Positions 1 to 64,000 of a stretch of 64,000 nucleotides of DNA are shown here, piece after piece. The notes beneath the pieces were generated by a model that saw only the letters and a list, made by a program, of their open reading frames with translations, was not told where the DNA came from and ran no database searches. Source of the DNA: Paremcibacter congregatus. GTDB taxonomy: Bacteria > Pseudomonadota > Alphaproteobacteria > Sphingomonadales > Emcibacteraceae. The stretch covers positions 899,501 through 963,500 of the forward strand of contig NZ_CP041025.1 of NCBI RefSeq assembly GCF_006385135.1, in the 5' to 3' direction. How positions within the stretch are numbered: the first letter of the stretch is position 1; every line of letters begins with the position of its first letter. The position numbers and the translations under genes were made by a program.

Positions 1-587
1 GCAACGGCTATCTCGCCTATGACGAAATTCAGGTCCGGGGGACGGTGATTTATAGCCGGGGAGAGATCAGCGAAGACCTGTTTCAACGGCCCGAGCGCCC
101 GCCGGCGGCGACGCATCTCGCCCGCGCCCAAGGCTATTATGATCACGCCTTTTCCCTCGCCCGCAGGTTTCTCGCCGGGGCGTGGTCCTATGCCGGGCGG
201 GATCGCGGCGCGGCGGCCCTGATGCTCAATCTCGCCGCCGCCGAGGCCTATGAGGCCCTGATGGTGGTGCATATCCTGAAATATCCGCCAAGCCGCCCGC
301 TGTCCTCTTTACGGGAACTCGCCGAAAGCCTGCATCCGGAACTGGCTCTGATCTGGACCGGGCGCAGGGCGGCCAAGAGTTTTGACCGGTTGGCCCGCGC
401 CTTTTGTGAGGTGCGGTTCCGCCCGGATTATGCGATCACGGCGGCGGAACTGAACGTGATGTTCGGGTCTGTGGAGGATTTGCACCGCAGTGTCGCCCAC
501 ATCTGCCGCCTGAAGTTTGAAACTTTAAAGACCGGAAGCCTCGCCCGGCCCCGGAAAGACGGGGGGCCGGATAAAGGGGAGGGCTGA
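1..587 (+). CDS. HEPN-domain protein, C-terminal part (probable nucleotidyltransferase-HEPN fusion)
   Basis: The frame is open from base 3 and runs off the left edge, so this is the C-terminal part of a longer protein. The visible chain starts NGYLAYDEIQVRGTVIYS, which resembles the end of a minimal nucleotidyltransferase domain. After a linker comes an all-helical HEPN-like region: repeated Ala/Leu-rich helices, then ARAFCEVRFRPDY, which matches the family's R-x-Y/F-R-x-DY region, then a final helix. MNT-HEPN proteins often act as toxin-antitoxin-like pairs or as stand-alone fusions. I infer the fusion from the upstream residues and cannot see the catalytic half. The last 20 residues are charged and Pro/Gly-rich. 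It converges on phaB with a hairpin between them. Confidence 0.6.
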   Translation, partial: NGYLAYDEIQVRGTVIYSRGEISEDLFQRPERPPAATHLARAQGYYDHAFSLARRFLAGAWSYAGRDRGAAALMLNLAAAEAYEALMVVHILKYPPSRPLSSLRELAESLHPELALIWTGRRAAKSFDRLARAFCEVRFRPDYAITAAELNVMFGSVEDLHRSVAHICRLKFETLKTGSLARPRKDGGPDKGEG

Positions 588-598
588 AGAAAGATTTG

Positions 599-624
599 GG
601 CGGTGAATGCAGAGATTCACCGCC
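599..624. terminator. Hairpin between convergent HEPN gene and phaB
   Basis: A perfect 10-bp stem (GGCGGTGAAT / ATTCACCGCC) with a 6-base loop sits between the two convergent stop codons. No strong T-run follows on either strand, so it is a probable but weak bidirectional terminator. Confidence 0.55.
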
Positions 625-634
625 AATGCCCCGG

Positions 635-1360
635 TTACGAGGTCAGATATTGGCCACCGTTGATGGTCAGGGTCGAGCCGGTGATGAAGCTCGCCTTGTC
701 GGACACCAGATAGGCCACGGCGTCCGCGATTTCCTCGGCCTCGCCCAGACGGCCCACCGGGATGCCCTTGACGATCTTCGCCAGGATATCTTCCGGCACG
801 GCCTTGACCATTTCGGTGGCGATATAGCCGGGGGCTACCGCATTGACGGTGATGCCGTGGCGGGCGCCTTCCTGGGCCAGCGCCTTGACAAAGCCGATGG
901 TCCCGGCCTTGGCGGCGGAATAATTGACCTGGCCGATCTGGCCTTTCTGCCCGTTGATGGAACTGATGCAGACGATGCGGCCGAATTTCGCCGCCTTCAT
1001 GCTGTCGAATGTCGCCTTGCACATGTTGAAGTTGGACGTCAGGTTGGTGTCGAGCACCGCATCCCACATGTCCTTGGTCATGCGGCTAAAACCGGTGTCG
1101 CGGGTGATGCCGGCGTTATTGACAAGCACCGCCACCTCGCCGAGGTCCTTGGTGACCCGGGCAACCCCTTCGGCGCAGGCGTCAAAATCGCCCACATCCC
1201 ATTTATAGACCTCAATCCCGGTGGCTTCCTTAAATTCGGCGGCGGCGGTATCATTGCCGGCGTAGGTCGCGGCGACAGCATAGCCGGCCTCTTTCAGGGC
1301 GAGAGAGATGGCGGCGCCGATACCACGGGTACCTCCGGTAACTAGTGCAACTTTAGACAT
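635..1360 (-). CDS. phbB: Acetoacetyl-CoA reductase (SDR family)
   Basis: This 241-residue short-chain dehydrogenase has the N-terminal NAD(P)-binding motif TGGTRGIG (residues 8-15), NNAG at 81-84, and a catalytic Ser134/Tyr147/Lys151 triad in the contexts CISSING and YSAAK. The block NGQKGQIGQVNYS is typical of PhaB/PhbB enzymes. These reduce acetoacetyl-CoA to (R)-3-hydroxybutyryl-CoA with NADPH, the second step of polyhydroxybutyrate synthesis. The gene lies 60 bp downstream of the thiolase gene on the same strand, so the two are probably co-transcribed. Length is normal for the family. Confidence 0.93.
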   Translation of the reverse strand: MSKVALVTGGTRGIGAAISLALKEAGYAVAATYAGNDTAAAEFKEATGIEVYKWDVGDFDACAEGVARVTKDLGEVAVLVNNAGITRDTGFSRMTKDMWDAVLDTNLTSNFNMCKATFDSMKAAKFGRIVCISSINGQKGQIGQVNYSAAKAGTIGFVKALAQEGARHGITVNAVAPGYIATEMVKAVPEDILAKIVKGIPVGRLGEAEEIADAVAYLVSDKASFITGSTLTINGGQYLTS

Positions 1361-1420
1361 CGTGTTTCCTCATATCAATTGGGCATAGGTTAGTTAAGAG
1401 GCCGTCGGGAAAGGGGCTCC

Positions 1421-2596
1421 CTAGGGCCGTTCGACACACATGGCGACACCCATCCCGCCCCCGATACACAGGGTGGCGAGACCTTTATGGACGTCGCGAC
1501 GTTTCATTTCATGGAGCAGGGTGGTCAGCACCCGCGCGCCACTGGCGCCCAGCGGATGTCCGATGGCGATCGCGCCCCCGTTAACATTCAGCTTGTCCGC
1601 CGGAATATTCAGATCCTGACCCACGGCGCAGGCCTGGGCGGCGAAGGCTTCGTTGGCTTCGACCAGATCGACATCGTCGATGGTCCAGCCGGCTTTGGCC
1701 AGTGCCTTTTGGCTGGCGGGCACCGGGCCGATGCCCATGATGGAGGGGTCGACCCCGGCAGTGGCCCATGATTTGATGATCGCCAGCGGGTTGAGACCGC
1801 GCTTTGAAGCTTCCTCGACGCTCATCAGCATCACGGCGGCGGCGCCGTCATTGATGCCGCTGGCGTTGGCAGCGGTGACGGTGCCGTCTTTTTTAAAGGC
1901 CGGGCGCACGCCGGACAGGCTCTCGAGGGTCACGCCTTTGCGGATATATTCATCTTCGGAAACTTCAATATCGCCACGGCGGTTTTTGATGGTCACGGTG
2001 AGGATTTCGTCTTCGAATTTTCCGCTGGCCTGGGCGGCCTCGGCTTTATTCTGCGAGGTCACAGCAAAAGCATCCTGTGTATCGCGGCTGATGTCCCATT
2101 TCTCGGCGATGTTTTCGGCGGTGATGCCCATATGGGTATTGTTGAAGACATCGGTCAGGGCGTCCCAGAGCATGGTGTCCTTGAATTCGGCGGAGCCCAT
2201 TTTAATGCCGCCGCGTAAATGGGCGCTGTGCTGGGCCTGGCTCATGCTTTCCTGGCCACCGGCGATGATAATATCCGCATCGCCGCAGACAATCGCCTGA
2301 TAGCCGAGCGCCACAGCCCGCAGACCGGAGCCGCAGAGCTGATTGATGCCATAAGCTGTTGTTTCAATCGGCAGGCCGGCGTTGATGGACGCCTGGCGGG
2401 CGGGGTTCTGACCGGCGCCGGCTGTCAGGATCTGTCCGAGAACCACTTCTGAAATATCTTCGGGCGTAACACCGGTTTCCTGCAGTAGCCCCTTGATCAC
2501 CACTTCGCCGAGATAATGGGCGGGAACAGAGCTGAGAGAGCCGTTGAAAGAGCCAACGGGGGTGCGGAGGGCAGAGACAATAGCAACTTCGGTCAT
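1421..2596 (-). CDS. phbA: Acetyl-CoA C-acetyltransferase (beta-ketothiolase)
   Basis: This 391-residue biosynthetic thiolase has all the active-site landmarks: the acyl-accepting Cys88 in [11 protein letters not shown], His347 in GHPLGASG, and the deprotonating Cys377 in CIGGGMG. It condenses two acetyl-CoA to acetoacetyl-CoA, the first step toward PHB. The order thiolase then reductase on one strand is the classic phbAB pair. The 214-bp gap upstream contains a TGC-rich element that could be a PhaR site. Confidence 0.95.
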
Positions 2597-2681
2597 GATT
2601 TATTTCCTTAAATATTTCGGTTCGAGACGACAGAGGCCGCGTGCTACCTGGCAGCAACAGCCCGTCATATTGTGTCTACTA

Positions 2682-2695
2682 TCGCACTGCACAAA
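2682..2695. promoter_or_regulatory. Candidate PhaR-type TGC-rich site upstream of the thiolase gene
   Basis: The bases TCGCACTGCACAAA lie 85-100 bp upstream of the thiolase start codon, with a second GCAGCAA element at 2651-2657. PhaR proteins bind TGC-rich sequences and repress PHB genes, and this window encodes a PhaR. Function is inferred from composition only. Confidence 0.3.
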
Positions 2696-2810
2696 GAAAA
2701 TGTAAATCAAACTTTATGACTAGACCATGACATTTCCGTGAGTCGTAAATTTTATAGGGGATTCGGAAAAATATATCAATAATTACTTTTTTAAGTGTTT
2801 TATTGCAATA

Positions 2811-4085
2811 TTATTTCAAGTATAAAGCAAATTTTCGCCATAAAGTGTCTTTTGCATTCTGCCCGGCGACCATGCTGACATGACCGCCTTCCATCACATG
2901 ATGGTCAAAGTGCGGTAATAATCTGATCAGCGCCTTCGCAGATGCGGGGGGAACGATGCGATCCCGGGTCGGGGTGATAAGGCGGCCCGGCAACCGCAGG
3001 GTCACGGGGTCGATTATTTGGCCGGCTATTTTCCACTGTTTTTCATGGGGTTGATTGTGTTTATACCATTTGATCAGGCAGTCTCTGGCCACGGGCGGCG
3101 CCAGCGGCGGAATGCGGGCGCTTTGAGGCGTTGCGGGAATGCTGTTTTCCCCATTGGCCCAGTCTTCGAGAGCGACAAAGTGCCGGGCGGCGTCGCTGTC
3201 GGGGTCAAGGGTGGCGAAATGGCGGAATTTGCGATCTGACAGGGTCGGATCGAGGGTGTAAAAAAACATCTGCATGATGTTGACCGGCGTGGGGGCGCGC
3301 AAGGCGGAAGCGGCTTCTATCTCAATAAATTTTTCTGTCAGGGCCGGTAAATGAACCGGCTGGTCGGCGTGGAAATCCCAGGGAGTCGCCATCAGGGTGA
3401 GACTGTGCAGCAGGTCTTCTTCCTGAAGGAGTTGGGCTGCGGCCAGACACAGGTTGCCGCCCATGCAATAACCGACCAAATGGATTTTCTGACCATGATG
3501 TTGATGCAAGCGGCGGATCAGCGGCATCAGGCGTTGGGTGATATATCCTTCAAGGTCAAAGGTCAATTCTTCCGGTCCCGGCAAGGTCCAGTCCAGAAGA
3601 TAAGGATGCAGCCCCTGATCGGCGAGACAACGAAGGAAGCTGTGGTCTTCCTGCAAGTCAAGCACGTAGGCCGGATTGACCAGCGAAGGCACAGCAAGAA
3701 CCAAAGGCGCATCGGGGGCGCTGTTTGGCGCGTAATCGCGGAGTTCGCTGCTGCCGATCGTCCCCTGTAACGGCATGACGGGAACGTTTCTGCGATAGGG
3801 ATGGTTTTGATAACGGGTCATGCCGTCAAGGGTTTCTTTAAGGCGCGTCTGGGCCTGTTTCATCACTTCAATTTGAACAGTCTTCAGGTCCTGCCCGCCG
3901 AGATCGCGATGAAGGTCGGCGGCTTGTGGTTTCAGAGAGGGATGTACCTGAAGACCGCCGAGCTGAAACAGCGGCAGGGCGGCGGCGGCGGCGAGCCAGT
4001 TCTGGGTCGTGCCCGCCACATGCAGGCTCAGAGGGTGGGGGCCCCGGCCCGTCGGGTTTTTAAGTTGTACCGTGTCGTCAGTCAT
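2811..4085 (-). CDS. Short PHA synthase-like alpha/beta hydrolase
   Basis: This protein belongs to the PHA synthase/alpha-beta hydrolase superfamily. The nucleophile motif is GYCMGG with Cys207 in place of the lipase Ser, as in true PHA synthases. Asp375 (PTRDRIVP) and His402 (GGHVSM) complete the triad, and LLDWTLP is also PhaC-like. I chose the ATG at 4085 because GGAAGA precedes it; an in-frame start at 4166 would add 27 residues with no better signal. At 424 residues it is much shorter than class I synthases (about 590) and longer than class III PhaC (about 355). It lies upstream of phbAB on the same strand, consistent with polymerising 3-hydroxybutyryl-CoA. It could instead be a PHA depolymerase-like relative, but the Cys nucleophile argues for a synthase. 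Confidence 0.75.
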   Translation of the reverse strand: MTDDTVQLKNPTGRGPHPLSLHVAGTTQNWLAAAAALPLFQLGGLQVHPSLKPQAADLHRDLGGQDLKTVQIEVMKQAQTRLKETLDGMTRYQNHPYRRNVPVMPLQGTIGSSELRDYAPNSAPDAPLVLAVPSLVNPAYVLDLQEDHSFLRCLADQGLHPYLLDWTLPGPEELTFDLEGYITQRLMPLIRRLHQHHGQKIHLVGYCMGGNLCLAAAQLLQEEDLLHSLTLMATPWDFHADQPVHLPALTEKFIEIEAASALRAPTPVNIMQMFFYTLDPTLSDRKFRHFATLDPDSDAARHFVALEDWANGENSIPATPQSARIPPLAPPVARDCLIKWYKHNQPHEKQWKIAGQIIDPVTLRLPGRLITPTRDRIVPPASAKALIRLLPHFDHHVMEGGHVSMVAGQNAKDTLWRKFALYLK

Positions 4086-4178
4086 GCATTTCTTCCGCGT
4101 TATCTCCTTACTATAGGCAATGATACGGGAGAATAAACGACAAAATATGCCGGGGTGCAGAAACACAGGTCATACTGA

Positions 4179-4583
4179 TTATTCCTTCATCGGAATAACG
4201 ACAAAGTTCAACACATCGGCCTGTCGCACATTATCAACCACTTGCATCATGATACCGGTACTGGCATTGGGATGGGTTCTGATAACGACGGATGAATCCT
4301 CCAGCTGTGACATTCTGCGTTTCAGGTTGGGGCCGACGGCCCGGACATCTATTCGGCGTTTCGCAAACCAGATGTCATCATTATCGCTGATTTCTATGAC
4401 AATACTGACTTTTTCGGTCGTGACCTTGGTGGCGTTTTCCGGAACGCTGATGTGTATGCCGCTTTCTTTCAGGAAGGAGGCGGTAACGATAAAGAAGATC
4501 AACATGATAAAGACAATATCCAGCATCGGTGTCATATCAATTTTAACATCATCTTCCTTATGGCGATAGCTATAGTCGCGCAT
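4179..4583 (-). CDS. exbD: ExbD/TolR-family biopolymer transport protein (copy 1)
   Basis: This 134-residue protein has a short cytoplasmic N-terminus, one membrane segment (about residues 20-40) and a periplasmic domain, the ExbD/TolR layout. Asp22 in MTPMLDIVF matches the membrane aspartate needed for proton-driven energy coupling. A strong ribosome site (GGAGGG) precedes the ATG. It is a close paralogue of the next gene, sharing DMTPMLDIVFIMLIFFIVTA, and probably forms part of a TonB-ExbBD energiser for the TonB-dependent receptors of this cell. No ExbB is encoded in the window. Confidence 0.9.
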   Translation of the reverse strand: MRDYSYRHKEDDVKIDMTPMLDIVFIMLIFFIVTASFLKESGIHISVPENATKVTTEKVSIVIEISDNDDIWFAKRRIDVRAVGPNLKRRMSQLEDSSVVIRTHPNASTGIMMQVVDNVRQADVLNFVVIPMKE

Positions 4584-4820
4584 ATATCCCTCCTGTAAGT
4601 AATCCTTTCCTTATGTTAGACTGAACTATCAGTGCCGCGTTTAACCGACACAACTGAACCCTCATTATATCATAAAATATCATGCCTTGCCATGCGTGGA
4701 ATTGAGGGGGGGCGCGAGGAGTGGGGGATGAATGAAGATGCAGATCCGGGGCCTGAAAACGTCAGGCGTCACAGACCTGCATCCGCCCCCAAAAGCCTCC
4801 CCAAGGGACTGCCGGTTGGT

Positions 4821-5225
4821 CTATTCCTTGATCGGAGAAACGATAAAGTCGTGCACTCCGGCGTCGTGTACCCGGTCGACCACCTGCATCAAGGTATCGG
4901 TCCGGGCGCCAGGGTGGGCACGCACCACCACCGAGGGATTATCAAGCTCGGACATCTTGCGTTTCAGGTTAGCGCCCACGGCGCGGATATCGATGCGCCG
5001 GGCGCCAAAGAGAACTTCATTGCTTTCACTGACCTGCAGGATCAAGCTGACCCTGTCCTTCGTCGTGGGTGGGCTGTTTTCCGGCACATTGAGCGGCAGA
5101 CCGCTTTCTTTCAGGAAGGAGGCGGTGACGATAAAGAAGATCAGCATGATAAAGACAATATCCAGCATCGGCGTCATATCGATTTCCGCCTCATTATTGA
5201 GGGTGCGGGCGCTATGGTTGCGCAT
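4821..5225 (-). CDS. exbD: ExbD/TolR-family biopolymer transport protein (copy 2)
   Basis: This second 134-residue ExbD has the same architecture and the same membrane Asp22. It begins three bases after the TonB stop codon, with the ribosome site GGAGGAGGG inside the end of tonB, so the two are translationally coupled. The membrane-segment coding region is almost identical at DNA level to copy 1 (77 of 80 bases), while the periplasmic halves differ more. This suggests duplication with later gene conversion or strong constraint. Confidence 0.9.
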   Translation of the reverse strand: MRNHSARTLNNEAEIDMTPMLDIVFIMLIFFIVTASFLKESGLPLNVPENSPPTTKDRVSLILQVSESNEVLFGARRIDIRAVGANLKRKMSELDNPSVVVRAHPGARTDTLMQVVDRVHDAGVHDFIVSPIKE

Positions 5226-5228
5226 ATC

Positions 5229-5831
5229 TTAGCCCTCCTCCAGCTGAAAGGTGACTTTTTCCATCACGCCGAGAACATCTACGGCGACACCGTTCAGCAC
5301 CCGTGGCTTATATTTATATTTCTCCACGGCTTGGAGGGAGGGACGTTCGAAGGCGCTATGAGTGGATTCGACAATCTCTACATTCTCGACAGAACCGGTG
5401 CGGGTGACGGTGAAACGCACCACCACGTAGCCTTCGATGCCTTTTGTTTGCGGACCATTGGGATAGCGCGGGGCGAGTTTCGTGATTGGCTGCATATCAC
5501 CTTCGGCAAGACCAATCATTTTCGGAGCGACAATGCCTGTGCCGGGCGGAGTGAGAGGGAAACTGCTGCCAATGGTGACGGTTGGTTTCTCGGTGGTGGT
5601 TGTCGGAGGAGGGAAATCAATGATCTCTGTTGTATTATCTATGATATCCGGCTTTCTGATCTTTTGACGCGGGGGTGCCGCCGGTTCCACCTCGCCGATA
5701 ATGACTGGGCGGTGCATCGGAAGTTCAGGCTTCACCATTTGCGGCGGTTTAATTAGCAGATACATGCCGAGGAACAGGGCAAAGGTCATCAGGAGGGCGC
5801 CAAAAGCGGAGGGAAAATATCTGGTCAACAT
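5229..5831 (-). CDS. tonB: TonB-family energy transducer
   Basis: This 200-residue protein has one N-terminal membrane anchor (about residues 8-27), a proline-rich periplasmic linker with PPP and TTTT stretches, and a C-terminal TonB domain (about 110-200). That domain contains APRYPNGPQTKGIEGYVVVRFTV and YKYKPRVLNGVAV, typical of TonB C-termini that grip the TonB box of outer-membrane receptors. The linker is short compared with E. coli TonB. It is the first gene of a minus-strand set tonB-exbD-exbD. Confidence 0.9.
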   Translation of the reverse strand: MLTRYFPSAFGALLMTFALFLGMYLLIKPPQMVKPELPMHRPVIIGEVEPAAPPRQKIRKPDIIDNTTEIIDFPPPTTTTEKPTVTIGSSFPLTPPGTGIVAPKMIGLAEGDMQPITKLAPRYPNGPQTKGIEGYVVVRFTVTRTGSVENVEIVESTHSAFERPSLQAVEKYKYKPRVLNGVAVDVLGVMEKVTFQLEEG

Positions 5832-6149
5832 GAAGGTCTCCTATATTTATGTCATGTTATAATATTATGATTGTGGGGTGTGGGGCATCCTTGGATGGTG
5901 CGGGACGCATGGTCCGCAGCATCAGACGTTTAAGTGATGATGTGTCTTGTCGTGGTCTTAGAAAAGGCGTCGCGATCGGCCGGTAAGCACATGGGCGTTA
6001 CGGGGCTGACGACAGTTATTTATTTTTGTAAACATGAACCATTACCACTATGTAATGTGATAATATAACAATATATTGACAGCTGCATTTTGTCAAGATC
6101 TATCTGCGGGCCTGCGGGCGGGTTATTTTTGACCGGGGCCTCAAAGACA
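5832..6149. other. Intergenic region upstream of tonB with an inverted repeat
   Basis: About 320 bases with no supportable gene. The tonB promoter must lie here. An inverted repeat TTGACA-N9-TGTCAA is at 6076-6096, next to an AT-rich stretch (6045-6075); it could be an operator. I see no Fur-type box. Confidence 0.5.
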
Positions 6150-6356
6150 TTACTTATTATCCAGGGGGTCATCTTTTGTCGTATTTTCTGCCAGCCACGT
6201 CTCCAGCGCTGCCGGATCGGTGGCCCAGAGTTTGAGATTGTCCTGCCACAGGTCGAGGTAACGCCGCGCGATGTCTTCCGGTGTCGGTTCGGGGGCCGGG
6301 TGATTCTGGGGCGCGGATGTTTTGCCGTAGGGCTTATGGCGATCGGATGTGGTCAT
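6150..6356 (-). CDS. Small hypothetical protein, Trp-rich helix, near phaR
   Basis: This is a 68-residue protein with a polar, Pro-rich N-terminus and one predicted amphipathic helix, ARRYLDLWQDNLKLWATDP, followed by a second short helix. No family is recognised with certainty. The gene is divergent from phaR and shares the TGC-rich region with it, so I suspect a role linked to PHB granules. The ribosome site is weak, and the case rests on length, codon use and position. Confidence 0.5.
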   Translation of the reverse strand: MTTSDRHKPYGKTSAPQNHPAPEPTPEDIARRYLDLWQDNLKLWATDPAALETWLAENTTKDDPLDNK

Positions 6357-6424
6357 AGCATAAAAACATAAGCGGTTTGGCGTGATTTGACAGCAAAAAA
6401 GCGCTAAATTAGAATTATTTTTTG

Positions 6425-6456
6425 TTGCGCAGCATTTTTTCTTGCGCTCTGCAGCA
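6425..6456. promoter_or_regulatory. Candidate PhaR autoregulatory operator
   Basis: Two TGC-rich copies, TTGCGCAGCA (6425-6434) and TTGCGCTCTGCAGCA (6442-6456), lie 55-85 bp upstream of the phaR start and also upstream of the divergent small gene. Known PhaR proteins bind TGC-rich sites and repress their own gene. The fit here is by eye. Confidence 0.5.
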
Positions 6457-6510
6457 TTTTATCGTGAGATAACGCGCAACGGGACATAAAACAACAAAGG
6501 TTTATCAGGC

Positions 6511-7164
6511 GTGGCGAAAAAAAACAGCCGGGATGGCGATCGAATTATCATTAAAAAATATGCCAATCGACGGCTTTATAATACTGACAGCAGCAGCTAT
6601 GTGACGCTGGACGATCTGGCGGTGATGGTCAAGGACGGTACGGATTTTGTTGTCCGTGACGCCAAGAGCGGCGAGGATATCACCCATTCTGTCCTGACGC
6701 AGATTATCTTCGAAGAGGAAAGCAAAGGGGAAACCATGCTGCCGGTGAACTTTCTGCGTCAACTGATTTCCTTCTATGGGGATGGTTTGCAGAAAGTTGT
6801 GCCGGATTATCTCGAAAGCAGCATGTCGGCTTTTGCCGAGAATCAGGAAAAATTCCGTGATTTCTTTACCGGCACGTTGCCCGGGGCTGATTTGGCGAAT
6901 CCGGCCCTGAAGCCGTTCGAGGAAATGGCCCGTCAGAATATGGCGATTTTTGAGCAAACCATGTCAATGTTTTCTCCTTTCGGCGCGAGCAGGGGTGCCG
7001 CCGAAGGAAAAGCTGCCGATAAAAAGGCAGAAGAAAGTGAAGCACAACCTGAACAGGGAACTGCTTCATCTACCGGGGTAGATGGCGATCCGTTGTCCGA
7101 TTTACAGGCGCAACTGGCCGCAATGCAGGATCAAATCAATAAACTGCAAAAAAATAACAAATAA
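6511..7164 (+). CDS. phaR: PHB synthesis repressor PhaR
   Basis: This 217-residue protein starts with the PHB/PHA accumulation regulator DNA-binding domain: IIIKKYANRRLYNTDSSSYVT at about 12-32, then SGEDITHSVLTQIIFEEE and LPVNFLRQLISFYG, which form the usual two-part conserved block. The C-terminus is Gln/Glu-rich and ends in a short coiled-coil-like helix. PhaR senses the polymer itself: when granules form, it leaves the DNA and phasin/PHB genes are expressed. The start is GTG at 6511, preceded by AAAGG. Confidence 0.93.
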   Translation: MAKKNSRDGDRIIIKKYANRRLYNTDSSSYVTLDDLAVMVKDGTDFVVRDAKSGEDITHSVLTQIIFEEESKGETMLPVNFLRQLISFYGDGLQKVVPDYLESSMSAFAENQEKFRDFFTGTLPGADLANPALKPFEEMARQNMAIFEQTMSMFSPFGASRGAAEGKAADKKAEESEAQPEQGTASSTGVDGDPLSDLQAQLAAMQDQINKLQKNNK

Positions 7165-7189
7165 ACATCTATAAATTTGGAGACGGATA

Positions 7190-9244
7190 ATGAAATTACA
7201 TACAGGATTTAAATATGTCAGCATGGTCGCAGCCGTTGCGCTGCTGGCAGCCTGTAATGACGAGGCCTCAACGGATAAAACGGTGGCAGCGCCACTTGAC
7301 TCCGGTGTGCTGACGGCCAATATGGATACAGGCGTCAAGCCGGGAGATGATTTCTTCGAATATGTCAACGGCACTTGGCTGAAGAATTATGTCATTCCGG
7401 AAGACAAGGCGAGTTACGGTACTTTCTATAAATTATACGAGCAGTCTCAGGATGCGGTGAAGGAAATCATCGACACATCTGCTGCAGGGCCGCAAGAGGC
7501 CGGCTCCAACGAGCAAAAGGTTGGAGGATTGTATAATTCCTACATGAATATGGAACAGCGCAACGCCACGGGCACGGCGCCTTTGATGGCGGTATTTGCC
7601 GATGTGGACGCCTTGTCGGATGACAAGGCGCTGTTTGCCTATTTCGCAACATCCATCCGGGCCGGTTTTGGGGCTCCTTTTAATTTCTATATTGACGGTG
7701 ATGCCAAGGATCCGACCAAATACGCGATGTATACCAGCCAGTCCGGCCTTGGACTGCCGGATCGGGAATATTACCTGAAAGAGGATGATGAATCTGCTGA
7801 TATCCGCAGCAAATATGTTGCACATATCGAGAAAATGCTGGCCCTGGCCGGGGTGGAAAATGCTGCAGAAAATGCTGCAGCAATTATGGCGCTGGAAACC
7901 AAAATTGCGACAGCTCATTGGAAGAAGGAAGATAACCGCGATACGGTCAAAACTTATAATGTTAGGGACCGGGCCGGGCTTAAGGCGATGATGCCCGACT
8001 TTGACTGGGATGGCTATTTCACCACGTTCGGCACTGCGGATCTGGAAAGCATGGTGATCGCGCAGCCGAGCTATTTCGAGGCCTTGAACGGCATTGTAAC
8101 GGAAACACCACTGGATGTCTGGAAGACGTATTTCAAATGGCGGGCTCTGACCAGCATGGCGACCTACCTCAATGAAGATCTCGACAAGCAGAATTTCGAT
8201 TTCTACTCGAAAACCCTGAGCGGGGTACCGAAACAGCGGCCACAGTGGAAACGGGCTGTAAGTACCGTCAATGGCCATCTTGGTGAGGTGATCGGCAAGG
8301 TTTATGTCACCAAACATTTCAAACCGGAAGCCAAGGGACGTATGCTGGAACTGGTCGGTAACCTGACACAGGCCTATGAAAACAGCATCAAGAAACTGGA
8401 CTGGATGGGTGAAGAAACCAAGCTGAAGGCGCTTGAAAAACTGAACAAATTTACACCAAAAATCGGTTATCCCGATATCTGGAAAGATTATTCCAAGCTG
8501 GAAATCAAGGGCGATGACCTGTTTGGCAATATTATCCGTTCCAATAGCGTCGTTCATGATCGGGAAATCGCCAAACTCGGCGGGCCGATCCAGCGGCATC
8601 TCTGGTTTATGAATCCACAGACCGTTAACGCCTATTACAATCCTTCTATGAACGAGATTGTCTTCCCGGCCGCCATCCTGCAGCCTCCATTCTTTGGCAT
8701 GTCAACGGATGACGCCGTGAATTACGGCGCGATCGGTGGTGTAATCGGTCACGAAATTGGTCACGGATTTGATGACCAGGGCAGCACCTATGACGGGGAT
8801 GGGGCGCTGAAAGACTGGTGGACTGAGGCGGATAAAGCCGAATTCAAGAAACGCACCAGCGCTTTGGTGGAACAGTATAATGGTTTCAAGGTGTTTGATG
8901 ACCTTAATGTCAATGGCGAGTTCACGCTCGGTGAGAATATCGGTGACCTGGGTGGCTTGAGCATCGCGATTAAAGCTTATCATCTTTCCCTGAATGGCAA
9001 GCCGGCTCCGGTGATTGACGGCCTGACCGCCGAGCAGCGAATTTTCATCGGATGGGCCCAGGCCTTTATGGGAAAAATGCGGGAGAAAACAGCGCGACAG
9101 CAAATTGCGACGGACCCACATTCTCCTGCACGTTTCCGGGTGAATGGTGTGGTGCGCAATATCCCTGAATTTTATGATGCTTTCGGCGTCAAGCCGGGAG
9201 ATAAACTTTATCTGCCACCGGAAGACCGGGTTAAAATCTGGTAG
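7190..9244 (+). CDS. M13-family zinc metallopeptidase, lipoprotein (PepO/neprilysin-like)
   Basis: This 684-residue protein has a lipoprotein signal ending at Cys22 (ALLAAC). The N-terminal M13 domain is followed by the zinc site His521-Glu-Ile-Gly-His525 and the third ligand Glu582 in GENIGDLGG. The C-terminus carries VNGVVRNIPEFYDAFGVKPGDKL, typical of neprilysin-like enzymes. It should be an envelope-anchored endopeptidase cleaving short peptides. The gene starts 25 bp after phaR but probably has its own role, and a terminator follows. Confidence 0.95.
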   Translation: MKLHTGFKYVSMVAAVALLAACNDEASTDKTVAAPLDSGVLTANMDTGVKPGDDFFEYVNGTWLKNYVIPEDKASYGTFYKLYEQSQDAVKEIIDTSAAGPQEAGSNEQKVGGLYNSYMNMEQRNATGTAPLMAVFADVDALSDDKALFAYFATSIRAGFGAPFNFYIDGDAKDPTKYAMYTSQSGLGLPDREYYLKEDDESADIRSKYVAHIEKMLALAGVENAAENAAAIMALETKIATAHWKKEDNRDTVKTYNVRDRAGLKAMMPDFDWDGYFTTFGTADLESMVIAQPSYFEALNGIVTETPLDVWKTYFKWRALTSMATYLNEDLDKQNFDFYSKTLSGVPKQRPQWKRAVSTVNGHLGEVIGKVYVTKHFKPEAKGRMLELVGNLTQAYENSIKKLDWMGEETKLKALEKLNKFTPKIGYPDIWKDYSKLEIKGDDLFGNIIRSNSVVHDREIAKLGGPIQRHLWFMNPQTVNAYYNPSMNEIVFPAAILQPPFFGMSTDDAVNYGAIGGVIGHEIGHGFDDQGSTYDGDGALKDWWTEADKAEFKKRTSALVEQYNGFKVFDDLNVNGEFTLGENIGDLGGLSIAIKAYHLSLNGKPAPVIDGLTAEQRIFIGWAQAFMGKMREKTARQQIATDPHSPARFRVNGVVRNIPEFYDAFGVKPGDKLYLPPEDRVKIW

Positions 9245-9271
9245 CTTTCGGGCAGAAACTGAACGGAAAAG

Positions 9272-9295
9272 GGCGGCCTGCGGGTCGCCTTTTTT
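9272..9295 (+). terminator. Rho-independent terminator after the M13 peptidase gene
   Basis: A 7-bp GC-rich stem (GGCGGCC/GGTCGCC with one G-T pair) with a 4-base loop is followed by six T. It overlaps the last codon of the convergent mnmC gene. Confidence 0.85.
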
Positions 9296-11240
9296 ATGGC
9301 GCTTTGCGCAGGGCGCGGACCATAAAGCGGGCGGGGAGCAGGGCTTCGATCAAAGATCGAGGCAGCGGTAAGGCGTCTCCGGCGATAAATCCGCTGATGA
9401 GTTCTGCCAGTAGTGGCGCTGTCATAAAACCGCGCGCACCAAGACCACTGTTGATATACAGATGGGGATGGTAAGGGGCCACCGGGAAAGTTTTGTGGCG
9501 GGGGCCGTGATGCAAGTCGGCATAAGCCGTCTGGTAGGCAGCCATGTCGGGAACAGGACCGCATACCGGCAGGTGATCCGGGCTATAGGCGCGGATGGCG
9601 GCGCGTCCGCCAATGATGCAATCTGAGCTGAGGTGCGGGCCGGCCTCTGGCCAGAGGTCGGCGAGAGTGGCGAGGTTTTTTTCATGATCTTCAGGACGGA
9701 GAGTATTATCCAGACTGCCGCGCTGAAAAGTAGCGCCGGTGACCAGAACAGATTTTCCCGCCACTTCAACAGGGGGGACAAGATAACCCGCCCCGCAACG
9801 GGCCTGTTCGGGAGGGGATGGCAGCTTGTCGGCCTCAAGAAGACTGATCTGGCCGCGCACGGGCTCCAGCGGCAGAGTATCTGTCTGGGGATAACCTGTG
9901 GCGGCGGGTCCACTGCAAATAACGATGGCATCGGCGCTATAGGGCGTTGTCTCTGTTCCACAGGTCAAGGTCCAGTGATCGCTGTAGGATAGGGATGTAA
10001 TCCGACTTTTTACGGTTCGGGGCAGGTGGGCCTCGAGCGCTTCCCTGATTTGTGGCGGGCGGAGGCTGACGCATTCTGGAAAAAGTACCGCGCCGTTCGG
10101 CCCGGCGCTGACAAAATCATGGGGAAACGGGGGATGAGAGAGGAACGAGATGAATTTTTCGTCTTCTGACGGGCGCGCGGGATATTTGTTTAATCCTCTG
10201 GATAAAACAGCGTTCGGCATATGGGCCGTGTAATAATCAAGGGCGTGAAACAGGGCGCTGCGGGAAAACTGGGCTTCTGCCGTGTCGCCTCCCGTGACCG
10301 GCGGGTCGATGATGGCGGCCGGATTACCGGAAGCCTGGCTCATGGAGGACGCCTCTGCCTCGAAGACGGTAACCTGATAGCCCCGGTTTTGTAGAGCCAG
10401 AGCCGTGGTCAGTCCGGCGATGCCCCCCCCGATGATTGCTACATGGCGGCCTTGGCTTAGCGGTTCGGGGCGGTGGTACCAAGGGGGGAGGTCAGAACTT
10501 GAGGGCCCGGTAAAGCAACCTCGCATACATTCACGTTTTGCCCCGTAACCCGGCTCTTTTTGTATTCTGAAACCGGCGTCTTCCAGGCCGCGGCGGACGA
10601 AACCAGCGGCGGTGAAGGTGGCGAGCCGGGCCTCCGGAGCGGCCAGGCGAGCGCATTGTCTAAAGATTTCGGACGTCCACATATCCTGATTACGTTTTGG
10701 CGCGAAGCCATCAAGGTAGATGGCGTCGACGGATGCTTCGAGGCCGGACAGGTTGTGGGCACTGTCGCCGATCAGCAGCAGCAAGGTCACACGCCCTCCC
10801 AGAAGGGTGAAATGATGGTAGCCTTGTGAACGCAACCCATAGACCGCAAGCAGAGCGTCCCGTTGTTCATCAAGTTCGGGCCAGGGGCTGAGGGCCCGTC
10901 GGATATCAGTAGGGGACAGTGGATGTTTTTCTGTTGCGATATAGGTCAGGCGCGCATTCTTCGGGGCGGTTTTTGCCCAGGCCTGACAGGTCATGACAAA
11001 ATTAAGTCCGGTGCCAAAGCCGTTCTCCAGCAGGGTAAGATGGTCCTTGTTTCGCCATAATTCCGGGGCATGGATGCCTTGAAGGAAAACATAACGGCTT
11101 TCGTTCAGACCATTCTCGGATGAGAAGTAAATATCCCCATAGCGCCGGGAAGCCGGTGTACGGTCATCGGGCCAGTGGATGTCTTTTTGCAGCATTTGCC
11201 GGTCAAGCTCACTTTCGTTTTGCAGAGGTATGGTGTACAT
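9294..11240 (-). CDS. mnmC: Bifunctional tRNA mnm5s2U34 biosynthesis protein MnmC
   Basis: The N-terminal methyltransferase half carries GFGTGLNF (SAM binding) and the MnmC pattern DAIYLDGFAPKRNQDMW. The C-terminal FAD oxidase half begins VAIIGGGIAGLTTALAL and ends INSGLGARGFMTAPLLAE. The enzyme removes the carboxymethyl group from cmnm5(s2)U34 of tRNA and methylates the product to mnm5(s2)U. I chose the ATG at 11240 (MYTIPL) because AAGG precedes it at good spacing; the longer start at 11267 has no ribosome site. Length is 648 residues, close to the 668 of E. coli MnmC. Its start is only 27 bp from the divergent gene. Confidence 0.93.
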   Translation of the reverse strand: MYTIPLQNESELDRQMLQKDIHWPDDRTPASRRYGDIYFSSENGLNESRYVFLQGIHAPELWRNKDHLTLLENGFGTGLNFVMTCQAWAKTAPKNARLTYIATEKHPLSPTDIRRALSPWPELDEQRDALLAVYGLRSQGYHHFTLLGGRVTLLLLIGDSAHNLSGLEASVDAIYLDGFAPKRNQDMWTSEIFRQCARLAAPEARLATFTAAGFVRRGLEDAGFRIQKEPGYGAKRECMRGCFTGPSSSDLPPWYHRPEPLSQGRHVAIIGGGIAGLTTALALQNRGYQVTVFEAEASSMSQASGNPAAIIDPPVTGGDTAEAQFSRSALFHALDYYTAHMPNAVLSRGLNKYPARPSEDEKFISFLSHPPFPHDFVSAGPNGAVLFPECVSLRPPQIREALEAHLPRTVKSRITSLSYSDHWTLTCGTETTPYSADAIVICSGPAATGYPQTDTLPLEPVRGQISLLEADKLPSPPEQARCGAGYLVPPVEVAGKSVLVTGATFQRGSLDNTLRPEDHEKNLATLADLWPEAGPHLSSDCIIGGRAAIRAYSPDHLPVCGPVPDMAAYQTAYADLHHGPRHKTFPVAPYHPHLYINSGLGARGFMTAPLLAELISGFIAGDALPLPRSLIEALLPARFMVRALRKAP

Positions 11241-11267
11241 AAAGACCTTATTGAAAAGGAAAAACAA

Positions 11268-11906
11268 ATGAAAAATACCAGGGTGCTGGAAAAAATGCGG
11301 TCAACAAGCAGTGGGCTTATAGGGTTTTGCCTTGTTTTGGTGGTCGGGGTGATGTCTGGAACGGTGCCTGCTGACGCGGCAAAAAAAGAAAAACGTGTCG
11401 TGCCATGTGCTCATCCGATGTTTCGCACTCTTGATTTTTGGGTTGGGGACTGGAAAGTGTTTCACAAGGAAACCGGGGAACTCGCCGCTTTTGACAGGGT
11501 TGGCCGGACTTTGAAAGGCTGCGCCATTCAACAGAGCTTTATCTCTTTGGATGATCATTTCTCCTCTCCTATGGTGCCTTTTCGCATGAATGGCAAAAGC
11601 CTGACGGCTTTTAATGGGCAGCAGTGGGTGCAGTTATGGGTAGATAATCAGGCCGGTTCCCAGGTTATCAAGGGCGGTCCGGAAGACGACAAGTTTGTTC
11701 TCAGATCAGAAGTGCCGGTTATGGGCCATGATTACAAACTGACCTGGCAGCAGCAGAAGGACGGTACAGTCCGTCATACGGCGCGGCGCAAGAAGGTTGA
11801 GGCTGAAACCTGGGATATCCTGTTCGACTTCATTTATCGTCGTAATGTGGGTAATGTCCCTTTGCCTGATGAACCGATAGAGGAAGACGACGACGTATCA
11901 CAATGA
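11268..11906 (+). CDS. Exported protein of unknown function
   Basis: This 212-residue protein has a signal peptide (GLIGFCLVLVVGVMSGTVPADA, roughly 16-37) followed by a soluble domain. The block HPMFRTLDFWVGDWKVF and the later GKSLTAFNGQQWVQLWVDNQ resemble DUF1579-type beta-barrel proteins that start LDFWVGEW. The start at 11268 has GGAAAAA before it; a second ATG at 11295 is also possible. The C-terminus is acidic (EPIEEDDDV). No catalytic role can be assigned. Confidence 0.8.
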   Translation: MKNTRVLEKMRSTSSGLIGFCLVLVVGVMSGTVPADAAKKEKRVVPCAHPMFRTLDFWVGDWKVFHKETGELAAFDRVGRTLKGCAIQQSFISLDDHFSSPMVPFRMNGKSLTAFNGQQWVQLWVDNQAGSQVIKGGPEDDKFVLRSEVPVMGHDYKLTWQQQKDGTVRHTARRKKVEAETWDILFDFIYRRNVGNVPLPDEPIEEDDDVSQ

Positions 11907-12024
11907 TGTGACTATTATTCCGGTGTATTTTATAGTTTGTTTACGTTTTCACAAGGAACGTTGTGCCATGATGGGGGCATAGAATGTGGGGGGAATGTCC
12001 GGTAAAATGTAAGGTTGGCGTCGT

Positions 12025-14340
12025 ATGAATATGCTCTGTACAGGTATGAAACTGATGATCCCGTTGGTGGGGTGCCTAAGTCTTGGCGCGTGCGGTGGAT
12101 CGTCAGGCAGCACGGCAAGTCCGACGGCAGTGATTGGAACGGCACCGCCGCCCCCGGCGGAACCGGTGAATTACGATACAGCGGAATATCGCCATAATTA
12201 CGGACTGGCGCAGATCAACGCCCTGACCGCCTACGAGCAAGGCGCTACCGGCGGCGGCATTACTGTGGCAGTGATTGATTCCGGTGTGGATGTTGACCAC
12301 CCGCAAATCGAGGCCAATATTCATCCCGACAGCACCAATATTGTCACCGGCAATAAAAATGACCTTAATGATATAGACGGACATGGCACGGCAGTGGCCG
12401 GAGTGATTGCTGCGGTTCGTGATCCGGAGAACAATGCCAGTACCAATGTGCATGGGGTGGCCTTCGACGCCAAGGTGATGGCCCTGAACACGGCCTCGGT
12501 CGGCAGTTGCGAAGGGGACGGTTGCTCATTCTATGACAGTGATATTGCGGCGGCACTGGATTATGCCCGTGTTCGAGGGGTGAAAGTGGTCAATATCAGC
12601 TTGGGGGGAGATGATTTTAATACCCAGTTACTGGTGGATGCCTATAAACGGGCGGTGGATGCCGGCATGTTGATTGTAATCGCTGCCGGTAATCGGGATG
12701 AGGGAGATACGGACGCTGATATTGCGCGACCGGAAAATTCCGCCTCGGTGGCCTGGGCCGACTGGGCCAACGGGCAGATTATTGTGGCCGGCGCCGTAGA
12801 TAGCAGCAAAACCATTTCTGTGTTCAGTCACCGGGCTGGACCCGTCGCCAAGGATGTTTTTCTGGTCGCCGCCGGCGACAGCATTCTAACCCTTGGGGAG
12901 GGCGGGAAGTATTTCTATTATTCCGGGACCTCTTTCGCGACACCGCATATTGCCGGTGCGGCGGCGCTTCTGATGGATGCATTTCCCAATCTGACTGGTA
13001 AGACGGCAGCCGATCTGTTGTTTGATACGGCAACGGATCTGGGGGATGCAACGATTTATGGTCAGGGCCTGATCAATTTGCAGGAAGCCTTCCAGCCGCA
13101 GGGCACGAGTTCCGTCGCGGTGCGGAGTGCTGCGGGCACCACGGTTGTGGTGAGCCCCGGGGACAGTGTCATGCTAGGCGGGGCGGCCTTCGGTTCTTTT
13201 GCCGGTCTTTCATCGGCGGTGAGCCATTCCATGTTGCTTGACGGGTATAACCGGTCTTTCCAGCTTGACCTTGGCCAGCAGATATTTCATGACGAAGATC
13301 CTTTGCAGCTGGAAACGCTGGTTGGGTCCCGCAAGGGGGCGAGACGGGCTGATTTGCCGTTGAACCGCCGTAGTCAGGTAACGTTGAGCTGGCGCGAGGG
13401 CAGTGATATGCGTGAGGTGGAAGAGCGATATTTCTCTCATCAAAATCAGGTTCAGAACCGATATCGTGATCTGAGGATGAAGGTTGACCTGTCTTTTGAC
13501 GGGGGGCAAAAACTGACGTTTGGGCAAGGTCATTCATTAAAGGAAACCTTGGAAGATTATGACGGTGACGCTTTCTTGACCATAGGCAAGGGTGACTTTA
13601 TGGCGCTGGCCAGTGGGTCGGACAGTCAGAATGTCGCTTACAAGAAAAAGCTAAGCGCCAAAACCGGGCTGACCTTGGCATTGAGCCATAAGTCACAGGA
13701 CTGGGCGCTTTATAACTTGAAATCGAACAGCTATCTGGCGATGACCCGCTGGGATCATCGCCTGTCAGACACGGTGCATGTGGGGATTGATCTTGGCCTG
13801 ATGGCGGAAGAGGGGGGCGTGCTTGGCAGTCTGTCAGGTGGTGCAATATCCCTGGGGGACGGTGCGGCAACAAATTTCCTTGCCACCCGTCTGACCTGGA
13901 AGATGAATGATCATTTGAGGTTCTTCTCTACCGCGACCCTTGGGAGAACCAAGGTGCACGCGGCGACGTTCAGTTTGATAGAAGGTGTGTCTACTGTCAC
14001 GTCCCAAAGTTTTTCCGGGGGTTTGATCGGCCAGTCGTTATTCCGGAACGGGGATCGCTTGAGCTTGGCGGCCAGTCAGCCGCTACGGGTCAGAGGAGGG
14101 ACAGCCAGGGTAGCGCAGGTCAGAGAGCGGGATTATGCTACCGATGTCCTGTCCTTCGCGACACAGCAGGTGGCCTTGCGTCCGACCGGACGCGAGATTG
14201 ATATCGAGCTGGCGTATCAGATCGGTAATGTCTGGGGGGCCGATGTGGCGTTGAATGCGCTGCATCAAATTAATCCAAATCATGACAGCTATGCGCCAGA
14301 CAATAGTGCACTGATGATCCGCTTTGGATCCAGTTTCTAA
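12025..14340 (+). CDS. Subtilisin-family (S8) serine protease lipoprotein with barrel-like C-terminus
   Basis: This 771-residue protein has a lipobox (LSLGAC, Cys23), a Pro-rich linker, and an S8 catalytic domain with Asp85 (VIDSGVD), His120 (DGHGTAVAG) and Ser303 (GTSFATPHIAGAA). After about residue 370 comes a 400-residue region of alternating polar/hydrophobic strands ending in Phe (RFGSSF), as in autotransporter beta-domains. I infer an outer-membrane-displayed protease. The lipobox together with a barrel-like tail is unusual. It could be a diverged autotransporter subtilase whose passenger is lipid-anchored. Confidence 0.85.
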   Translation: MNMLCTGMKLMIPLVGCLSLGACGGSSGSTASPTAVIGTAPPPPAEPVNYDTAEYRHNYGLAQINALTAYEQGATGGGITVAVIDSGVDVDHPQIEANIHPDSTNIVTGNKNDLNDIDGHGTAVAGVIAAVRDPENNASTNVHGVAFDAKVMALNTASVGSCEGDGCSFYDSDIAAALDYARVRGVKVVNISLGGDDFNTQLLVDAYKRAVDAGMLIVIAAGNRDEGDTDADIARPENSASVAWADWANGQIIVAGAVDSSKTISVFSHRAGPVAKDVFLVAAGDSILTLGEGGKYFYYSGTSFATPHIAGAAALLMDAFPNLTGKTAADLLFDTATDLGDATIYGQGLINLQEAFQPQGTSSVAVRSAAGTTVVVSPGDSVMLGGAAFGSFAGLSSAVSHSMLLDGYNRSFQLDLGQQIFHDEDPLQLETLVGSRKGARRADLPLNRRSQVTLSWREGSDMREVEERYFSHQNQVQNRYRDLRMKVDLSFDGGQKLTFGQGHSLKETLEDYDGDAFLTIGKGDFMALASGSDSQNVAYKKKLSAKTGLTLALSHKSQDWALYNLKSNSYLAMTRWDHRLSDTVHVGIDLGLMAEEGGVLGSLSGGAISLGDGAATNFLATRLTWKMNDHLRFFSTATLGRTKVHAATFSLIEGVSTVTSQSFSGGLIGQSLFRNGDRLSLAASQPLRVRGGTARVAQVRERDYATDVLSFATQQVALRPTGREIDIELAYQIGNVWGADVALNALHQINPNHDSYAPDNSALMIRFGSSF

Positions 14341-14376
14341 GTCTTGTAAATTAAAAAGAAGAACCGGCTGTTCAGA

Positions 14377-16656
14377 TTAAATACCGTGTTTCTCGTTGTG
14401 GGCAAGAACCCAGTTTTCAAATTCATCAACAGGCAGTGGCTTGCTGAAATGGTAGCCCTGCAGGACATCACAGCCTTTTTGTCGCAGAATCTGGACCTGC
14501 TCTTCGGTTTCCACGCCTTCTGCGACCACGGAAAGGCCGAGACTGTGCCCCAGGCGAATAACCGCATCGGTAATGGCGGCGTCGTCATGATCTTCGGTGA
14601 TGTCGCGGATAAATGACTGGTCTATTTTCAGCTGATGTACGGAAAAGCGTTTCAGATACGCCAGAGAAGAATAGCCGGTGCCAAAGTCATCAATGGCGAG
14701 AGATATTCCCATGTCGGCGAGGATTTCCAGTTTGCGGGCCACGGCATCAGTATCACCGATCACCATACCTTCGGTGATTTCAAGCTCTAACCGGCTGGGG
14801 TCAAGCTGGGCGCCTTCCAGAGCGCACTTCACATTATCGACGAATTCCTTGGTCTGGAACTGCCGTGCGGAAATATTGACGCAGGTACGGAAATAGGGCA
14901 TTCCCTTGTTCTGCCATTTCTTGGCCTGCAGACAGGCCATTTCAAGAATTTTCTGCCCCAGATCAAGCATAAGATCTGAATTCTCGGCAATGGGAATGAA
15001 GAAAAAGGGCGGAATCATACCTTTTTCCGGATGTTGCCAGCGGATCAGGGCTTCGGCGCCAAGAACGCTATAATCTACGGTGTCCAGCATGGGTTGGAAA
15101 TGCAAAACCAGTTCATCTTGGTTAATGGCTTTTTTCAAATCAATTTCGATCTGTTTTTCTGCCTTGGCGCGGGAATCCATATCGGAATCATACAGGCAGA
15201 AAGTATTCTTGCCGTCATGTTTTGCCTGATAGAGCGCCACATCGGCCATGCGAATGAGTTCTTCCGGTTTTTCTGAATCGAGAGGAAAGAAGCTTATGCC
15301 GATGCTGGTGCCGATCTGATGCTGATGATCTTCTATTTCAATGGGTTTGCTGACCGCGTCGAGGATGCGTTGGGCGGCCCTGGTGATGTTCTTGGTTTCT
15401 TCTACGTTGGTAAAGATAATGGCAAATTCATCACCGCCGAGCCGGGCGACGGTATCGACTTCGCGGGCGCAACTTTCCAGACGATTGGCAACGATCCGAA
15501 GCAACTTGTCCCCGGTTGCATGACCGTGCATGTCATTGACAGGTTTAAAGCCGTCGAGATCGAGAAACATCACCGCAACCTTGTTGTTCATTCGCAATGC
15601 CATACGCATGGCCTCGTCCAGACGTTGCTGCAACAGATTGCGGTTGGCAAGACCCGTCAAGCTGTCATGCAAGGCCATCTCACGGATGAGCGTCTCGGCT
15701 TCGTGACGTTCCGTGACGTCGGAAATGACGATGGTATATTGTTTGTGACCGCTGACAAGCACGTCCTGGACCGACAATTCCACGGGAAAGCTTGTGCCGC
15801 ATTTTTTGTGTCCGGTTCCGGTGTGGTTGCGGAACCGGTCATCGGATGTCAGGGAGACAATAAAATGTTCCATATCGGCTTCCGATGCGACATGGGTGCT
15901 GTCCATCAGAAACAGCAGGTTTTTTCCAAGGACATCCTGAGTTGAATACCCGAAGGTCTTGCTGACTGAATTGTTGCATGTCAGGATTGTGCCTTTGGGG
16001 TCAATGGTCACCAGAACATCATTGATGGCATTGAGGATGGCCTCAATATGTTTTGCCGAATTTTCTGCGGATTCCCGGGTCAGGGCCAGTTCTTCTGCCA
16101 TCTGAACCGCTTTTGAAGCCTCCTGCTCCATGATCTCCCGGTCGCGTTCGGCTTCGAGCAGGCGAATGTTATGTTCTTCATGTTCTTCGCTTGACTTTGT
16201 TGACAAGGCGGGTCGGGAACTTATATGCGGGTACTGGTTCACCAGTAAAGAAATATCTGAAAAGGTCAGAATGACGCCCACACCGGGAATGACCTCGCCC
16301 TTGATGTCGAGTATTTTTACTGGCGACAGGCGATATTCATAATTGAAAGGGAAGAGATCATCTGCAGTTTCCGCCTTGGAAAGTTCTTCCAATATCTTGC
16401 TGGCGAACTGATTTTGTGCCGAGGTTTCTTCATCCCACTTGATATAAAGGATGTTCGTGAGGGTCAGTTTGGTGGTGAGCTTTTGGGGATCTATTTCCAA
16501 TATCTTGGCAAGCTTCTTGTTCCACATGTTGAGTGACAAGTCATGCGAAAAGAGCGCCACACCATGAGGCAGACCGTCCAGAATTTCCGGCAAGCCGCTG
16601 ATAGGGGTGGTCTTTTTATCTTTACGTTTTATTACGCTAACGACTTTACTGCACAT
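14377..16656 (-). CDS. PAS-GGDEF-EAL cyclic-di-GMP signalling protein
   Basis: This 759-residue protein has two PAS-like modules (about 25-140 and 203-318) separated by a Glu-rich coiled coil (155-200). A GGDEF domain follows, with motif at 407-411 and an intact inhibitory RxxD site at 398-401. The EAL domain has EAL at 535-537 plus DDFGTGYSSL, KIDQSFI, EGVET and QGYHFSKP. Both catalytic motifs are intact, so it could make and break c-di-GMP in response to a PAS ligand. No membrane segments are seen, so it is likely cytosolic. It is convergent with the subtilase gene. Confidence 0.95.
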   Translation of the reverse strand: MCSKVVSVIKRKDKKTTPISGLPEILDGLPHGVALFSHDLSLNMWNKKLAKILEIDPQKLTTKLTLTNILYIKWDEETSAQNQFASKILEELSKAETADDLFPFNYEYRLSPVKILDIKGEVIPGVGVILTFSDISLLVNQYPHISSRPALSTKSSEEHEEHNIRLLEAERDREIMEQEASKAVQMAEELALTRESAENSAKHIEAILNAINDVLVTIDPKGTILTCNNSVSKTFGYSTQDVLGKNLLFLMDSTHVASEADMEHFIVSLTSDDRFRNHTGTGHKKCGTSFPVELSVQDVLVSGHKQYTIVISDVTERHEAETLIREMALHDSLTGLANRNLLQQRLDEAMRMALRMNNKVAVMFLDLDGFKPVNDMHGHATGDKLLRIVANRLESCAREVDTVARLGGDEFAIIFTNVEETKNITRAAQRILDAVSKPIEIEDHQHQIGTSIGISFFPLDSEKPEELIRMADVALYQAKHDGKNTFCLYDSDMDSRAKAEKQIEIDLKKAINQDELVLHFQPMLDTVDYSVLGAEALIRWQHPEKGMIPPFFFIPIAENSDLMLDLGQKILEMACLQAKKWQNKGMPYFRTCVNISARQFQTKEFVDNVKCALEGAQLDPSRLELEITEGMVIGDTDAVARKLEILADMGISLAIDDFGTGYSSLAYLKRFSVHQLKIDQSFIRDITEDHDDAAITDAVIRLGHSLGLSVVAEGVETEEQVQILRQKGCDVLQGYHFSKPLPVDEFENWVLAHNEKHGI

Positions 16657-16870
16657 TGAAGAAAGCTCTTCTATATAAATAATTTGCCATAGTCTATAAT
16701 GGGGGGCTTAATAGTCAGTTAATGATGGGGGTGAGAAAACAAAGAATTGTAATAAAAATGTATATGTCTGTTTTAATTATGATATTTTGCGTCAAAGCAG
16801 TGGTTTTTTTTCCTGAAAATCCATTCTGTATAACAATTTACTTAATTAGATTAATCTTAATTGGTGGTGT

Positions 16871-17140
16871 ATGAAAGTCAATAATCCTGCAGATGTGGCG
16901 GGGGGGAAATCGGCCCCTTTGGACCTGGATGTAAGGGGCCATAAATGTCCGATCCCGATCCTGCGTTTGCGTCGTTGTCTTGAAGGACAGGCGGCGGGAA
17001 CCTATATCAGGATTACGGCCACCGATCCAATGACGCAGATTGATATCCCGCATTTCTGTCAGCAGGCCGGCCATATGCTGATAGAGCAGACGGAGATCGG
17101 AGAGAATTTGTATTTTCTGATCAAAAAAACTGGTGATTGA
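16871..17140 (+). CDS. TusA/SirA-family sulfur-carrier protein
   Basis: This 89-residue protein has the TusA fold signature LDVRGHKCPIPILRLRR, with the sulfur-accepting Cys26 in CPxP, and the second conserved block ITATDPMTQIDIPHFCQQAGH. Such proteins pass persulfide sulfur to acceptors in tRNA thiolation or cofactor synthesis. It is the first gene of a plus-strand cluster with a SufE-like protein and a truncated haemoglobin. Confidence 0.92.
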   Translation: MKVNNPADVAGGKSAPLDLDVRGHKCPIPILRLRRCLEGQAAGTYIRITATDPMTQIDIPHFCQQAGHMLIEQTEIGENLYFLIKKTGD

Positions 17141-17188
17141 TGACTGAAAGGTTTATCACAGGGACATCTTTGGAAAGCAGAGTAATCT

Positions 17189-17608
17189 ATGAGTGATACA
17201 ATTGACGACGTACTGGAAACCTTCGCATTTATTGATGATTGGGAAGACCGGTATAAATACATTATTGATCTGGGCCGCAATTTGCCGCCCTTCGATGAAG
17301 CGGCAATGACCGAGGAAAACCGTGTGCATGGCTGTACCAGCCGGGTTTGGCTGGTGCATGATTTGGAGGATGGGCGTGTGCAGTTCAGGGGCGAAAGTGA
17401 TGCTCATATCGTGCGTGGGCTTGTGGCCTTGATGCTGATGCTTTTTTCTGACAAAACGCCGGCGGAAATTCTCAGCATAAATGCGCGGGATACGCTTGAT
17501 CAGCTGGGGCTGGAAAAGCATTTGTCGCCGATGCGTACCAATGGTCTGTTTTCGATGGTGGAAAAAATCAAGACAATCGCCGCCGCCTATCAGGGCGTTA
17601 TCGCCTGA
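17189..17608 (+). CDS. sufE: SufE-family sulfur acceptor protein
   Basis: This 139-residue protein has the SufE pattern EDRYKYIIDLGRNLPP and the sulfur-receiving Cys49 in VHGCTSRVWL. SufE accepts sulfur from the cysteine desulfurase SufS for Fe-S cluster assembly. There is no sufS or sufBCD nearby; instead it sits between a TusA-like gene and a haemoglobin gene, three bases before the latter. Confidence 0.93.
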   Translation: MSDTIDDVLETFAFIDDWEDRYKYIIDLGRNLPPFDEAAMTEENRVHGCTSRVWLVHDLEDGRVQFRGESDAHIVRGLVALMLMLFSDKTPAEILSINARDTLDQLGLEKHLSPMRTNGLFSMVEKIKTIAAAYQGVIA

Positions 17609-17611
17609 TCC

Positions 17612-18031
17612 ATGGCACAGTTTGACCATATCACCGAAGATAATATCGTTCAGCTTGTCGATCGTTTCTATGAAGAAATTCGCCAGGATAGCCTGCTCGG
17701 GCCTATTTTTCAGAGGGTGATCGGGGATCAGTGGGATCAGCATATGCCCAAAATGTACGCTTTCTGGTCCAGCGTGATGCTGAAGACGGGGCGCTACAAA
17801 GGTCGTCCGGTCCCAACCCATATGAAAATAGGGCCGCTTGAGCCGCAGCATTTCACCCATTGGCTGGCGTTGTTCAGACACGTGGCCGAAAGCCTGTTTG
17901 TGAAAGACGTCGCCGCGCAATTTGTCAGCAAGAGCGAGATGATCGCAGAAAGTTTGCAACTGGCGATTTTCCGCAGTAAAGCCCTTGAGGGCGGGATTGA
18001 TCTCGCAGGTTGGAAGAAACCACTCTCCTGA
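17612..18031 (+). CDS. Group III truncated haemoglobin
   Basis: This 139-residue protein matches group III truncated globins: DRFYEEIRQDSLLGPIF near the N-terminus, MYAFWSSVMLKTGRYKG, and the proximal-histidine region LEPQHFTHWLALFR with His80. These haem proteins are linked to nitric oxide or oxygen handling. The start is three bases after the sufE stop, so translation is probably coupled. Confidence 0.93.
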   Translation: MAQFDHITEDNIVQLVDRFYEEIRQDSLLGPIFQRVIGDQWDQHMPKMYAFWSSVMLKTGRYKGRPVPTHMKIGPLEPQHFTHWLALFRHVAESLFVKDVAAQFVSKSEMIAESLQLAIFRSKALEGGIDLAGWKKPLS

Positions 18032-18150
18032 TATAGCTAAAAGATATGACATCATAAACAAGATGGGGTATAGTTTTCGTCATGTTTCCTGACTGTAGTG
18101 TTCTCTGACGGCAGAGAGCCTGTTTATCGGTCAGCAGAAGAATATATTTG

Positions 18151-18624
18151 ATGGTGACTATGGATTTGAAAAATCTGGTGTTGATGATCCCGCATGCGCA
18201 ACGTTTGGGACTTCGTTTTGTTGATACCTCAGACGACGAGCTGGTTGTTGAAATGCCGTACAACCCTGAACTGGAAGTTCTGCCGGGGACTGGTCTGATT
18301 GCCAATGGGGCAATTACGGCTTTTCTGGATACAGCGCTTGGGGCGGCGGCTTCGGCTCAGTTCAATGAGATCAGGCGGGTGGCAACCCTGGACCTGCGGG
18401 TGGATTATTTTGAGAAGCCTGCCGCTTATAGCGATGTGCGGGCAAAAACCCGTTGTCTGAAAGTCACTGACCAGCTTGTTTTTGTGCAGGCGGATGCTTA
18501 TGTCGGGGCGGCAGAACAGCCTTTCGCCCATGCGGTGGCAGCTTTTTCTCATATGGCCTTTACTTTTTCTGATGGACAGTCCCTAAATTCAAAAGAGGAT
18601 GAAACGGTGGGGCAGTTGTCATGA
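18151..18624 (+). CDS. PaaI-family hot-dog thioesterase (copy 1)
   Basis: This hot-dog fold thioesterase of about 157 residues has the PaaI-type landmarks NGAITAFLDTALGAAA and RVATLDLRVDYFEKP. It would hydrolyse acyl-CoA or aromatic acyl-CoA thioesters. The ATG at 18151 is preceded by AGAAG; a second ATG lies at 18160. Its stop overlaps the start of the next paralogue (ATGA at 18621-18624), so the two are coupled and may form a heteromer. Confidence 0.88.
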   Translation: MVTMDLKNLVLMIPHAQRLGLRFVDTSDDELVVEMPYNPELEVLPGTGLIANGAITAFLDTALGAAASAQFNEIRRVATLDLRVDYFEKPAAYSDVRAKTRCLKVTDQLVFVQADAYVGAAEQPFAHAVAAFSHMAFTFSDGQSLNSKEDETVGQLS

Positions 18625-19052
18625 TACGTGATTTTTTACAGCCGCTGAAGAAGTGTGACCGTTTTGATCAAGGTCTTGATTTTAGTCCCTATGCCGCGAT
18701 GATGGGCTTTCGTCTGCGCGGGGAACAGGGGGCGTTGACATCAGTGATGGAATTCCATGATGACCTGGTGGGGTCGCCGTATCCTCCGGCCTTGCATGGC
18801 GGAACTGTGGCCTCCCTGATGGAAATGGCGGCGCTGCTGCAACTGGTATGGCAGAGTGACCGTGAGGTTATGCCCAAAGCCATTGACATTACTATAGATT
18901 ATCTGCGCAGCGGCCAACCGGAAGATACGTATGCCAGAGCGCGGATTTTTCGTCAGGGGCGTCGCTTTGCCACATTGCACGCCGAAGCATGGCAATCCAA
19001 CCCGGAAAAACCCATTGCTTCCGCCATGCTGCATTTTCAGATGGTGGACTGA
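18621..19052 (+). CDS. PaaI-family hot-dog thioesterase (copy 2)
   Basis: This 143-residue hot-dog protein carries HGGTVASLMEMAALLQL, the PaaI active-site helix region, and AIDITIDYLRSG. It differs clearly from copy 1, so the pair is an old duplication. Translation starts within the stop codon of copy 1. Substrate is unknown. The gene ends 6 bp from the convergent ChaN-like gene. Confidence 0.88.
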   Translation: MIRDFLQPLKKCDRFDQGLDFSPYAAMMGFRLRGEQGALTSVMEFHDDLVGSPYPPALHGGTVASLMEMAALLQLVWQSDREVMPKAIDITIDYLRSGQPEDTYARARIFRQGRRFATLHAEAWQSNPEKPIASAMLHFQMVD

Positions 19053-19058
19053 ACATTA

Positions 19059-19937
19059 TCAGTTTTGGCAAAGGTCCGGGCGATCGCTGGTGGTGGTAAG
19101 CCAGACAAAATCGGCATCGCTTCCGTCCAGGGTTTCCTGAAAGGCAATCCGGATAAGAGGAAGGCCTTCGGCTTCTTTGACCCTGTGATCCGTGGTGGTG
19201 ATCAATACGGGAATTTGATCCGGAAACTGCTGTCGTTGTTCTTGCAGAATATGGCTGTACAGGGCAGTGCGGGATCGATGGGCAAGGATAAGCTTGTCCA
19301 CTGTTTCCGCAGGCAGATCGAGACAAAAATCTCCTTTCAATCGTGCCTTGTGCCGGATGACGTCTGCTGGTGGCAGGGGAGGCTGTAATGCCGGCAACAG
19401 GGCGGTCTTCACATCATCCGGCAATCCTGAGAGTCCTCGTTGATGTATGCTGCCGACTTCATGACGGGCGAAATCGGCGGCGATCAGGGGCAGTGATTTT
19501 TCATAGGCGAAATCAAACAAAGGCTTGATTTGCTGCCAGAGAGGTTTGCCGCTATTGTTCCAGGTGAGTAATATTTCGAGTCCCCGGGACTCCGCAGTCA
19601 GATTTTCATTTTTATTGCGTTGGGTTATAATCTGGAAGGCATTTTGTTTATCTCGTTCTATCATGGACAGGATCAAAGCCGGGTTGCGGTTGTGGCTTTC
19701 CAGGTGACGAATGATCTGGATAATCTGGTGGACCGGGACAGGGGTTTTAAGATCTGTCGCCAGCAGCAATGCCGTGGCCGGGACAATTTTTTTGTGTAAC
19801 TGTTTCTGTGATATGAACTTTTTCGTCTGCCGATCCCAGATGGGGGTGGCGGAGTCCGGGGTTTGAGCCATCGCTGGTCCGGGCAGAAGGCCGGACATCT
19901 GTACCAGTAGGAGGACAATAATGCCGATGGTTTTCAT
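19059..19937 (-). CDS. ChaN-like exported protein (DUF399 type), diverged
   Basis: This 292-residue protein has a signal peptide (IIVLLLVQMSGLLPGPAMA) and the ChaN/DUF399 layout: IWDRQTKKFIS near the start, a block equivalent to the usual GE-x-HD segment, RNPALILSMIERDKQNAF, LPLIAADFARHEV and GLSGLPDD. ChaN relatives are haem-binding envelope proteins. Here the usual GExHD is replaced by LATDLKTPVPV, so metal or haem binding may be lost or altered. The assignment rests on overall pattern. Confidence 0.65.
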   Translation of the reverse strand: MKTIGIIVLLLVQMSGLLPGPAMAQTPDSATPIWDRQTKKFISQKQLHKKIVPATALLLATDLKTPVPVHQIIQIIRHLESHNRNPALILSMIERDKQNAFQIITQRNKNENLTAESRGLEILLTWNNSGKPLWQQIKPLFDFAYEKSLPLIAADFARHEVGSIHQRGLSGLPDDVKTALLPALQPPLPPADVIRHKARLKGDFCLDLPAETVDKLILAHRSRTALYSHILQEQRQQFPDQIPVLITTTDHRVKEAEGLPLIRIAFQETLDGSDADFVWLTTTSDRPDLCQN

Positions 19938-20054
19938 AAGTCCTCTGAATAAATAAAGCCGAAACTACATTATTATCTGTAAAAGATCTTATTTTTACGT
20001 CATATTCAAGATTATGTCCATATAGCTAATAGAGATATAGCAGGAGAAATATTA

Positions 20055-21065
20055 ATGACTCATATCAATCAGCAGATCGTTTTGAAAAGCCGGCCAGAGG
20101 GCTGGGTGACGCCGGATAATTTTGAACTGGTGGAAGGCCGCATTCCGGAAATCGGCGCGGGCGAGTTTCTGGTGCGCAATCTTTATCTCTCGGTGGATCC
20201 CTATATGCGCTCGCGGATGAATGACGCCAAGTCTTATGTGCCGCCGTTTCAGATCGGTGAAGTGCTGGAAGCCGGGGTCGTCGGTGAAGTGGTCGCCTCG
20301 CAGAATGACAAATTCAAGGAAGGCGATGTGGTGGTCGGCATGTTCGGCTGGGAAAATTATTCCAAATCGACCGGCCAGGATGTGATGGTCGTGGAGCGCG
20401 GTGCCGTGCCACTGTCTTATTATCTCGGGGTGCTGGGCATGCCGGGCATGACCGCCTATGCGGGCCTTGTCGGCGTGGCGAACCTGCAACCGGGGGAAAC
20501 GGTATTTGTATCGGCAGCCTCGGGCGCGGTCGGCAGTGTGGTCGGGCAGCTCGCCAAGATTATGGGCTGCACCGTGGTCGGATGCGCCGGGTCCGATGAC
20601 AAGGTGACGTATCTGGTGAATGAACTCGGTTTTGACCGGGCGTTTAATTATAAGACCTGCGGCAATATCGCCAAGACCATTGCCGAGATGTGTCCGAAAG
20701 GCATTGACGTCAATTTCGAGAATGTCGGCGGCGAGATCATGGAAGCCGCTCTATGGAACATGCGTAACTACGGCCGCATTGCGCTGTGCGGCATGATCGC
20801 CAATTATAATGACAAGGAAATGAGCCCCGGACCGCGCGGCCTGGGCATCATGATCCAGCGGCGCTTGAAGATGCAGGGCTTTATCGTGTTCGATAATCCG
20901 GCGCTGAATATGGAATTTGTCGGCAAGGCGGCGCAGTGGCTGAAAGAGGGTAAGCTGAAATACCGTGAAACCGTGACCGAGGGACTGGAAAATGCCCCGG
21001 CGGCCTTTATCGGCCTCCTCAAGGGGGAAAATTTCGGCAAACAGATCGTCAAAATCGTTGACTAA
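20055..21065 (+). CDS. NADP-dependent zinc-free medium-chain oxidoreductase (PTGR/CurA type)
   Basis: This 336-residue protein has SVDPYMRSRM near the N-terminus, the nucleotide-binding block VSAASGAVGSVVGQLAKIMGCTVVG and DVNFENVGGEIME, all typical of leukotriene B4 dehydrogenase/curcumin reductase-like enzymes. These reduce the double bond of alpha,beta-unsaturated carbonyls with NADPH and lack the structural zinc. The start has AGGAG at proper distance. It stands alone on its strand. Confidence 0.93.
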   Translation: MTHINQQIVLKSRPEGWVTPDNFELVEGRIPEIGAGEFLVRNLYLSVDPYMRSRMNDAKSYVPPFQIGEVLEAGVVGEVVASQNDKFKEGDVVVGMFGWENYSKSTGQDVMVVERGAVPLSYYLGVLGMPGMTAYAGLVGVANLQPGETVFVSAASGAVGSVVGQLAKIMGCTVVGCAGSDDKVTYLVNELGFDRAFNYKTCGNIAKTIAEMCPKGIDVNFENVGGEIMEAALWNMRNYGRIALCGMIANYNDKEMSPGPRGLGIMIQRRLKMQGFIVFDNPALNMEFVGKAAQWLKEGKLKYRETVTEGLENAPAAFIGLLKGENFGKQIVKIVD

Positions 21066-21160
21066 AGTCAGGTCAGTTCTATTTTTATTGACGCTGCATG
21101 CCGGCTATGGAATAGTCACGCTGACTTTCATACAGGAGATTTGATGTCCCGATCATAGTT

Positions 21161-21178
21161 TGAGGAAATATTTCCTCA
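21161..21178. promoter_or_regulatory. Perfect 18-bp palindrome TGAGGAAATATTTCCTCA
   Basis: This is a self-complementary 18-mer in the 247-bp gap between the oxidoreductase and acetyltransferase genes. Just before it lies a mini-ORF with good ribosome site (AGGAG, ATG at 21144, four codons, stop). It could be an operator, or a hairpin following a leader peptide. Confidence 0.5.
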
Positions 21179-21312
21179 GAGACGCGAAACGCAAAACCCA
21201 TTGCTTGACTGACCGAGCAAGCTGTTTCTGCATCTGATTTTGGATAGTTAATAATTGGGTGCCGGCATTGTCTGTTTAGGACTCCCGGCCCCTGTATGAT
21301 TGAGACAAATCA

Positions 21313-21741
21313 ATGATTAGAAAATACGAAACCCGCGACACAGATGAACTGGTCGCGATATGGCGGCGCGCGAGCGCCGTGGCGCATCCCTTTCTTTCGA
21401 AGGATTTTTTAGAACAGGAAGCGGAAAATACCCGCAGCCTCTATCTTCCCCATACGGAGACCTGGGTTTTTGAGAAAGCAGGGCGGCTGGTTGGCTTTAT
21501 TGCTTTGCTGGGCAATGAAGTGGGGGGATTTTTCGTTGACCCGCTCCATCAAGGCCAGGGTCACGGTCAAAGTCTGATGGATCACGCGGTGCAGTTGAAA
21601 GGAGACTTATGTGTCGACGTTTTCAGTGAAAACCCCATTGGTCGTCGGTTTTACAGCCGTTATGGCTTTCGGGAAGAGCGCGAGCATCATCATGAGGCCT
21701 CGGGCCATATGCTGACGCATATGACGTATAGCAATAAGTAA
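21313..21741 (+). CDS. GNAT-family N-acetyltransferase
   Basis: This 142-residue acetyltransferase has the acetyl-CoA binding motif A as FFVDPLHQGQGHGQSLMDHA and motif B NPIGRRFYSRYGFRE. The pattern resembles YjaB-type enzymes. Substrate unknown. The ribosome site is weak (GAGA). A clear terminator follows. Confidence 0.88.
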   Translation: MIRKYETRDTDELVAIWRRASAVAHPFLSKDFLEQEAENTRSLYLPHTETWVFEKAGRLVGFIALLGNEVGGFFVDPLHQGQGHGQSLMDHAVQLKGDLCVDVFSENPIGRRFYSRYGFREEREHHHEASGHMLTHMTYSNK

Positions 21742-21750
21742 ACGATTGAA

Positions 21751-21780
21751 CGAGAGGGGGAAACGCCTCTCGTTTTTTTT
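21751..21780 (+). terminator. Rho-independent terminator after the GNAT gene
   Basis: Stem CGAGAGG / CCTCTCG with a GGGAAACG-type loop, followed by eight T. Confidence 0.92.
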
Positions 21781-21854
21781 AGGTCACAGGAAACGGATAT
21801 TTCCAGATCCCAAAGCGCGATAGGTTCTACTCCTAATCAATGAGGAGACAACAG

Positions 21855-22322
21855 ATGAGCTTTATTTTTAACGCCCTGGATGATCGGGAATTTTCCCATC
21901 TTTATGGTTTGAGTGACGCGGAACTGGCGGCGCAGGGCGTGGTGACGCGCATTGCCGACAGTCCGTCTTTTCCCTGTCGTGTGACCCTGGAAGGGGCGCG
22001 GATTGGCGAGCGGGTGCTGCTGTTGAACCACACCCATCTGGACGTGAATAGCCCCTACCGGGCGTCTTATGCGATCTATGTGCGCGACGGGGCGAAAACC
22101 CGGCGGCTCGCGCCGGGAGAACTGCCTGACTATCTGCAAAACGCCCAGATTGCCCTGCGCGCTTTTGATCGGAAAGCCTTGCTGGTGGCCTATCAACTCA
22201 CCCCCGGATCGGATGCGCACGACTATCTGGACGAGATGTTGGCCCAGCCCGAAGTCGCTCATGTTGATGTGCATTTTGCCGGGCCGGGTTGTTACTTCGG
22301 TCGCGTAACCCGTTGCCCTTAA
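21855..22322 (+). CDS. DUF1203 family protein
   Basis: This 155-residue protein matches DUF1203: PCRVTLEGARIGERVLLLNHTH, YRASYAIYVRDGA, ALLVAYQLTPG, and the C-terminal VAHVDVHFAGPGCYFGRV. Function is unknown. I chose ATG 21855 because GAGGAG precedes it; the upstream ATG at 21840 overlaps that ribosome site. Its stop codon overlaps that of the convergent lipoprotein gene. Confidence 0.9.
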   Translation: MSFIFNALDDREFSHLYGLSDAELAAQGVVTRIADSPSFPCRVTLEGARIGERVLLLNHTHLDVNSPYRASYAIYVRDGAKTRRLAPGELPDYLQNAQIALRAFDRKALLVAYQLTPGSDAHDYLDEMLAQPEVAHVDVHFAGPGCYFGRVTRCP

Positions 22323-22546
22323 TTATCTTTTTTGTCCGGTTTGTTGTTTTTCTTGTCCGCCTTCACTCCGACATTATCGTTGGAGGGGGGCAGCAGGTCG
22401 CGGGCGTTGATGGGGCAATAGGGGGGCTCGACATTGGCCGGGGTGCCGTCATCGCATAACCGTGTGCAATGTTCGCTGTCCCAGCAATGAATTCTGGTGC
22501 AGGCGGGTAAGACAAGAATGAGCAAGAGCGGCAACAGGTACTTCAC
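22319..22546 (-). CDS. Small Cys-containing lipoprotein
   Basis: This 75-residue protein starts with GTG (22546), with GGAAAG upstream, and reads MKYLLPLLLILVLPAC, a lipoprotein signal with the lipidated Cys near residue 16. The mature part has five further Cys in two groups (HCWDSEHCTRLCDD, then a later CPINARD) and a Lys/Asp-rich tail. Function unknown. It begins one base after the XRE regulator stop, as third gene of the operon. Confidence 0.7.
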   Translation of the reverse strand: MKYLLPLLLILVLPACTRIHCWDSEHCTRLCDDGTPANVEPPYCPINARDLLPPSNDNVGVKADKKNNKPDKKDN

Positions 22547-22547
22547 G

Positions 22548-22769
22548 TTAACTTTCCTTTTCTGGGGTCTCGTCGAATTCCAATATATCCGCTGGCTGGC
22601 ACTCAAGAACGCGACAGAGTTTTTCCAGGGTGCCGAAACGGATGCCTTTGACCTTGCCGGTCTTCAGCAGGGACAGGTTTTGTTCGCTGATGCCGATCAG
22701 GACGGCCAGATCTTTCGATTTCATTTTTCGGCGGGCCATGACCACGTCGAGATTTACAATAATTGCCAT
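22548..22769 (-). CDS. XRE/Cro-type HTH regulator
   Basis: This 73-residue single-domain regulator begins MAIIVNLDVVMARRKMKSKD, and its helix-turn-helix is LAVLIGISEQNLSLLKTGKVKG. It belongs to the YozG-like group that is usually found next to a DUF2975 membrane protein, as here. ATG 22769 has GAGGA in front, and the DUF2975 stop lies 7 bases upstream. It probably controls its own operon through the palindrome at 23329-23345. Confidence 0.92.
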   Translation of the reverse strand: MAIIVNLDVVMARRKMKSKDLAVLIGISEQNLSLLKTGKVKGIRFGTLEKLCRVLECQPADILEFDETPEKES

Positions 22770-22776
22770 GAGGTCC

Positions 22777-23301
22777 TCATACAAACTGCTGATTTTCAAC
22801 GGATAGACTCTGGGCTTCTTCCATCACGTGGGAGATCACCACAAACACCAGTCCGAGCAGGATAGTGTGAATTTCTGTCGTGCCGATATTGACGGAGAGA
22901 AAACGTTCACCGTCGGCATGGTTCATGGACAGGATGACGCTATAGACGCCGCCAAAGACGGGCGCCAGGCCGCCGCCGATGATGCTGACCCAGGCGAATT
23001 TACGGATATAGATAGCGTTCTCAAGCAAGAAAACCTGACCCAGGGCATAGTTTTTAAACAATCTCCTCAGGTTGATCAGCCCGAACAGCCAGATGGCCAA
23101 AGGGAGGAGGGAAAATAGCGCACCATAAATTTGGGTCATGACGTCAAAGGTCGCGACATCATACCGGTCCTCGAATATCTGGGGAAACCAGTCGAGTTTC
23201 AGCCAAATCAGGAGGGAGAGGGCCGGCAAAAGGATGAGAAGGCCAGTGCAGACATGGGCGAGCCAGCGGCTTAAGCTTTGAATTTTGTTGCGATACGCCA
23301 T
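22777..23301 (-). CDS. DUF2975 membrane protein
   Basis: This protein of about 174 residues has four membrane segments: LLILLPALSLLIWL, YGALFSLLPLAIWLFGLI, a central WVSIIGGGLAPVFGGVYSVIL, and ILLGLVFVVISHVM. The conserved block RLFKNYALGQVFLLENAIYIRKFAW is the DUF2975 hallmark. I chose the ATG at 23301, with GAGG upstream. It pairs with the XRE regulator, a common but uncharacterised couple. Confidence 0.9.
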   Translation of the reverse strand: MAYRNKIQSLSRWLAHVCTGLLILLPALSLLIWLKLDWFPQIFEDRYDVATFDVMTQIYGALFSLLPLAIWLFGLINLRRLFKNYALGQVFLLENAIYIRKFAWVSIIGGGLAPVFGGVYSVILSMNHADGERFLSVNIGTTEIHTILLGLVFVVISHVMEEAQSLSVENQQFV

Positions 23302-23328
23302 GAAAATCCTCGTAGAAAATGACATTTA

Positions 23329-23345
23329 TTCATGTAAAACATGAA
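23329..23345. promoter_or_regulatory. Palindrome TTCATGT-AAA-ACATGAA upstream of the DUF2975/XRE operon
   Basis: Two perfect 7-bp arms separated by three A lie 28 bp upstream of the DUF2975 start. The size and position fit an autoregulatory operator for the small XRE protein. Inference from position. Confidence 0.6.
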
Positions 23346-23368
23346 AAAAAGGCAAAATCAAGGATTAG

Positions 23369-24514
23369 TTAAAGTGCATCAGTGAAAATCTGTCGCAGGG
23401 CCTTGGCCGTTTCCGGCCAGTTGAGAGGACGCATATTTTGGGAAATTTGTTGGCGGTTCCACGGATGGGCCAAAGCGCTGTTGACGGCGTCAACCAATGC
23501 GTCGGCATTACGTTCGGGCAGCAAGATACCATTTTCAGCTGTGATGACCTCTGGAATGCCACCGACGTTGGTGGCGACGACGGGGGTGCCGGCGGCCAGG
23601 CTTTCCAACACCACATTTGGCATGCCTTCGCGGGAAGACATCAGGATACTGCAGTGAGCGGCGGCGTAATAGCGGGGCAGATCAGCGTGGGGCACATGGG
23701 AGAGAAAAGTAACCCGGGGGGATATGTCGAGCTTCTTGGCCAGGGCTTTCAGGCGGCCTTCCTGTTCGCCGGTTCCGATAATGGTCAACCGGCATTGCGG
23801 CAACTTGACCAACGCCTCCAGGATGTAGCGGTGACCTTTTAACGGTACCAGATTGCCGACAGTGATCAGGTGATTTTTTTCGATTTCCGCACTGTGGGCG
23901 GCGGCAAAGAAGGTGGGGTCTACCCCGTTAAGCAGCAGGGTGAGCTTTTCTGCCGGTACGCCGTGGCCGATCAAACGATCTTTGAGCGCCTGGCTGACGC
24001 AAATGATTTTCCGGGCATAGGCCAGGGCCTCGAGTATGGCGGTACGGGGCTTGTCCTGTTCCATCCAGTAATTGACGTCACTGCCCCGGGCGGTTAGCAC
24101 CAGCGGTTTGGTGTGGGTCTTCGCCAGATGGTACGCGGCAACCCCGTCAGGATAGAGATAATGACCATCCACCAAATCAAAATCTTCGTCATCGGGATAG
24201 GCGTCAGGCAGGCATTTCTCACCGGCTTTTGCCATGGCATCGGCCACATTAATAAAATTGGTGCCGGGCAGGGTCAGATAGCGCGGGTGCCAGACTGCAA
24301 TCCCGTCTTGATTTTCCTGCAGGTGGATATGATTGTTGCGATAAAATCGCGTGCCTTTACTGAACCCTAGAAGCGGGACGTAATGAACCGGCGCGATGAC
24401 CGTGCGGCTTACCCCGTCAAGGGCGTCAAAGGCGCACATGCGGTTTTTGACAAAGATGCCCAGACGGGGGTCCATGTCGTTGGGGTAGAGGCTGGTGAAT
24501 GTCAATATCCGCAC
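23369..24514 (-). CDS. Glycosyltransferase family 4 (exopolysaccharide type)
   Basis: This 381-residue GT4 enzyme has an N-terminal Rossmann half (ILTFTSLYPND...GIFVKNR) and the C-terminal donor site SILMSSREGMPNVVLESLAAGTP with the EX7E glutamates. It begins at GTG 24514 with AAGGA before it. It lies 24 bp after the amidotransferase gene, so they form an operon. The pair resembles the sugar-transferase/amidotransferase genes of exosortase-linked exopolysaccharide loci. Confidence 0.9.
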   Translation of the reverse strand: MRILTFTSLYPNDMDPRLGIFVKNRMCAFDALDGVSRTVIAPVHYVPLLGFSKGTRFYRNNHIHLQENQDGIAVWHPRYLTLPGTNFINVADAMAKAGEKCLPDAYPDDEDFDLVDGHYLYPDGVAAYHLAKTHTKPLVLTARGSDVNYWMEQDKPRTAILEALAYARKIICVSQALKDRLIGHGVPAEKLTLLLNGVDPTFFAAAHSAEIEKNHLITVGNLVPLKGHRYILEALVKLPQCRLTIIGTGEQEGRLKALAKKLDISPRVTFLSHVPHADLPRYYAAAHCSILMSSREGMPNVVLESLAAGTPVVATNVGGIPEVITAENGILLPERNADALVDAVNSALAHPWNRQQISQNMRPLNWPETAKALRQIFTDAL

Positions 24515-24538
24515 ATGTTATCCTTAGGTGCCGCCGTA

Positions 24539-26434
24539 TCAGGTGGCGAGGTTTTGCCGCGCGAGGAATTGATCAAACATCATCAGGGTCCAGAGCGGGG
24601 CGCTGTAATCGCGCAGGCCGGACTGATGTTGACTGACCAGGTGATTCAGGTAATCGGCGTTGAAATAGCCGCTGTCAAGCATGCGGTCACTGAGCACGGA
24701 CTGCTGAATATCCTGTTTTAATTCGTTACGGAACCATTTTCCGAGTGGCACCCCGAACCCCATTTTGGGGCGATAGAGAATATCATTCGGCAGACGACCT
24801 TCGAGAGATTTCTTGAAGATATATTTGCCTTCACCGTTGTGGAGTTTGAAATTGGAAGGCAGGGTGGCGATCCATTCCACCAGTTTATGGTCCAGAAGCG
24901 GCACGCGGACTTCCATGGAATTGGCCATAGAGGCCCGGTCAACCTTGGTCAGGATATCACCGACCAGATAGGTCTTCATATCGATATATTGCAAGATCGA
25001 CAGAGGATCGGTACTGCCCGACATGCCGCCATATTTATTAAACAGATCCAGAGTATTGTACCCTTGCAGGTCATTTTTGAGACCGTCGGAGAACAGCTGG
25101 GATCGCATATCGCCTTTCAGGATCGAAACGCCGTGGAAATAGCTTTCCACATGATCACGGGCAAGACCCTGGAAAGTCGTTTTGGCGCGGAACATGCGTG
25201 GCGCCCAGTCGGCTTTTGGATAGAGCTTGCCGAGGGTGCCGAAGACAGGCTTGCGTAAGGCGTCGGGGAAGATGCCGCGCAATTTCTGTTCGAACATTTG
25301 CAGCTGATAACGGCGGTAGCCGGCGAGATTTTCATCGCCGCCATCGCCGGACAGGGCGACGATCACTTTTTCCCGCGCCAGTTCGCAGACCCGGTAGGTG
25401 GGCAGGGCGGAACTGTCGGCATAGGGTTCGTCATAGATGTCGATCAGTTTGTTAACCAGGGAATAATCGCCGGGATCGACCATGCGTGACCAGTGATTTG
25501 TCTTGTAACGTTCGGCGACCCGCTGGGCATAGTCGGCCTCGTTATAGCTTTTTTCCGAAAATCCGATGGAACAGGTATTAACCGGGGTGTCACTGATATC
25601 GGCCATATCGGCGACCACAGCGCCAGAATCGACTCCGCCGGACAGGAAAGCGCCAAGCGGCACATCGGCAACCATGCGGATTTTTGTGGCTTCTCTGATG
25701 CGGTCCTGTAATTCGACCCGGGCATCTTCGAATGTGCCTTTATAGTCGCCGGTGAATTGTACGTCCCAATATTGGGTTTTCTCCTGCCGGCCGGATGCCA
25801 TGTCTACCAGGATACTGTAGCCGGGTTCAAGCTTGAAGACATTTTTGTAAATGGTGTTGGGTTCGGCGACATACCCGAGGGAAAAGTAATCTTCCATACT
25901 TTCCTTGCGCAGGTTCTTGACGAAATCCGGATGGGCGGTCAGGGCCTTCAGCTCGGAGCCGAACAGGATGGTTTTTTCCCCCACAGGCGCGTAAAAAAGC
26001 GGCTTGATGCCAAGCCGGTCACGGGTCATGAAAATCTGCTTTGTACGCTTGTCATAGATCACATAGGCGAACATGCCGCGGATGCGCTTGACACTGTCCG
26101 GTCCCCAGGCGTGATAGGCATACAGGATCACTTCAGTATCGCAGCGTGTGCGAAAACTGTACCCGAGGCCTTCCAGTTCGGCGCGCAGTTCGACAAAATT
26201 GTAAATTTCACCGTTATAAACAATGGTCACGTCTTCCGAGGCGCTGCTCATGGGTTGTTGGCCGCTTTTCAGGTCAATAATCGACAGGCGACGGTGGCCG
26301 AGGCCGATGCCATCATCCACATAAAGTCCCGCTTCATCAGGGCCCCGATGATGGATGGCATCCGTCATACGTTTGATGATTGCTGCGTCAGGTTTCCGGT
26401 CCAGCGATGTAATTATACCAGCTATGCCACACAT
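24539..26434 (-). CDS. asnB: Glutamine-hydrolysing asparagine synthase-like amidotransferase
   Basis: This 631-residue AsnB-type enzyme has an N-terminal Ntn glutaminase domain (nucleophile Cys2 in MCGIAG, RRLSIIDL, YNGEIYNF) and the synthetase domain with the ATP pyrophosphatase loop LSGGVDSG. The segment EDYFSLGYVAEPNTIYKNV closely recalls the exosortase-A-associated amidotransferase group rather than housekeeping AsnB. Such enzymes probably amidate sugars or peptides in exopolysaccharide assembly; asparagine synthesis remains possible. It is the first gene of the pair. Confidence 0.9.
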   Translation of the reverse strand: MCGIAGIITSLDRKPDAAIIKRMTDAIHHRGPDEAGLYVDDGIGLGHRRLSIIDLKSGQQPMSSASEDVTIVYNGEIYNFVELRAELEGLGYSFRTRCDTEVILYAYHAWGPDSVKRIRGMFAYVIYDKRTKQIFMTRDRLGIKPLFYAPVGEKTILFGSELKALTAHPDFVKNLRKESMEDYFSLGYVAEPNTIYKNVFKLEPGYSILVDMASGRQEKTQYWDVQFTGDYKGTFEDARVELQDRIREATKIRMVADVPLGAFLSGGVDSGAVVADMADISDTPVNTCSIGFSEKSYNEADYAQRVAERYKTNHWSRMVDPGDYSLVNKLIDIYDEPYADSSALPTYRVCELAREKVIVALSGDGGDENLAGYRRYQLQMFEQKLRGIFPDALRKPVFGTLGKLYPKADWAPRMFRAKTTFQGLARDHVESYFHGVSILKGDMRSQLFSDGLKNDLQGYNTLDLFNKYGGMSGSTDPLSILQYIDMKTYLVGDILTKVDRASMANSMEVRVPLLDHKLVEWIATLPSNFKLHNGEGKYIFKKSLEGRLPNDILYRPKMGFGVPLGKWFRNELKQDIQQSVLSDRMLDSGYFNADYLNHLVSQHQSGLRDYSAPLWTLMMFDQFLARQNLAT

Positions 26435-26563
26435 ATTGCAGGAGTTTCCCTCGAAAAAAATGTTGCGTTATATATCTTTATGGCTCTCTTTTAACGACCA
26501 TAATTTAAAAGATGTTTAATGTCAGGAGAAAAATAGCGCAAGTTTGTGGCGCTGGTATGTCGC

Positions 26564-26593
26564 AAAAAAAAGCCCCGGTTGTGACACCGGGGC
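26564..26593 (-). terminator. Rho-independent terminator after the ABC operon
   Basis: On the minus strand the stem GCCCCGGTG / ACCGGGGC with a short loop is followed by eight T. It lies 45 bp beyond the permease stop. Confidence 0.92.
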
Positions 26594-26637
26594 AGTCGGA
26601 AGATATCAGGAGAGTATCTCCTAATATTGAGATGAGG

Positions 26638-27570
26638 TTACAGGCTCTTGCGTTTTCTGAGAACGATGGTCAGATAAAGCAGGGCGGCGCTCAACGCCAG
26701 GCCAAGCCAGAGTTCCGGGTCAGAGATGCTCTGAAACATGTCCAGCGGTGTCTGAAAGCTGATCTGTTCCATGCTCTGGCCATCCATATGGATATTGTGT
26801 TCGGTATTGATCGACAGGCGATTGGCGACAAACATCAGCAGATGGTTGGTATTGAAGAATAATTCTTCCATCAATGCTGCCAAGGCTACGGGAATGGTTG
26901 CCACCAGCAAGGGAGTGCGTTTGGCGACCACTGAGGCCAACATGAACCAGGCGAAGATCGGCAGGGACCACAAGCCATAGATGATGACGGCTGAAATTTC
27001 TGTCAACAACAGGGCTGGCAGGTTGCTTGATCCCCACAATAGTTCCCAGGCGCTGAATTCCGTGCCGATGGTAACGAAAGACCCGACAATTAACAGGAAA
27101 ACCTGGAAGATAAAGGTAAAGCCTATGGCCACCAGCGGAATAACCAGCATAACAGTCAACAGTTTGGAGGCCACTGTCTGCAGGTCGGACACGGGCATTG
27201 ATTTCCAAAACAGAATGCTGTTGTCCTTGCGTTCGTCATACAGACTGCCCAAGGCGGTAAAGACCATGCAGAACCAGACCCCGATGAAGACCGGCATATT
27301 GGCAGCCAGAAGTGCATGATTAAGGTGGTCACGCATTTCCTGGGCGTCACGTTCTGACATCGTTGAAATGAATTCACGCAGTGTGAAGGCTTCGTCGTCA
27401 ATATGGATGGACTGTCCGAAAATGCCCATACCGACGATGACGAGGGCCATGGCAAGCCCGGTGATGACCAGAGGCGTTGTGAAGATGGCGCGACGGTTTT
27501 CCCAGTATTCCCTGAGCATCAGGGTCTTGAAAGGGTTATACCCGTTTACTTTTACAATGGAGGCTAACAT
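26638..27570 (-). CDS. ABC-2 type transporter permease
   Basis: This 310-residue membrane protein has about six segments (TTPLVITGLAMALVIVGMGIFG, PVFIGVWFCMVFTALGSL, LLTVMLVIPLVAIGFTFIF, VIIYGLWSLPIFAWFMLA, LLVATIPVALAALM, and a C-terminal one). SLYDERKDNSILFWKSMPVSD is typical of ABC-2 permeases paired with YtrB-like ATPases. It has a good ribosome site (GGAGA). It is last in the operon gntR-ATPase-small gene-permease. Confidence 0.9.
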   Translation of the reverse strand: MLASIVKVNGYNPFKTLMLREYWENRRAIFTTPLVITGLAMALVIVGMGIFGQSIHIDDEAFTLREFISTMSERDAQEMRDHLNHALLAANMPVFIGVWFCMVFTALGSLYDERKDNSILFWKSMPVSDLQTVASKLLTVMLVIPLVAIGFTFIFQVFLLIVGSFVTIGTEFSAWELLWGSSNLPALLLTEISAVIIYGLWSLPIFAWFMLASVVAKRTPLLVATIPVALAALMEELFFNTNHLLMFVANRLSINTEHNIHMDGQSMEQISFQTPLDMFQSISDPELWLGLALSAALLYLTIVLRKRKSL

Positions 27571-27626
27571 ATTTTTTCTCCGTTTCTCATTCTAAAGTTT
27601 ATTTCTAATGGCCTGTTCAGGCTGCG

Positions 27627-27806
27627 TTACACCAGGCTACATTCGCTCAGCCAGCATGTGGCGGTTGTCCGGTTTTGTGACCCGTCATTGTTCGGGCCCG
27701 ACCTTTCTTTTTGTCCGGTAGGCATATTGGCCAGTCCACTGACAAGAAGAAGGGTAATGACACCGGCAACAATCAGAGCATGTGTTCTGGTGTGTGACGC
27801 AGACAT
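27627..27806 (-). CDS. Small membrane-anchored peptide inside the ABC operon (59 aa)
   Basis: This frame starts with ATG two bases after the ATPase stop codon, with GGAAGG nine bases upstream, and ends 56 bp before the permease start. The product begins MSASHTRTHALIVAGVITLL, followed by LVSGLANM, making one membrane span or signal; the polar remainder ends CWLSECSLV, with two Cys. I recognise no family. It could be a transporter subunit, a secreted peptide substrate or a small regulator. Position and ribosome site support it as a real gene. Confidence 0.65.
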   Translation of the reverse strand: MSASHTRTHALIVAGVITLLLVSGLANMPTGQKERSGPNNDGSQNRTTATCWLSECSLV

Positions 27807-27808
27807 GA

Positions 27809-28660
27809 TTAACGGCCTTCCATAAGGGTGACGAAAAGATCCGACAGGTTGATGCGGTTGACGTCGCCAAGTTCTGAAAGCTCTGCCCGGCTCCGGCCTT
27901 TGAAAATAAAGGAGGTCCGACCAAGCACGCTTTGTTCTGACACGGGGCCCAACGCGCGGGCGGCATCGACATTGGCGGCGGGGGGATTCAGCACCATCCA
28001 GTTTTCTCCAATGTCTTCCATATCGGCGGCAAGCACGATCTGGCCTTCACGGATGAAGACGACCTGGGACAGGATATTCTCAATCTCGTCCACCTGATGG
28101 GTGGTGATCAGAATGGTTCGGTCCTCGTCAAAGAAATCTTCCAGCAGATGATGGTAGAATTTCTTGCGGTAGATGATGTCGAGGCCAAGGGTTGGCTCAT
28201 CCAGAACCAGGATCTTGGCGTCGATGGACATGATCAGGGCCAGATGAACCTGAACGATCATCCCCTTGGACAGCTGGCGGACCTTCTTATCCAACGGCAC
28301 ACTTGTTTCTTTCAGGAAAGCCAGGGCCTTCTCGCGGTCAAAGCTTGGGTGAACGCCTTCGACAAAGTCGATGGCTTCATGAACCTTGATCCATTTTGGC
28401 AAGGTGGCGACGTCGGAAATAAAGCAGATTTCTTTCATTAGTTCGTCGCGCTGGCTGTAGGGATCAAACCCCAGGACTTTCAGGTCGCCGTCATAGGCGC
28501 TGAGGCCGAGAATGCTGTTGAGCAGGGTGGTTTTACCCGCGCCATTGGCGCCGATGATGCCGACGATCTGGCCTTTTTCGATGTTCAGGTCAACATTCTT
28601 CAGGGCTTTGAAATTGCCGTAAGATTTGCTGAGGTTCTGAGCGGTAATAATATTGGTCAT
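27809..28660 (-). CDS. ABC transporter ATP-binding protein (YtrB-like)
   Basis: This ATPase of about 283 residues has Walker A GANGAGKTT, a signature variant QLSKGM, Walker B ILVLDEPTLGLD, and the switch His in ITTHQVDEIE. I chose ATG 28660, which has GAGGAG six bases upstream, located just after the GntR stop. It energises the permease encoded downstream. Such GntR-linked exporters respond to envelope stress in other bacteria. Confidence 0.92.
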   Translation of the reverse strand: MTNIITAQNLSKSYGNFKALKNVDLNIEKGQIVGIIGANGAGKTTLLNSILGLSAYDGDLKVLGFDPYSQRDELMKEICFISDVATLPKWIKVHEAIDFVEGVHPSFDREKALAFLKETSVPLDKKVRQLSKGMIVQVHLALIMSIDAKILVLDEPTLGLDIIYRKKFYHHLLEDFFDEDRTILITTHQVDEIENILSQVVFIREGQIVLAADMEDIGENWMVLNPPAANVDAARALGPVSEQSVLGRTSFIFKGRSRAELSELGDVNRINLSDLFVTLMEGR

Positions 28661-28674
28661 GCTAGGCTCCTCGC

Positions 28675-29043
28675 TCAATGACTGGTGTTGTTTTCTGAGG
28701 CTTTGACCAATTCCTTGGGGTCAAGCCCGAGGCGGGAAATCCGTTTGATGATTTCGGGCCATTCCTCGGTGAGGAATTTTTCCTGTTCCGCTTTTAAAAG
28801 ATTCTTTTTGGCGCCTTCTAAGATAAACATTCCAAGACCTCTTCTTTTTTCTACCAGTCCTTCATCAACAAGCTCTGCATAAGCTTTGGAGGCTGTGATG
28901 GGGTTAATTTGATAATCCACGGCGACCTTGCGTACGGAAGGTAAGGCTTCGCCTTCTGTTAGAACCCCGTCCATTATCATGGCGAGGATCTGCTCCTTCA
29001 GCTGCAGATAGATCGGTTGGTCATTTTTCCACTGTGTTGCCAC
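28675..29043 (-). CDS. GntR-family regulator, YtrA subfamily
   Basis: This 122-residue protein has the winged-helix block DQPIYLQLKEQILAMIMDGVLTEGEALPSVRKVAVDYQINPITASKAYAELVDEGLVEKRRG in standard GntR order, written here in full only to locate it as residues 8-70, and a short C-terminal tail rather than an effector domain, as in YtrA. It starts at GTG 29043 with AGGA before it. It heads the operon and likely represses it through the repeat at 29092-29115. Confidence 0.93.
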   Translation of the reverse strand: MATQWKNDQPIYLQLKEQILAMIMDGVLTEGEALPSVRKVAVDYQINPITASKAYAELVDEGLVEKRRGLGMFILEGAKKNLLKAEQEKFLTEEWPEIIKRISRLGLDPKELVKASENNTSH

Positions 29044-29091
29044 TGTAAATTCCTATCTGTAAGAGTTGGCACTAAACTGTTGTGGTGTTTA

Positions 29092-29115
29092 AGTGTTGTA
29101 CAAAGATAGTACACT
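29092..29115. promoter_or_regulatory. Candidate YtrA-type operator
   Basis: An inverted repeat AGTGT ... ACACT with 14 bases between the arms lies 50-70 bp upstream of the gntR start. From memory, Bacillus YtrA binds AGTGTA-N13-TACACT, which is close. A nested near-palindrome ATAGTACACTAT is at 29106-29117. Confidence 0.55.
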
Positions 29116-29267
29116 ATTGCGATAAAGGTCAATGAAAAAAGTTATAAATCTTTTAAATCTTTTATTTATATGTAGTTATGTATATTAAGGGGAGGCGTGG
29201 ACTGTTGTATCCGGTGTGTTGCAGGCCCCCTGCGGAGTAAAAACATGGTCTCTGGCGACTCATTGAA

Positions 29268-29285
29268 TTTGATCAGAAGATAAAA
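29268..29285. promoter_or_regulatory. Nucleoside-regulon box (variant) upstream of exported deaminase
   Basis: TTTGATC-AGAA-GATAAAA: the left arm matches the TTTTATC consensus at 6 of 7 positions and the right arm at 7 of 7. It lies 74 bp upstream of the start codon. Same motif as at 35814 and 52966. Confidence 0.5.
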
Positions 29286-29359
29286 AATTCCTCTGCCCTC
29301 TATCTCTGACGCTGCAAAAAGCATATATTAGGGGTAATAATGAAAACAAAGGATCTTAA

Positions 29360-30814
29360 ATGTCTCTGACCTCTCTCGCCCCGTTCCGCGGCATTTTTAT
29401 CATAAAGCAAACTCTGTTAGGTTTTATCATGACGGTAACTCTTCCCCTATCGGTCGCCATGGCGGCTGCGCCAGTCTCTGTCGATATGATTGTTCATGGT
29501 CGTTATGTGGTGACGATGGACAAGACGCGGCCGGTGATTGACAATGGGGCTGTTGCGGTCAGGGACGGGGTAATTGTCGCCGTAGATACGGCGGAAAAGA
29601 TTACGGCGGCCTATTCGGCGGAAACTTATGTGGCGGGGGATGACCGGATATTGATGCCGGGGTTGGTCAACGGTCATACTCATACGGCGATGGTTCTTTT
29701 TCGCGGCATGGCGGATGATCTGGCGTTGATGCCGTGGTTGCAGAATTATATCTTCCCGATGGAAGGCGAATTTGTTGACCCGGACTTTATTGAAACGGGC
29801 ATGCAGCTTGCCTGCATGGAAATGATCAAGGGCGGCACCACCTCTTTTGTCGACATGTATTTTTATCCGGACCGGGGGGCGGATGTTATCGAAAAATGCG
29901 GCTTGCGGGCAGTGATGGCGGCGCCTTCAATCGACTTCCCGAGCCCGGGCTTTACCGGCTGGGATGATTCCTTTGCAGCTGCGGTCAAGTTCGTCAAGGA
30001 ACGCAAAAGTAAATCCGGGCGGGTGATCCCGGCGTTTGCACCGCATGCGCCTTATACGGTTTCTGCAGAACATTTGGCGGAAGTCGCCAAAGTGGCTAAA
30101 GAACTTGATGTGCCGATCAGTTTCCATCTGGCGGAAGATCGGGCGGAACTTACCCAGATTAAAGAAAGATATGGCAGCAGCCCGGTGCTGCATGTGGCCA
30201 ATCAGGGGATGCTGGACAGCAAATTGATTGCCGCCCATGTTGTCCATCCAACCGATGAAGAAATTAAGCTGCTGGCGGATCATAAGGTCGGGGTGATCCA
30301 TAACCCGACATCAAATCTGAAAACCGCCGCCGGTGTGGCGCCGATCCCGCAAATGGTCGAGGCAGGCGTTGTTTTGGGGCTGGGTACGGATGGCGCGGCG
30401 TCGAACAATGATCTGAACATGTGGGAAGAAATTCGTCTGGCGGCGCTGCTGCATAAAGGGGTGCAATATGACGCCACACTGATGCCGGCGGAGGTTGTGC
30501 TTGATATGGCGACCCGGGGCGGTGCGGAAGCGGCGCAACTGGGGGATCTGGTGGGTGATCTTGTGGTGGGCAAGAGGGCCGACATGATTCAGGTGGACAT
30601 CACCGGAGCGCATATGACGCCGCTATATAATGTGATCTCTCATCTGGTCTATGCGGTGAACAGTAACGATGTGGTGACAACAATTGTCGACGGCCATGTC
30701 CTGATGCAGGACAGGGTGTTGAAAACCCTGGACGGGGAAAAGGTGCGGGCGAAAGCCAATGCTATCGCCGCTAAAATCACCGAAGCTCTGAAGAAAAAGG
30801 CCGCCGCGGAATAA
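29360..30814 (+). CDS. Exported amidohydrolase of the MTA/SAH (nucleoside) deaminase type
   Basis: This 484-residue metal-dependent amidohydrolase has the HxH motif in LVNGHTHTAMVLFRGMADD, HAPYTVS, the ligand region SFHLAED, HVVHPTDEE, and the catalytic Asp in GLGTDGAASNNDLNMWEE. These match 5-methylthioadenosine/S-adenosylhomocysteine deaminases. The first 37 residues form a signal peptide (GFIMTVTLPLSVAMA, then AAPVSV), and the start has AAAGGA, so the protein should be periplasmic, unlike the usual cytosolic enzymes. Beside nucleoside salvage genes, it may deaminate adenine nucleosides released from nucleic acids. Exact substrate unknown. Confidence 0.85.
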   Translation: MSLTSLAPFRGIFIIKQTLLGFIMTVTLPLSVAMAAAPVSVDMIVHGRYVVTMDKTRPVIDNGAVAVRDGVIVAVDTAEKITAAYSAETYVAGDDRILMPGLVNGHTHTAMVLFRGMADDLALMPWLQNYIFPMEGEFVDPDFIETGMQLACMEMIKGGTTSFVDMYFYPDRGADVIEKCGLRAVMAAPSIDFPSPGFTGWDDSFAAAVKFVKERKSKSGRVIPAFAPHAPYTVSAEHLAEVAKVAKELDVPISFHLAEDRAELTQIKERYGSSPVLHVANQGMLDSKLIAAHVVHPTDEEIKLLADHKVGVIHNPTSNLKTAAGVAPIPQMVEAGVVLGLGTDGAASNNDLNMWEEIRLAALLHKGVQYDATLMPAEVVLDMATRGGAEAAQLGDLVGDLVVGKRADMIQVDITGAHMTPLYNVISHLVYAVNSNDVVTTIVDGHVLMQDRVLKTLDGEKVRAKANAIAAKITEALKKKAAAE

Positions 30815-30815
30815 G

Positions 30816-31211
30816 CTATTCCGGCAGGACGAAGGAATGGGGCAGGAGTTCCGCCAAAGTAAAACTGCGGTTTCCGTCAACATGCACAGGTGTATCCGGG
30901 CTCATGAATTCTGACATTACCTGACGGCAGGCGCCGCAGGGCACCAGAGATTCTTTTGCCAACTGGTCTTCATCCCGACCAATGGATATGGCGAGCCCGG
31001 TTACCTTGGAATTACTTGCTGTGCGGGCGGAAAACAAGGCCACCCGTTCCGCACAACAGGTCAGGCCATAGCTGGCATTTTCAATGTTGGTGCCCGAAAA
31101 GACCTGACCATCTTCCAACAGCACAGCAGCGCCAACCGGAAATTTGGAATAGGGGGAATAGCTGTGGGCTTTGGCCGCCCGGGCGGCTTTGATCAGTTCG
31201 TCTTTGCTCAT
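30816..31211 (-). CDS. cdd: Cytidine deaminase
   Basis: This 131-residue tetrameric-type enzyme has zinc-site residues Cys53, Glu55 (CCAERVAL), Cys92 and Cys95 (PCGACRQV), and FPVGAAVLLEDG near the N-terminus. It converts cytidine and deoxycytidine to uridine and deoxyuridine. Its start overlaps the stop of the DUF523 gene (ATGA). It ends one base after the convergent amidohydrolase stop. Confidence 0.95.
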   Translation of the reverse strand: MSKDELIKAARAAKAHSYSPYSKFPVGAAVLLEDGQVFSGTNIENASYGLTCCAERVALFSARTASNSKVTGLAISIGRDEDQLAKESLVPCGACRQVMSEFMSPDTPVHVDGNRSFTLAELLPHSFVLPE

Positions 31212-31678
31212 ATGTCCAGTTCCTTCTGTAAATCCTGAAAGTTTTCTGAAGAGTATACCTGGATGCCGTGCTGTTCCAGTAAGGCGGCGGTTACGCCTTT
31301 GCCTTGTCTTCTTGTGCCATCAAACTGGCCGTTGTAAATCTGAGCTGAGCCACAAGAGGGGCTGTATTCGGTGAGGATGGCATATTGGCATCCATTTTCC
31401 CGGGCCAGGGTGAGGGCGCGTTCCGCTCCGCGGATAAAGGCTTCGGTATGATCCGTTCCCTGCGCGTCAAAGACCTGGGCCTGTTCACGCAGGACGTCTT
31501 CGCCATCCCCAGTCCTGATCTCAGCGGCGGGCCGCGGGGCGGGCAGTCCCCCGACCATTTCCGGGCATACCGGCACCAGACGGTCTTCCGCCTGCCATTT
31601 TTCCAACAGGGGAGAGGCCATATATTTATCACCGCCATCATACCGTACCTTGTGGCCGAGAAGACAGGAACTGATCAA
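31208..31678 (-). CDS. DUF523 family protein
   Basis: This 156-residue protein starts ISSCLLGHKVRYDGG and contains VCPEMVGGLPAPRPAAEI and LTEYSPSCGSAQIY, the conserved Cys-containing blocks of DUF523. Function is unknown. The only usable start in this frame appears to be TTG 31678 (or ATT further upstream). It overlaps cdd by four bases, so the pair is coupled, suggesting a link to nucleoside metabolism or merely shared transcription. Confidence 0.88.
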   Translation of the reverse strand: MISSCLLGHKVRYDGGDKYMASPLLEKWQAEDRLVPVCPEMVGGLPAPRPAAEIRTGDGEDVLREQAQVFDAQGTDHTEAFIRGAERALTLARENGCQYAILTEYSPSCGSAQIYNGQFDGTRRQGKGVTAALLEQHGIQVYSSENFQDLQKELDI

Positions 31679-31772
31679 TATTTTTGCACGGGCCTTTGTA
31701 ATGTTTTTGCCTTTGAGTTTTGGACTGTTATTGGTGTAAGAGAGTTATACCGGGTTAAGGGATATCTATTTT

Positions 31773-31790
31773 ATTTACCAACTGATAAAA
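31773..31790. promoter_or_regulatory. Nucleoside-regulon box (weak variant) between DUF523/cdd and tdk
   Basis: ATTTACC-AACT-GATAAAA: right arm perfect, left arm 5 of 7. It sits in the 180-bp divergent region, 68 bp from the tdk start and 94 bp from the DUF523 start, so it could serve both operons. Confidence 0.35.
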
Positions 31791-31858
31791 AAACTATATA
31801 TAGGATGGATATTTTCTGAACACAATAAAAATCACAGCAAGCATAAGTTCTTAAAGTA

Positions 31859-32437
31859 ATGGCCAAACTCTATTTTTATTATTCATCGATGAATGCGGGA
31901 AAATCAACTACTCTTTTGCAGTCGAGCTTCAACTATCAGGAGCGGGGCATGGAAACCATGCTGTTTACCGCCCTGCTGGATGATCGTTTCGGGGTGGGCA
32001 AGGTTGCCTCGCGCATCGGGCTTGAGGCCGAGGCGCATACGTTCGATGACAAGACTGATATCTATCAGGCGGTGACCAATGAACTGAAACGCCGCAAACT
32101 CAATTGTGTGTTGATTGACGAGGCGCAGTTTCTCACCAGGGATCAGGTATTTCAGCTGGCGTCCATTTGTGACCGGATCGGTATTCCGGTGCTGACCTAT
32201 GGTATCCGCACTGATTTCCAGGCAGAATTGTTCGAAGGCAGCAAGCATCTTCTGGCCATCGCCGACGAACTGCGGGAGCTGAAAACCATCTGCAAATGCG
32301 GCAGCAAAGCCACCATGAATCTGCGCACCGACGATAAGGGAAATGTCATCAAGGAAGGCGCACAAACCGAGGTTGGCGGCAATGAACGCTACGTCGTGTT
32401 GTGCCGTAAACATTTTATGGAATTGGCCTTTAGCTAA
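31859..32437 (+). CDS. tdk: Thymidine kinase
   Basis: This 192-residue type II thymidine kinase has the P-loop [13 protein letters not shown], the catalytic DEAQF in [10 protein letters not shown], the lasso segment [15 protein letters not shown] and the zinc-binding Cys in ICKCGSKA and VVLCRKH. It phosphorylates thymidine and deoxyuridine. It is followed 25 bp later by the exported nuclease gene. Confidence 0.96.
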
Positions 32438-32462
32438 TCAAACATTCACTCAGGAGACCATT

Positions 32463-33239
32463 ATGCGGAAATTCTTAAGTCTGGTTATGATTTTTACCTT
32501 GTCGGGCATTCCCAGTGCCCTGGCTTATGAAAAAACCGGCCACCGGGTGGTGGGGGAGCTGGCGGAACGTCATCTTACGGATGCGGCGCGGGCGGGCGTC
32601 AAAGCCATCCTGGGCAACGCGTCCCTGGCGGAAGTCGCCAACTGGGCGGATGAAATGAAATCCAATCCGGATGACTATTGGCGGAAAGCCAATGTGTTTC
32701 ATTATATCAATGTACCGGCAGGTCAGACATTTGAAAATACACCGCGCAATCCTGAGGGCGATGTGCTCAGTGCTTATGAGGAATTCGTCGCCACCCTGAA
32801 GTCAAAAAATGCCACGCTGGCGGAAAAACAGCATGCCCTGAAGTTTCTCGTCCATATAGTTGGCGATATGCATCAGCCGTTACATTATGGTCATGCCGAG
32901 GATCACGGCGGTAACCGGGTGAAGGTTATGTGGTTCGAGGAGGTGACTGATCTGCATTCGACATGGGATATTCATCTGGTCGATAAAGAGAAGCTGTCCT
33001 TCACCGAATGGTCCAATTTCCTTGATAAAGCCAGCCCGGACGAAATCGTCGCCTATCAATCCGCCACACCGCTGGATTGGGTGCATGAAGGGCTCAAGCT
33101 GCGTGACGAGGTTTATCAGGTTGGTGACCGGAACTTTTCCTGGGGCTATGTCTATAAATATCGCCCGGTGATCCGGCAGCAATTGCTGAAAGGCGGTATG
33201 CGTCTGGCCGGCACCCTGAACGCAATTTTCGCGGAATAA
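32463..33239 (+). CDS. Exported S1/P1-type nuclease
   Basis: This 258-residue protein has a signal peptide ending SALA at residue 21. The mature protein starts YEKTGHRVVGELAERHL, the position where P1 nuclease has an N-terminal Trp that binds zinc through its main chain. The other ligands are recognisable in ANWADEM, FHYINVP, FLVHIVGDMHQPLHYGHAEDHGGN and DLHSTWD. It should cleave single-stranded nucleic acid in the periplasm. I chose ATG 32463 because AGGAG precedes it. It forms an operon with tdk. Confidence 0.93.
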   Translation: MRKFLSLVMIFTLSGIPSALAYEKTGHRVVGELAERHLTDAARAGVKAILGNASLAEVANWADEMKSNPDDYWRKANVFHYINVPAGQTFENTPRNPEGDVLSAYEEFVATLKSKNATLAEKQHALKFLVHIVGDMHQPLHYGHAEDHGGNRVKVMWFEEVTDLHSTWDIHLVDKEKLSFTEWSNFLDKASPDEIVAYQSATPLDWVHEGLKLRDEVYQVGDRNFSWGYVYKYRPVIRQQLLKGGMRLAGTLNAIFAE

Positions 33240-33245
33240 AATCGC

Positions 33246-33273
33246 CCCCGAAAAATGCTTTGGCTTTTTCGGG
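33246..33273 (+). terminator. Hairpin after the S1/P1 nuclease gene
   Basis: A 9-bp stem CCCGAAAAA / TTTTTCGGG with a 9-10 base loop begins 7 bp after the stop codon; the T-run is inside the descending arm. Confidence 0.55.
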
Positions 33274-33340
33274 CTTTGTCGTACCATTTATCGGGGGGAC
33301 CTATTTGATTGAGAAACATTCGTGAGAAAGGGGAAATGGA

Positions 33341-33769
33341 ATGACAGAACGTAATACAGCCAAGGGCAGATGTTTGTGCGGCGCAGTCGCTTTCACGGCA
33401 CATCCGGCGCAATGCCATGTCGGGGCCTGCCATTGCAAGATGTGCCGGAAATGGGGCGGCGGTCCTTATATGGAGATTGATTGCGGGACGGATGTTGTGT
33501 TTGAGGGGACGGAAAACATCGCCTTGTTCAACTCGTCGCAATGGGCCGAGCGAGGGTTTTGCCGCTCATGCGGCAGCCATCTGTTTTATCACCTCAAAGA
33601 GACAAATCAGCATATGATGCAGGTCGGCCTGTTTGACGATGATGAGGCCTTTCAGTTCACGCACCAGGTCTTCGTTGACGAGAAGCCAGCCTATTACAGC
33701 TTTGCCAACCATACAGAGGATATGACGGGGGCTGAAGTCTTTGCCAAATTTGCGCCACCGTCGGCGTAA
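33341..33769 (+). CDS. GFA-family (CENP-V/GFA) zinc protein
   Basis: This 142-residue protein has the GFA zinc motifs GRCLCGAVAF, CHCKMCRKWGG and GFCRSCGSHLFY, plus the C-terminal VFVDEKPAYYSFANHT. Members include glutathione-dependent formaldehyde-activating enzymes, but most are uncharacterised. A strong ribosome site (AAAGGGG) precedes it. Confidence 0.92.
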   Translation: MTERNTAKGRCLCGAVAFTAHPAQCHVGACHCKMCRKWGGGPYMEIDCGTDVVFEGTENIALFNSSQWAERGFCRSCGSHLFYHLKETNQHMMQVGLFDDDEAFQFTHQVFVDEKPAYYSFANHTEDMTGAEVFAKFAPPSA

Positions 33770-33806
33770 GGACCAAAGCCCAACACGCCAACAGCAGGAG
33801 TTTAGA

Positions 33807-34286
33807 ATGACGGGACGCACATATAAAGTATCAGCCATTATGATCGTGGGAGCTTTGCTGCTACTGGTCAGTAGCGGCTTGCCGGCGCGGGCAACGGCAT
33901 CAGAGGAAAAAGCTGTACGTGCAGTATTGGACCAGATTTTTGACGCCATGCGGGCCGGGGACAGTGGGCCGTTGAAAACCCTAATTCTGCAGGATGCACC
34001 GCTGAACCGTATCATGCCAGGAAAACCCCTGCATCATGGCGACCTGTCGAAGTGGACAGCCTGGGTTGATGGTCTGCAGCCAGGGCAGGCGGATGAACAG
34101 ATTTTTGATGTCAAAATCAATGTGGAAGGCGCGCTAGCGTCGGCTTGGGCTCCCTTTACCATAGCATTGGACGGGGAACTGAAATCCTGTGGCGTTAATC
34201 ACTTTACTCTGGTGAAGCTGGATGACGCCTGGAAGGTATCGGCCTTGATTGACACCCACACCCCGGAAAAATGCCCGACCAAATAG
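33807..34286 (+). CDS. Exported SnoaL/NTF2-like protein
   Basis: This 159-residue protein has a signal peptide (IMIVGALLLLVSSGLPARATA) followed by an NTF2-like fold: VRAVLDQIFDAMRAGDSGPLKTLIL at the start and a terminal sheet with HFTLVKLDDAWKVSALIDT. Such proteins bind small ligands; no function can be assigned. ATG 33807 has AGGAG upstream; the frame is open further upstream, but only within the GFA gene. Confidence 0.8.
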   Translation: MTGRTYKVSAIMIVGALLLLVSSGLPARATASEEKAVRAVLDQIFDAMRAGDSGPLKTLILQDAPLNRIMPGKPLHHGDLSKWTAWVDGLQPGQADEQIFDVKINVEGALASAWAPFTIALDGELKSCGVNHFTLVKLDDAWKVSALIDTHTPEKCPTK

Positions 34287-34315
34287 GGCCGGGCGTCTGG
34301 GAGGGCTGATCTGCC

Positions 34316-34957
34316 TTACAGGGTTCCAAAAATGCGGTCGCCGGCATCGCCGAGTCCGGGAACGATATAACTCTTCTCATTGAGTTTCTCATCAATGGCG
34401 GCGGTATAGATTTCCACATCCGGGTGGGCCTTGCGCAGGGCGGCGATGCCTTCCGGGGCGGCAAGCAGACAAAGGAAGGTGATGTCGCGGGCGCCGGCGC
34501 GCTTGATGCGGTCGAGCGCCGTAATCGCAGAATTCCCCGTGGCGAGCATGGGATCAACCACCAGACAGAAGCGTTCCTCCAGATGAGCCGGCGACTTGAA
34601 ATAATATTCAACCGCATGCAGGTCATTTGGATCGCGATACAGGCCGACATGGCCGACCTTGGCCGAAGGGATCAGGTCCAGCAGGCCCTGCGCCAGGCCT
34701 TCGCCTGCCCGCAGGATGGAAAAGATGCACATCTTGCGGCCCTTTAGTTTCGGCGATTGCATGGTGGTGATCGGTGTTTCAACCTCCACCTGCTGCACGG
34801 GCAGGCTGCGGGTGACTTCATAGCCCATCAGCAGGCTGATTTCTTTCAGGAGCATGCGGAACAGGAAGGACGGGGTGTCTTTTTTCCGCATGATGGTCAG
34901 TTTATGTTTAATCAGCGGGTGATTGATCAGCGTAACGCCTTCGGGGGTATTCAACAT
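34316..34957 (-). CDS. upp: Uracil phosphoribosyltransferase
   Basis: This 213-residue enzyme has the PRPP loop [12 protein letters not shown] and the uracil-binding C-terminal [16 protein letters not shown], with [15 protein letters not shown] at the N-terminus. It makes UMP from uracil and PRPP. It lies 51 bp downstream of the RutR-like regulator on the same strand. Confidence 0.97.
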
Positions 34958-35008
34958 GTTATTCTCTATTCGGTTACCGTTAAAGGCGGAAAAGGGCGCT
35001 GTTAATGC

Positions 35009-35629
35009 TCAGGACTCTTTTAGAACTCCGCCCAAAATAATTTGTTTGACTGTTTTTTTAGCCTGTTTGTAAAAATCTTCGTCCTGCAGCGTTTTGCCGG
35101 TCAATGTTTCAATCTGGGTTTCAAAATCCGCGTAATGCTGGGTTACGGCCCAGATCATGAAAATCAGATGGATCGGATCGATCGGGCGAATGTCGCCATT
35201 CTTGACCCAGCCCTTGATGACCTTGGTATCTTCATCCACCAGACGTTTCAAGTCTTCCCCCAGCAGGGTTTTAAGAATCGGGGCGCCTTCCATGATCTCA
35301 TTGGCGAACACCCGCGATCCCGCCGCATGATTGCGGGAAAATTCCAGCTTGGTGTCAATGTAATTGCTGATGGTTTCTTCCGGCGTGCCTGTAACCTGCC
35401 AGTCTTGCAGGCATTGCAGCCATTTATTGAGGGTTTGCTCAAGAACCGCGAGGTAAATTTCTTTTTTGGTTTTGAAGTAATACAGCAGGTTTGGCTTGGA
35501 CATGCCGGCCATTTCGGCGATCTGGTCAATGGTGCCGCCGCGAAAACCATATTTGGCGAAGATGTCGGTGGCCGCGTCGAGGACCTTCTGCTGATTTATT
35601 ATCTGTATGCGAGAGCGTTTTTTTTGCAT
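35009..35629 (-). CDS. rutR: RutR-like TetR regulator
   Basis: This 206-residue TetR protein has the HTH FAKYGFRGGTIDQIAEMAGMSKPNLLYYFKTK and a C-terminal domain almost colinear with E. coli RutR (SRVFANEIMEGAP, IKGWVKNGDIRPIDP, LIFMIWAVTQHYADF). RutR senses uracil/thymine and controls pyrimidine catabolism. Here it sits between upp and divergent deoA instead of a rut operon, which suggests it governs base salvage. Its ligand and sites are unproven. Confidence 0.88.
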   Translation of the reverse strand: MQKKRSRIQIINQQKVLDAATDIFAKYGFRGGTIDQIAEMAGMSKPNLLYYFKTKKEIYLAVLEQTLNKWLQCLQDWQVTGTPEETISNYIDTKLEFSRNHAAGSRVFANEIMEGAPILKTLLGEDLKRLVDEDTKVIKGWVKNGDIRPIDPIHLIFMIWAVTQHYADFETQIETLTGKTLQDEDFYKQAKKTVKQIILGGVLKES

Positions 35630-35813
35630 AACCTAATCTTTTTTCATTATTGTCATTAATACTGCCTGTTCAGAAAAGGATTCTGAATATCCATATTTGG
35701 TAAGTATCTGTATAATCAGTTTTACACGTATGATCCATAAATCATATTCAATCCGCTACCCTCACAGCACAATAGCCTAAATTGAGCTTCAAATAAAATA
35801 AAATTGGAAAATA

Positions 35814-35831
35814 TTTTATCAAATGATAAAA
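35814..35831. promoter_or_regulatory. Nucleoside-regulon box upstream of deoA
   Basis: Perfect 7-bp arms TTTTATC / GATAAAA around AAAT, 57 bp upstream of the deoA start. The divergent rutR start is 185 bp away. The identical arms recur at 52966-52983. Confidence 0.6.
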
Positions 35832-35888
35832 AAATACTCTAAAAGGGTAGAGAAACAATATTTAAGTCATGGAATTAAGGAGCAGAAC

Positions 35889-37208
35889 ATGCTTGTCAAA
35901 GAGATTATTCGCAAAAAGCGCGATGGCGGAGAATTATCGGCTCAGGAGATCAACAGTCTCATCGAAGGGCTGGCGGATGGCTCTGTGAGTCGCGAACAGG
36001 TTTCGGCCTTCACCATGGCGGTTTACTTCCAGTCGATGAGCATTACCGAGGTCAGCGCCCTGACCAAAGCGATGATCAGCAGTGGCGTCAAACTCGACTG
36101 GTCGACGGAAGATCTCGGCGGGCCTGTGGTGGATAAGCATTCCACAGGCGGTGTTGGCGACAAGGTCAGCCTGATGCTGGCGCCGATGATTGCGGCCTGC
36201 GGCGGTTACGTGCCGATGATTTCCGGGCGCGGTCTTGGCCATACCGGGGGTACGCTCGACAAGATGGAAGCCATTCCCGGTTATGATGCGACACCGGATC
36301 TGGATATTTTGCGGCGGGTGGTGAAGAAAACCGGCTGCGCCATTATTGGTCAAACCGCAGAACTCGCCCCGGCGGACCGGCTGATTTACAGCGTGCGCGA
36401 CGTGACGGCGACGGTTGAATCCATCGCCCTGATCACCGCCTCGATCCTGTCGAAGAAAATTTCCGCCGGTCTTGACGCCCTGGTGATGGACATCAAGGTG
36501 GGGCCGGGCGCCTTTATGGAAACAGAAGCACAAGCCGAGGAACTGGCCAGTTCCATCATCCGGACAGCGGGGGAAAATCAGGTGCCGACCCATGCAATAC
36601 TGACCTCCATGGATGAGGTGCTGGGCCGTACGGCGGGCAATGCCCTGGAGGTGGTGGAAACGCTCGACTATTTGAGTGGCCGGGTGCGGGATCCGCGGTT
36701 GCATGAGGTGGTGATGTCACTGACGTCAGAGATGCTGCTGCTGACTAAACTGGCGGCGACTCGTGAAGAAGCCGAGGCGAAGCTGGAGGCGGTGCTGGAT
36801 AATGGCCGGGCGCTGGAAATTTTCGCCGAAATGGTTACGGAATTGGGCGGGCCGGCGGATTTTGTCGAGAAAAATGATCTCTATCTTGCCAAGGCGCGGG
36901 TGATCAAGCCGGTCTATGCCCGCGATGCCGGGTATGTGTCCGCGATTGATGTCCGCGGGGTTGGCAATCTGATTGTTAAATTAGGTGGCGGAAGATCGGT
37001 GCCGGGGCAGGTGCTGGACATGGCCGTGGGATTGGGCGACATTGCCCGGATCGGCGAATATGTCGATGCACAAACTCCGATGGCGATGGTGTATGCCCAG
37101 TCGGACGCCGAGGCCGAACAAATTATTGCCGATATGCAGAACTGTTACCAACTGTCGGAACAGCCGCAAGCGGCGCCGCCGGTGATCCGCAAGCTAATGA
37201 CGGCCTGA
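35889..37208 (+). CDS. deoA: Thymidine phosphorylase
   Basis: This 439-residue enzyme has the signature SGRGLGHTGGTLDKMEAIPG, the phosphate site KHSTGGVGDKVS and MDIKVGPGAFM. It splits thymidine and deoxyuridine with phosphate to base and deoxyribose-1-P. I chose ATG 35889 (MLVKEIIRKKR) because AAGGAG precedes it; the longer frame from 35823 has no ribosome site and overlaps the operator. Confidence 0.96.
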   Translation: MLVKEIIRKKRDGGELSAQEINSLIEGLADGSVSREQVSAFTMAVYFQSMSITEVSALTKAMISSGVKLDWSTEDLGGPVVDKHSTGGVGDKVSLMLAPMIAACGGYVPMISGRGLGHTGGTLDKMEAIPGYDATPDLDILRRVVKKTGCAIIGQTAELAPADRLIYSVRDVTATVESIALITASILSKKISAGLDALVMDIKVGPGAFMETEAQAEELASSIIRTAGENQVPTHAILTSMDEVLGRTAGNALEVVETLDYLSGRVRDPRLHEVVMSLTSEMLLLTKLAATREEAEAKLEAVLDNGRALEIFAEMVTELGGPADFVEKNDLYLAKARVIKPVYARDAGYVSAIDVRGVGNLIVKLGGGRSVPGQVLDMAVGLGDIARIGEYVDAQTPMAMVYAQSDAEAEQIIADMQNCYQLSEQPQAAPPVIRKLMTA

Positions 37209-37221
37209 TGATAACAGACGC

Positions 37222-37260
37222 AAAAAAAAGCCCGCCAAAAATAATCTGGCGGGCTTTTTT
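37222..37260. terminator. Bidirectional terminator between deoA and hpt
   Basis: Stem AGCCCGCCA / TGGCGGGCT with a 9-base loop, flanked by eight A on one side and six T on the other, between convergent stops. Confidence 0.95.
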
Positions 37261-37272
37261 AATGAAGAAGGC

Positions 37273-37833
37273 TTAAAGGTCTTCGGTCAGAAGAGAGGCA
37301 ATGCTGGGCGATTTGTTCTTCTGAATTTCGTCGACTGTCAGGCCGTGCAATTCATGGGGGAAGACCAGCCATTCATTGGTTTCATGAATGTAATAATCCG
37401 GAATCCGTTCTGTCTTGCGTTTTTCGGGTTTGTAATAAACGGTGGCGACACGGGTGTCTTCCGGCATGTTGCGGCGACACTGTTCGGACAGGTCGCGGAT
37501 GATGGCGTCAACACTAAGGCCGGAATCAAATACATCATCGACGATCAGAAGTTTGTCTTCTGCGTTGATGTTCTCGACGATATAGCCAAGGCCGTGCACG
37601 CGTACGGTCGAGGACCGGGTGGCGATCCCGGTATAGGAAGAGGTACGGATGGCGATGTGATCCGATTTCAGGCCACGATAATCAAGGTATTCCTGTACGG
37701 CGATACCGATTGGTGTTCCACCCCGCCACACCCCGACGATATAATCCGGCTCAAAACCGCTTTCGAGTATGGCATGCGCCAGTTTGAAGGAATCATCCAG
37801 CAAGTCATTTGCCGAGATATAAACTTTATCCAT
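37273..37833 (-). CDS. hpt: Hypoxanthine-type phosphoribosyltransferase
   Basis: This 186-residue phosphoribosyltransferase has the PRPP loop KLLIVDDVFDSGLSVDAI and GVWRGGTPIGIAVQEYL. It belongs to the Hpt1/xanthine-guanine PRTase-like group. After purine nucleoside phosphorylase it would turn hypoxanthine or guanine into IMP/GMP. I chose ATG 37833 (MDKVYIS); a GTG at 37857 is possible. Base preference is not visible from sequence. Confidence 0.85.
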   Translation of the reverse strand: MDKVYISANDLLDDSFKLAHAILESGFEPDYIVGVWRGGTPIGIAVQEYLDYRGLKSDHIAIRTSSYTGIATRSSTVRVHGLGYIVENINAEDKLLIVDDVFDSGLSVDAIIRDLSEQCRRNMPEDTRVATVYYKPEKRKTERIPDYYIHETNEWLVFPHELHGLTVDEIQKNKSPSIASLLTEDL

Positions 37834-37891
37834 GTTCAGTCCACTATAGTAAGTCACATATTAAATGAAAAAGGGAAGTGTGATAGATGAA

Positions 37892-39034
37892 CTATGACAC
37901 ATCCCACTGGGTAATTTGTTGGGTTATGGTTTTTTGTCCAAGGTCCCGGGCAACCGCCTGTGAAAGCTGGTCAAAGGTTAACAGGCCGGTCTGGGTATCC
38001 ACTTCGGAGATCACAGAAACCGCATTGAGAGAAGCGGCATACAGCGAGACATCAGGGGCGTTGCCGGCGGAAATCAGGCTGGCAAGTGTCGAGGAAAAAC
38101 TGTCACCGGCGCCGGCGGAGCCTCTCATCACCACTTCCATCGGTGGGCAGTAATAGAGTATGTCATCCTTGAGCAAATAAGCCCCCTTGCTGCCGTCTGT
38201 AATCACGACATAGTCCGGACCTTGGGCGGCAAGAATCTTCATGGCGGCAAGCAGGCCCATTGAAAATCCAGCGAAATGAAATCCATTCACCAGTAACGGG
38301 GGCAAGCTGTCGGGGTCTGCTGCGGCGATGGTGGGATGCAAGGCTTTTGGCTGATGGCTTGAAACAAGGTGAGGGATCAGGGCCTCACATTCCACTTTAT
38401 TGATGGACAGCAGATTGATCGCGGGCAGGCAGCTGAGGAAGTCTTCGCTACGCCGGGTCAGTTGGCGGATGCCGGGGTTAGAGGCGATGAAACAATCGGC
38501 CTCTTGGGCGCGGCTGACGATCAGGGGAAACTGGTCGGCGGATTCGTTGCTCAGGTTGGTGATATAAACCAGCTCGTAAGGCGTGAACTTGATGGCTTTG
38601 ACCATGTCCGCGTCCAGGCAACAATTGGCCCCACGATGGGTGAAAATTGCGGCATTGCGGTCATGAGACGAGACATGCACCGCCACGCCGCTGCCGACCT
38701 GAGTAAGAATTTGCAGATGGGTAAGGCCGATATTCTCTTCTTCCAACCGCCGCCGGATTTTCTTGCCGTTCAGGTCTTCCTTGATCAGGGCCAGTATATC
38801 CATTTCCATGCCCAGTCGGCCCATACAGACGGCCGTATTTGCCCCGCCGCCGCCGACATAATCATCGATGCTCTCGGATTCGATTTTACGGCCTTGTTCC
38901 AACATCAGATAAGAAGAGGTCTGATTGTGCAGGGTCATCAGTTCGATGTCATTGTCGGCGATAACCGTAATAATATCAATCATTACACTGCCGATAGAGA
39001 GAGCTTTTTTTGTTGGGTGACGTAAGGCTGGCAT
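37892..39034 (-). CDS. PfkB-family sugar/nucleoside kinase
   Basis: This 380-residue ribokinase-fold protein has the N-terminal VGGGGANTAVCMGRLG motif and the catalytic GSAGAGDSFSSTLA, with the base Asp in GAGD. It lies between purine nucleoside phosphorylase and the phosphoribosyltransferase in one operon. That context suggests a nucleoside or (deoxy)ribose kinase. It is longer than ribokinase (about 310) and has an insertion after residue 200. Substrate open. Confidence 0.88.
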   Translation of the reverse strand: MPALRHPTKKALSIGSVMIDIITVIADNDIELMTLHNQTSSYLMLEQGRKIESESIDDYVGGGGANTAVCMGRLGMEMDILALIKEDLNGKKIRRRLEEENIGLTHLQILTQVGSGVAVHVSSHDRNAAIFTHRGANCCLDADMVKAIKFTPYELVYITNLSNESADQFPLIVSRAQEADCFIASNPGIRQLTRRSEDFLSCLPAINLLSINKVECEALIPHLVSSHQPKALHPTIAAADPDSLPPLLVNGFHFAGFSMGLLAAMKILAAQGPDYVVITDGSKGAYLLKDDILYYCPPMEVVMRGSAGAGDSFSSTLASLISAGNAPDVSLYAASLNAVSVISEVDTQTGLLTFDQLSQAVARDLGQKTITQQITQWDVS

Positions 39035-39061
39035 AAATATAGAGTCTCACTGAATTTTGAG

Positions 39062-39886
39062 TTAATCCGAAAGCTGGTCCAGGAAATGTATCAGTAACTT
39101 ACTGATGTCGCCATAGGCTTTTTCGGCTTCGCTCAATGTTTCGTCATGGGAGAGAGCGTGCGGCGACAGGCCGGCGCCGAGGTTGGTAATCAGAGACAGA
39201 CCGGCGACCTTGATGCCGCAATGGCGCGCCACCAGACATTCCTGCACCGTCGACATGCCGACGGCGTCAATGCCCATCTTGCCCAGCATGCGAATTTCAG
39301 CCGGGGTCTCGAAATTCGGTCCCGCGAGCTGAACATAGGTGCCGTTGAACAGTTTGATATCAAGAGCATCCGCGGCGCTGGCTATCCGGTCTTTCATGCC
39401 GGGATCGTAGGCTTCGGTCATGTCAAAGAAACGGGGGCCAAAATTGTCATCATTAAGCCCGATCAAAGGATTGCTGCCTGACATGTTCACGTGATCGTCG
39501 ATGCGCATGATGGACCCGGCGGGCATATCCATATGCAGGCTGCCGGCGGCATTGGTGATGATCAGATTTTCAACGCCGAGCCGCTTGAAGGTGCGGATTG
39601 AAATGGCGAGCTGTGCGGCGGGATGGCCTTCATACAAATGCATTCGACCCTGCATGCAGACCACTGGCGTTCGTCCGACCTTGCCGATCAGCAAGCGCCC
39701 GGCATGACCTTCGACGGTCGGTTGGGGGAAGTCGGGAATCTGGTCATAGGAAATAATGGTGTCTATTTCCATATTATCGCCGAATTTTCCCAAACCGCTG
39801 CCCAATATCAGGGCGGTCCTGGGGAAGTCGCCCGAGTAGGCTGATTGGATGGCGGATACGCTTCTTTCGACTTCTTGTGCAGTCAT
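39062..39886 (-). CDS. punA: Purine nucleoside phosphorylase (trimeric type)
   Basis: This 274-residue enzyme has ILGSGLG, GHAGRLLIG, QGRMHLYEG, TNAAGSL, LAGPNFETPAEIRML and GMSTVQE, the landmarks of the trimeric PNP family. The Asn in SLITNLGAG corresponds to the residue that selects 6-oxopurines, so inosine and guanosine are the expected substrates. GGAG precedes the ATG. It leads the operon PNP-kinase-hpt. Confidence 0.94.
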   Translation of the reverse strand: MTAQEVERSVSAIQSAYSGDFPRTALILGSGLGKFGDNMEIDTIISYDQIPDFPQPTVEGHAGRLLIGKVGRTPVVCMQGRMHLYEGHPAAQLAISIRTFKRLGVENLIITNAAGSLHMDMPAGSIMRIDDHVNMSGSNPLIGLNDDNFGPRFFDMTEAYDPGMKDRIASAADALDIKLFNGTYVQLAGPNFETPAEIRMLGKMGIDAVGMSTVQECLVARHCGIKVAGLSLITNLGAGLSPHALSHDETLSEAEKAYGDISKLLIHFLDQLSD

Positions 39887-40269
39887 GCTTGTTATGCTCC
39901 GGATGTTACTGGATTGAGGCGCATTCTATCATGGGTGTGGCGAATGGCCTTAAAAAAATACATGTTTCTTTTATAAAGTTTGGATAACCTCTGGTCGGGG
40001 CGGGTGATATACTGTAAATCTTCCGTCATGCGCGGGGTTACCTTATGTTATACTGTCATCCCAGCCGGTTCCCGTGAATGTGTGACGCGGTTGTTCGAAC
40101 AAGGCGTGCCGCCGGGAATATCTGATGAATAGTGAGGATAATACTGAATTTATCCGGATTGTGAACTATTTTTTTTACCATCTGGACAAAATTTAGGGCG
40201 GGCTGTAGTATAAGCTACATATCTGTCCTCAAAATGACAAAGATTTTTAAGTTTTCTGGAGACGAGACT
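39887..40269. promoter_or_regulatory. Divergent regulatory region between punA and deoB
   Basis: About 380 bases without a gene. It contains a perfect palindrome TTGTTCGAACAA at 40091-40102, with a central CG of the kind LacI-family operators have. An inverted repeat GGATAA-N8-TTATCC is at 40136-40155, overlapping the 8-bp palindrome ATCCGGAT (40152-40159). A TATACT (-10-like) lies near 40050. No copy of the TTTTATC-N4-GATAAAA box was found here. Confidence 0.5.
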
Positions 40270-41484
40270 GTGCGGGCCATAATAGTAGTGCTGGATTCTT
40301 TCGGGGTCGGTGAAACCGATGATGCGGAGCATTTCGGCGATCAGGGCGCCAATACTTTTGGCCATATTGCCGCCGAATGTGCGGCGGGCCGGGCGGACCG
40401 TGACGGTCTGCGGGCGGGTCCATTGGTGATTCACAATCTGATGCAGCTTGGCCTTGGTCTCGCAGCCGAACAGTCGGCGGGTTACGAGATCGCCGTGGAA
40501 AAAGCCTCTCACATCACCGGACGCTACGGTTTTGCAGCTGAACTCAGCAAGGGCAAGGACACGCCGAGCGGTCATTGGGAAATGGCCGGGGTGCCGGTGG
40601 AATTCGAATGGGGGTATTTCTCCATGGAAACACCAAGTTTTCCGGAAAGTCTGATCCATGATTTGGTGACCGAGTGCGATCTGCCAGGGGTACTGGGCAA
40701 TTGCCACGCGTCCGGCACGACGATCATCGCTGAACTCGGGGCGGAACATATCAAGACCGGCAAGCCGATCGTCTATACCTCGGCGGATTCGGTCTTCCAG
40801 ATCGCCGCCCATGAGGAGAGCTTTGGTCTTGAGCGCCTGTATGAGGTCTGCGACGTGGCGCGCAAACTGGTCGACCCCTATAATATTGGACGGGTGATCG
40901 CCCGACCGTTCACCGGCGACAGTCCAGAGAATTTCATTCGCACCGGCAATCGCCGCGATCTGTCGGTTTTGCCGCCGGTGCCGACCTTGCTCGACCGCTT
41001 TGCGGAAAGCGGCGGCGAGGTGATTTCCATCGGCAAGATCGCCGACATTTTTGCCCATCAGGGCATCACACAAAAATTTAAAGCCCACGGCAATGCGGAG
41101 ATTTTCCGCGTGCTGATGGAGCAGGTGAAGGACGCGCCCGATAACGCGATTCTCTTCGCCAATCTCGTAGATTTCGACATGTTGTATGGGCATCGTCGTG
41201 ATGTGCCGGGCTATGCGGCCGCTTTGGAAGCATTTGACCGGCAACTTCCGGAACTCTGGGCGGGGCTTCGGCCCGATGATGTGGTGGTTCTGACCGCCGA
41301 TCATGGCTGCGACCCCACCTGGCCCGGTTCCGACCATACCCGCGAGCATGTGCCCGTGATTGCCTTCGGACCAAATGTCACGCCCGCCAACATCGGCAAG
41401 CGCGCGACATTTGCAGACATAGGAGCAAGTCTGGCGGTGCATCTGGGGCTCGACCCTCTGCCCGTAGGGACTTCATTTCTGTAA
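40270..41484 (+). CDS. deoB: Phosphopentomutase
   Basis: This 404-residue alkaline-phosphatase-superfamily enzyme has [31 protein letters not shown], a metal site [11 protein letters not shown] and [17 protein letters not shown]. It converts deoxyribose-1-P or ribose-1-P to the 5-phosphate. I chose GTG 40270, with GGAGA upstream, which gives the family's usual short N-terminus ([12 protein letters not shown]); an ATG at 40234 lacks a ribosome site. First gene of deoB-deoC-ALDH16-nupC. Confidence 0.96.
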
Positions 41485-41509
41485 CATTTAATGAATTGAG
41501 ATAAATACA

Positions 41510-42508
41510 GTGAGTGAACAAGTTAAAAAATCGGGGGCGGTTGAGATTTTGCATAATCACTTTCCCCGGGTTGAAGGATGCGATTTTCACCCGGAATGGG
41601 TCGATGAGATCAAAGTCAATAAATCCGCCGTCGACCGGCGCATTGCCTCGCTCAGCGGGCGGCGCACGGTCAAAAAGGAATGGCAGGCCGCCTGGCACCT
41701 GAAGGCGATTTCCTGCATCGATCTGACCACCCTGTCCGGGGATGATACGCCGGGGCGGGTCAGACGGCTCTGCGCCAAGGCGCGCAACCCGGTGCGGTCG
41801 GATATTCTCGAAGCCCTCGGCGCGCAGAACCTGGGGCTGACCACCGGCGCGGTCTGCGTCTATCATGAGATGATCGAAACCGCGGTTAACGCCCTGCGCG
41901 GCAGCGGCATTCCCGTGGCGGCGGTCTCGACAGGCTTTCCGGCCGGTCTCGCGCCCTTAGAGACCCGGCTCGCGGAAATCCGCGCTTCTGTCGCCGCCGG
42001 GGCTGAGGAAATCGACATCGTCATCAGCCGCCGTCATGTGCTGACCGGCAACTGGCAGGCGCTCTATGACGAAGTGAAGGCCTACCGCGAAGCCTGCGGC
42101 GAGGCGCATATGAAATCGATACTCGCCACCGGGCAATTGGGGTCGATCACCAAGGTTGCCAAGGCGTCCATGGTCTGCATGATGGCGGGATCTGATTTCA
42201 TCAAAACCTCCACCGGCATGGAAGCGGTCAACGCCACCTTGCCGGTCAGTCTGGTGATGATCCGCATGATTCGTGAATTTTACGAGAAGACGGGGCAAAA
42301 GGTCGGCTATAAGCCCGCCGGTGGCATCGGCACCGCCAAACTGGCGCTGCAATATCTGGTGTTGATCAAGGAGGAACTGGGTGATGAATGGCTCTCGCCC
42401 AATCTGTTCCGCTTTGGCGCGTCGAGCCTGCTCGGCGATATCGAACGCCAGCTCGAGCATTTTGTCACAGGCCGCTACTCCGCCGCCAACCGTCATCCAA
42501 TAGGGTAG
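41510..42508 (+). CDS. deoC: Deoxyribose-phosphate aldolase (long form)
   Basis: This 332-residue class I aldolase has the Schiff-base Lys232 in SDFIKTSTGMEAVNAT and the relay Lys268 in GYKPAGGIGTAKLAL, and IDLTTLSGDDTPGRVRRL near the start. It splits deoxyribose-5-P to glyceraldehyde-3-P and acetaldehyde. It is longer than E. coli DeoC (259) because of N-terminal extension. Starts at GTG 41510, 25 bp after deoB. Confidence 0.96.
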   Translation: MSEQVKKSGAVEILHNHFPRVEGCDFHPEWVDEIKVNKSAVDRRIASLSGRRTVKKEWQAAWHLKAISCIDLTTLSGDDTPGRVRRLCAKARNPVRSDILEALGAQNLGLTTGAVCVYHEMIETAVNALRGSGIPVAAVSTGFPAGLAPLETRLAEIRASVAAGAEEIDIVISRRHVLTGNWQALYDEVKAYREACGEAHMKSILATGQLGSITKVAKASMVCMMAGSDFIKTSTGMEAVNATLPVSLVMIRMIREFYEKTGQKVGYKPAGGIGTAKLALQYLVLIKEELGDEWLSPNLFRFGASSLLGDIERQLEHFVTGRYSAANRHPIG

Positions 42509-42518
42509 GTCACGTCCC

Positions 42519-44897
42519 ATGAACATATCAGAAATATTTAACAGCATGTCTTACGGTCCCGCACCAGAACAATCAGACTACGTCCATGACTGGCTGAAAA
42601 GTCATAAAGAAGGCTTCAAGCTTTACATCAACGGCAAATGGGTGGCCCCGAAAACCTCGGAAGCCACCATCGACAGCCATAATCCGGCGACTGGCGATTA
42701 TCTCGGCCGCATTGCGGTCGCGGGCGCCGACGATGTGGATGCCGCCGTGGCCGCCGCTGCGAAGGCCTTTCCCAAATGGTCGAAACTGCCCGGTCATGCC
42801 CGCGCCAAGCATCTTTATGCGCTGGCCCGTATCATCCAGAAAACCGGACGGTTCCTGTCCGTGCTGGAAACGCTGGATAACGGCAAGCCGATCCGTGAGA
42901 GCCGTGACATCGATGTGCCGCTGGTGGCGCGTCATTTCTATCATCACGCCGGATGGGCGCAATTGATGGATCAGGAACTGCCGGATCAGGAAGCGCTCGG
43001 CGTGGTGGGTCAGGTGATTCCGTGGAATTTTCCGCTGCTGATGATGGCCTGGAAGATCGCTCCGGCGATCGCCGCCGGTAACTGTGTGGTGCTGAAGCCC
43101 GCCGAATATACCAGCCTGACAGCGCTCTATTTCGCCGAACTGTGCGAGGAAGCCGGGATCCCGCCGGGGGTGATCAATATTGTCACCGGGGCCGGGGAAA
43201 CCGGGTCTCATATCGTCAACCATCCGGATATCGCCAAGATCGCCTTCACCGGGTCGACCGGCGTGGGCCGTTATATCCGCGAGGCGACGGCCGGCGCGGG
43301 CAAAAAACTTACTTTGGAACTCGGCGGAAAATCACCTTTCATCGTCTTTGAAGACGCCGATATTGACGGCGCGGTCGAAGGTCTGGTGGACGCCATCTGG
43401 TTCAATCAGGGCCAGGTTTGCTGCGCCGGGTCCCGCCTGCTGGTGGAAGAGGGCATTGCCGACCGTCTGATCGAAAAAGTCAAAATCCGCCTGAGCAAAT
43501 TTCGCCTCGGCAATCCGCTGGACAAGGCGATTGATATGGGGGCGATCGTTGATCCCATACAGTTGGATCGCATCAAGTCTCTGGTCGGCAAGGGGGCCGA
43601 GGAAGGCGCCGAGATCTGGCAGCCGGACGTGGCGATGCCTGCCGAAGGCTGCTATTATCCGCCGACCCTGATCACCAATGTCAGCCCGGCGAGCATCGTG
43701 GTGCGCGAAGAAATCTTTGGGCCCGTGCTGACGGTAATGACGTTCCGCACCCTGCAGGAAGCCGCCGATCTTGCCAATAATACGCGGTTCGGTCTGGCCT
43801 CCAGTGTCTGGTCGGAGAATATCAACCGGGCGCTTGAGGTGTCTTCAATGATCAAGGCCGGTGTGGTCTGGGTCAACACCACCAATCAGTTTGACGCGGC
43901 CTGCGGCTTTGGCGGCTATCGTGAATCCGGTTTCGGCCGGGAAGGCGGCAAGGAAGGCATGTATGAGTATCTGAAAACCAAAAATGAATGGCTGACGGAG
44001 AAAGGCAATCTGGTGCCTGTACCCAAGGCGACGAAACCTGCGGACAATGGCAACGGCCTCGACCGGACGGCGAAAAACTATATCGGCGGCAAGCAGGCCC
44101 GACCGGACGGCGGCAATACACTGCCGGTGCTCAGCCCTGACGGCAAGCTCATGGGACGGGTCGGCGAAGGCAACCGCAAGGATATTCGCAACGCGGTGGA
44201 AGCCGCCTATAAGAATGCTGGCTGGTCGTCCGCGACGGCTCATACCCGCGCCCAAGTAATCTATTATATCGCCGAGAATCTCAGTTACCGCGCCGAGGAA
44301 ATGGCCGCCCGTCTGGTCAGTCTGACCGGCGTCAGCAAGAAGGCCGCGCAAGCCGAAGTCGACATGGCGGTCAGCCGCCTGTTCTCCGCTGCCGGCTGGG
44401 CCGATAAATTTGACGGTTTGGTGCATACACCGCCGGTGAAGAATGTGGCGCTGGCGGTTAATGAACCAATGGGTATTCTCGGGATTGTCTGCCCGGATGT
44501 GATGCCGCTGCTGTCCTTCGTTTCGCTGATCGCCCCGGCGATGGCCATGGGCAACCGCAGCGTGGTTATTCCGTCGGAACGCTATCCGCTGATCGCGACT
44601 GATTTTTATCAGATTCTCGAGACGTCCGATCTGCCCGCCGGGGTGATTAATATCGTCACCGGCGACCGGGAGAGCCTGACGAAAACCCTGGCCCAGCATG
44701 ATCAGGTTGACGCCATCTGGTATCACGGTTCGAAAGCAGGCAGTGAGATGGTGGAGCGGGAGAGCGCCCATAACCTGAAACGCAGTTGGGTCAATGACGG
44801 CCGGGCGCGGGACTGGATGTCCTCTCACGGTGAAGGCCGCCGCTTCCTGCGTGAAGCGACCCAGGTCAAGAACATCTGGTTGCCTTATGGGGATTAG
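42519..44897 (+). CDS. ALDH16-type aldehyde dehydrogenase (two ALDH domains, second inactive)
   Basis: This 792-residue protein holds two aldehyde dehydrogenase domains. The first (about 30-500) has Asn170 (IPWNFP), Lys193 (LKPAE), general base Glu267 (LELGGKSP) and catalytic Cys301 (GQVCCAGSR). The second (about 520-780) keeps the fold (NYIGGKQARPDGGNT, VCPDVMPLLSF, VINIVTGDRES) but has no catalytic Cys or Glu motif. This is the ALDH16 architecture. Ten bases after deoC, it likely oxidises the acetaldehyde that DeoC releases. Confidence 0.92.
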   Translation: MNISEIFNSMSYGPAPEQSDYVHDWLKSHKEGFKLYINGKWVAPKTSEATIDSHNPATGDYLGRIAVAGADDVDAAVAAAAKAFPKWSKLPGHARAKHLYALARIIQKTGRFLSVLETLDNGKPIRESRDIDVPLVARHFYHHAGWAQLMDQELPDQEALGVVGQVIPWNFPLLMMAWKIAPAIAAGNCVVLKPAEYTSLTALYFAELCEEAGIPPGVINIVTGAGETGSHIVNHPDIAKIAFTGSTGVGRYIREATAGAGKKLTLELGGKSPFIVFEDADIDGAVEGLVDAIWFNQGQVCCAGSRLLVEEGIADRLIEKVKIRLSKFRLGNPLDKAIDMGAIVDPIQLDRIKSLVGKGAEEGAEIWQPDVAMPAEGCYYPPTLITNVSPASIVVREEIFGPVLTVMTFRTLQEAADLANNTRFGLASSVWSENINRALEVSSMIKAGVVWVNTTNQFDAACGFGGYRESGFGREGGKEGMYEYLKTKNEWLTEKGNLVPVPKATKPADNGNGLDRTAKNYIGGKQARPDGGNTLPVLSPDGKLMGRVGEGNRKDIRNAVEAAYKNAGWSSATAHTRAQVIYYIAENLSYRAEEMAARLVSLTGVSKKAAQAEVDMAVSRLFSAAGWADKFDGLVHTPPVKNVALAVNEPMGILGIVCPDVMPLLSFVSLIAPAMAMGNRSVVIPSERYPLIATDFYQILETSDLPAGVINIVTGDRESLTKTLAQHDQVDAIWYHGSKAGSEMVERESAHNLKRSWVNDGRARDWMSSHGEGRRFLREATQVKNIWLPYGD

Positions 44898-44995
44898 GCT
44901 TTAAAGTACTCAACAGAAAAATATAATAACGGAACCACTATCGGGCCGGAAGGGCACTCCGGCCGATACCAAATAATAAAATAGGGAGTAGGGTT

Positions 44996-46228
44996 ATGCC
45001 ATATATCAGTATCGTGGGAATTATGGTGCTTCTGGGGCTGGCGTATCTCTTGTCGGGGGACAAGAAAAATATCAATCTTCGGGTGGTGGGCAGTGCCTTC
45101 CTGTTGCAATTGGCGGTGGCGGCCTTTGTGCTGGTGGTGCCTTTTGGCAAGGATATGCTGACGGCGATGTCGAATGGCGTCAATCAGGTGATCAATTATT
45201 CGAATGTGGGGATCGAATTTCTGTTTGGCGGACTGGCCGATATGGATAATGTCGGCTTTGTTTTTGTCGTCAAGGTTCTGCCGATCATCATTTTCGCCTC
45301 GGCCCTGATGTCGGTGCTCTACTATCTGCATATTATGCAATGGGTGGTGAAGATCTTTGGCGGCGCGCTGCATAAGATCATTGGCACCAAGCGGGTCGAA
45401 TCTCTCTGCGCGGCGGCCAATATCTTCCTCGGTCAGACGGAGGCCCCTCTGGTGGTGCGCCCCTATCTCGGCAGGATCAGCGATGCCCAGTTCTTTACCG
45501 TCATGGTTTCTGGTCTGGCGTCGATTTCCGGCACCATTCTTGCGGGTTATGCGGCGCTTGGGGTCGAGATGCAATATCTGATCGCGGCGAGCTTTATGGC
45601 GGCGCCGGGTGGATTGCTGATGGCCAAGATCATCATGCCCGATCCGGATCCGGAAGAAAACGAGACCGAAATTCTCGACGTGGACAGCTTTGACGACGCC
45701 CATAAGCCGGCCAATGTGATCGAGGCGGCGGCCAATGGCGCGGCCGACGGTTTGAAACTCGCAGCCAATATCGGCGCGATGCTGTTGGCCTTTGTTGCCC
45801 TGATCGCGATGCTGAATGGCATGCTCGGCGGCATTGGCGGGTGGTTCGACTATCCGGAATTGACGTTTAATTTGATTCTCGGCAAGATTTTTGCGCCGTT
45901 GATGTATGTGCTGGGCATTCCCTGGGCTGAAGCCGATATTGCCGGTAATCTGATCGGCACCAAGCTGATCCTTAATGAATTTGTTGGATACGTAGAGCTG
46001 GCCAAATTGCCAGACGGGGCGCTCAGCCCATATTCGGTGATGGTGGTGACCTTTGCCTTGTGTGGTTTCGCTAACCTGAGCTCTATTGCTATTCTGATGG
46101 GCGGCTTTGGTGTCTTGGTGCCGGAACGGCGTCACCTGATTGCCAAGTGGGGGCTGAAGGCGGTGGCTGCCGGGTCTTTGTCCAATCTGATGAGCGCCGC
46201 GCTCGCAGGATTATTGATCGGGTTTTGA
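44996..46228 (+). CDS. nupC: Concentrative nucleoside transporter (NupC/CNT family)
   Basis: This 410-residue inner-membrane transporter has the CNT motifs FLGQTEAPLVVRPYL, SGTILAGYAALGV and LNEFVGYVEL, which line the nucleoside and sodium/proton sites. It imports nucleosides from the periplasm. It is 98 bp after the ALDH16 gene, and last in the deo operon; a terminator follows. Confidence 0.96.
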   Translation: MPYISIVGIMVLLGLAYLLSGDKKNINLRVVGSAFLLQLAVAAFVLVVPFGKDMLTAMSNGVNQVINYSNVGIEFLFGGLADMDNVGFVFVVKVLPIIIFASALMSVLYYLHIMQWVVKIFGGALHKIIGTKRVESLCAAANIFLGQTEAPLVVRPYLGRISDAQFFTVMVSGLASISGTILAGYAALGVEMQYLIAASFMAAPGGLLMAKIIMPDPDPEENETEILDVDSFDDAHKPANVIEAAANGAADGLKLAANIGAMLLAFVALIAMLNGMLGGIGGWFDYPELTFNLILGKIFAPLMYVLGIPWAEADIAGNLIGTKLILNEFVGYVELAKLPDGALSPYSVMVVTFALCGFANLSSIAILMGGFGVLVPERRHLIAKWGLKAVAAGSLSNLMSAALAGLLIGF

Positions 46229-46260
46229 GGAGTTATCCGATTCTGTCCAAGCATAAAAGA

Positions 46261-46296
46261 AGGCTGCCGGATTATGAAAGTCTAGCGGCCTTTTTT
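46261..46296 (+). terminator. Terminator after nupC
   Basis: Stem AGGCTGC / GCGGCCT (one G-T pair) with a long loop, followed by six T. Confidence 0.75.
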
Positions 46297-46752
46297 GCAG
46301 GATTTTGCTGTACCAGAGAGCGAACTGCAAGTTTTTAAATCCTGTTGTAAAAAAGTCACTTTTTTCCTTTTTAGTAAAATATCCAATTTTTACGACGGGA
46401 TGTCAGGTTGTTCTCATTTAATATTTTCCCTGTTTTTAGCCGAATCGTAGGGATTTGTCATCTTGCCGTCATATTTCGGGGTGGGGATTGTCTTAATGGC
46501 GGTGTATCAGTTCCGGGTAGAACACTTGGTTTGCACCGGTTTTTGGCTGGAGTAGGTTGTTTTTTAAGGATAATTTGCGTCTTTTAGCCGTAATTTTTTC
46601 TAAAAAAATTTGTCTGATATAAAAATTTGACTTTTTGATCAAATTATTTATCTTTACTCTAGCTAAGAAATGGCAGAAAAACCGCCACTGGCATAGTTAA
46701 TTGTGTTCTTACGGTATTGCATTGAACGAATTGAAATCCGAAAGGGAGAGAA
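46297..46752. other. AT-rich leader region of the Oar-like receptor gene
   Basis: About 455 bases with no supportable gene. It becomes strongly AT-rich after 46560 and has a 10-bp palindrome TTTGATCAAA at 46634-46643. The receptor's promoter must lie here. No strong operator beyond that palindrome was seen. Confidence 0.45.
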
Positions 46753-49700
46753 ATGAGCAGTTTTAAATCTAACATGAAGGGTATGATTGTGAGCGCGTCG
46801 CTCAGGAAGTCCCTTCTCCATACATCTACGGCATTGGCCATTGCGCTCGCCACCACGACTACCTTCGCCATTCAGGCTGAAGCACAGGTCACAACGTCCG
46901 GGATGAAGGGTGTTGTAACATCCGGTGATGCAACGGTCGGAAATGCGACTGTTGTGATTACTCATACACCTTCAGGTTCTCGTAAAACTCTGACAACCGG
47001 AACAGACGGTGTTTTTAATATTTCTGGTCTGCGTGTTGGCGGTCCGTACAGTATTTCCGTTACATCCGATCAAGGGAAAGCCGAAGTAGAAGGTGTTTAT
47101 CTGACGTTGGGTGAGATGTCGAATGTTCCTGTCGCCCTTTCAAGTTCTTCGTCAACATTCGAAGAAATTGTCGTTACGGGCAGTGCTATATCCGGCGCCA
47201 TTAAAATGGGTATGGCGACAACGATTGATGAGGAACGCCGTAAAGGCATCCCTGCTACCTCACGCGAATTACATGATTTTGTGAAAATTGACCCCTTGGT
47301 CACTATTGATCCGACCAACAGTAACGCGATCAGTATTGCAGGTTCAAATAACCGTTATAACAGCATCACTGTTGACGGAATTAAGCAAAATGATGACTTT
47401 GGATTGAATAATGGCGGATTTCCGACCCAGCGCAGCCCAATATCCCTAGACGCGATTGATCAGTTGGCTATTAACGCTTCACCATTTTCAGCTGAATATG
47501 GTGGCTTTACGGGCGGTAACATCAATATCGTAACGAAATCAGGGACCAATGACTTTCATGGAACGGCATTTTTTACTTACCGTGATGATGGCTTGACAGG
47601 TACGAAAAGCAAAGACGATGATATTACACTGGATTTCAGTGAAAAAATATGGGGTGGTACACTTGGGGGCCCAATCGTAAAAGATAAACTGTTTTTCTTT
47701 GTTGGTTTTGAGAAGTTTAACTCTTCCTCTCCTAACCGTTTTGGACCTGCGGGTACCAATCTTGCGAACGAAGTCTCCGGCATTACAGAAGCAGAACTTG
47801 ATCGTGCTTCACAAATTGCAAATGACGTTTATGGGTTTGATGCAGGAACGGCTGCTGATTTGAACAGTCTTCCCGAAAGTGACCGTAAGATCTTTGCGAA
47901 GCTGGATTGGAATATTAATGAAGATCATCGCGCGGCATTCACCTATCAGAACACCGAAGGCAATAAAATCAATCCTCAGAACCAGGGAACAAGTTTTGGA
48001 GGGTCATTATCCTTACCGTCAAACTGGTATGATAAAAATGATAAAATGAAATCATACAGCTTCCAGCTATTCTCTGATTGGTCTGATAGTTTTTCGACTG
48101 AAGTGAAAATTGGCCGTAAGGAAGTTGAAACCTTACAGGAGCCTTTGAAAGGCAACGAGTTTGCCCAAATGCGAATTCGTCTTGCCTCTGGGTCAAGCAT
48201 TTATTTGGGACCAGATCAGTATCGTCATCAAAATTTCCTGAGCAATGACGGTTGGAATTTCAAGTTAAAAGCAACATACTATACTGGCGATCATGAAGTC
48301 AAAGTCGGTATGGAATATGAAACACTAGATATTGTGAATGTGTTCAATCCACAGAGTAACGGGGTTTACGAATTCCAGGCGGATGCTGCTTGTGGTACGG
48401 CGCTAGATTGTTTCGAGGCGCGTACGGCTGATACTTTGTTCTATAGCAATGCGACATCAAATAATAAGAATGATGCGCTGGCGGAATTTAGCAACAATGT
48501 GATGACTGTGTTCCTCGAAGATGTGTGGACGGTGAACGAAAAACTGACCATGACAATGGGGGTCCGTTATACCCGTTACGGTACGAACGATGAGCCGTTA
48601 TTGAACCAAACCTTCGCGACAAAATATGGCTTTAACAATAATGAAACTCTTGACGGACGTGACTTGATTGCGCCGCGGGTTGGTTTTAACTATCTGGTTG
48701 ATGAAAGAACGACTATTCGCGGTGGTGTCGGCTTATTCAGTGGTGGTAATCCGAATGTCTGGATTTCAAACAATTACACTAATGACGGCGTGACTCTGGT
48801 GAACACTGGTACAATCCGCAGCGGTGATGCGCTTTCCAATGTGGATGGTTTTAACATTCATCAAGATGCTCTCAAATTAATTTCCGATCAGGCCGGTTTG
48901 GGAACGGGGAGTGTGAATTATCTGGATCCAGAATTCAAAATTCCGTCCGTTTGGAAGTTTAATCTGGCTATTGACCATGAATTCAATTTCGGTGAAATCA
49001 TGGGTGATGGCTACAATGTGACGGCTGAGGCCTTGATTACGACTGTCAAGCAAGCGGCCCATTGGGAAGAATTGCGTGCATCAGCGCAGAGAAAAGATAT
49101 TGACGGTAATGATATGTTTGCGCCGGATGGTCGTCCTATTTATACTCGTCAAGACCGTGGGAGTTTCGACCTGGGGCTGACCAATGACGCTCGTGGTGAT
49201 ATCAAAGTATTTACACTTTCCATGCAGAAGCAATACGATAGTGGTTTTGATTTCTTCGGGGCTTATACATATACAGACTCAAATGATGTAAATCCTGGTA
49301 CCAGCTCAACAGCGACCTCGAACTATAGTAAGATTGCGGTTTCTGATCGTGAAAATTTCTCGTTGGCGACTTCAAACTATGAAGTGCAGCATCGATTTGT
49401 CTTGAACATGAATTATGTTAAGGAATTCATTGACGGGTACAAGTCACGCTTCTCCATGTTTGTGACATCTAAATCTGGTCGGCCGTTCAGCTATACTTAC
49501 GATCAGGCAAGCAGCAGTCGTGATATTCCATTTGGTGGTGGTGCTGAATTCGAACGCCGTGACCGTCAGTTGATTTATGTGCCAACATCTGGTGATTCCG
49601 CCATGTGTTACACGGGTTGTTTAGTCGACGGAGCCGCCACGTCAAGTGCAGTGACGGAAGCAGAATTTATGGCTTTCTTGTCAGAAACGGGCCTGGATAA

Positions 49701-50031
49701 ATATGCAGGGGAAATTGCCCCGCGTAATTCTCAGAAGAACCCTTGGATTACGACTATGGACTTCCGCTTCACGCAGGAAATTCCGGGTATTATGGATGGC
49801 CATAAAGGTATCTTTACCTTTGATGTCCAGAATCTGACCAATCTGTTGAACAGCAATTGGGGTCGTCTGGATCAGGTTAGCTTCCCAAGTTTGAGTTCCG
49901 TTGGGCGCGTGTCTATCACAGATGATAATCAATATGTTCTGACACGCTTCTATAATCCGACAGAGCCTTGGAATTTGAACTCATTGGCTTCTGTCTGGAA
50001 AATTCGTCTTGGGGTTCGTTACGAATTCTAA
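46753..50031 (+). CDS. Oar-like TonB-dependent receptor
   Basis: This 1092-residue outer-membrane receptor has a signal peptide (ALAIALATTTTFAIQAEA), a carboxypeptidase-regulatory-like domain (GMKGVVTSGDATVGNATVVI...GVFNISGLRVGGPYSI, about 50-125), the TonB-box-like EEIVVTGSAI, a plug with AGSNNRYNSITVDGIKQND and EYGGFTGGNINIVTKSG, and a barrel ending in RYEF. This is the Oar layout. Substrate unknown; such receptors often take up peptides or glycans. Codons favour T-ending forms, and GC is visibly lower than in neighbours. Confidence 0.93.
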   Translation: MSSFKSNMKGMIVSASLRKSLLHTSTALAIALATTTTFAIQAEAQVTTSGMKGVVTSGDATVGNATVVITHTPSGSRKTLTTGTDGVFNISGLRVGGPYSISVTSDQGKAEVEGVYLTLGEMSNVPVALSSSSSTFEEIVVTGSAISGAIKMGMATTIDEERRKGIPATSRELHDFVKIDPLVTIDPTNSNAISIAGSNNRYNSITVDGIKQNDDFGLNNGGFPTQRSPISLDAIDQLAINASPFSAEYGGFTGGNINIVTKSGTNDFHGTAFFTYRDDGLTGTKSKDDDITLDFSEKIWGGTLGGPIVKDKLFFFVGFEKFNSSSPNRFGPAGTNLANEVSGITEAELDRASQIANDVYGFDAGTAADLNSLPESDRKIFAKLDWNINEDHRAAFTYQNTEGNKINPQNQGTSFGGSLSLPSNWYDKNDKMKSYSFQLFSDWSDSFSTEVKIGRKEVETLQEPLKGNEFAQMRIRLASGSSIYLGPDQYRHQNFLSNDGWNFKLKATYYTGDHEVKVGMEYETLDIVNVFNPQSNGVYEFQADAACGTALDCFEARTADTLFYSNATSNNKNDALAEFSNNVMTVFLEDVWTVNEKLTMTMGVRYTRYGTNDEPLLNQTFATKYGFNNNETLDGRDLIAPRVGFNYLVDERTTIRGGVGLFSGGNPNVWISNNYTNDGVTLVNTGTIRSGDALSNVDGFNIHQDALKLISDQAGLGTGSVNYLDPEFKIPSVWKFNLAIDHEFNFGEIMGDGYNVTAEALITTVKQAAHWEELRASAQRKDIDGNDMFAPDGRPIYTRQDRGSFDLGLTNDARGDIKVFTLSMQKQYDSGFDFFGAYTYTDSNDVNPGTSSTATSNYSKIAVSDRENFSLATSNYEVQHRFVLNMNYVKEFIDGYKSRFSMFVTSKSGRPFSYTYDQASSSRDIPFGGGAEFERRDRQLIYVPTSGDSAMCYTGCLVDGAATSSAVTEAEFMAFLSETGLDKYAGEIAPRNSQKNPWITTMDFRFTQEIPGIMDGHKGIFTFDVQNLTNLLNSNWGRLDQVSFPSLSSVGRVSITDDNQYVLTRFYNPTEPWNLNSLASVWKIRLGVRYEF

Positions 50032-50055
50032 TCTAGACCTCATATAGAACTTATA

Positions 50056-50082
50056 AAAGGGCAGCTTCGGGCTGCCCTTTTT
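50056..50082 (+). terminator. Terminator after the Oar-like receptor gene
   Basis: Stem AAAGGGCAGC / GCTGCCCTTT with the stable loop TTCGG, followed by T-rich sequence. Confidence 0.95.
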
Positions 50083-50385
50083 GCGTTGTGGGATATAGGG
50101 CGGGACAGGTGGCCTGCGGGGATAACAGGGGATGTTGCCGTTCATGTCATGCTGGTTGGCGGGCACTGTGGAGGGAAAGAGATGGAACGAAGTGAACCGG
50201 TCATCAATTAGTGAAGTCCATAATTCTCTCCAGCAGCAGGGGAGGCTGGTTCGTGACTGAAGAGCAGGAGGAAGCAGAGTGTCTGGAGGGATGTAACCAA
50301 AACAGGAGCCATGGCGTGACTAGCCTTGTCAGGCCCTTGCTTGGGCGGGGTTGCCATTACGCAGCCACAGAAACCCGGGACAAGT
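50083..50385. other. Non-coding gap
   Basis: About 300 bases between a plus-strand terminator and a minus-strand terminator. A 71-codon minus-strand frame exists, but it is Pro-rich, lacks a ribosome site and is crossed by the terminator. I see no gene or repeat here. Confidence 0.5.
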
Positions 50386-50416
50386 AAAAGGCCCGGCGGA
50401 GGATGCGCCGGGCCTT
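50386..50416 (-). terminator. Terminator after the secreted nuclease gene
   Basis: A perfect 11-bp stem AAGGCCCGGCG / CGCCGGGCCTT with a 7-base loop; on the minus strand it runs into TTTT. Confidence 0.9.
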
Positions 50417-50467
50417 GAGGCAAACAGGTCTGTCTATAAAGAACGACAGACCGTCCAGGGTTGAGGT

Positions 50468-52807
50468 TTACGCCATCAATTGACTTTGGCGTCTGCGGTA
50501 TAGCGCCACCAGTCCCATCAGGATCAGCAGCATCTGACCGGGCTCACTGATCCGCGCAATGCGGAAGCTGGCGAGCAGGGGATCATGGTCCGACAGTTGG
50601 CTCAGGAAGCCGCTGTTGAGATGGACATAATCAAACAGGGCCGAGCCAAACAGCGAGCCGGATACCAGAATGTGATCCAGCGCCTGAGAAACCCCTTCGA
50701 AGATGGTGGAGTAGCGTTCTTCCTCCGCGAATAGGGTCGCCAGGTTGAACAGTTCTTGTCCGGCAAGCAGGGCCAAGGCCTCTTCAAACCAGAAGGCGTT
50801 CATATCGCCAAGCGCGATGACATTGGCGCCGGGCATCTGATCGAGCATATCCTTGATAAAGGCGTTGACGAAAGCCATTTCGGCGTTGCGTTTTTCAGGC
50901 TTGCCCGTATTGATCGGCTGATTGGCGCTGAACAGCGGATCAGAGCCACCGCGGGACCGGGCATGGTTGTTGACAATGGTCACTTCCTGACCGTTGAACA
51001 TGAAGGTGCCGACAAGCGGCGGACGGGAACTGGAGAAGGAGCCTTTTTCAACGCCAGCCGGGTCAATATAGGTGTCCGTGTCATAGCCGTCGATAAAGGA
51101 GACGTCTTTGACGTCAACCCGGTCCACCCGATAGAGGAAGCCATTGCGGATGTTGCCATTGCCCTGGCCGCCGGTGCTGTTCATGGCTTCCGGATCAAGG
51201 GCTGCGACTGCATATTCCGGACCGCCCGCGTCCTTGATCGCCTGAATCAGGTCGGCATAGGTCTGGCTGGCGCTAAGTTCACCACTGCCGGTGCCATTAT
51301 TGTCCTGAATTTCCTGCAGGCCGATGATATCCGGGCTGTTGAGGTTGTTAACAATCTGCTGACCGAACTCGGCGATGCGGCCGTCTCCGGCAGCAAGATT
51401 TTCCACATTATAGCTGGCAACCGTCAGGCGGTCATCGGCGGCGACAATCTGGCTGACTTCCGGGGCAAGGCCACCGTCGGTGGCGGTGACGGCTTCTGTC
51501 GCCAGAAGCTCGAAATTGCCGTAGGAATAGCTCATCACGCCGGCGACGCTGCCCAGGCTATCACCCATCTGGGCCTGTGGGCTGTTGCCGTTAAGGGCGG
51601 TGTCATCAATCTGGATCTTTTCCGGGTTGAAGTCGCCCTCATCAAGGGTGATGCCGCCCCGATCATTCATGCCGGTGGCGGTGGCGCTATTGACGGCATA
51701 AAGTTCGCCGTAGCGGTTGGTGGCGTCCACGGCCTGGGCATTGTCGAGCACGACGCGCATGCCTTCGACGCTCTCGTAATAATCAATGCCGTCTGTCGCC
51801 GGGTTGAAGCTGCCGAGGCCGTCTGTATCGATATGGGTTGTCGGGGCCGAGAGGCTGAGGGCTGCCGGCAGACTGTTGCCGCTGGAGACCACTTCGATGA
51901 CCTGGGAATTTGTGATCTCGGTCAGGGTCAGTTCATTGCTTCTCCGGGCATATTCAGTGACCTCCCCCTGAATACGAACTTCATCCCCTACGGATACCGT
52001 GGGAGGATTGCTGCTGCCGGTATAGACATAGACCGCGTCAGACGTGTCACCATTGCCGTCGCCGGTGGGGTCCTGGATGTAATAACCGCTGCTGGTCACG
52101 GCGGTAACGATACCCGATGTGGCGACCGTCTGGCCTTCCATGGCGGATTTATGACCCGCCCCCTGAATATCATAGATCGCGGCTTCTACCGCGGGCTCAC
52201 CGCCCCCGCCATCGCCGCCGCCAGTATCGCCTTGGCCGCCAATGGTCAAGCCGTTGGTGAATTGAGTCTGGTTGGTATTGGCGGCGCCTTTGGTGCTCGC
52301 CTGCGGGTCTTGCCAACCGCTATCCCCCAGTTGCAGGGAGTGACCAATTGCCGTGCTGCTGGTCTCGCGCACGCCAATATCTGCGCTGGAAACGCCCGTG
52401 GCCGCACCGCTTGTGCCGTCGAACGCGCCTTCATAGCTGATGAACTGGTGTAAGGTGCCGGTATTGCTGATCAGGGCGATGCCGTCTGGTGCGCCGTTCT
52501 GAATGCCGTTTGAAGGATAATCAATGGCGGCGAAATGATAGCCGTTGAAAGCATTGCCGTAACTGAGGCCTGACAGGCTGACGCTGCTGCCGTAGGTGCC
52601 GCCACCATTGCCGTTATAAAGACTGAGTGACCACCCGGTTAGGTCAAAGCCGGATTCTACGGCGATTTCAATAAATTCCCCGGTGTCCGCGCCACTGTTG
52701 TCGTAATGGATTTCATTGATGAATGGCGTCGCGTGGGCGTTGGCCGCCATAAGCGCGGTAAAGGAAACGCCAATCAGGATATGGCGCAGTCTGCGATGAT
52801 GGTTCAT
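50468..52807 (-). CDS. Secreted nuclease (lamin-tail + OB + EEP domains) with PEP-CTERM-like tail
   Basis: This 779-residue protein has a signal peptide (HILIGVSFTALMAANAHA), a lamin-tail-like domain (FINEIHYDNSGADTGEFIEI, 27-170), a Gly-rich linker, an OB-like region (MEGQTVATSGIVTAV, 220-330) and an endonuclease/exonuclease/phosphatase domain (VASYNVENL, IIGLQEIQDN, VIALGDMNAFW, SDHDPLL). This is the ExeM/NucH plan for extracellular DNases. The tail SEPGQMLLILMGLVALYRRR (754-773) has the Pro-containing motif, membrane helix and Arg cluster of PEP-CTERM sorting signals. The box at 52966 suggests coregulation with deoA. Confidence 0.92.
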   Translation of the reverse strand: MNHHRRLRHILIGVSFTALMAANAHATPFINEIHYDNSGADTGEFIEIAVESGFDLTGWSLSLYNGNGGGTYGSSVSLSGLSYGNAFNGYHFAAIDYPSNGIQNGAPDGIALISNTGTLHQFISYEGAFDGTSGAATGVSSADIGVRETSSTAIGHSLQLGDSGWQDPQASTKGAANTNQTQFTNGLTIGGQGDTGGGDGGGGEPAVEAAIYDIQGAGHKSAMEGQTVATSGIVTAVTSSGYYIQDPTGDGNGDTSDAVYVYTGSSNPPTVSVGDEVRIQGEVTEYARRSNELTLTEITNSQVIEVVSSGNSLPAALSLSAPTTHIDTDGLGSFNPATDGIDYYESVEGMRVVLDNAQAVDATNRYGELYAVNSATATGMNDRGGITLDEGDFNPEKIQIDDTALNGNSPQAQMGDSLGSVAGVMSYSYGNFELLATEAVTATDGGLAPEVSQIVAADDRLTVASYNVENLAAGDGRIAEFGQQIVNNLNSPDIIGLQEIQDNNGTGSGELSASQTYADLIQAIKDAGGPEYAVAALDPEAMNSTGGQGNGNIRNGFLYRVDRVDVKDVSFIDGYDTDTYIDPAGVEKGSFSSSRPPLVGTFMFNGQEVTIVNNHARSRGGSDPLFSANQPINTGKPEKRNAEMAFVNAFIKDMLDQMPGANVIALGDMNAFWFEEALALLAGQELFNLATLFAEEERYSTIFEGVSQALDHILVSGSLFGSALFDYVHLNSGFLSQLSDHDPLLASFRIARISEPGQMLLILMGLVALYRRRQSQLMA

Positions 52808-53214
52808 GTGTCTTTCCCTCTATATAATGTGTACCGATGTATGCACAGGCTGATCTGGAGAAGATCTGCCATCTTATTAGTTGTTCCGGCTTATTCCGGC
52901 CGGTGTAACCGGGCGATATAGTGTGAAGAATCACCCTTGTGGGAAAAAGCCTAACACCAAATTTATTTTATCAAAAGATAAAATTTTAATATATCGTTAA
53001 CTAATTGATACGCTGATAACAGAGAAATATTGCAATTATGTGACGGTTTTTGTTATTTTATATTTGATTCTTTGGTAAAATTATAGTTAACAGTTCCCGC
53101 TCGAAAACCTTAACTTCAAGAAGAAAAGTATTGACTGAAGTCGTTCAAGGAAAGGGGCGGCAGAAGGGATTATTCCGTAACGAAGCAGGGACGGGCCGTT
53201 TTATGCGGAGGCTT
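52808..53214. other. Regulatory gap upstream of the nuclease gene
   Basis: About 400 bases with no gene. The nuclease promoter and the box at 52966-52983 lie here, in AT-rich DNA (52950-53090). The part beyond 53100 is the trailer of the NorF-like gene, with no clear terminator. Confidence 0.5.
52966..52983. promoter_or_regulatory. Nucleoside-regulon box upstream of the secreted nuclease gene
   Basis: Perfect arms TTTTATC / GATAAAA around AAAA, extendable to 8-bp arms, 158 bp upstream of the nuclease start. It differs from the deoA box only in the spacer. Confidence 0.6.
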
Positions 53215-53499
53215 TTATGTTTTGCCGATCAGAAAGATAGCCGTCAACAGACCTGTCACGATGAAAAGATATCCGCCAAAAGCCTTGTTCCATCCACGGG
53301 ATGCGGCCTTCAGATTCAAATAGTAGCGCAACATTAACAGTGCTTTGCCCCAGGTGATGAGGCCAAGGGTGAAGATCATGGGGGCGCTTAATGTGATCAG
53401 GCGTGTTGCCTGACCGGACAACATGCTGGCCAGGGTGAGCAGCAGCAAAAAAAGCCAGCAGAAAACAAGAGCGCGAGGCGGGGGGCTTTGAAAATTCAT
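53215..53499 (-). CDS. NorF/cytochrome c oxidase subunit IV-like membrane protein
   Basis: This 94-residue protein has three membrane segments (ALVFCWLFLLLLTLASML, LSAPMIFTLGLITWGKALLML, GGYLFIVTGLLTAIFLIG). The segment GKALLMLRYYLNLKAA matches the COX4/NorF pattern (K-x-x-L-x-x-x-x-Y/F-M-x-L). It pairs with the NorE-like gene 12 bp upstream. Role likely as assembly or accessory factor of a haem-copper or NO reductase encoded elsewhere. Confidence 0.8.
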   Translation of the reverse strand: MNFQSPPPRALVFCWLFLLLLTLASMLSGQATRLITLSAPMIFTLGLITWGKALLMLRYYLNLKAASRGWNKAFGGYLFIVTGLLTAIFLIGKT

Positions 53500-53511
53500 C
53501 AGCAGGCCTTT

Positions 53512-54102
53512 CTAGCGCAGCAAATAGACAAGCGGGTAGAGAATGATCCAGATCAGGTCAACCATATGCCAGAAGCTGGCGCCGATCTCGAGGTTCTCGT
53601 TGCTGTTCTTCCACCCGATAATAATCAGGATGAAAATACCAAAAACAACATGCAGGGCGTGGAAACCGGTCATCAGAAAATAGAGGGTATAAAATGTATT
53701 GGTATCCAGACCAATTCCTTGGGTCAATTTTTCTGCATACTCAAGATATTTGACCCCAAGGAAGACAATGCCCAGTCCGATGGCGCCGGCAAGCCATAGC
53801 CGCATGCGGGTTGTTTTTGCGGCTTGCTGGGCGTGGACCGCCAAGGCGGCACAAAGGCCGCTGGTGATCAGCACCATGGTGTTCAGGCCCCCAAGGAACC
53901 TGTTCAGGCTATTCTGACCGCTGATAAAGACATCCGGCTGCAGTATATGGGCTATGGCAAAACCCGCGAAAAAAATACCAAAGACAACAAGCTCGCTCCA
54001 GATCAAAATCCACATCATGGGGTTACCGGGCAGACGGGAGAGGGCGCCCCAGCCGCCAGTGCCATGACCGGACTGAGGGGGATTTGTCGGGTGAGCGTTC
54101 AT
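53512..54102 (-). CDS. NorE-like cytochrome c oxidase subunit III family protein
   Basis: This 196-residue protein has five membrane segments and the subunit III pattern WILIWSELVVFGIFFAGF, VKYLEYAEKLTQG, LYFLMTGFHALHVVFGIFIL and SFWHMVDLIWIILYPLVYLL. The short five-helix form is typical of NorE. No norCB, oxidase subunit I/II or other respiratory gene is in the window, so the NorE/NorF pair is an orphan. Confidence 0.85.
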   Translation of the reverse strand: MNAHPTNPPQSGHGTGGWGALSRLPGNPMMWILIWSELVVFGIFFAGFAIAHILQPDVFISGQNSLNRFLGGLNTMVLITSGLCAALAVHAQQAAKTTRMRLWLAGAIGLGIVFLGVKYLEYAEKLTQGIGLDTNTFYTLYFLMTGFHALHVVFGIFILIIIGWKNSNENLEIGASFWHMVDLIWIILYPLVYLLR

Positions 54103-54172
54103 TATTTAAACCAGTATTTAAAATATATCTTATTTAGAGATGTACTGCAGCAAATGACGGGAGGCAAGTCTT

Positions 54173-54191
54173 ATCTCGGCAAGGGCGAGAT
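54173..54191. promoter_or_regulatory. Inverted repeat upstream of the NorE-like gene
   Basis: ATCTCG-N7-CGAGAT, about 70-90 bp upstream of the NorE-like start and about 90 bp upstream of the divergent acyltransferase start. Possible operator; no known consensus matched. Confidence 0.3.
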
Positions 54192-54278
54192 GACCTTTTG
54201 TTGCAAGGTCGCCGTCGCCGAGGTGTCACATGTTTTTGTTAGGCTCAGGACAGATTAAATTTAACGATGAGGTGTGCT

Positions 54279-56036
54279 GTGATTTCGGCCAAGAATCTTC
54301 TTAGAACCTATTATCCCACTCTGGAATCACGTCCGACATTATTCAAGATTGCCTGCGCTGCCGCCCGCTTTATGATCCGGGAACAAGACTTTCAGGCCTT
54401 TGCGAAATTGCACCCGGAAGCCAGGGGGCTCTGTTTTATTGATCTGGTGATGGAACATTTTGATTTTGATATGGTTTTGTCAGAAGAAGACCGCATCCGT
54501 ATTCCCTCTCGTGGGCGGGTGGTGATTGTTGCCAACCATCCGATTGGCTCTTTGGACGGGCTGGGGTTGTTGCGGTTGGTTTCTCATATTCGACGGGACG
54601 TGAAGATCGTGGCGAATGAACGTTTGAGCGCCATAAAGCCGATTGAAGATTTGATCTTCACCGTCGATAATATGACCGGTAACACCAGTCGCCAGCAAAT
54701 TACCGCCATTCATCAACATCTGAACAAAGACGGCGCCGTGATTATCTTTCCTGCCGGTGAAGTATCCCGTATGGGGCCGCGTGGGGTGCGCGATGGCAAA
54801 TGGCGCAAGGGGTTCCTGCGGATGGCGCGTGCGACCCATGCACCGATCCTGCCGGTGTTTGTTCAGGCGCGCAATTCCATTCCGTTCTATTTGACCTCGA
54901 TGTTGTTTAAACGGTTGTCGGCGGCGTTACTTGTGCGGGAAATGTTCGGTCAGGCACGGAAAAAAGTCCCGGTCAGGGTTGGGGACCTGGTTGACTATGG
55001 CAGCATTTCGGCCCCGGGGACGAATGACAAGGCATTGGCCAAACTCTTCCGGTCACATGTGGAACGGATCGGCAAAGGAAAAAAAGGCCTGTTCAAAACG
55101 ATGCGCGCCATTGGCCGCCCTGAAAGCGAGATCGACGTTTTCCGGGATCTGGGGCATCAGAAAATTCTGGGTCAGACACCAGATGGTAAAATCATTTATC
55201 TTGCCAGGGATATCGCCGGTACAAGCCTTTTACGGGAAATTGGACGCCTGCGGGAAGAAACCTTTCGCGCGGTTGGCGAGGGTACCGGAAAGGCGTATGA
55301 TTGCGATGAATATGATCTGGATTATTATCACCTGGTGCTATGGGACGAAAAAGATGCGGAGATTGCCGGAGCATATCGTTTTTGTGATACGCGCAAACTG
55401 ATCGCGGAGAAGGGACCAGAAGCGCTTTATACTCACCGTCTGTTTGAACTGGGGGATGAAATGACCCCATATCTGGCGGAGGGTCTGGAACTTGGCCGCA
55501 GTTTTGTCCAGCCGAAATACTGGGGCAAGCGCAGTCTGGAGTATCTCTGGATTGGGATGGGCGCTTTCCTGCGGGAACACCCGAATTACCGTTATTTGTT
55601 TGGTGCGGTAAGTATTTCCAATCAGTTGCCACAAGGCGCGCAGGACCTGATGGTTTATTTCTACCGGCTTTATTTTCAACAGCGCGACGGGGTGGTGGCT
55701 TCCCGCTATCCCTATCATTTCAAGCAGAGATCAATTGAAGATCTGGCGCAAACGTTCGACGGAGGTGATTATGCGACGGACTTTAAACGCCTGAAAGCCT
55801 TGTTGGCCAACATGGGGGTTGCGGTGCCAACTTTGTATAAGCAATATACAGAACTGACCGAACCCGGCGGCAGCCAGTTTTTTGATTTTGGTTCGGACCC
55901 GGGATTCTCGGATGCAGTGGACGGTATGGTGATGGTGGATCTGACGTTGCTGAAGCCTAAAAAGAGGGCCCGTTATATGGGGGATAACTGGTCAATGGCG
56001 GAAAAAGATCACATGCGGATTACGCCTGCTTCTTGA
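54279..56036 (+). CDS. OlsF-like bifunctional ornithine-lipid acyltransferase
   Basis: This protein of about 585 residues has an N-terminal PlsC-type acyltransferase domain (motif VANHPIGSLDG, then FPAGEVSRMG and a late FVQARNS) and a C-terminal GNAT-like acyl-ACP N-acyltransferase domain (LREETFRAVGEGTG, YHLVLWDEKDAEIAGAYRF, LELGRSFVQPKYW, YLFGAVSISN). OlsF proteins with this order make ornithine lipids in one chain. The start is GTG 54279, with GAGG upstream; an ATG at 54267 has no ribosome site. It could be a related haemolysin-like acyltransferase. Confidence 0.8.
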   Translation: MISAKNLLRTYYPTLESRPTLFKIACAAARFMIREQDFQAFAKLHPEARGLCFIDLVMEHFDFDMVLSEEDRIRIPSRGRVVIVANHPIGSLDGLGLLRLVSHIRRDVKIVANERLSAIKPIEDLIFTVDNMTGNTSRQQITAIHQHLNKDGAVIIFPAGEVSRMGPRGVRDGKWRKGFLRMARATHAPILPVFVQARNSIPFYLTSMLFKRLSAALLVREMFGQARKKVPVRVGDLVDYGSISAPGTNDKALAKLFRSHVERIGKGKKGLFKTMRAIGRPESEIDVFRDLGHQKILGQTPDGKIIYLARDIAGTSLLREIGRLREETFRAVGEGTGKAYDCDEYDLDYYHLVLWDEKDAEIAGAYRFCDTRKLIAEKGPEALYTHRLFELGDEMTPYLAEGLELGRSFVQPKYWGKRSLEYLWIGMGAFLREHPNYRYLFGAVSISNQLPQGAQDLMVYFYRLYFQQRDGVVASRYPYHFKQRSIEDLAQTFDGGDYATDFKRLKALLANMGVAVPTLYKQYTELTEPGGSQFFDFGSDPGFSDAVDGMVMVDLTLLKPKKRARYMGDNWSMAEKDHMRITPAS

Positions 56037-56067
56037 AAGAAGTCTTTTCTATCACCGGTTCTTCACG

Positions 56068-56098
56068 AAAAAAGGCTGCAGGAAAAATCCTGCAGCCC
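56068..56098 (-). terminator. Second minus-strand terminator beyond receptor 1
   Basis: A perfect 10-bp stem GGCTGCAGGA / TCCTGCAGCC with an AAAA loop; on the minus strand it is followed by six T. It may also stop plus-strand transcripts from the acyltransferase gene. Confidence 0.85.
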
Positions 56099-56191
56099 TA
56101 AGTCTATCTACGGAGGATAGAAATTTCTGTGTGGGAAATAACTATCACGTAAGCTACGACGCTTGAGAACGTAAAATCCACTACAGAAAAG

Positions 56192-56217
56192 CAAAAAAAA
56201 ACGACGGCCCGCAGGCC
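56192..56217 (-). terminator. Terminator after receptor 1 gene
   Basis: Stem CGGCC / GGCCG with a CGCA loop, running into nine T on the minus strand, about 30 bp after the stop codon. Confidence 0.8.
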
Positions 56218-56244
56218 GCCGCTGTGATTTACGTGATATTTCTT

Positions 56245-59169
56245 CTAAAATCTGGCTGTTGCGCCAAAGAAGAAATAACGACCAATCGGATCATATGTGG
56301 CGGGATAAATATTACCGCTGTTTTCTGTGGTGCCGCCGAAATCATTCCCAACCACGGTAGGCTGGTTATCGAACAGATTGTTGATTCCGGCTCTTAGGGT
56401 ATATCGCTCCATTACCGTATAGGCCGCCGTCAGGTCAAAATAATGTTCCGACGGAATGGTTGGTTGCATGAAGTCAGATGGACTGGTTTCTCCGAACCCG
56501 ACGGTATCCTTGGTGACGCTGTCGAGGAACTGCCAGCGCAAGAGCACCGTGAGATCCTCATAAGTCCATTGGGTGGTCTGGGTGAAGCGCCATTTTGGAT
56601 CAGGACGCAGACAAACCGTACCCGCCAGACCGGCGCAGTCATCAACCACGAGGAAATCAGCGTCTTGTTTCAGGGTCTTGAACACATGGGTTCCGGCAAA
56701 AGACAGATCAAGGCTCCCCATATTATCAAGATCAAAGCTGTAATTGATGTTGAGATCAATTCCTTCGGTCTTGTTAAAGGCGGCATTGACCAGACGCACA
56801 TCGACACCGGTTTCCGTGCCCCCGTTCAGGGACCCGTTCAGCGGATTACGGGCAATTCGTTGACAGAACTCCCCGCTGGCATCCTGTTCAATGGTGTAAC
56901 AGGCATCAACCACACTTTGTTCCGCATATTGGGTAATGACATTCTTGATTTCGATACTGTAGTAATCCAGGGAAACAATCAAACCCGGCGCAAATTCGGG
57001 CTGAAACACGGCCCCGATGGTATAAGTGTTTGATTTTTCCGGCTCCAGGGTGGGATTGCCGCCGAGGAAATTATTGATCTGGCCGGAGATGGGACCATTG
57101 ACGCCGCCAATATCACCGGCCGGCACCCCGGTGGCGATACACAAGGCCGTCAGGGCAGCATTGCCGACCGGATTGCTGCCGGAACAAGGATCCGTATCCA
57201 GATCCCCGGTGCTCGGGGTTTTAGGCAGACCTATTTCTTGCAGATTAGGGGCGCGAACAGCCCGTTGGTACAGGCCGCGAATCCGTAGATCTGAGATCGG
57301 GGCCCATTCGCCGCCAACCTTATAGGTCCAGTTGGTGAAACTGTTGCTGTCGCCGCCCACATCATTTTTATAGTCGGCGACACGGACCGCGGCATCCAGC
57401 ACCAAGGATTCCGCAAACGGCGCATCCTGGATCAGGGGCACCTTGGTTTCGGCGAAGAATTCCCAGACCCGGAAGTTGGCGTCAACCGGCGTACTGGAAC
57501 CAAAGCCGATGCTGTTGCCATTGACCAGATTGTCATCAGGCAGCGATTCATTGGCTTCCTTGCGATATTCAAAACCGGCGGCAAAGGCTGCGGGGGCAGA
57601 GGCGCTCGGCAGTTCAAAGGGCAAATCCCCGGTGAAGGAACCACCAATGATAGTCTGCTCGGTATTGTTGACTTCCGCCAGATTGAAAGCGATATAGCGG
57701 GCCGCTTCTTCGGAAATATTGCCAGCCCCAAAGAAATTAACCGGTACGCAGCCACCGCTCGAGTCCTCGCAGACAATTTCGCCGGTAACCGGGTCGGTGA
57801 TGGCACGCATGCCTTGTTGCGCCTTGGAGAAACTGACATCATTAACAAAGTTTTGAGTGCGTTTTGTCCGGCCATATTGCGCGAAGATATCCCAACTTAG
57901 TGTATCCGTGATATCGCCCTTGAACCCGCCAAGGAACTGATAGGCGGTATTCTCATAGATGGAATCCCGTGTGCCGACCTCGGGCAGGCGTCGCCCGAAA
58001 GCGATGTCAATATTGGCGTCATCATCCACCACATTATTGCTGTCGGTATCAAACTCCGCATCAACCATGCCATCCCCGTCCTGATCGGTTAGGGCATTGA
58101 CCGCCTGAGCCGAGAGAAAAGGGTTGTTGAGGTTAAGGGAGAAGGGGAAGAAGAAGGTTCCTGTTGGTGCAATAATGGTTCTAACCTGGTTGTTGGCGAA
58201 AGACGCACGACTGTAGAATTCGATATTATCGGTCACCTGATAGGTGGCGAGGGCCGTGGCGGTCCATTTCTCCTGAGGCGTGGCCAGAAGGTTGAACGGG
58301 TTAAAATTGAAGGTACCGGCAAAGGGTACAATATTTCCGTTGGAATCAAAGGACACGGCCTGATCTCCGCCAGGATCTGGAACCAGGGCAAACGTGCCGT
58401 CTATGACGCCATCCGGTGTAGTGAAGCTGCCGCCGGGCGAAAAGTCTGCCGCGGCCAGGGCAAATTCGGAAAATTTCCGGTCCCCTTGAGTGACTTCATC
58501 AGCAACGGTGTAGCCCATACTGAGAACGGCATGGCCGCGGTCATCGGCGAAGCTGCCGCCAACGGTGATGCTGAAATCCTTACGCTCGCCGTCGCCGCGC
58601 TCGGAGATGCCATATTGTGCGTCCAGCTCAAGGCCCTCAAAATCATCCTTCATGATGAAGTTGACGACCCCGGCAATGGCGTCTGAGCCGTAAACGGCGG
58701 AGGCGCCCCCGGTGACCACTTCAACCCGTTTGATCAGGCTGGTCGGAATCATGCTCAGGTCGACGAAGCCCTGGTTGTCAAAGGGCACGAAACGCTTGCC
58801 GTCAACCAGAACGAGGGTGCGTTCTTCCCCGAGATTACGCAGGTCAACGGTTGCGCCGCCGTCATTGCCATTGTTGGCCTGGGCCCCAACGCCGGGGACG
58901 GCCTGGGGGATATCGCGCAAGAACTGCTCGATATTGGTTGTTCCGGTCAGTTTGATGGTTTCGGATTCAAGAACCGCCACGGGACTGTTGGCGGTCAGGT
59001 CCTGCCGTTGAATGCGGGACCCTGTTACGACAATTTCTTCGAGGGTGATGTCATCCTGGCCTGTTGCAGCTTGGCCCCATGAGGCAGTGGTCATTGTGAG
59101 GGAAATTGCGAGTGTGGAAGCACCATATTTTAACAGTGCCGCACAGAAATTAGAGGTGTGAATATTCAT
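56245..59169 (-). CDS. TonB-dependent receptor 1
   Basis: This 974-residue receptor has a signal peptide (STLAISLTMTTASWGQA), the TonB box region LEEIVVTGSRI, a plug with VDLRNLGEERTLVLVDGKRFV and EVVTGGASAVYGSDAIAGVVNFI, and a 22-strand-type barrel ending in FGATARF. It shares start sequence and ribosome site with receptor 2. Substrate unknown. It should be energised by the TonB/ExbD set. Confidence 0.93.
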   Translation of the reverse strand: MNIHTSNFCAALLKYGASTLAISLTMTTASWGQAATGQDDITLEEIVVTGSRIQRQDLTANSPVAVLESETIKLTGTTNIEQFLRDIPQAVPGVGAQANNGNDGGATVDLRNLGEERTLVLVDGKRFVPFDNQGFVDLSMIPTSLIKRVEVVTGGASAVYGSDAIAGVVNFIMKDDFEGLELDAQYGISERGDGERKDFSITVGGSFADDRGHAVLSMGYTVADEVTQGDRKFSEFALAAADFSPGGSFTTPDGVIDGTFALVPDPGGDQAVSFDSNGNIVPFAGTFNFNPFNLLATPQEKWTATALATYQVTDNIEFYSRASFANNQVRTIIAPTGTFFFPFSLNLNNPFLSAQAVNALTDQDGDGMVDAEFDTDSNNVVDDDANIDIAFGRRLPEVGTRDSIYENTAYQFLGGFKGDITDTLSWDIFAQYGRTKRTQNFVNDVSFSKAQQGMRAITDPVTGEIVCEDSSGGCVPVNFFGAGNISEEAARYIAFNLAEVNNTEQTIIGGSFTGDLPFELPSASAPAAFAAGFEYRKEANESLPDDNLVNGNSIGFGSSTPVDANFRVWEFFAETKVPLIQDAPFAESLVLDAAVRVADYKNDVGGDSNSFTNWTYKVGGEWAPISDLRIRGLYQRAVRAPNLQEIGLPKTPSTGDLDTDPCSGSNPVGNAALTALCIATGVPAGDIGGVNGPISGQINNFLGGNPTLEPEKSNTYTIGAVFQPEFAPGLIVSLDYYSIEIKNVITQYAEQSVVDACYTIEQDASGEFCQRIARNPLNGSLNGGTETGVDVRLVNAAFNKTEGIDLNINYSFDLDNMGSLDLSFAGTHVFKTLKQDADFLVVDDCAGLAGTVCLRPDPKWRFTQTTQWTYEDLTVLLRWQFLDSVTKDTVGFGETSPSDFMQPTIPSEHYFDLTAAYTVMERYTLRAGINNLFDNQPTVVGNDFGGTTENSGNIYPATYDPIGRYFFFGATARF

Positions 59170-59381
59170 GATATTCCTCCTATATTGGGTGTAAATATAG
59201 AAGATCGATGGGGAACTATTTAAATTAAATAGGCTCCTCCCCTATGGGGGGTGGAGGGAAATCTACATTATTAACTGTATCATCGCCCTTCGAAGAGGTG
59301 ATCCTTCAGTTTTCAAAACCCGCTATAGAAAAAACAAAAAAGTGAAAATGAGGTGCAGAGTATTTTTTGCGGCCTAAGGCG

Positions 59382-59408
59382 AAAAAAACGGGGCCCTTTC
59401 GAGCCCCG
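59382..59408 (-). terminator. Terminator after receptor 2 gene
   Basis: Stem CGGGGC / GCCCCG, running into seven T on the minus strand. Confidence 0.88.
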
Positions 59409-59439
59409 CTTCTTTTGGATAGATATCTGATCACTGATA

Positions 59440-62358
59440 TCAGAATTTCTTGGTGACTTTGGCCCAGACACGACGTCCGATGACATCATAGGTCCCAGGC
59501 TCCGTATTGGCGTTGAACGCACTATGGAAACGAGGGGGCTCGACATTTGTCAGGTTGTTGATGCCTAAGGTCAAGGTTGTGTCCTTGTAGGAATAAGAGG
59601 CGGTCAGGTCATGATACCAGACGGCTTCCGCCACATTATCATCGGTCAACTGCGCCGGACGGTAATCATCCAGAGTTTTACCAATATACCGCGTATCCCA
59701 GGTGACATACCAGTTTTCACCTTCCAGACCGAGACTTGTGGTCATGCGCCATTCCGGGAAGATGGCCGCACCCGCCGCCGTGCCAATCCGTTCACGGGTT
59801 CCGATCAGCGGGAAGGTTTCTTTCCGGCTGTTCATCCACGTGGTGGAGATATTGGCATTCAGGCCGGTGACAACTTCACTGTTGAGGTCATGGTGATAAT
59901 TGACATTGACATCAACGCCATCTGTTTCAAGCTTCCCGAGGTTGTTAAGCGGAATGTTGGCAATGTCCGGTCCACCCTGATCAGCCGCATCACGACCATT
60001 CAAGCCAGAGGAAAAGACCTGACACGCCGGTGTGGTTGACCGGTCAGCCGCATTGTAACAAGTCCGGATAATATCATTATAGTTGATGACCTGAATGAAG
60101 TTATCAACTTTGATATTCCAGTAGTCCACACTGACGGACAGATTTGGCAGAGCCGTGGGAGTGAATACCGCGCCCAGAGTGATGGAGCGGGATTCTTCCG
60201 GCTTCAGGTCCGGGTTGGTGGTTTGGTCAACCTGGGCCTGCCATTGGAAACCCCATTCGAAGTCGGGACCGAAACCGTCCGCCAGACAATTGGCGGCGAG
60301 ATTTTCGTTGGCGTCCGTACGACGGTTATAGAATTCACAAGGGTCCTCGAAAACCGGGAAGTTGGACACGGTGCCGCCTTCCTGGGCCTCCACGATATTG
60401 GGGGCGCGGAAACCGGTGGAGTAGACCGCCCGGAACCGCACGTCATCGATGGGTGCATAATTCAAGCCAACACGGTAGTTGGTGGTCTTGCCAGCGGCCG
60501 TGCTGTAGTTGGAATGACGGATCGATGCTTCCAGACTCAGGTCCTTTGCAAAGGCCGCATCCGCAAGAATGGGCATGAGGAATTCCGCGTAATATTCTTT
60601 CACGGATTGTTCACCATCAAGAGGAGAGCTTGCCCCGCCCGTTGTCAGGCCACCGCCGATAAATTCATCAGGCTTGAATTCAGCGGATTCTGTGCGGTTT
60701 TCAAAACCGATCGCCCATCCGATAGGGCCGCCGGGCAGTTCCAGCATGCCTTCAGTATCGCCGGTCAGGTTGAACTGCCATTGATGCATACGGTTCAGGA
60801 ACAGATCTTTCAAGGAATCCGCAGCAAGGAAAGTCATCTGATCTTCGGAAATAGACCCATAGTCCCCGAACGGGTTTAGGAGGCCCGCTGCGGTACAGGC
60901 GGTATTCGCGGCGCAAAGAGCCGGATCAACGGCAATTTCCCAACGATCGAAACGGTGGTAGAATTTCGTCTCGTTGGACATTTCATTGTCGGCGAAAGTG
61001 TAAGAGGCATCCCAGGACAGGTTGTCCTTGATGTCCCCACGCAGTCCGGCGACCATACGGAACGTCGAGGCTGATTGCCGGAACAGGCGTCCGCCACTTT
61101 CCACAAAGCGACGATTGATGCGGACGTCTTCACCTGAGATGCCCCAAGGGTTCAGGTCGTCAGCATTACCCAATATGCCATCCGGTCCGGCGGCATTGTC
61201 GCCAAACGGGTTGAACGGGTTGCTGCTGGGCACCAGATCATTCCAATGACCATTGAAGCTTGGCGTGACGCCGAAGGAGGCATCAGGGGCAAGACGTTGA
61301 TGGGATTCACGTTTGGTGTAACTTGTTTCCATGTAGGCTTCGAGAGAGCCCACGGAACTGTCGTCCACGAGGTCGTAATGCCCGGTTGTTGCAAACTGCC
61401 AGCGCTCATTGGGGGTAACAAGGGCATTTACTGCAGAATAGTTATAGGTGTCCGTACCGGTAAACGCCCGAACAACACCGGTACCGGCATCAACAATATA
61501 GTTACCGGTATTTGGTCCACCCGCCGCCACAATCGCATCAAGGGCTCCTTGGGAAAGGCCACGAATACGGCGGCTGTTGGATGATCCGAGTTGCTGAGGC
61601 ACAAATTTATCTGTGGCCGCATCAAGGGTCGGATAGAGACCAAACTCGGCCCAGGAACGTGAATCCTGTTTGATTTCTTTTTGCGTGGTATATTGCATGG
61701 ATGCGGTGAAGTTGCCACGGTCACTGGAGACGCCGCCAAGGGCTGAGACCGACCAGTTTTCCGCATCCCAGTTTTCAGTGCCCGCACCATAATCCGCAGA
61801 GACTTCGAAACCTTCATAGTCATCCTGCAGGATCACATTGACCACACCGGACAAGGCGTCAGAGCCATAAGCGGTCGAGGCACCGTCTTTCAGTACTTCT
61901 ATGCGTTTGACCAGGGCCATGGGAATGGAGTTCATGTCCACGGCGCCCACGTCGCTGTTGCCGCCGATGAAACTGCCCACCTGACGGCGACCATTGATCA
62001 GGACCAGGGTCCGTTTGATGCCGAGGCCGCGCAGGTCAACCATCTTTGCACCGTTGTTACCGTTGTTGGTGGTGGAGCCAAGCTGGAAACCGGTGAAGGC
62101 CGGGATGTCTTTCAGGAAGTCGTCAACGCTGGTCACGCCGGCATTGGTGAGCTCGGTTGCGTCAAATGTTGAAATGGGACTTGCAGAACTGAATTCATCA
62201 CGGGCAATGCGTGAGCCGGTGACGATTACTTCTTCAAAGACGGGTTCTTCTGCCGCGTTCTGGGCAAGTGTCGTATTGCTCATGGCCACAGACATAGCTA
62301 GAGCGGATACCCCAAGTTTTAGAAATGAGGTATGATTTTTTGGTGTATGAATATTCAA
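59440..62358 (-). CDS. TonB-dependent receptor 2
   Basis: This 972-residue receptor has a signal peptide (SALAMSVAMSNTTLAQNA), TonB box FEEVIVTGSRIA, a plug with VDLRGLGIKRTLVLINGRRQVG and EVLKDGASTAYGSDALSGVVNVI, and a barrel ending in VTKKF. Receptor 1 is a homologue. It starts with TTG (62358), preceded by AGGAGGAATATC, the same 12 bases that precede the ATG of receptor 1, so TTG is probably genuine. Substrate unknown. Confidence 0.93.
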   Translation of the reverse strand: MNIHTPKNHTSFLKLGVSALAMSVAMSNTTLAQNAAEEPVFEEVIVTGSRIARDEFSSASPISTFDATELTNAGVTSVDDFLKDIPAFTGFQLGSTTNNGNNGAKMVDLRGLGIKRTLVLINGRRQVGSFIGGNSDVGAVDMNSIPMALVKRIEVLKDGASTAYGSDALSGVVNVILQDDYEGFEVSADYGAGTENWDAENWSVSALGGVSSDRGNFTASMQYTTQKEIKQDSRSWAEFGLYPTLDAATDKFVPQQLGSSNSRRIRGLSQGALDAIVAAGGPNTGNYIVDAGTGVVRAFTGTDTYNYSAVNALVTPNERWQFATTGHYDLVDDSSVGSLEAYMETSYTKRESHQRLAPDASFGVTPSFNGHWNDLVPSSNPFNPFGDNAAGPDGILGNADDLNPWGISGEDVRINRRFVESGGRLFRQSASTFRMVAGLRGDIKDNLSWDASYTFADNEMSNETKFYHRFDRWEIAVDPALCAANTACTAAGLLNPFGDYGSISEDQMTFLAADSLKDLFLNRMHQWQFNLTGDTEGMLELPGGPIGWAIGFENRTESAEFKPDEFIGGGLTTGGASSPLDGEQSVKEYYAEFLMPILADAAFAKDLSLEASIRHSNYSTAAGKTTNYRVGLNYAPIDDVRFRAVYSTGFRAPNIVEAQEGGTVSNFPVFEDPCEFYNRRTDANENLAANCLADGFGPDFEWGFQWQAQVDQTTNPDLKPEESRSITLGAVFTPTALPNLSVSVDYWNIKVDNFIQVINYNDIIRTCYNAADRSTTPACQVFSSGLNGRDAADQGGPDIANIPLNNLGKLETDGVDVNVNYHHDLNSEVVTGLNANISTTWMNSRKETFPLIGTRERIGTAAGAAIFPEWRMTTSLGLEGENWYVTWDTRYIGKTLDDYRPAQLTDDNVAEAVWYHDLTASYSYKDTTLTLGINNLTNVEPPRFHSAFNANTEPGTYDVIGRRVWAKVTKKF

Positions 62359-62642
62359 GATATTCCTCCTTAATTGGTTACAATTACAGAAGGGCGACGG
62401 TTTTTTTAAATGAGGAAGTTAGCTTCCTTCTGCTCCCTAGAGGTGCCAAAGTTTATTATAAATTCTCGTCGGCCTTCATTGAACAAGACCCATGAGAAAT
62501 CAAAAGCCACCATTTGTAGGGGTGAAAACCCAAAGATATTCAATATTTAGATGATTCTTTGTATTGCGAGGAGTGGTGCAAAATAATATGCGGTCATATT
62601 GCTATGAAATAATTGATAGTTTAGCTGGGGGCGTTTGAAAAT

Positions 62643-64000
62643 TTAATAATAAATATTGATGCCCAAATGAAAGTATGTGCCAAGTGTATCATAGAGATTG
62701 GGGAAGGTGTTGGCCTGTTGTTGATCGCTGCCGACAAAATCGGGTGCGGTATCGAAAATATTGTTAACCCCGGCTCGCAGAATGCTGTTATCGGAAATAT
62801 GATACCGGAGATAGCTGTCAAAATAATTCTTGGCATGCAGTTTAGGGACGGCGATATCCGATATATCGTTAAGTTTTTTATGAGCTGGTCCGATATGCCG
62901 CCATCTGAAGGATACTTCAAGGGTATCATTTTCCCAACTGATCAATTGTGTCAGGCGAAAACGCGGGAGAGGGGTATAGCAGTTCCCGGAGAAAAACCCG
63001 GCACACTGTATGTAGGCTTTTTCATCAACGAGCTTATATTTGTTGCTGAACAAATAAGAGCCCTGAAGGGAAAGGTCAAGTTTTTCGTTATCTCCAAATA
63101 TACCTTTATCAAGCGGATGGAAATATTGCACATACCCATCGAGGCCTGAGGTGACAATCTGACCATTATTGGTTATTTTTGAATTAATGAAATCGAGTAG
63201 GCCTTTTGAATCTCGGTAAATATTCTGGCAGGCGCTCATTATTGGTGCCGATATGTTGTAGCAGTTTTGTACTGTCTGGTTTGCGCCGCTGCCGAAACTG
63301 CCAATAACATCGTTTACTGTAATACGATAATAGTCCAATGCCATTTTAAAGCCAGGCAGGAAACGAGGTTGATATATCGCGCCAATTGTTACGGTATCTG
63401 ACTTCTCTACATTTAGCTCAATATTTCCACTGTAGACTTCCTTGATTTGGAGAAGGATCTGCTCATACAGCCCTACCTGATCTGCCGGGACGCCTGTGGC
63501 AATGCAAATATCGCGAATGCTGCTGGTATCAATAATTTTTCCATCACTGCTGTAGCGGCGGGAGCAGGGATCATAAACAGTCGGATAGCTTTCAGACTTT
63601 TCGTTATATAAGTCTTCAATGCTAGGTTCCCTTACTGCATGTTGGAACTGGCTTCTTATCCGTAAACTTGATGTTACTTTCCAGTTTAACCCTGCAGCGA
63701 AAGTCCATACGTCTCCTATGAGGTTGTAATTTGAATATCTAAGAGCGCCGGATAGTTCCAGTTTTTTAAATATGGGTGTGTTTTCGATGACAGGGATCTG
63801 AAATTCGCTGAAAAGGCTCCAAACATGATATTCTCCTGTGGCGGGGACTTGCTTGTTAAAACCGGTTGAAGGGTTGTCAGGGGAGGACTGGTCGCCACTA
63901 TACCAACTATCTTCTTTGTGCCAATCTGTGCCAATCAGTATTTTAATGTTATCCTGCAAACCGGAATTATAGGTGCCGTTGAAATAAAGGTTTGCATCTT
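62643..64000 (-). CDS. TonB-dependent receptor 3, C-terminal part
   Basis: The frame continues to the right window edge, so the N-terminal plug is missing. The visible part is a receptor barrel with WKVTSSLRIRSQFQHAVREP, IGAIYQPRFLPGFKMALDYY and a C-terminal LGINIYY (aromatic end). It resembles receptors 1 and 2 in the region after the plug but has more AT-rich DNA. Substrate unknown. Confidence 0.88.
   Translation of the reverse strand, partial: DANLYFNGTYNSGLQDNIKILIGTDWHKEDSWYSGDQSSPDNPSTGFNKQVPATGEYHVWSLFSEFQIPVIENTPIFKKLELSGALRYSNYNLIGDVWTFAAGLNWKVTSSLRIRSQFQHAVREPSIEDLYNEKSESYPTVYDPCSRRYSSDGKIIDTSSIRDICIATGVPADQVGLYEQILLQIKEVYSGNIELNVEKSDTVTIGAIYQPRFLPGFKMALDYYRITVNDVIGSFGSGANQTVQNCYNISAPIMSACQNIYRDSKGLLDFINSKITNNGQIVTSGLDGYVQYFHPLDKGIFGDNEKLDLSLQGSYLFSNKYKLVDEKAYIQCAGFFSGNCYTPLPRFRLTQLISWENDTLEVSFRWRHIGPAHKKLNDISDIAVPKLHAKNYFDSYLRYHISDNSILRAGVNNIFDTAPDFVGSDQQQANTFPNLYDTLGTYFHLGINIYY

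Follow-up and report, generated by a model that had tools for sequence, protein, structure and literature searches.

A conserved small membrane protein gene with a C-terminal cysteine pair between the ATPase and permease genes of an ABC transporter operon in Paremcibacter congregatus and its family

A small frame within a four-gene ABC operon

In Paremcibacter congregatus, a 59-codon open reading frame lies between the ATPase and permease genes of an ABC transporter operon. The question that it raises is whether so short a frame encodes a protein and, if it does, whether that protein is a subunit of the transporter, a signal or a substrate. The window, by which we mean the whole stretch of DNA that was analysed, comprises 64,000 nucleotides (NZ_CP041025.1, positions 899,501 to 963,500) of a 4.19-Mb genome that consists of a single contig. 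We found the frame as it had originally been described: it runs on the minus strand from ATG to TAA (27806..27627), starts two bases after the ATPase stop codon (TAA TC ATG) and is preceded by a Shine-Dalgarno-like GGAAGG (27816..27821, minus strand), which lies within the end of the ATPase gene, nine bases 5' of the start codon. Its 59-amino-acid product, which we call smallB, was also confirmed to have a single hydrophobic stretch (best 19-residue window from residue 10, mean Kyte-Doolittle value 2.22) and two cysteines near its end, at residues 51 and 56, in a tail that reads C-WLSE-C-SLV. In the predicted structure, a helix spanning residues 3 to 26 was fairly confident, while residues 31 to 59 had a mean pLDDT of 46 to 48, and we therefore left the structure of the tail uninterpreted.

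The operon of the window comprises four genes on the minus strand, in the order YtrA-type GntR regulator, ABC ATPase, smallB and ABC-2 type permease, and is followed by a terminator-like hairpin. The regulator gene (28675..29043, minus strand) has a GTG start and encodes a protein of 122 amino acids, with a GntR domain at residues 12 to 74 (Pfam GntR, 6.9e-14) and 48 residues beyond it. In the excerpted sources, regulators of the YtrA subfamily are described as proteins of about 120 to 130 amino acids, about 50 of which form a C-terminal part next to a GntR DNA-binding domain (PMC6746942), and most of their genes as lying in an operon with an ABC transporter, their regulons consisting mostly of a single ABC operon (PMC4494728). 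The window regulator agrees with this description in its size and, by gene order, in sharing its operon with an ABC transporter. The ATPase gene is listed at 27809..28678 (minus strand; Pfam ABC_tran, 3e-22), and an in-frame ATG at 28660 is a likelier start than the listed TTG at 28678. Among NCBIfam models, PmtA ranked first for the ATPase and PmtR second for the regulator, and neither equivalog cut-off was reached (140.3 bits against 350 for the ATPase, 61.3 against 200 for the regulator).

The permease gene (26638..27570, minus strand; 310 amino acids) was tentatively assigned from a Pfam ABC2_membrane_5 score of 24.2 bits, against a cut-off of 25, and from the neighbours of its structure model (pLDDT 74). 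The best alignments of this model were with chains of NosDFY, PmtCD and CcmABCD entries at VIA-align Z scores of 9 to 10, a level that VIA-align deems uncertain for helical bundles, in which the arrangement alone may match. A NosDFYL chain aligned with a Z score of 10.2 (rmsd 5.0, 222 residues) and PmtCD with a Z score of 10.0 (rmsd 5.2, 222 residues), and we read the CcmABCD chain among these neighbours as CcmB; the best Foldseek match of the model had an E value of 0.05. A possible role of the operon in envelope stress, which the original prediction assumed, is suggested by family resemblance, that is, by the YtrA-type regulator, the PmtA-like ATPase and the NosY/PmtCD/CcmB-like permease model. 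The hairpin, which carries a T tail and was located 3' of the permease gene by a hairpin scan (26572..26593, minus strand), is weak taken alone, since two were found in the region against a shuffle mean of 3.3. After it, on the same strand, follows a gene (window positions 24539-26434) that we take to be asparagine-synthase-like.

SmallB is under coding constraint and keeps an invariant cysteine pair

We surveyed 60 related genomes for the ATPase, which 45 of them hold at an E value of 1e-60 or better, and read all 45 loci (30 + 15); 26 belong to the same family as P. congregatus and 19 to other families of the order. Two Marinicella loci (L009 and L010) were inspected and excluded from the counts. 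The named relatives of the ATPase (seven loci, 77-88% identity) come from metagenome-assembled Alphaproteobacteria, two of them Emcibacter sp., and we term the family Emcibacter-like. The original prediction had staked the gene on the frame being unbroken in relatives, and a small frame was intact between the ATPase and permease genes at all 26 family loci. At the 19 loci of other families, the ATPase stop and the permease start were estimated to be -34 to +56 bases apart, and a gap of at most 56 bases is too short for a small gene. In one family genome (G017; L024:851-1456), two small proteins are encoded in tandem between the ATPase and the permease, the first without cysteine and the second with C-x4-C.

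Each of the 26 family smallB proteins ends in a C-x4-C tail, with exactly three residues beyond it in 25 of them, and their best 19-residue hydrophobic windows average 1.9 to 2.8. The cysteine pair is invariant across the 25 aligned rows, whereas identity to the window protein is merely 14-42%, and both cysteine codons alternate between TGC and TGT among the smallB genes. The window smallB is itself a divergent copy (25-42% identity within its own genus), and the middle of the protein is poorly conserved in the alignment. One smallB gene, which contains an N (L020), is absent from alignments A1 and A2 and included in the 26-protein tail count. Positive charge is higher in the N-terminal than in the C-terminal flank of the hydrophobic stretch in 24 of the 26 proteins, a bias that predicts topology only. 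By this bias, smallB would be a bitopic protein of the inner membrane with its N terminus inside and its C terminus outside, and the cysteine pair may form a disulfide in the periplasm.

The median pairwise dN/dS of smallB was 0.27 both in genus g1, which includes P. congregatus (57 of 66 pairs usable), and in genus g5 (34 of 55). The ATPase gave 0.07 and the permease 0.12-0.13 (8 of 55 pairs usable in g5); all of these values are rough, since many pairs are near synonymous-site saturation. The permease alignment (A5) was made without L020, L021 and L024. SmallB is under purifying selection and evolves faster than the permease and the ATPase, and, judged by its sequence in relatives, the frame is a genuine gene.

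We then compared the distribution of smallB with that of the transporter. At the E cut-off used, matches of profile A2 coincided with the ATPase across the 32 family genomes: all 26 ATPase-bearing genomes had smallB, and none of the six ATPase-less genomes did. Since 25 of these 26 loci had supplied the sequences for A2, presence follows by construction and only the absences test the co-occurrence; two of the six ATPase-less genomes (G018 and G025) are 99-100% complete and the other four 53-85%. An orthologue of the regulator (76-99% identical) was found in all eight ATPase-bearing genomes that were tested and in none of the six ATPase-less ones. This co-inheritance favours smallB as a partner of the transporter and would fit a subunit and a substrate alike. 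The original idea of a small peptide in an ABC operon is borne out as far as a real small membrane protein gene is concerned.

Neither Pfam nor NCBIfam offers a family to which smallB can be assigned. The window protein had no match at E ≤1 in Pfam or NCBIfam and none at E ≤0.1 in PHROGs. The other smallB proteins and their smallA relatives (see below) had matches below the cut-offs only (best E 0.0085 in Pfam and 0.0074 in NCBIfam), and the 13 matches of smallB to PDB sequences were all sodium channels (best E 0.69). Outside the family, a single-sequence search yielded weak matches (E 0.011 to 0.59). Profile A3, made from two smallB proteins and four of the second copies described below (smallB2), was the sole profile searched beyond the family, profiles A2 and A4 (smallA) being searched within it. 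Across 196 genomes of the order, A3 gave matches in 19; 18 of these belong to the same family, and the match outside it (G120; E 9e-4, two stops) is probably due to chance. In the class, with at most 13 candidates scored per genome, it matched one of 385 genomes, that of P. congregatus itself; distant relatives could be missed by this profile, since it fails on known smallB proteins (G010 and G019).

Two further ideas about the protein were rejected. In the own genome, a presumably Flp-like protein matched the profile weakly (E 0.0057); Flp pilins carry the cleavage motif G-x4-E, and since smallB is without it, we set aside a reading as a Flp-type pilin. A bond between the cysteines of smallB and those of the permease was considered as well. 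Three of 25 permeases (L022, L029 and L033) have no cysteine, in a count that was made without L024 and included L021 with 207 residues only, and the cysteine pair is therefore not needed for a bond to the permease.

Operator-like sites are shared with unlinked small-protein genes

Profile A2 also identified a second, unlinked small protein with the tail C-x4-C-KMV, smallB2, in four g1 genomes including that of P. congregatus (at about 3.09 Mb). Directly 5' of smallB2 lies the gene for smallA, a relative of smallB that lacks cysteine, and the proteins have in common an N-terminal motif around S-F-[LM]-[GS]-L. The smallA2-smallB2 pair of the own genome is located outside the window (G000:C1 3090510-3091095; L107:3008-3596), has two operator-like palindromes upstream and lies near a thiamine-pyrophosphate enzyme gene and what we take to be a GroEL-like gene. 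No ABC gene was seen near smallB2 in the stretches read around the copies of the four genomes. In G030, a second smallB occurs with a permease on contig C236 (L109); its protein is identical to that of G026, the copy may represent assembly contamination, and we left it uncounted.

SmallA is present in 24 of the 32 family genomes (E 0.01). It lies inside the ABC operon, before the regulator gene, at 10 of 11 g5 loci and in tandem before smallB in G017, and is unlinked elsewhere. The 13 unlinked g1 copies have a thiamine-pyrophosphate enzyme gene as neighbour in 11 cases and a hydroxyphenylpyruvate dioxygenase gene in eight (recognised by eye, one of each confirmed by Pfam), and the neighbours of unlinked g5 copies are different. 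Two genomes, G006 (85% complete) and G015 (77%), had smallA, while neither the ATPase nor the regulator was detected in them.

Upstream of the regulator gene of the window, we predicted an operator, GTGTTGTACAAAGATAGTACAC (29093..29114). It matches the 22-bp palindrome GTGTWNTA-N6-TANWACAC, which occurs with at most one mismatch 5' of the ABC operon at all 26 family loci and at 17 of the 19 others. YtrA sites are described, in the part of the source at hand, as long palindromes with GT and AC far from the centre (PMC4494728), and the predicted site has this shape. For the unlinked copies, 29 smallA matches were reduced to 18. We excluded the eight operon-linked ones (G019, G020, G021, G022, G023, G024, G026 and G027), the tandem copy of G017, a partial match within a 612-amino-acid frame (G007) and a match that is smallB itself (G016). 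Three of the 18 are weak profile matches (G023 and G024, E 4.4e-4; G019, E 0.0017, where a stop interrupts the match). A site lay within 300 bases upstream in 18 of 18 cases, eight exact and ten with one mismatch, against 0.06% of 3,600 shuffled stretches that reached one mismatch or better; the shuffles moved blocks of two bases and are a rough control, and the test is partly circular, since the consensus was written after both kinds of site had been viewed. When the 22-23 bases common to the ABC operons (half-site plus flank) served as the query, the best matches at the unlinked copies differed from it at 5 to 10 positions, and with up to three mismatches allowed, the ABC operon was the only match in the own genome.

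Throughout the own genome, the only exact palindrome is that of the ABC operon, and three more sites occur at one mismatch. Two of these precede the smallA2-smallB2 pair, by 58 and 167 bases, and the fourth site (695588) adjoins no clear gene. The number of sites is not enriched (four distinct sites against six for the reversed control at up to one mismatch), and as chance one-mismatch sites occur, the evidence is the location of the sites. In a search of 25 genomes, 12 of them of the family, for exact sites, extra family sites were found only in G005, G019 and G024, 44-68 bases before unlinked smallA; the reversed pattern was matched exactly in three of the 25 (G012, G047 and G058). The g1 site is mostly located between smallA and the divergent thiamine-pyrophosphate gene, which it could serve, and in g5 the site is kept where the neighbours differ. 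Two genomes of family f7, G054 and G058 (L181 and L182), also have exact palindromes at a distance from the ABC operon, near a frame that is presumably alpha/beta-hydrolase-like. Since the palindrome is common to the ABC operon and unlinked smallA, a small regulon of the transporter and small membrane proteins is predicted, and the small proteins are probably regulated together with the transporter.

Possible roles of smallB and comparison with known systems

We consider it about an even chance that smallB is a dedicated bitopic partner of the surrounding ABC-2 exporter with a periplasmic disulfide loop. Its single helix would pack beside the permease, and its periplasmic tail, looped by a disulfide that joins the cysteine pair, would gate or stabilise the exporter or couple it to a substrate or a periplasmic protein; both the regulation of smallB and its effect on transport are what we infer. 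This reading is supported by the fixed position between ATPase and permease, the co-occurrence, the C-x4-C tail, the charge bias and purifying selection, as well as by the precedent of CcmD and the CcmABCD chain near the permease model. It is weakened by the related transporters of other families, which are without smallB, by the faster evolution of smallB relative to permease and ATPase, and by the smallB2 copies of four genomes, which had no ABC gene in the stretches read around them and would be superfluous for a strict subunit.

The main rival is that smallB is the precursor of an exported peptide. Its helix would then be a signal or leader and the C-x4-C ring with its three-residue tail the product, moved or released via the exporter, and the GntR repressor would respond to it as PmtR does to its peptides. 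The fixed distance of the ring from the C terminus in 25 of 26 proteins and the poorly conserved middle speak for such a peptide, as does an SYA-like sequence after several g1 helices, a possible signal-peptidase site recognised by eye; by eye, however, no such site was seen in g5, and there is no processing or modification enzyme among the four genes of the window operon. The ranks of PmtA and PmtR among the NCBIfam matches point the same way, yet both scores are well below the cut-offs. Phenol-soluble modulin (PSM) peptides are described in the excerpted source as acting on their own exporter genes via a GntR-type repressor (PMC5080381). On balance, we regard an exported peptide as possible but unlikely. 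Alternatively, smallB could sense redox state or stress and control the exporter or the repressor, its invariant cysteine pair opening and closing with the periplasmic redox state. A GAF-domain gene (Pfam) is divergent to the operon in G021 (L025:173-637), and a similar GAF-like gene was recognised by eye in G017 (L024, about 2968-3430); we take these to resemble free methionine sulfoxide reductase. No such gene lies beside the window operon, however, and smallB has no further conserved cysteine or signalling domain; we judge a sensor quite unlikely.

We find it highly doubtful that the two small proteins, smallA and smallB, have a general and independent role in membrane stress and merely share a repressor with the transporter. 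Although unlinked smallA and the four smallA-smallB2 pairs carry the same predicted operator, in no family genome searched did the smallB of the operon occur apart from the ATPase, its position is unchanged at every family locus, and the two genomes with smallA and no detected ATPase or regulator are incomplete. A chance open frame in the spacer is hardly credible: the frame is short and the window copy divergent, but conservation at 26 of 26 loci, the dN/dS value of smallB and an invariant cysteine pair written in varied codons counter this explanation. Finally, smallB might be a membrane-tethered precursor from which the exporter presents or releases a disulfide-ringed C-x4-C-x3 peptide, with smallA as its partner and the YtrA-type repressor switching transporter, smallA and smallB together. 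We hold this to be decidedly unlikely; if true, it would amount to a new design of signalling or defence by peptides in Alphaproteobacteria.

The kind of system to which the operon belongs is already known, namely YtrA-type regulators with ABC operons and small regulons. None of the literature matches listed described, in title or abstract start, the Cys-tailed family, its pairing with smallA or the predicted regulon. The Emcibacter-like family adds an independent lineage to this kind: its small membrane proteins are linked to such a transporter through gene position, joint occurrence and a predicted operator, and the invariant cysteine pair offers clean point mutants, with which the role of the small proteins in these operons becomes testable. 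PmtR-PmtABCD, the phenol-soluble modulin exporter system, likewise combines a GntR repressor with an ABC exporter, and PmtCD is a neighbour of the permease model, but the scores found here are far below both NCBIfam cut-offs. Pmt has two permeases and two ATPases, where the window operon has one of each. A further paper, PMC13104710, is listed as dealing with a GntR-ABC efflux system of Acinetobacter and oxidative stress.

Within the YtrA subfamily, the ytr operon of Bacillus subtilis (excerpts of PMC12772383; operon also in PMC8060467) has a name that puts ytrG before ytrA, as smallA precedes the regulator gene at 10 of 11 g5 loci. It differs in containing more transporter genes, while here smallB with its C-x4-C tail lies between ATPase and permease, and the likeness to YtrG is one of gene position only. 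YtrASa of Sulfolobus acidocaldarius is also a YtrA regulator with a very small regulon, which consists, according to the excerpted source, of its own operon and one distant membrane-protein gene, to which a gene linked to the operon in another species is related (PMC6746942). Where the window operon has ABC genes, the YtrASa operon has a membrane-protein gene, and its likeness to smallA and smallB is by description only. A precedent for a partner is CcmD, a protein of about 70 amino acids with one helix that interacts with an ABC complex (PMC3884852). Like CcmD, smallB is small and has a single predicted span, and it may interact with the exporter as CcmD does with its ABC complex. Unlike smallB, CcmD is described in the excerpted source as having a periplasmic N terminus and no conserved sequence features (PMC3884852), whereas smallB is predicted to be oriented the other way and carries its invariant cysteine pair.
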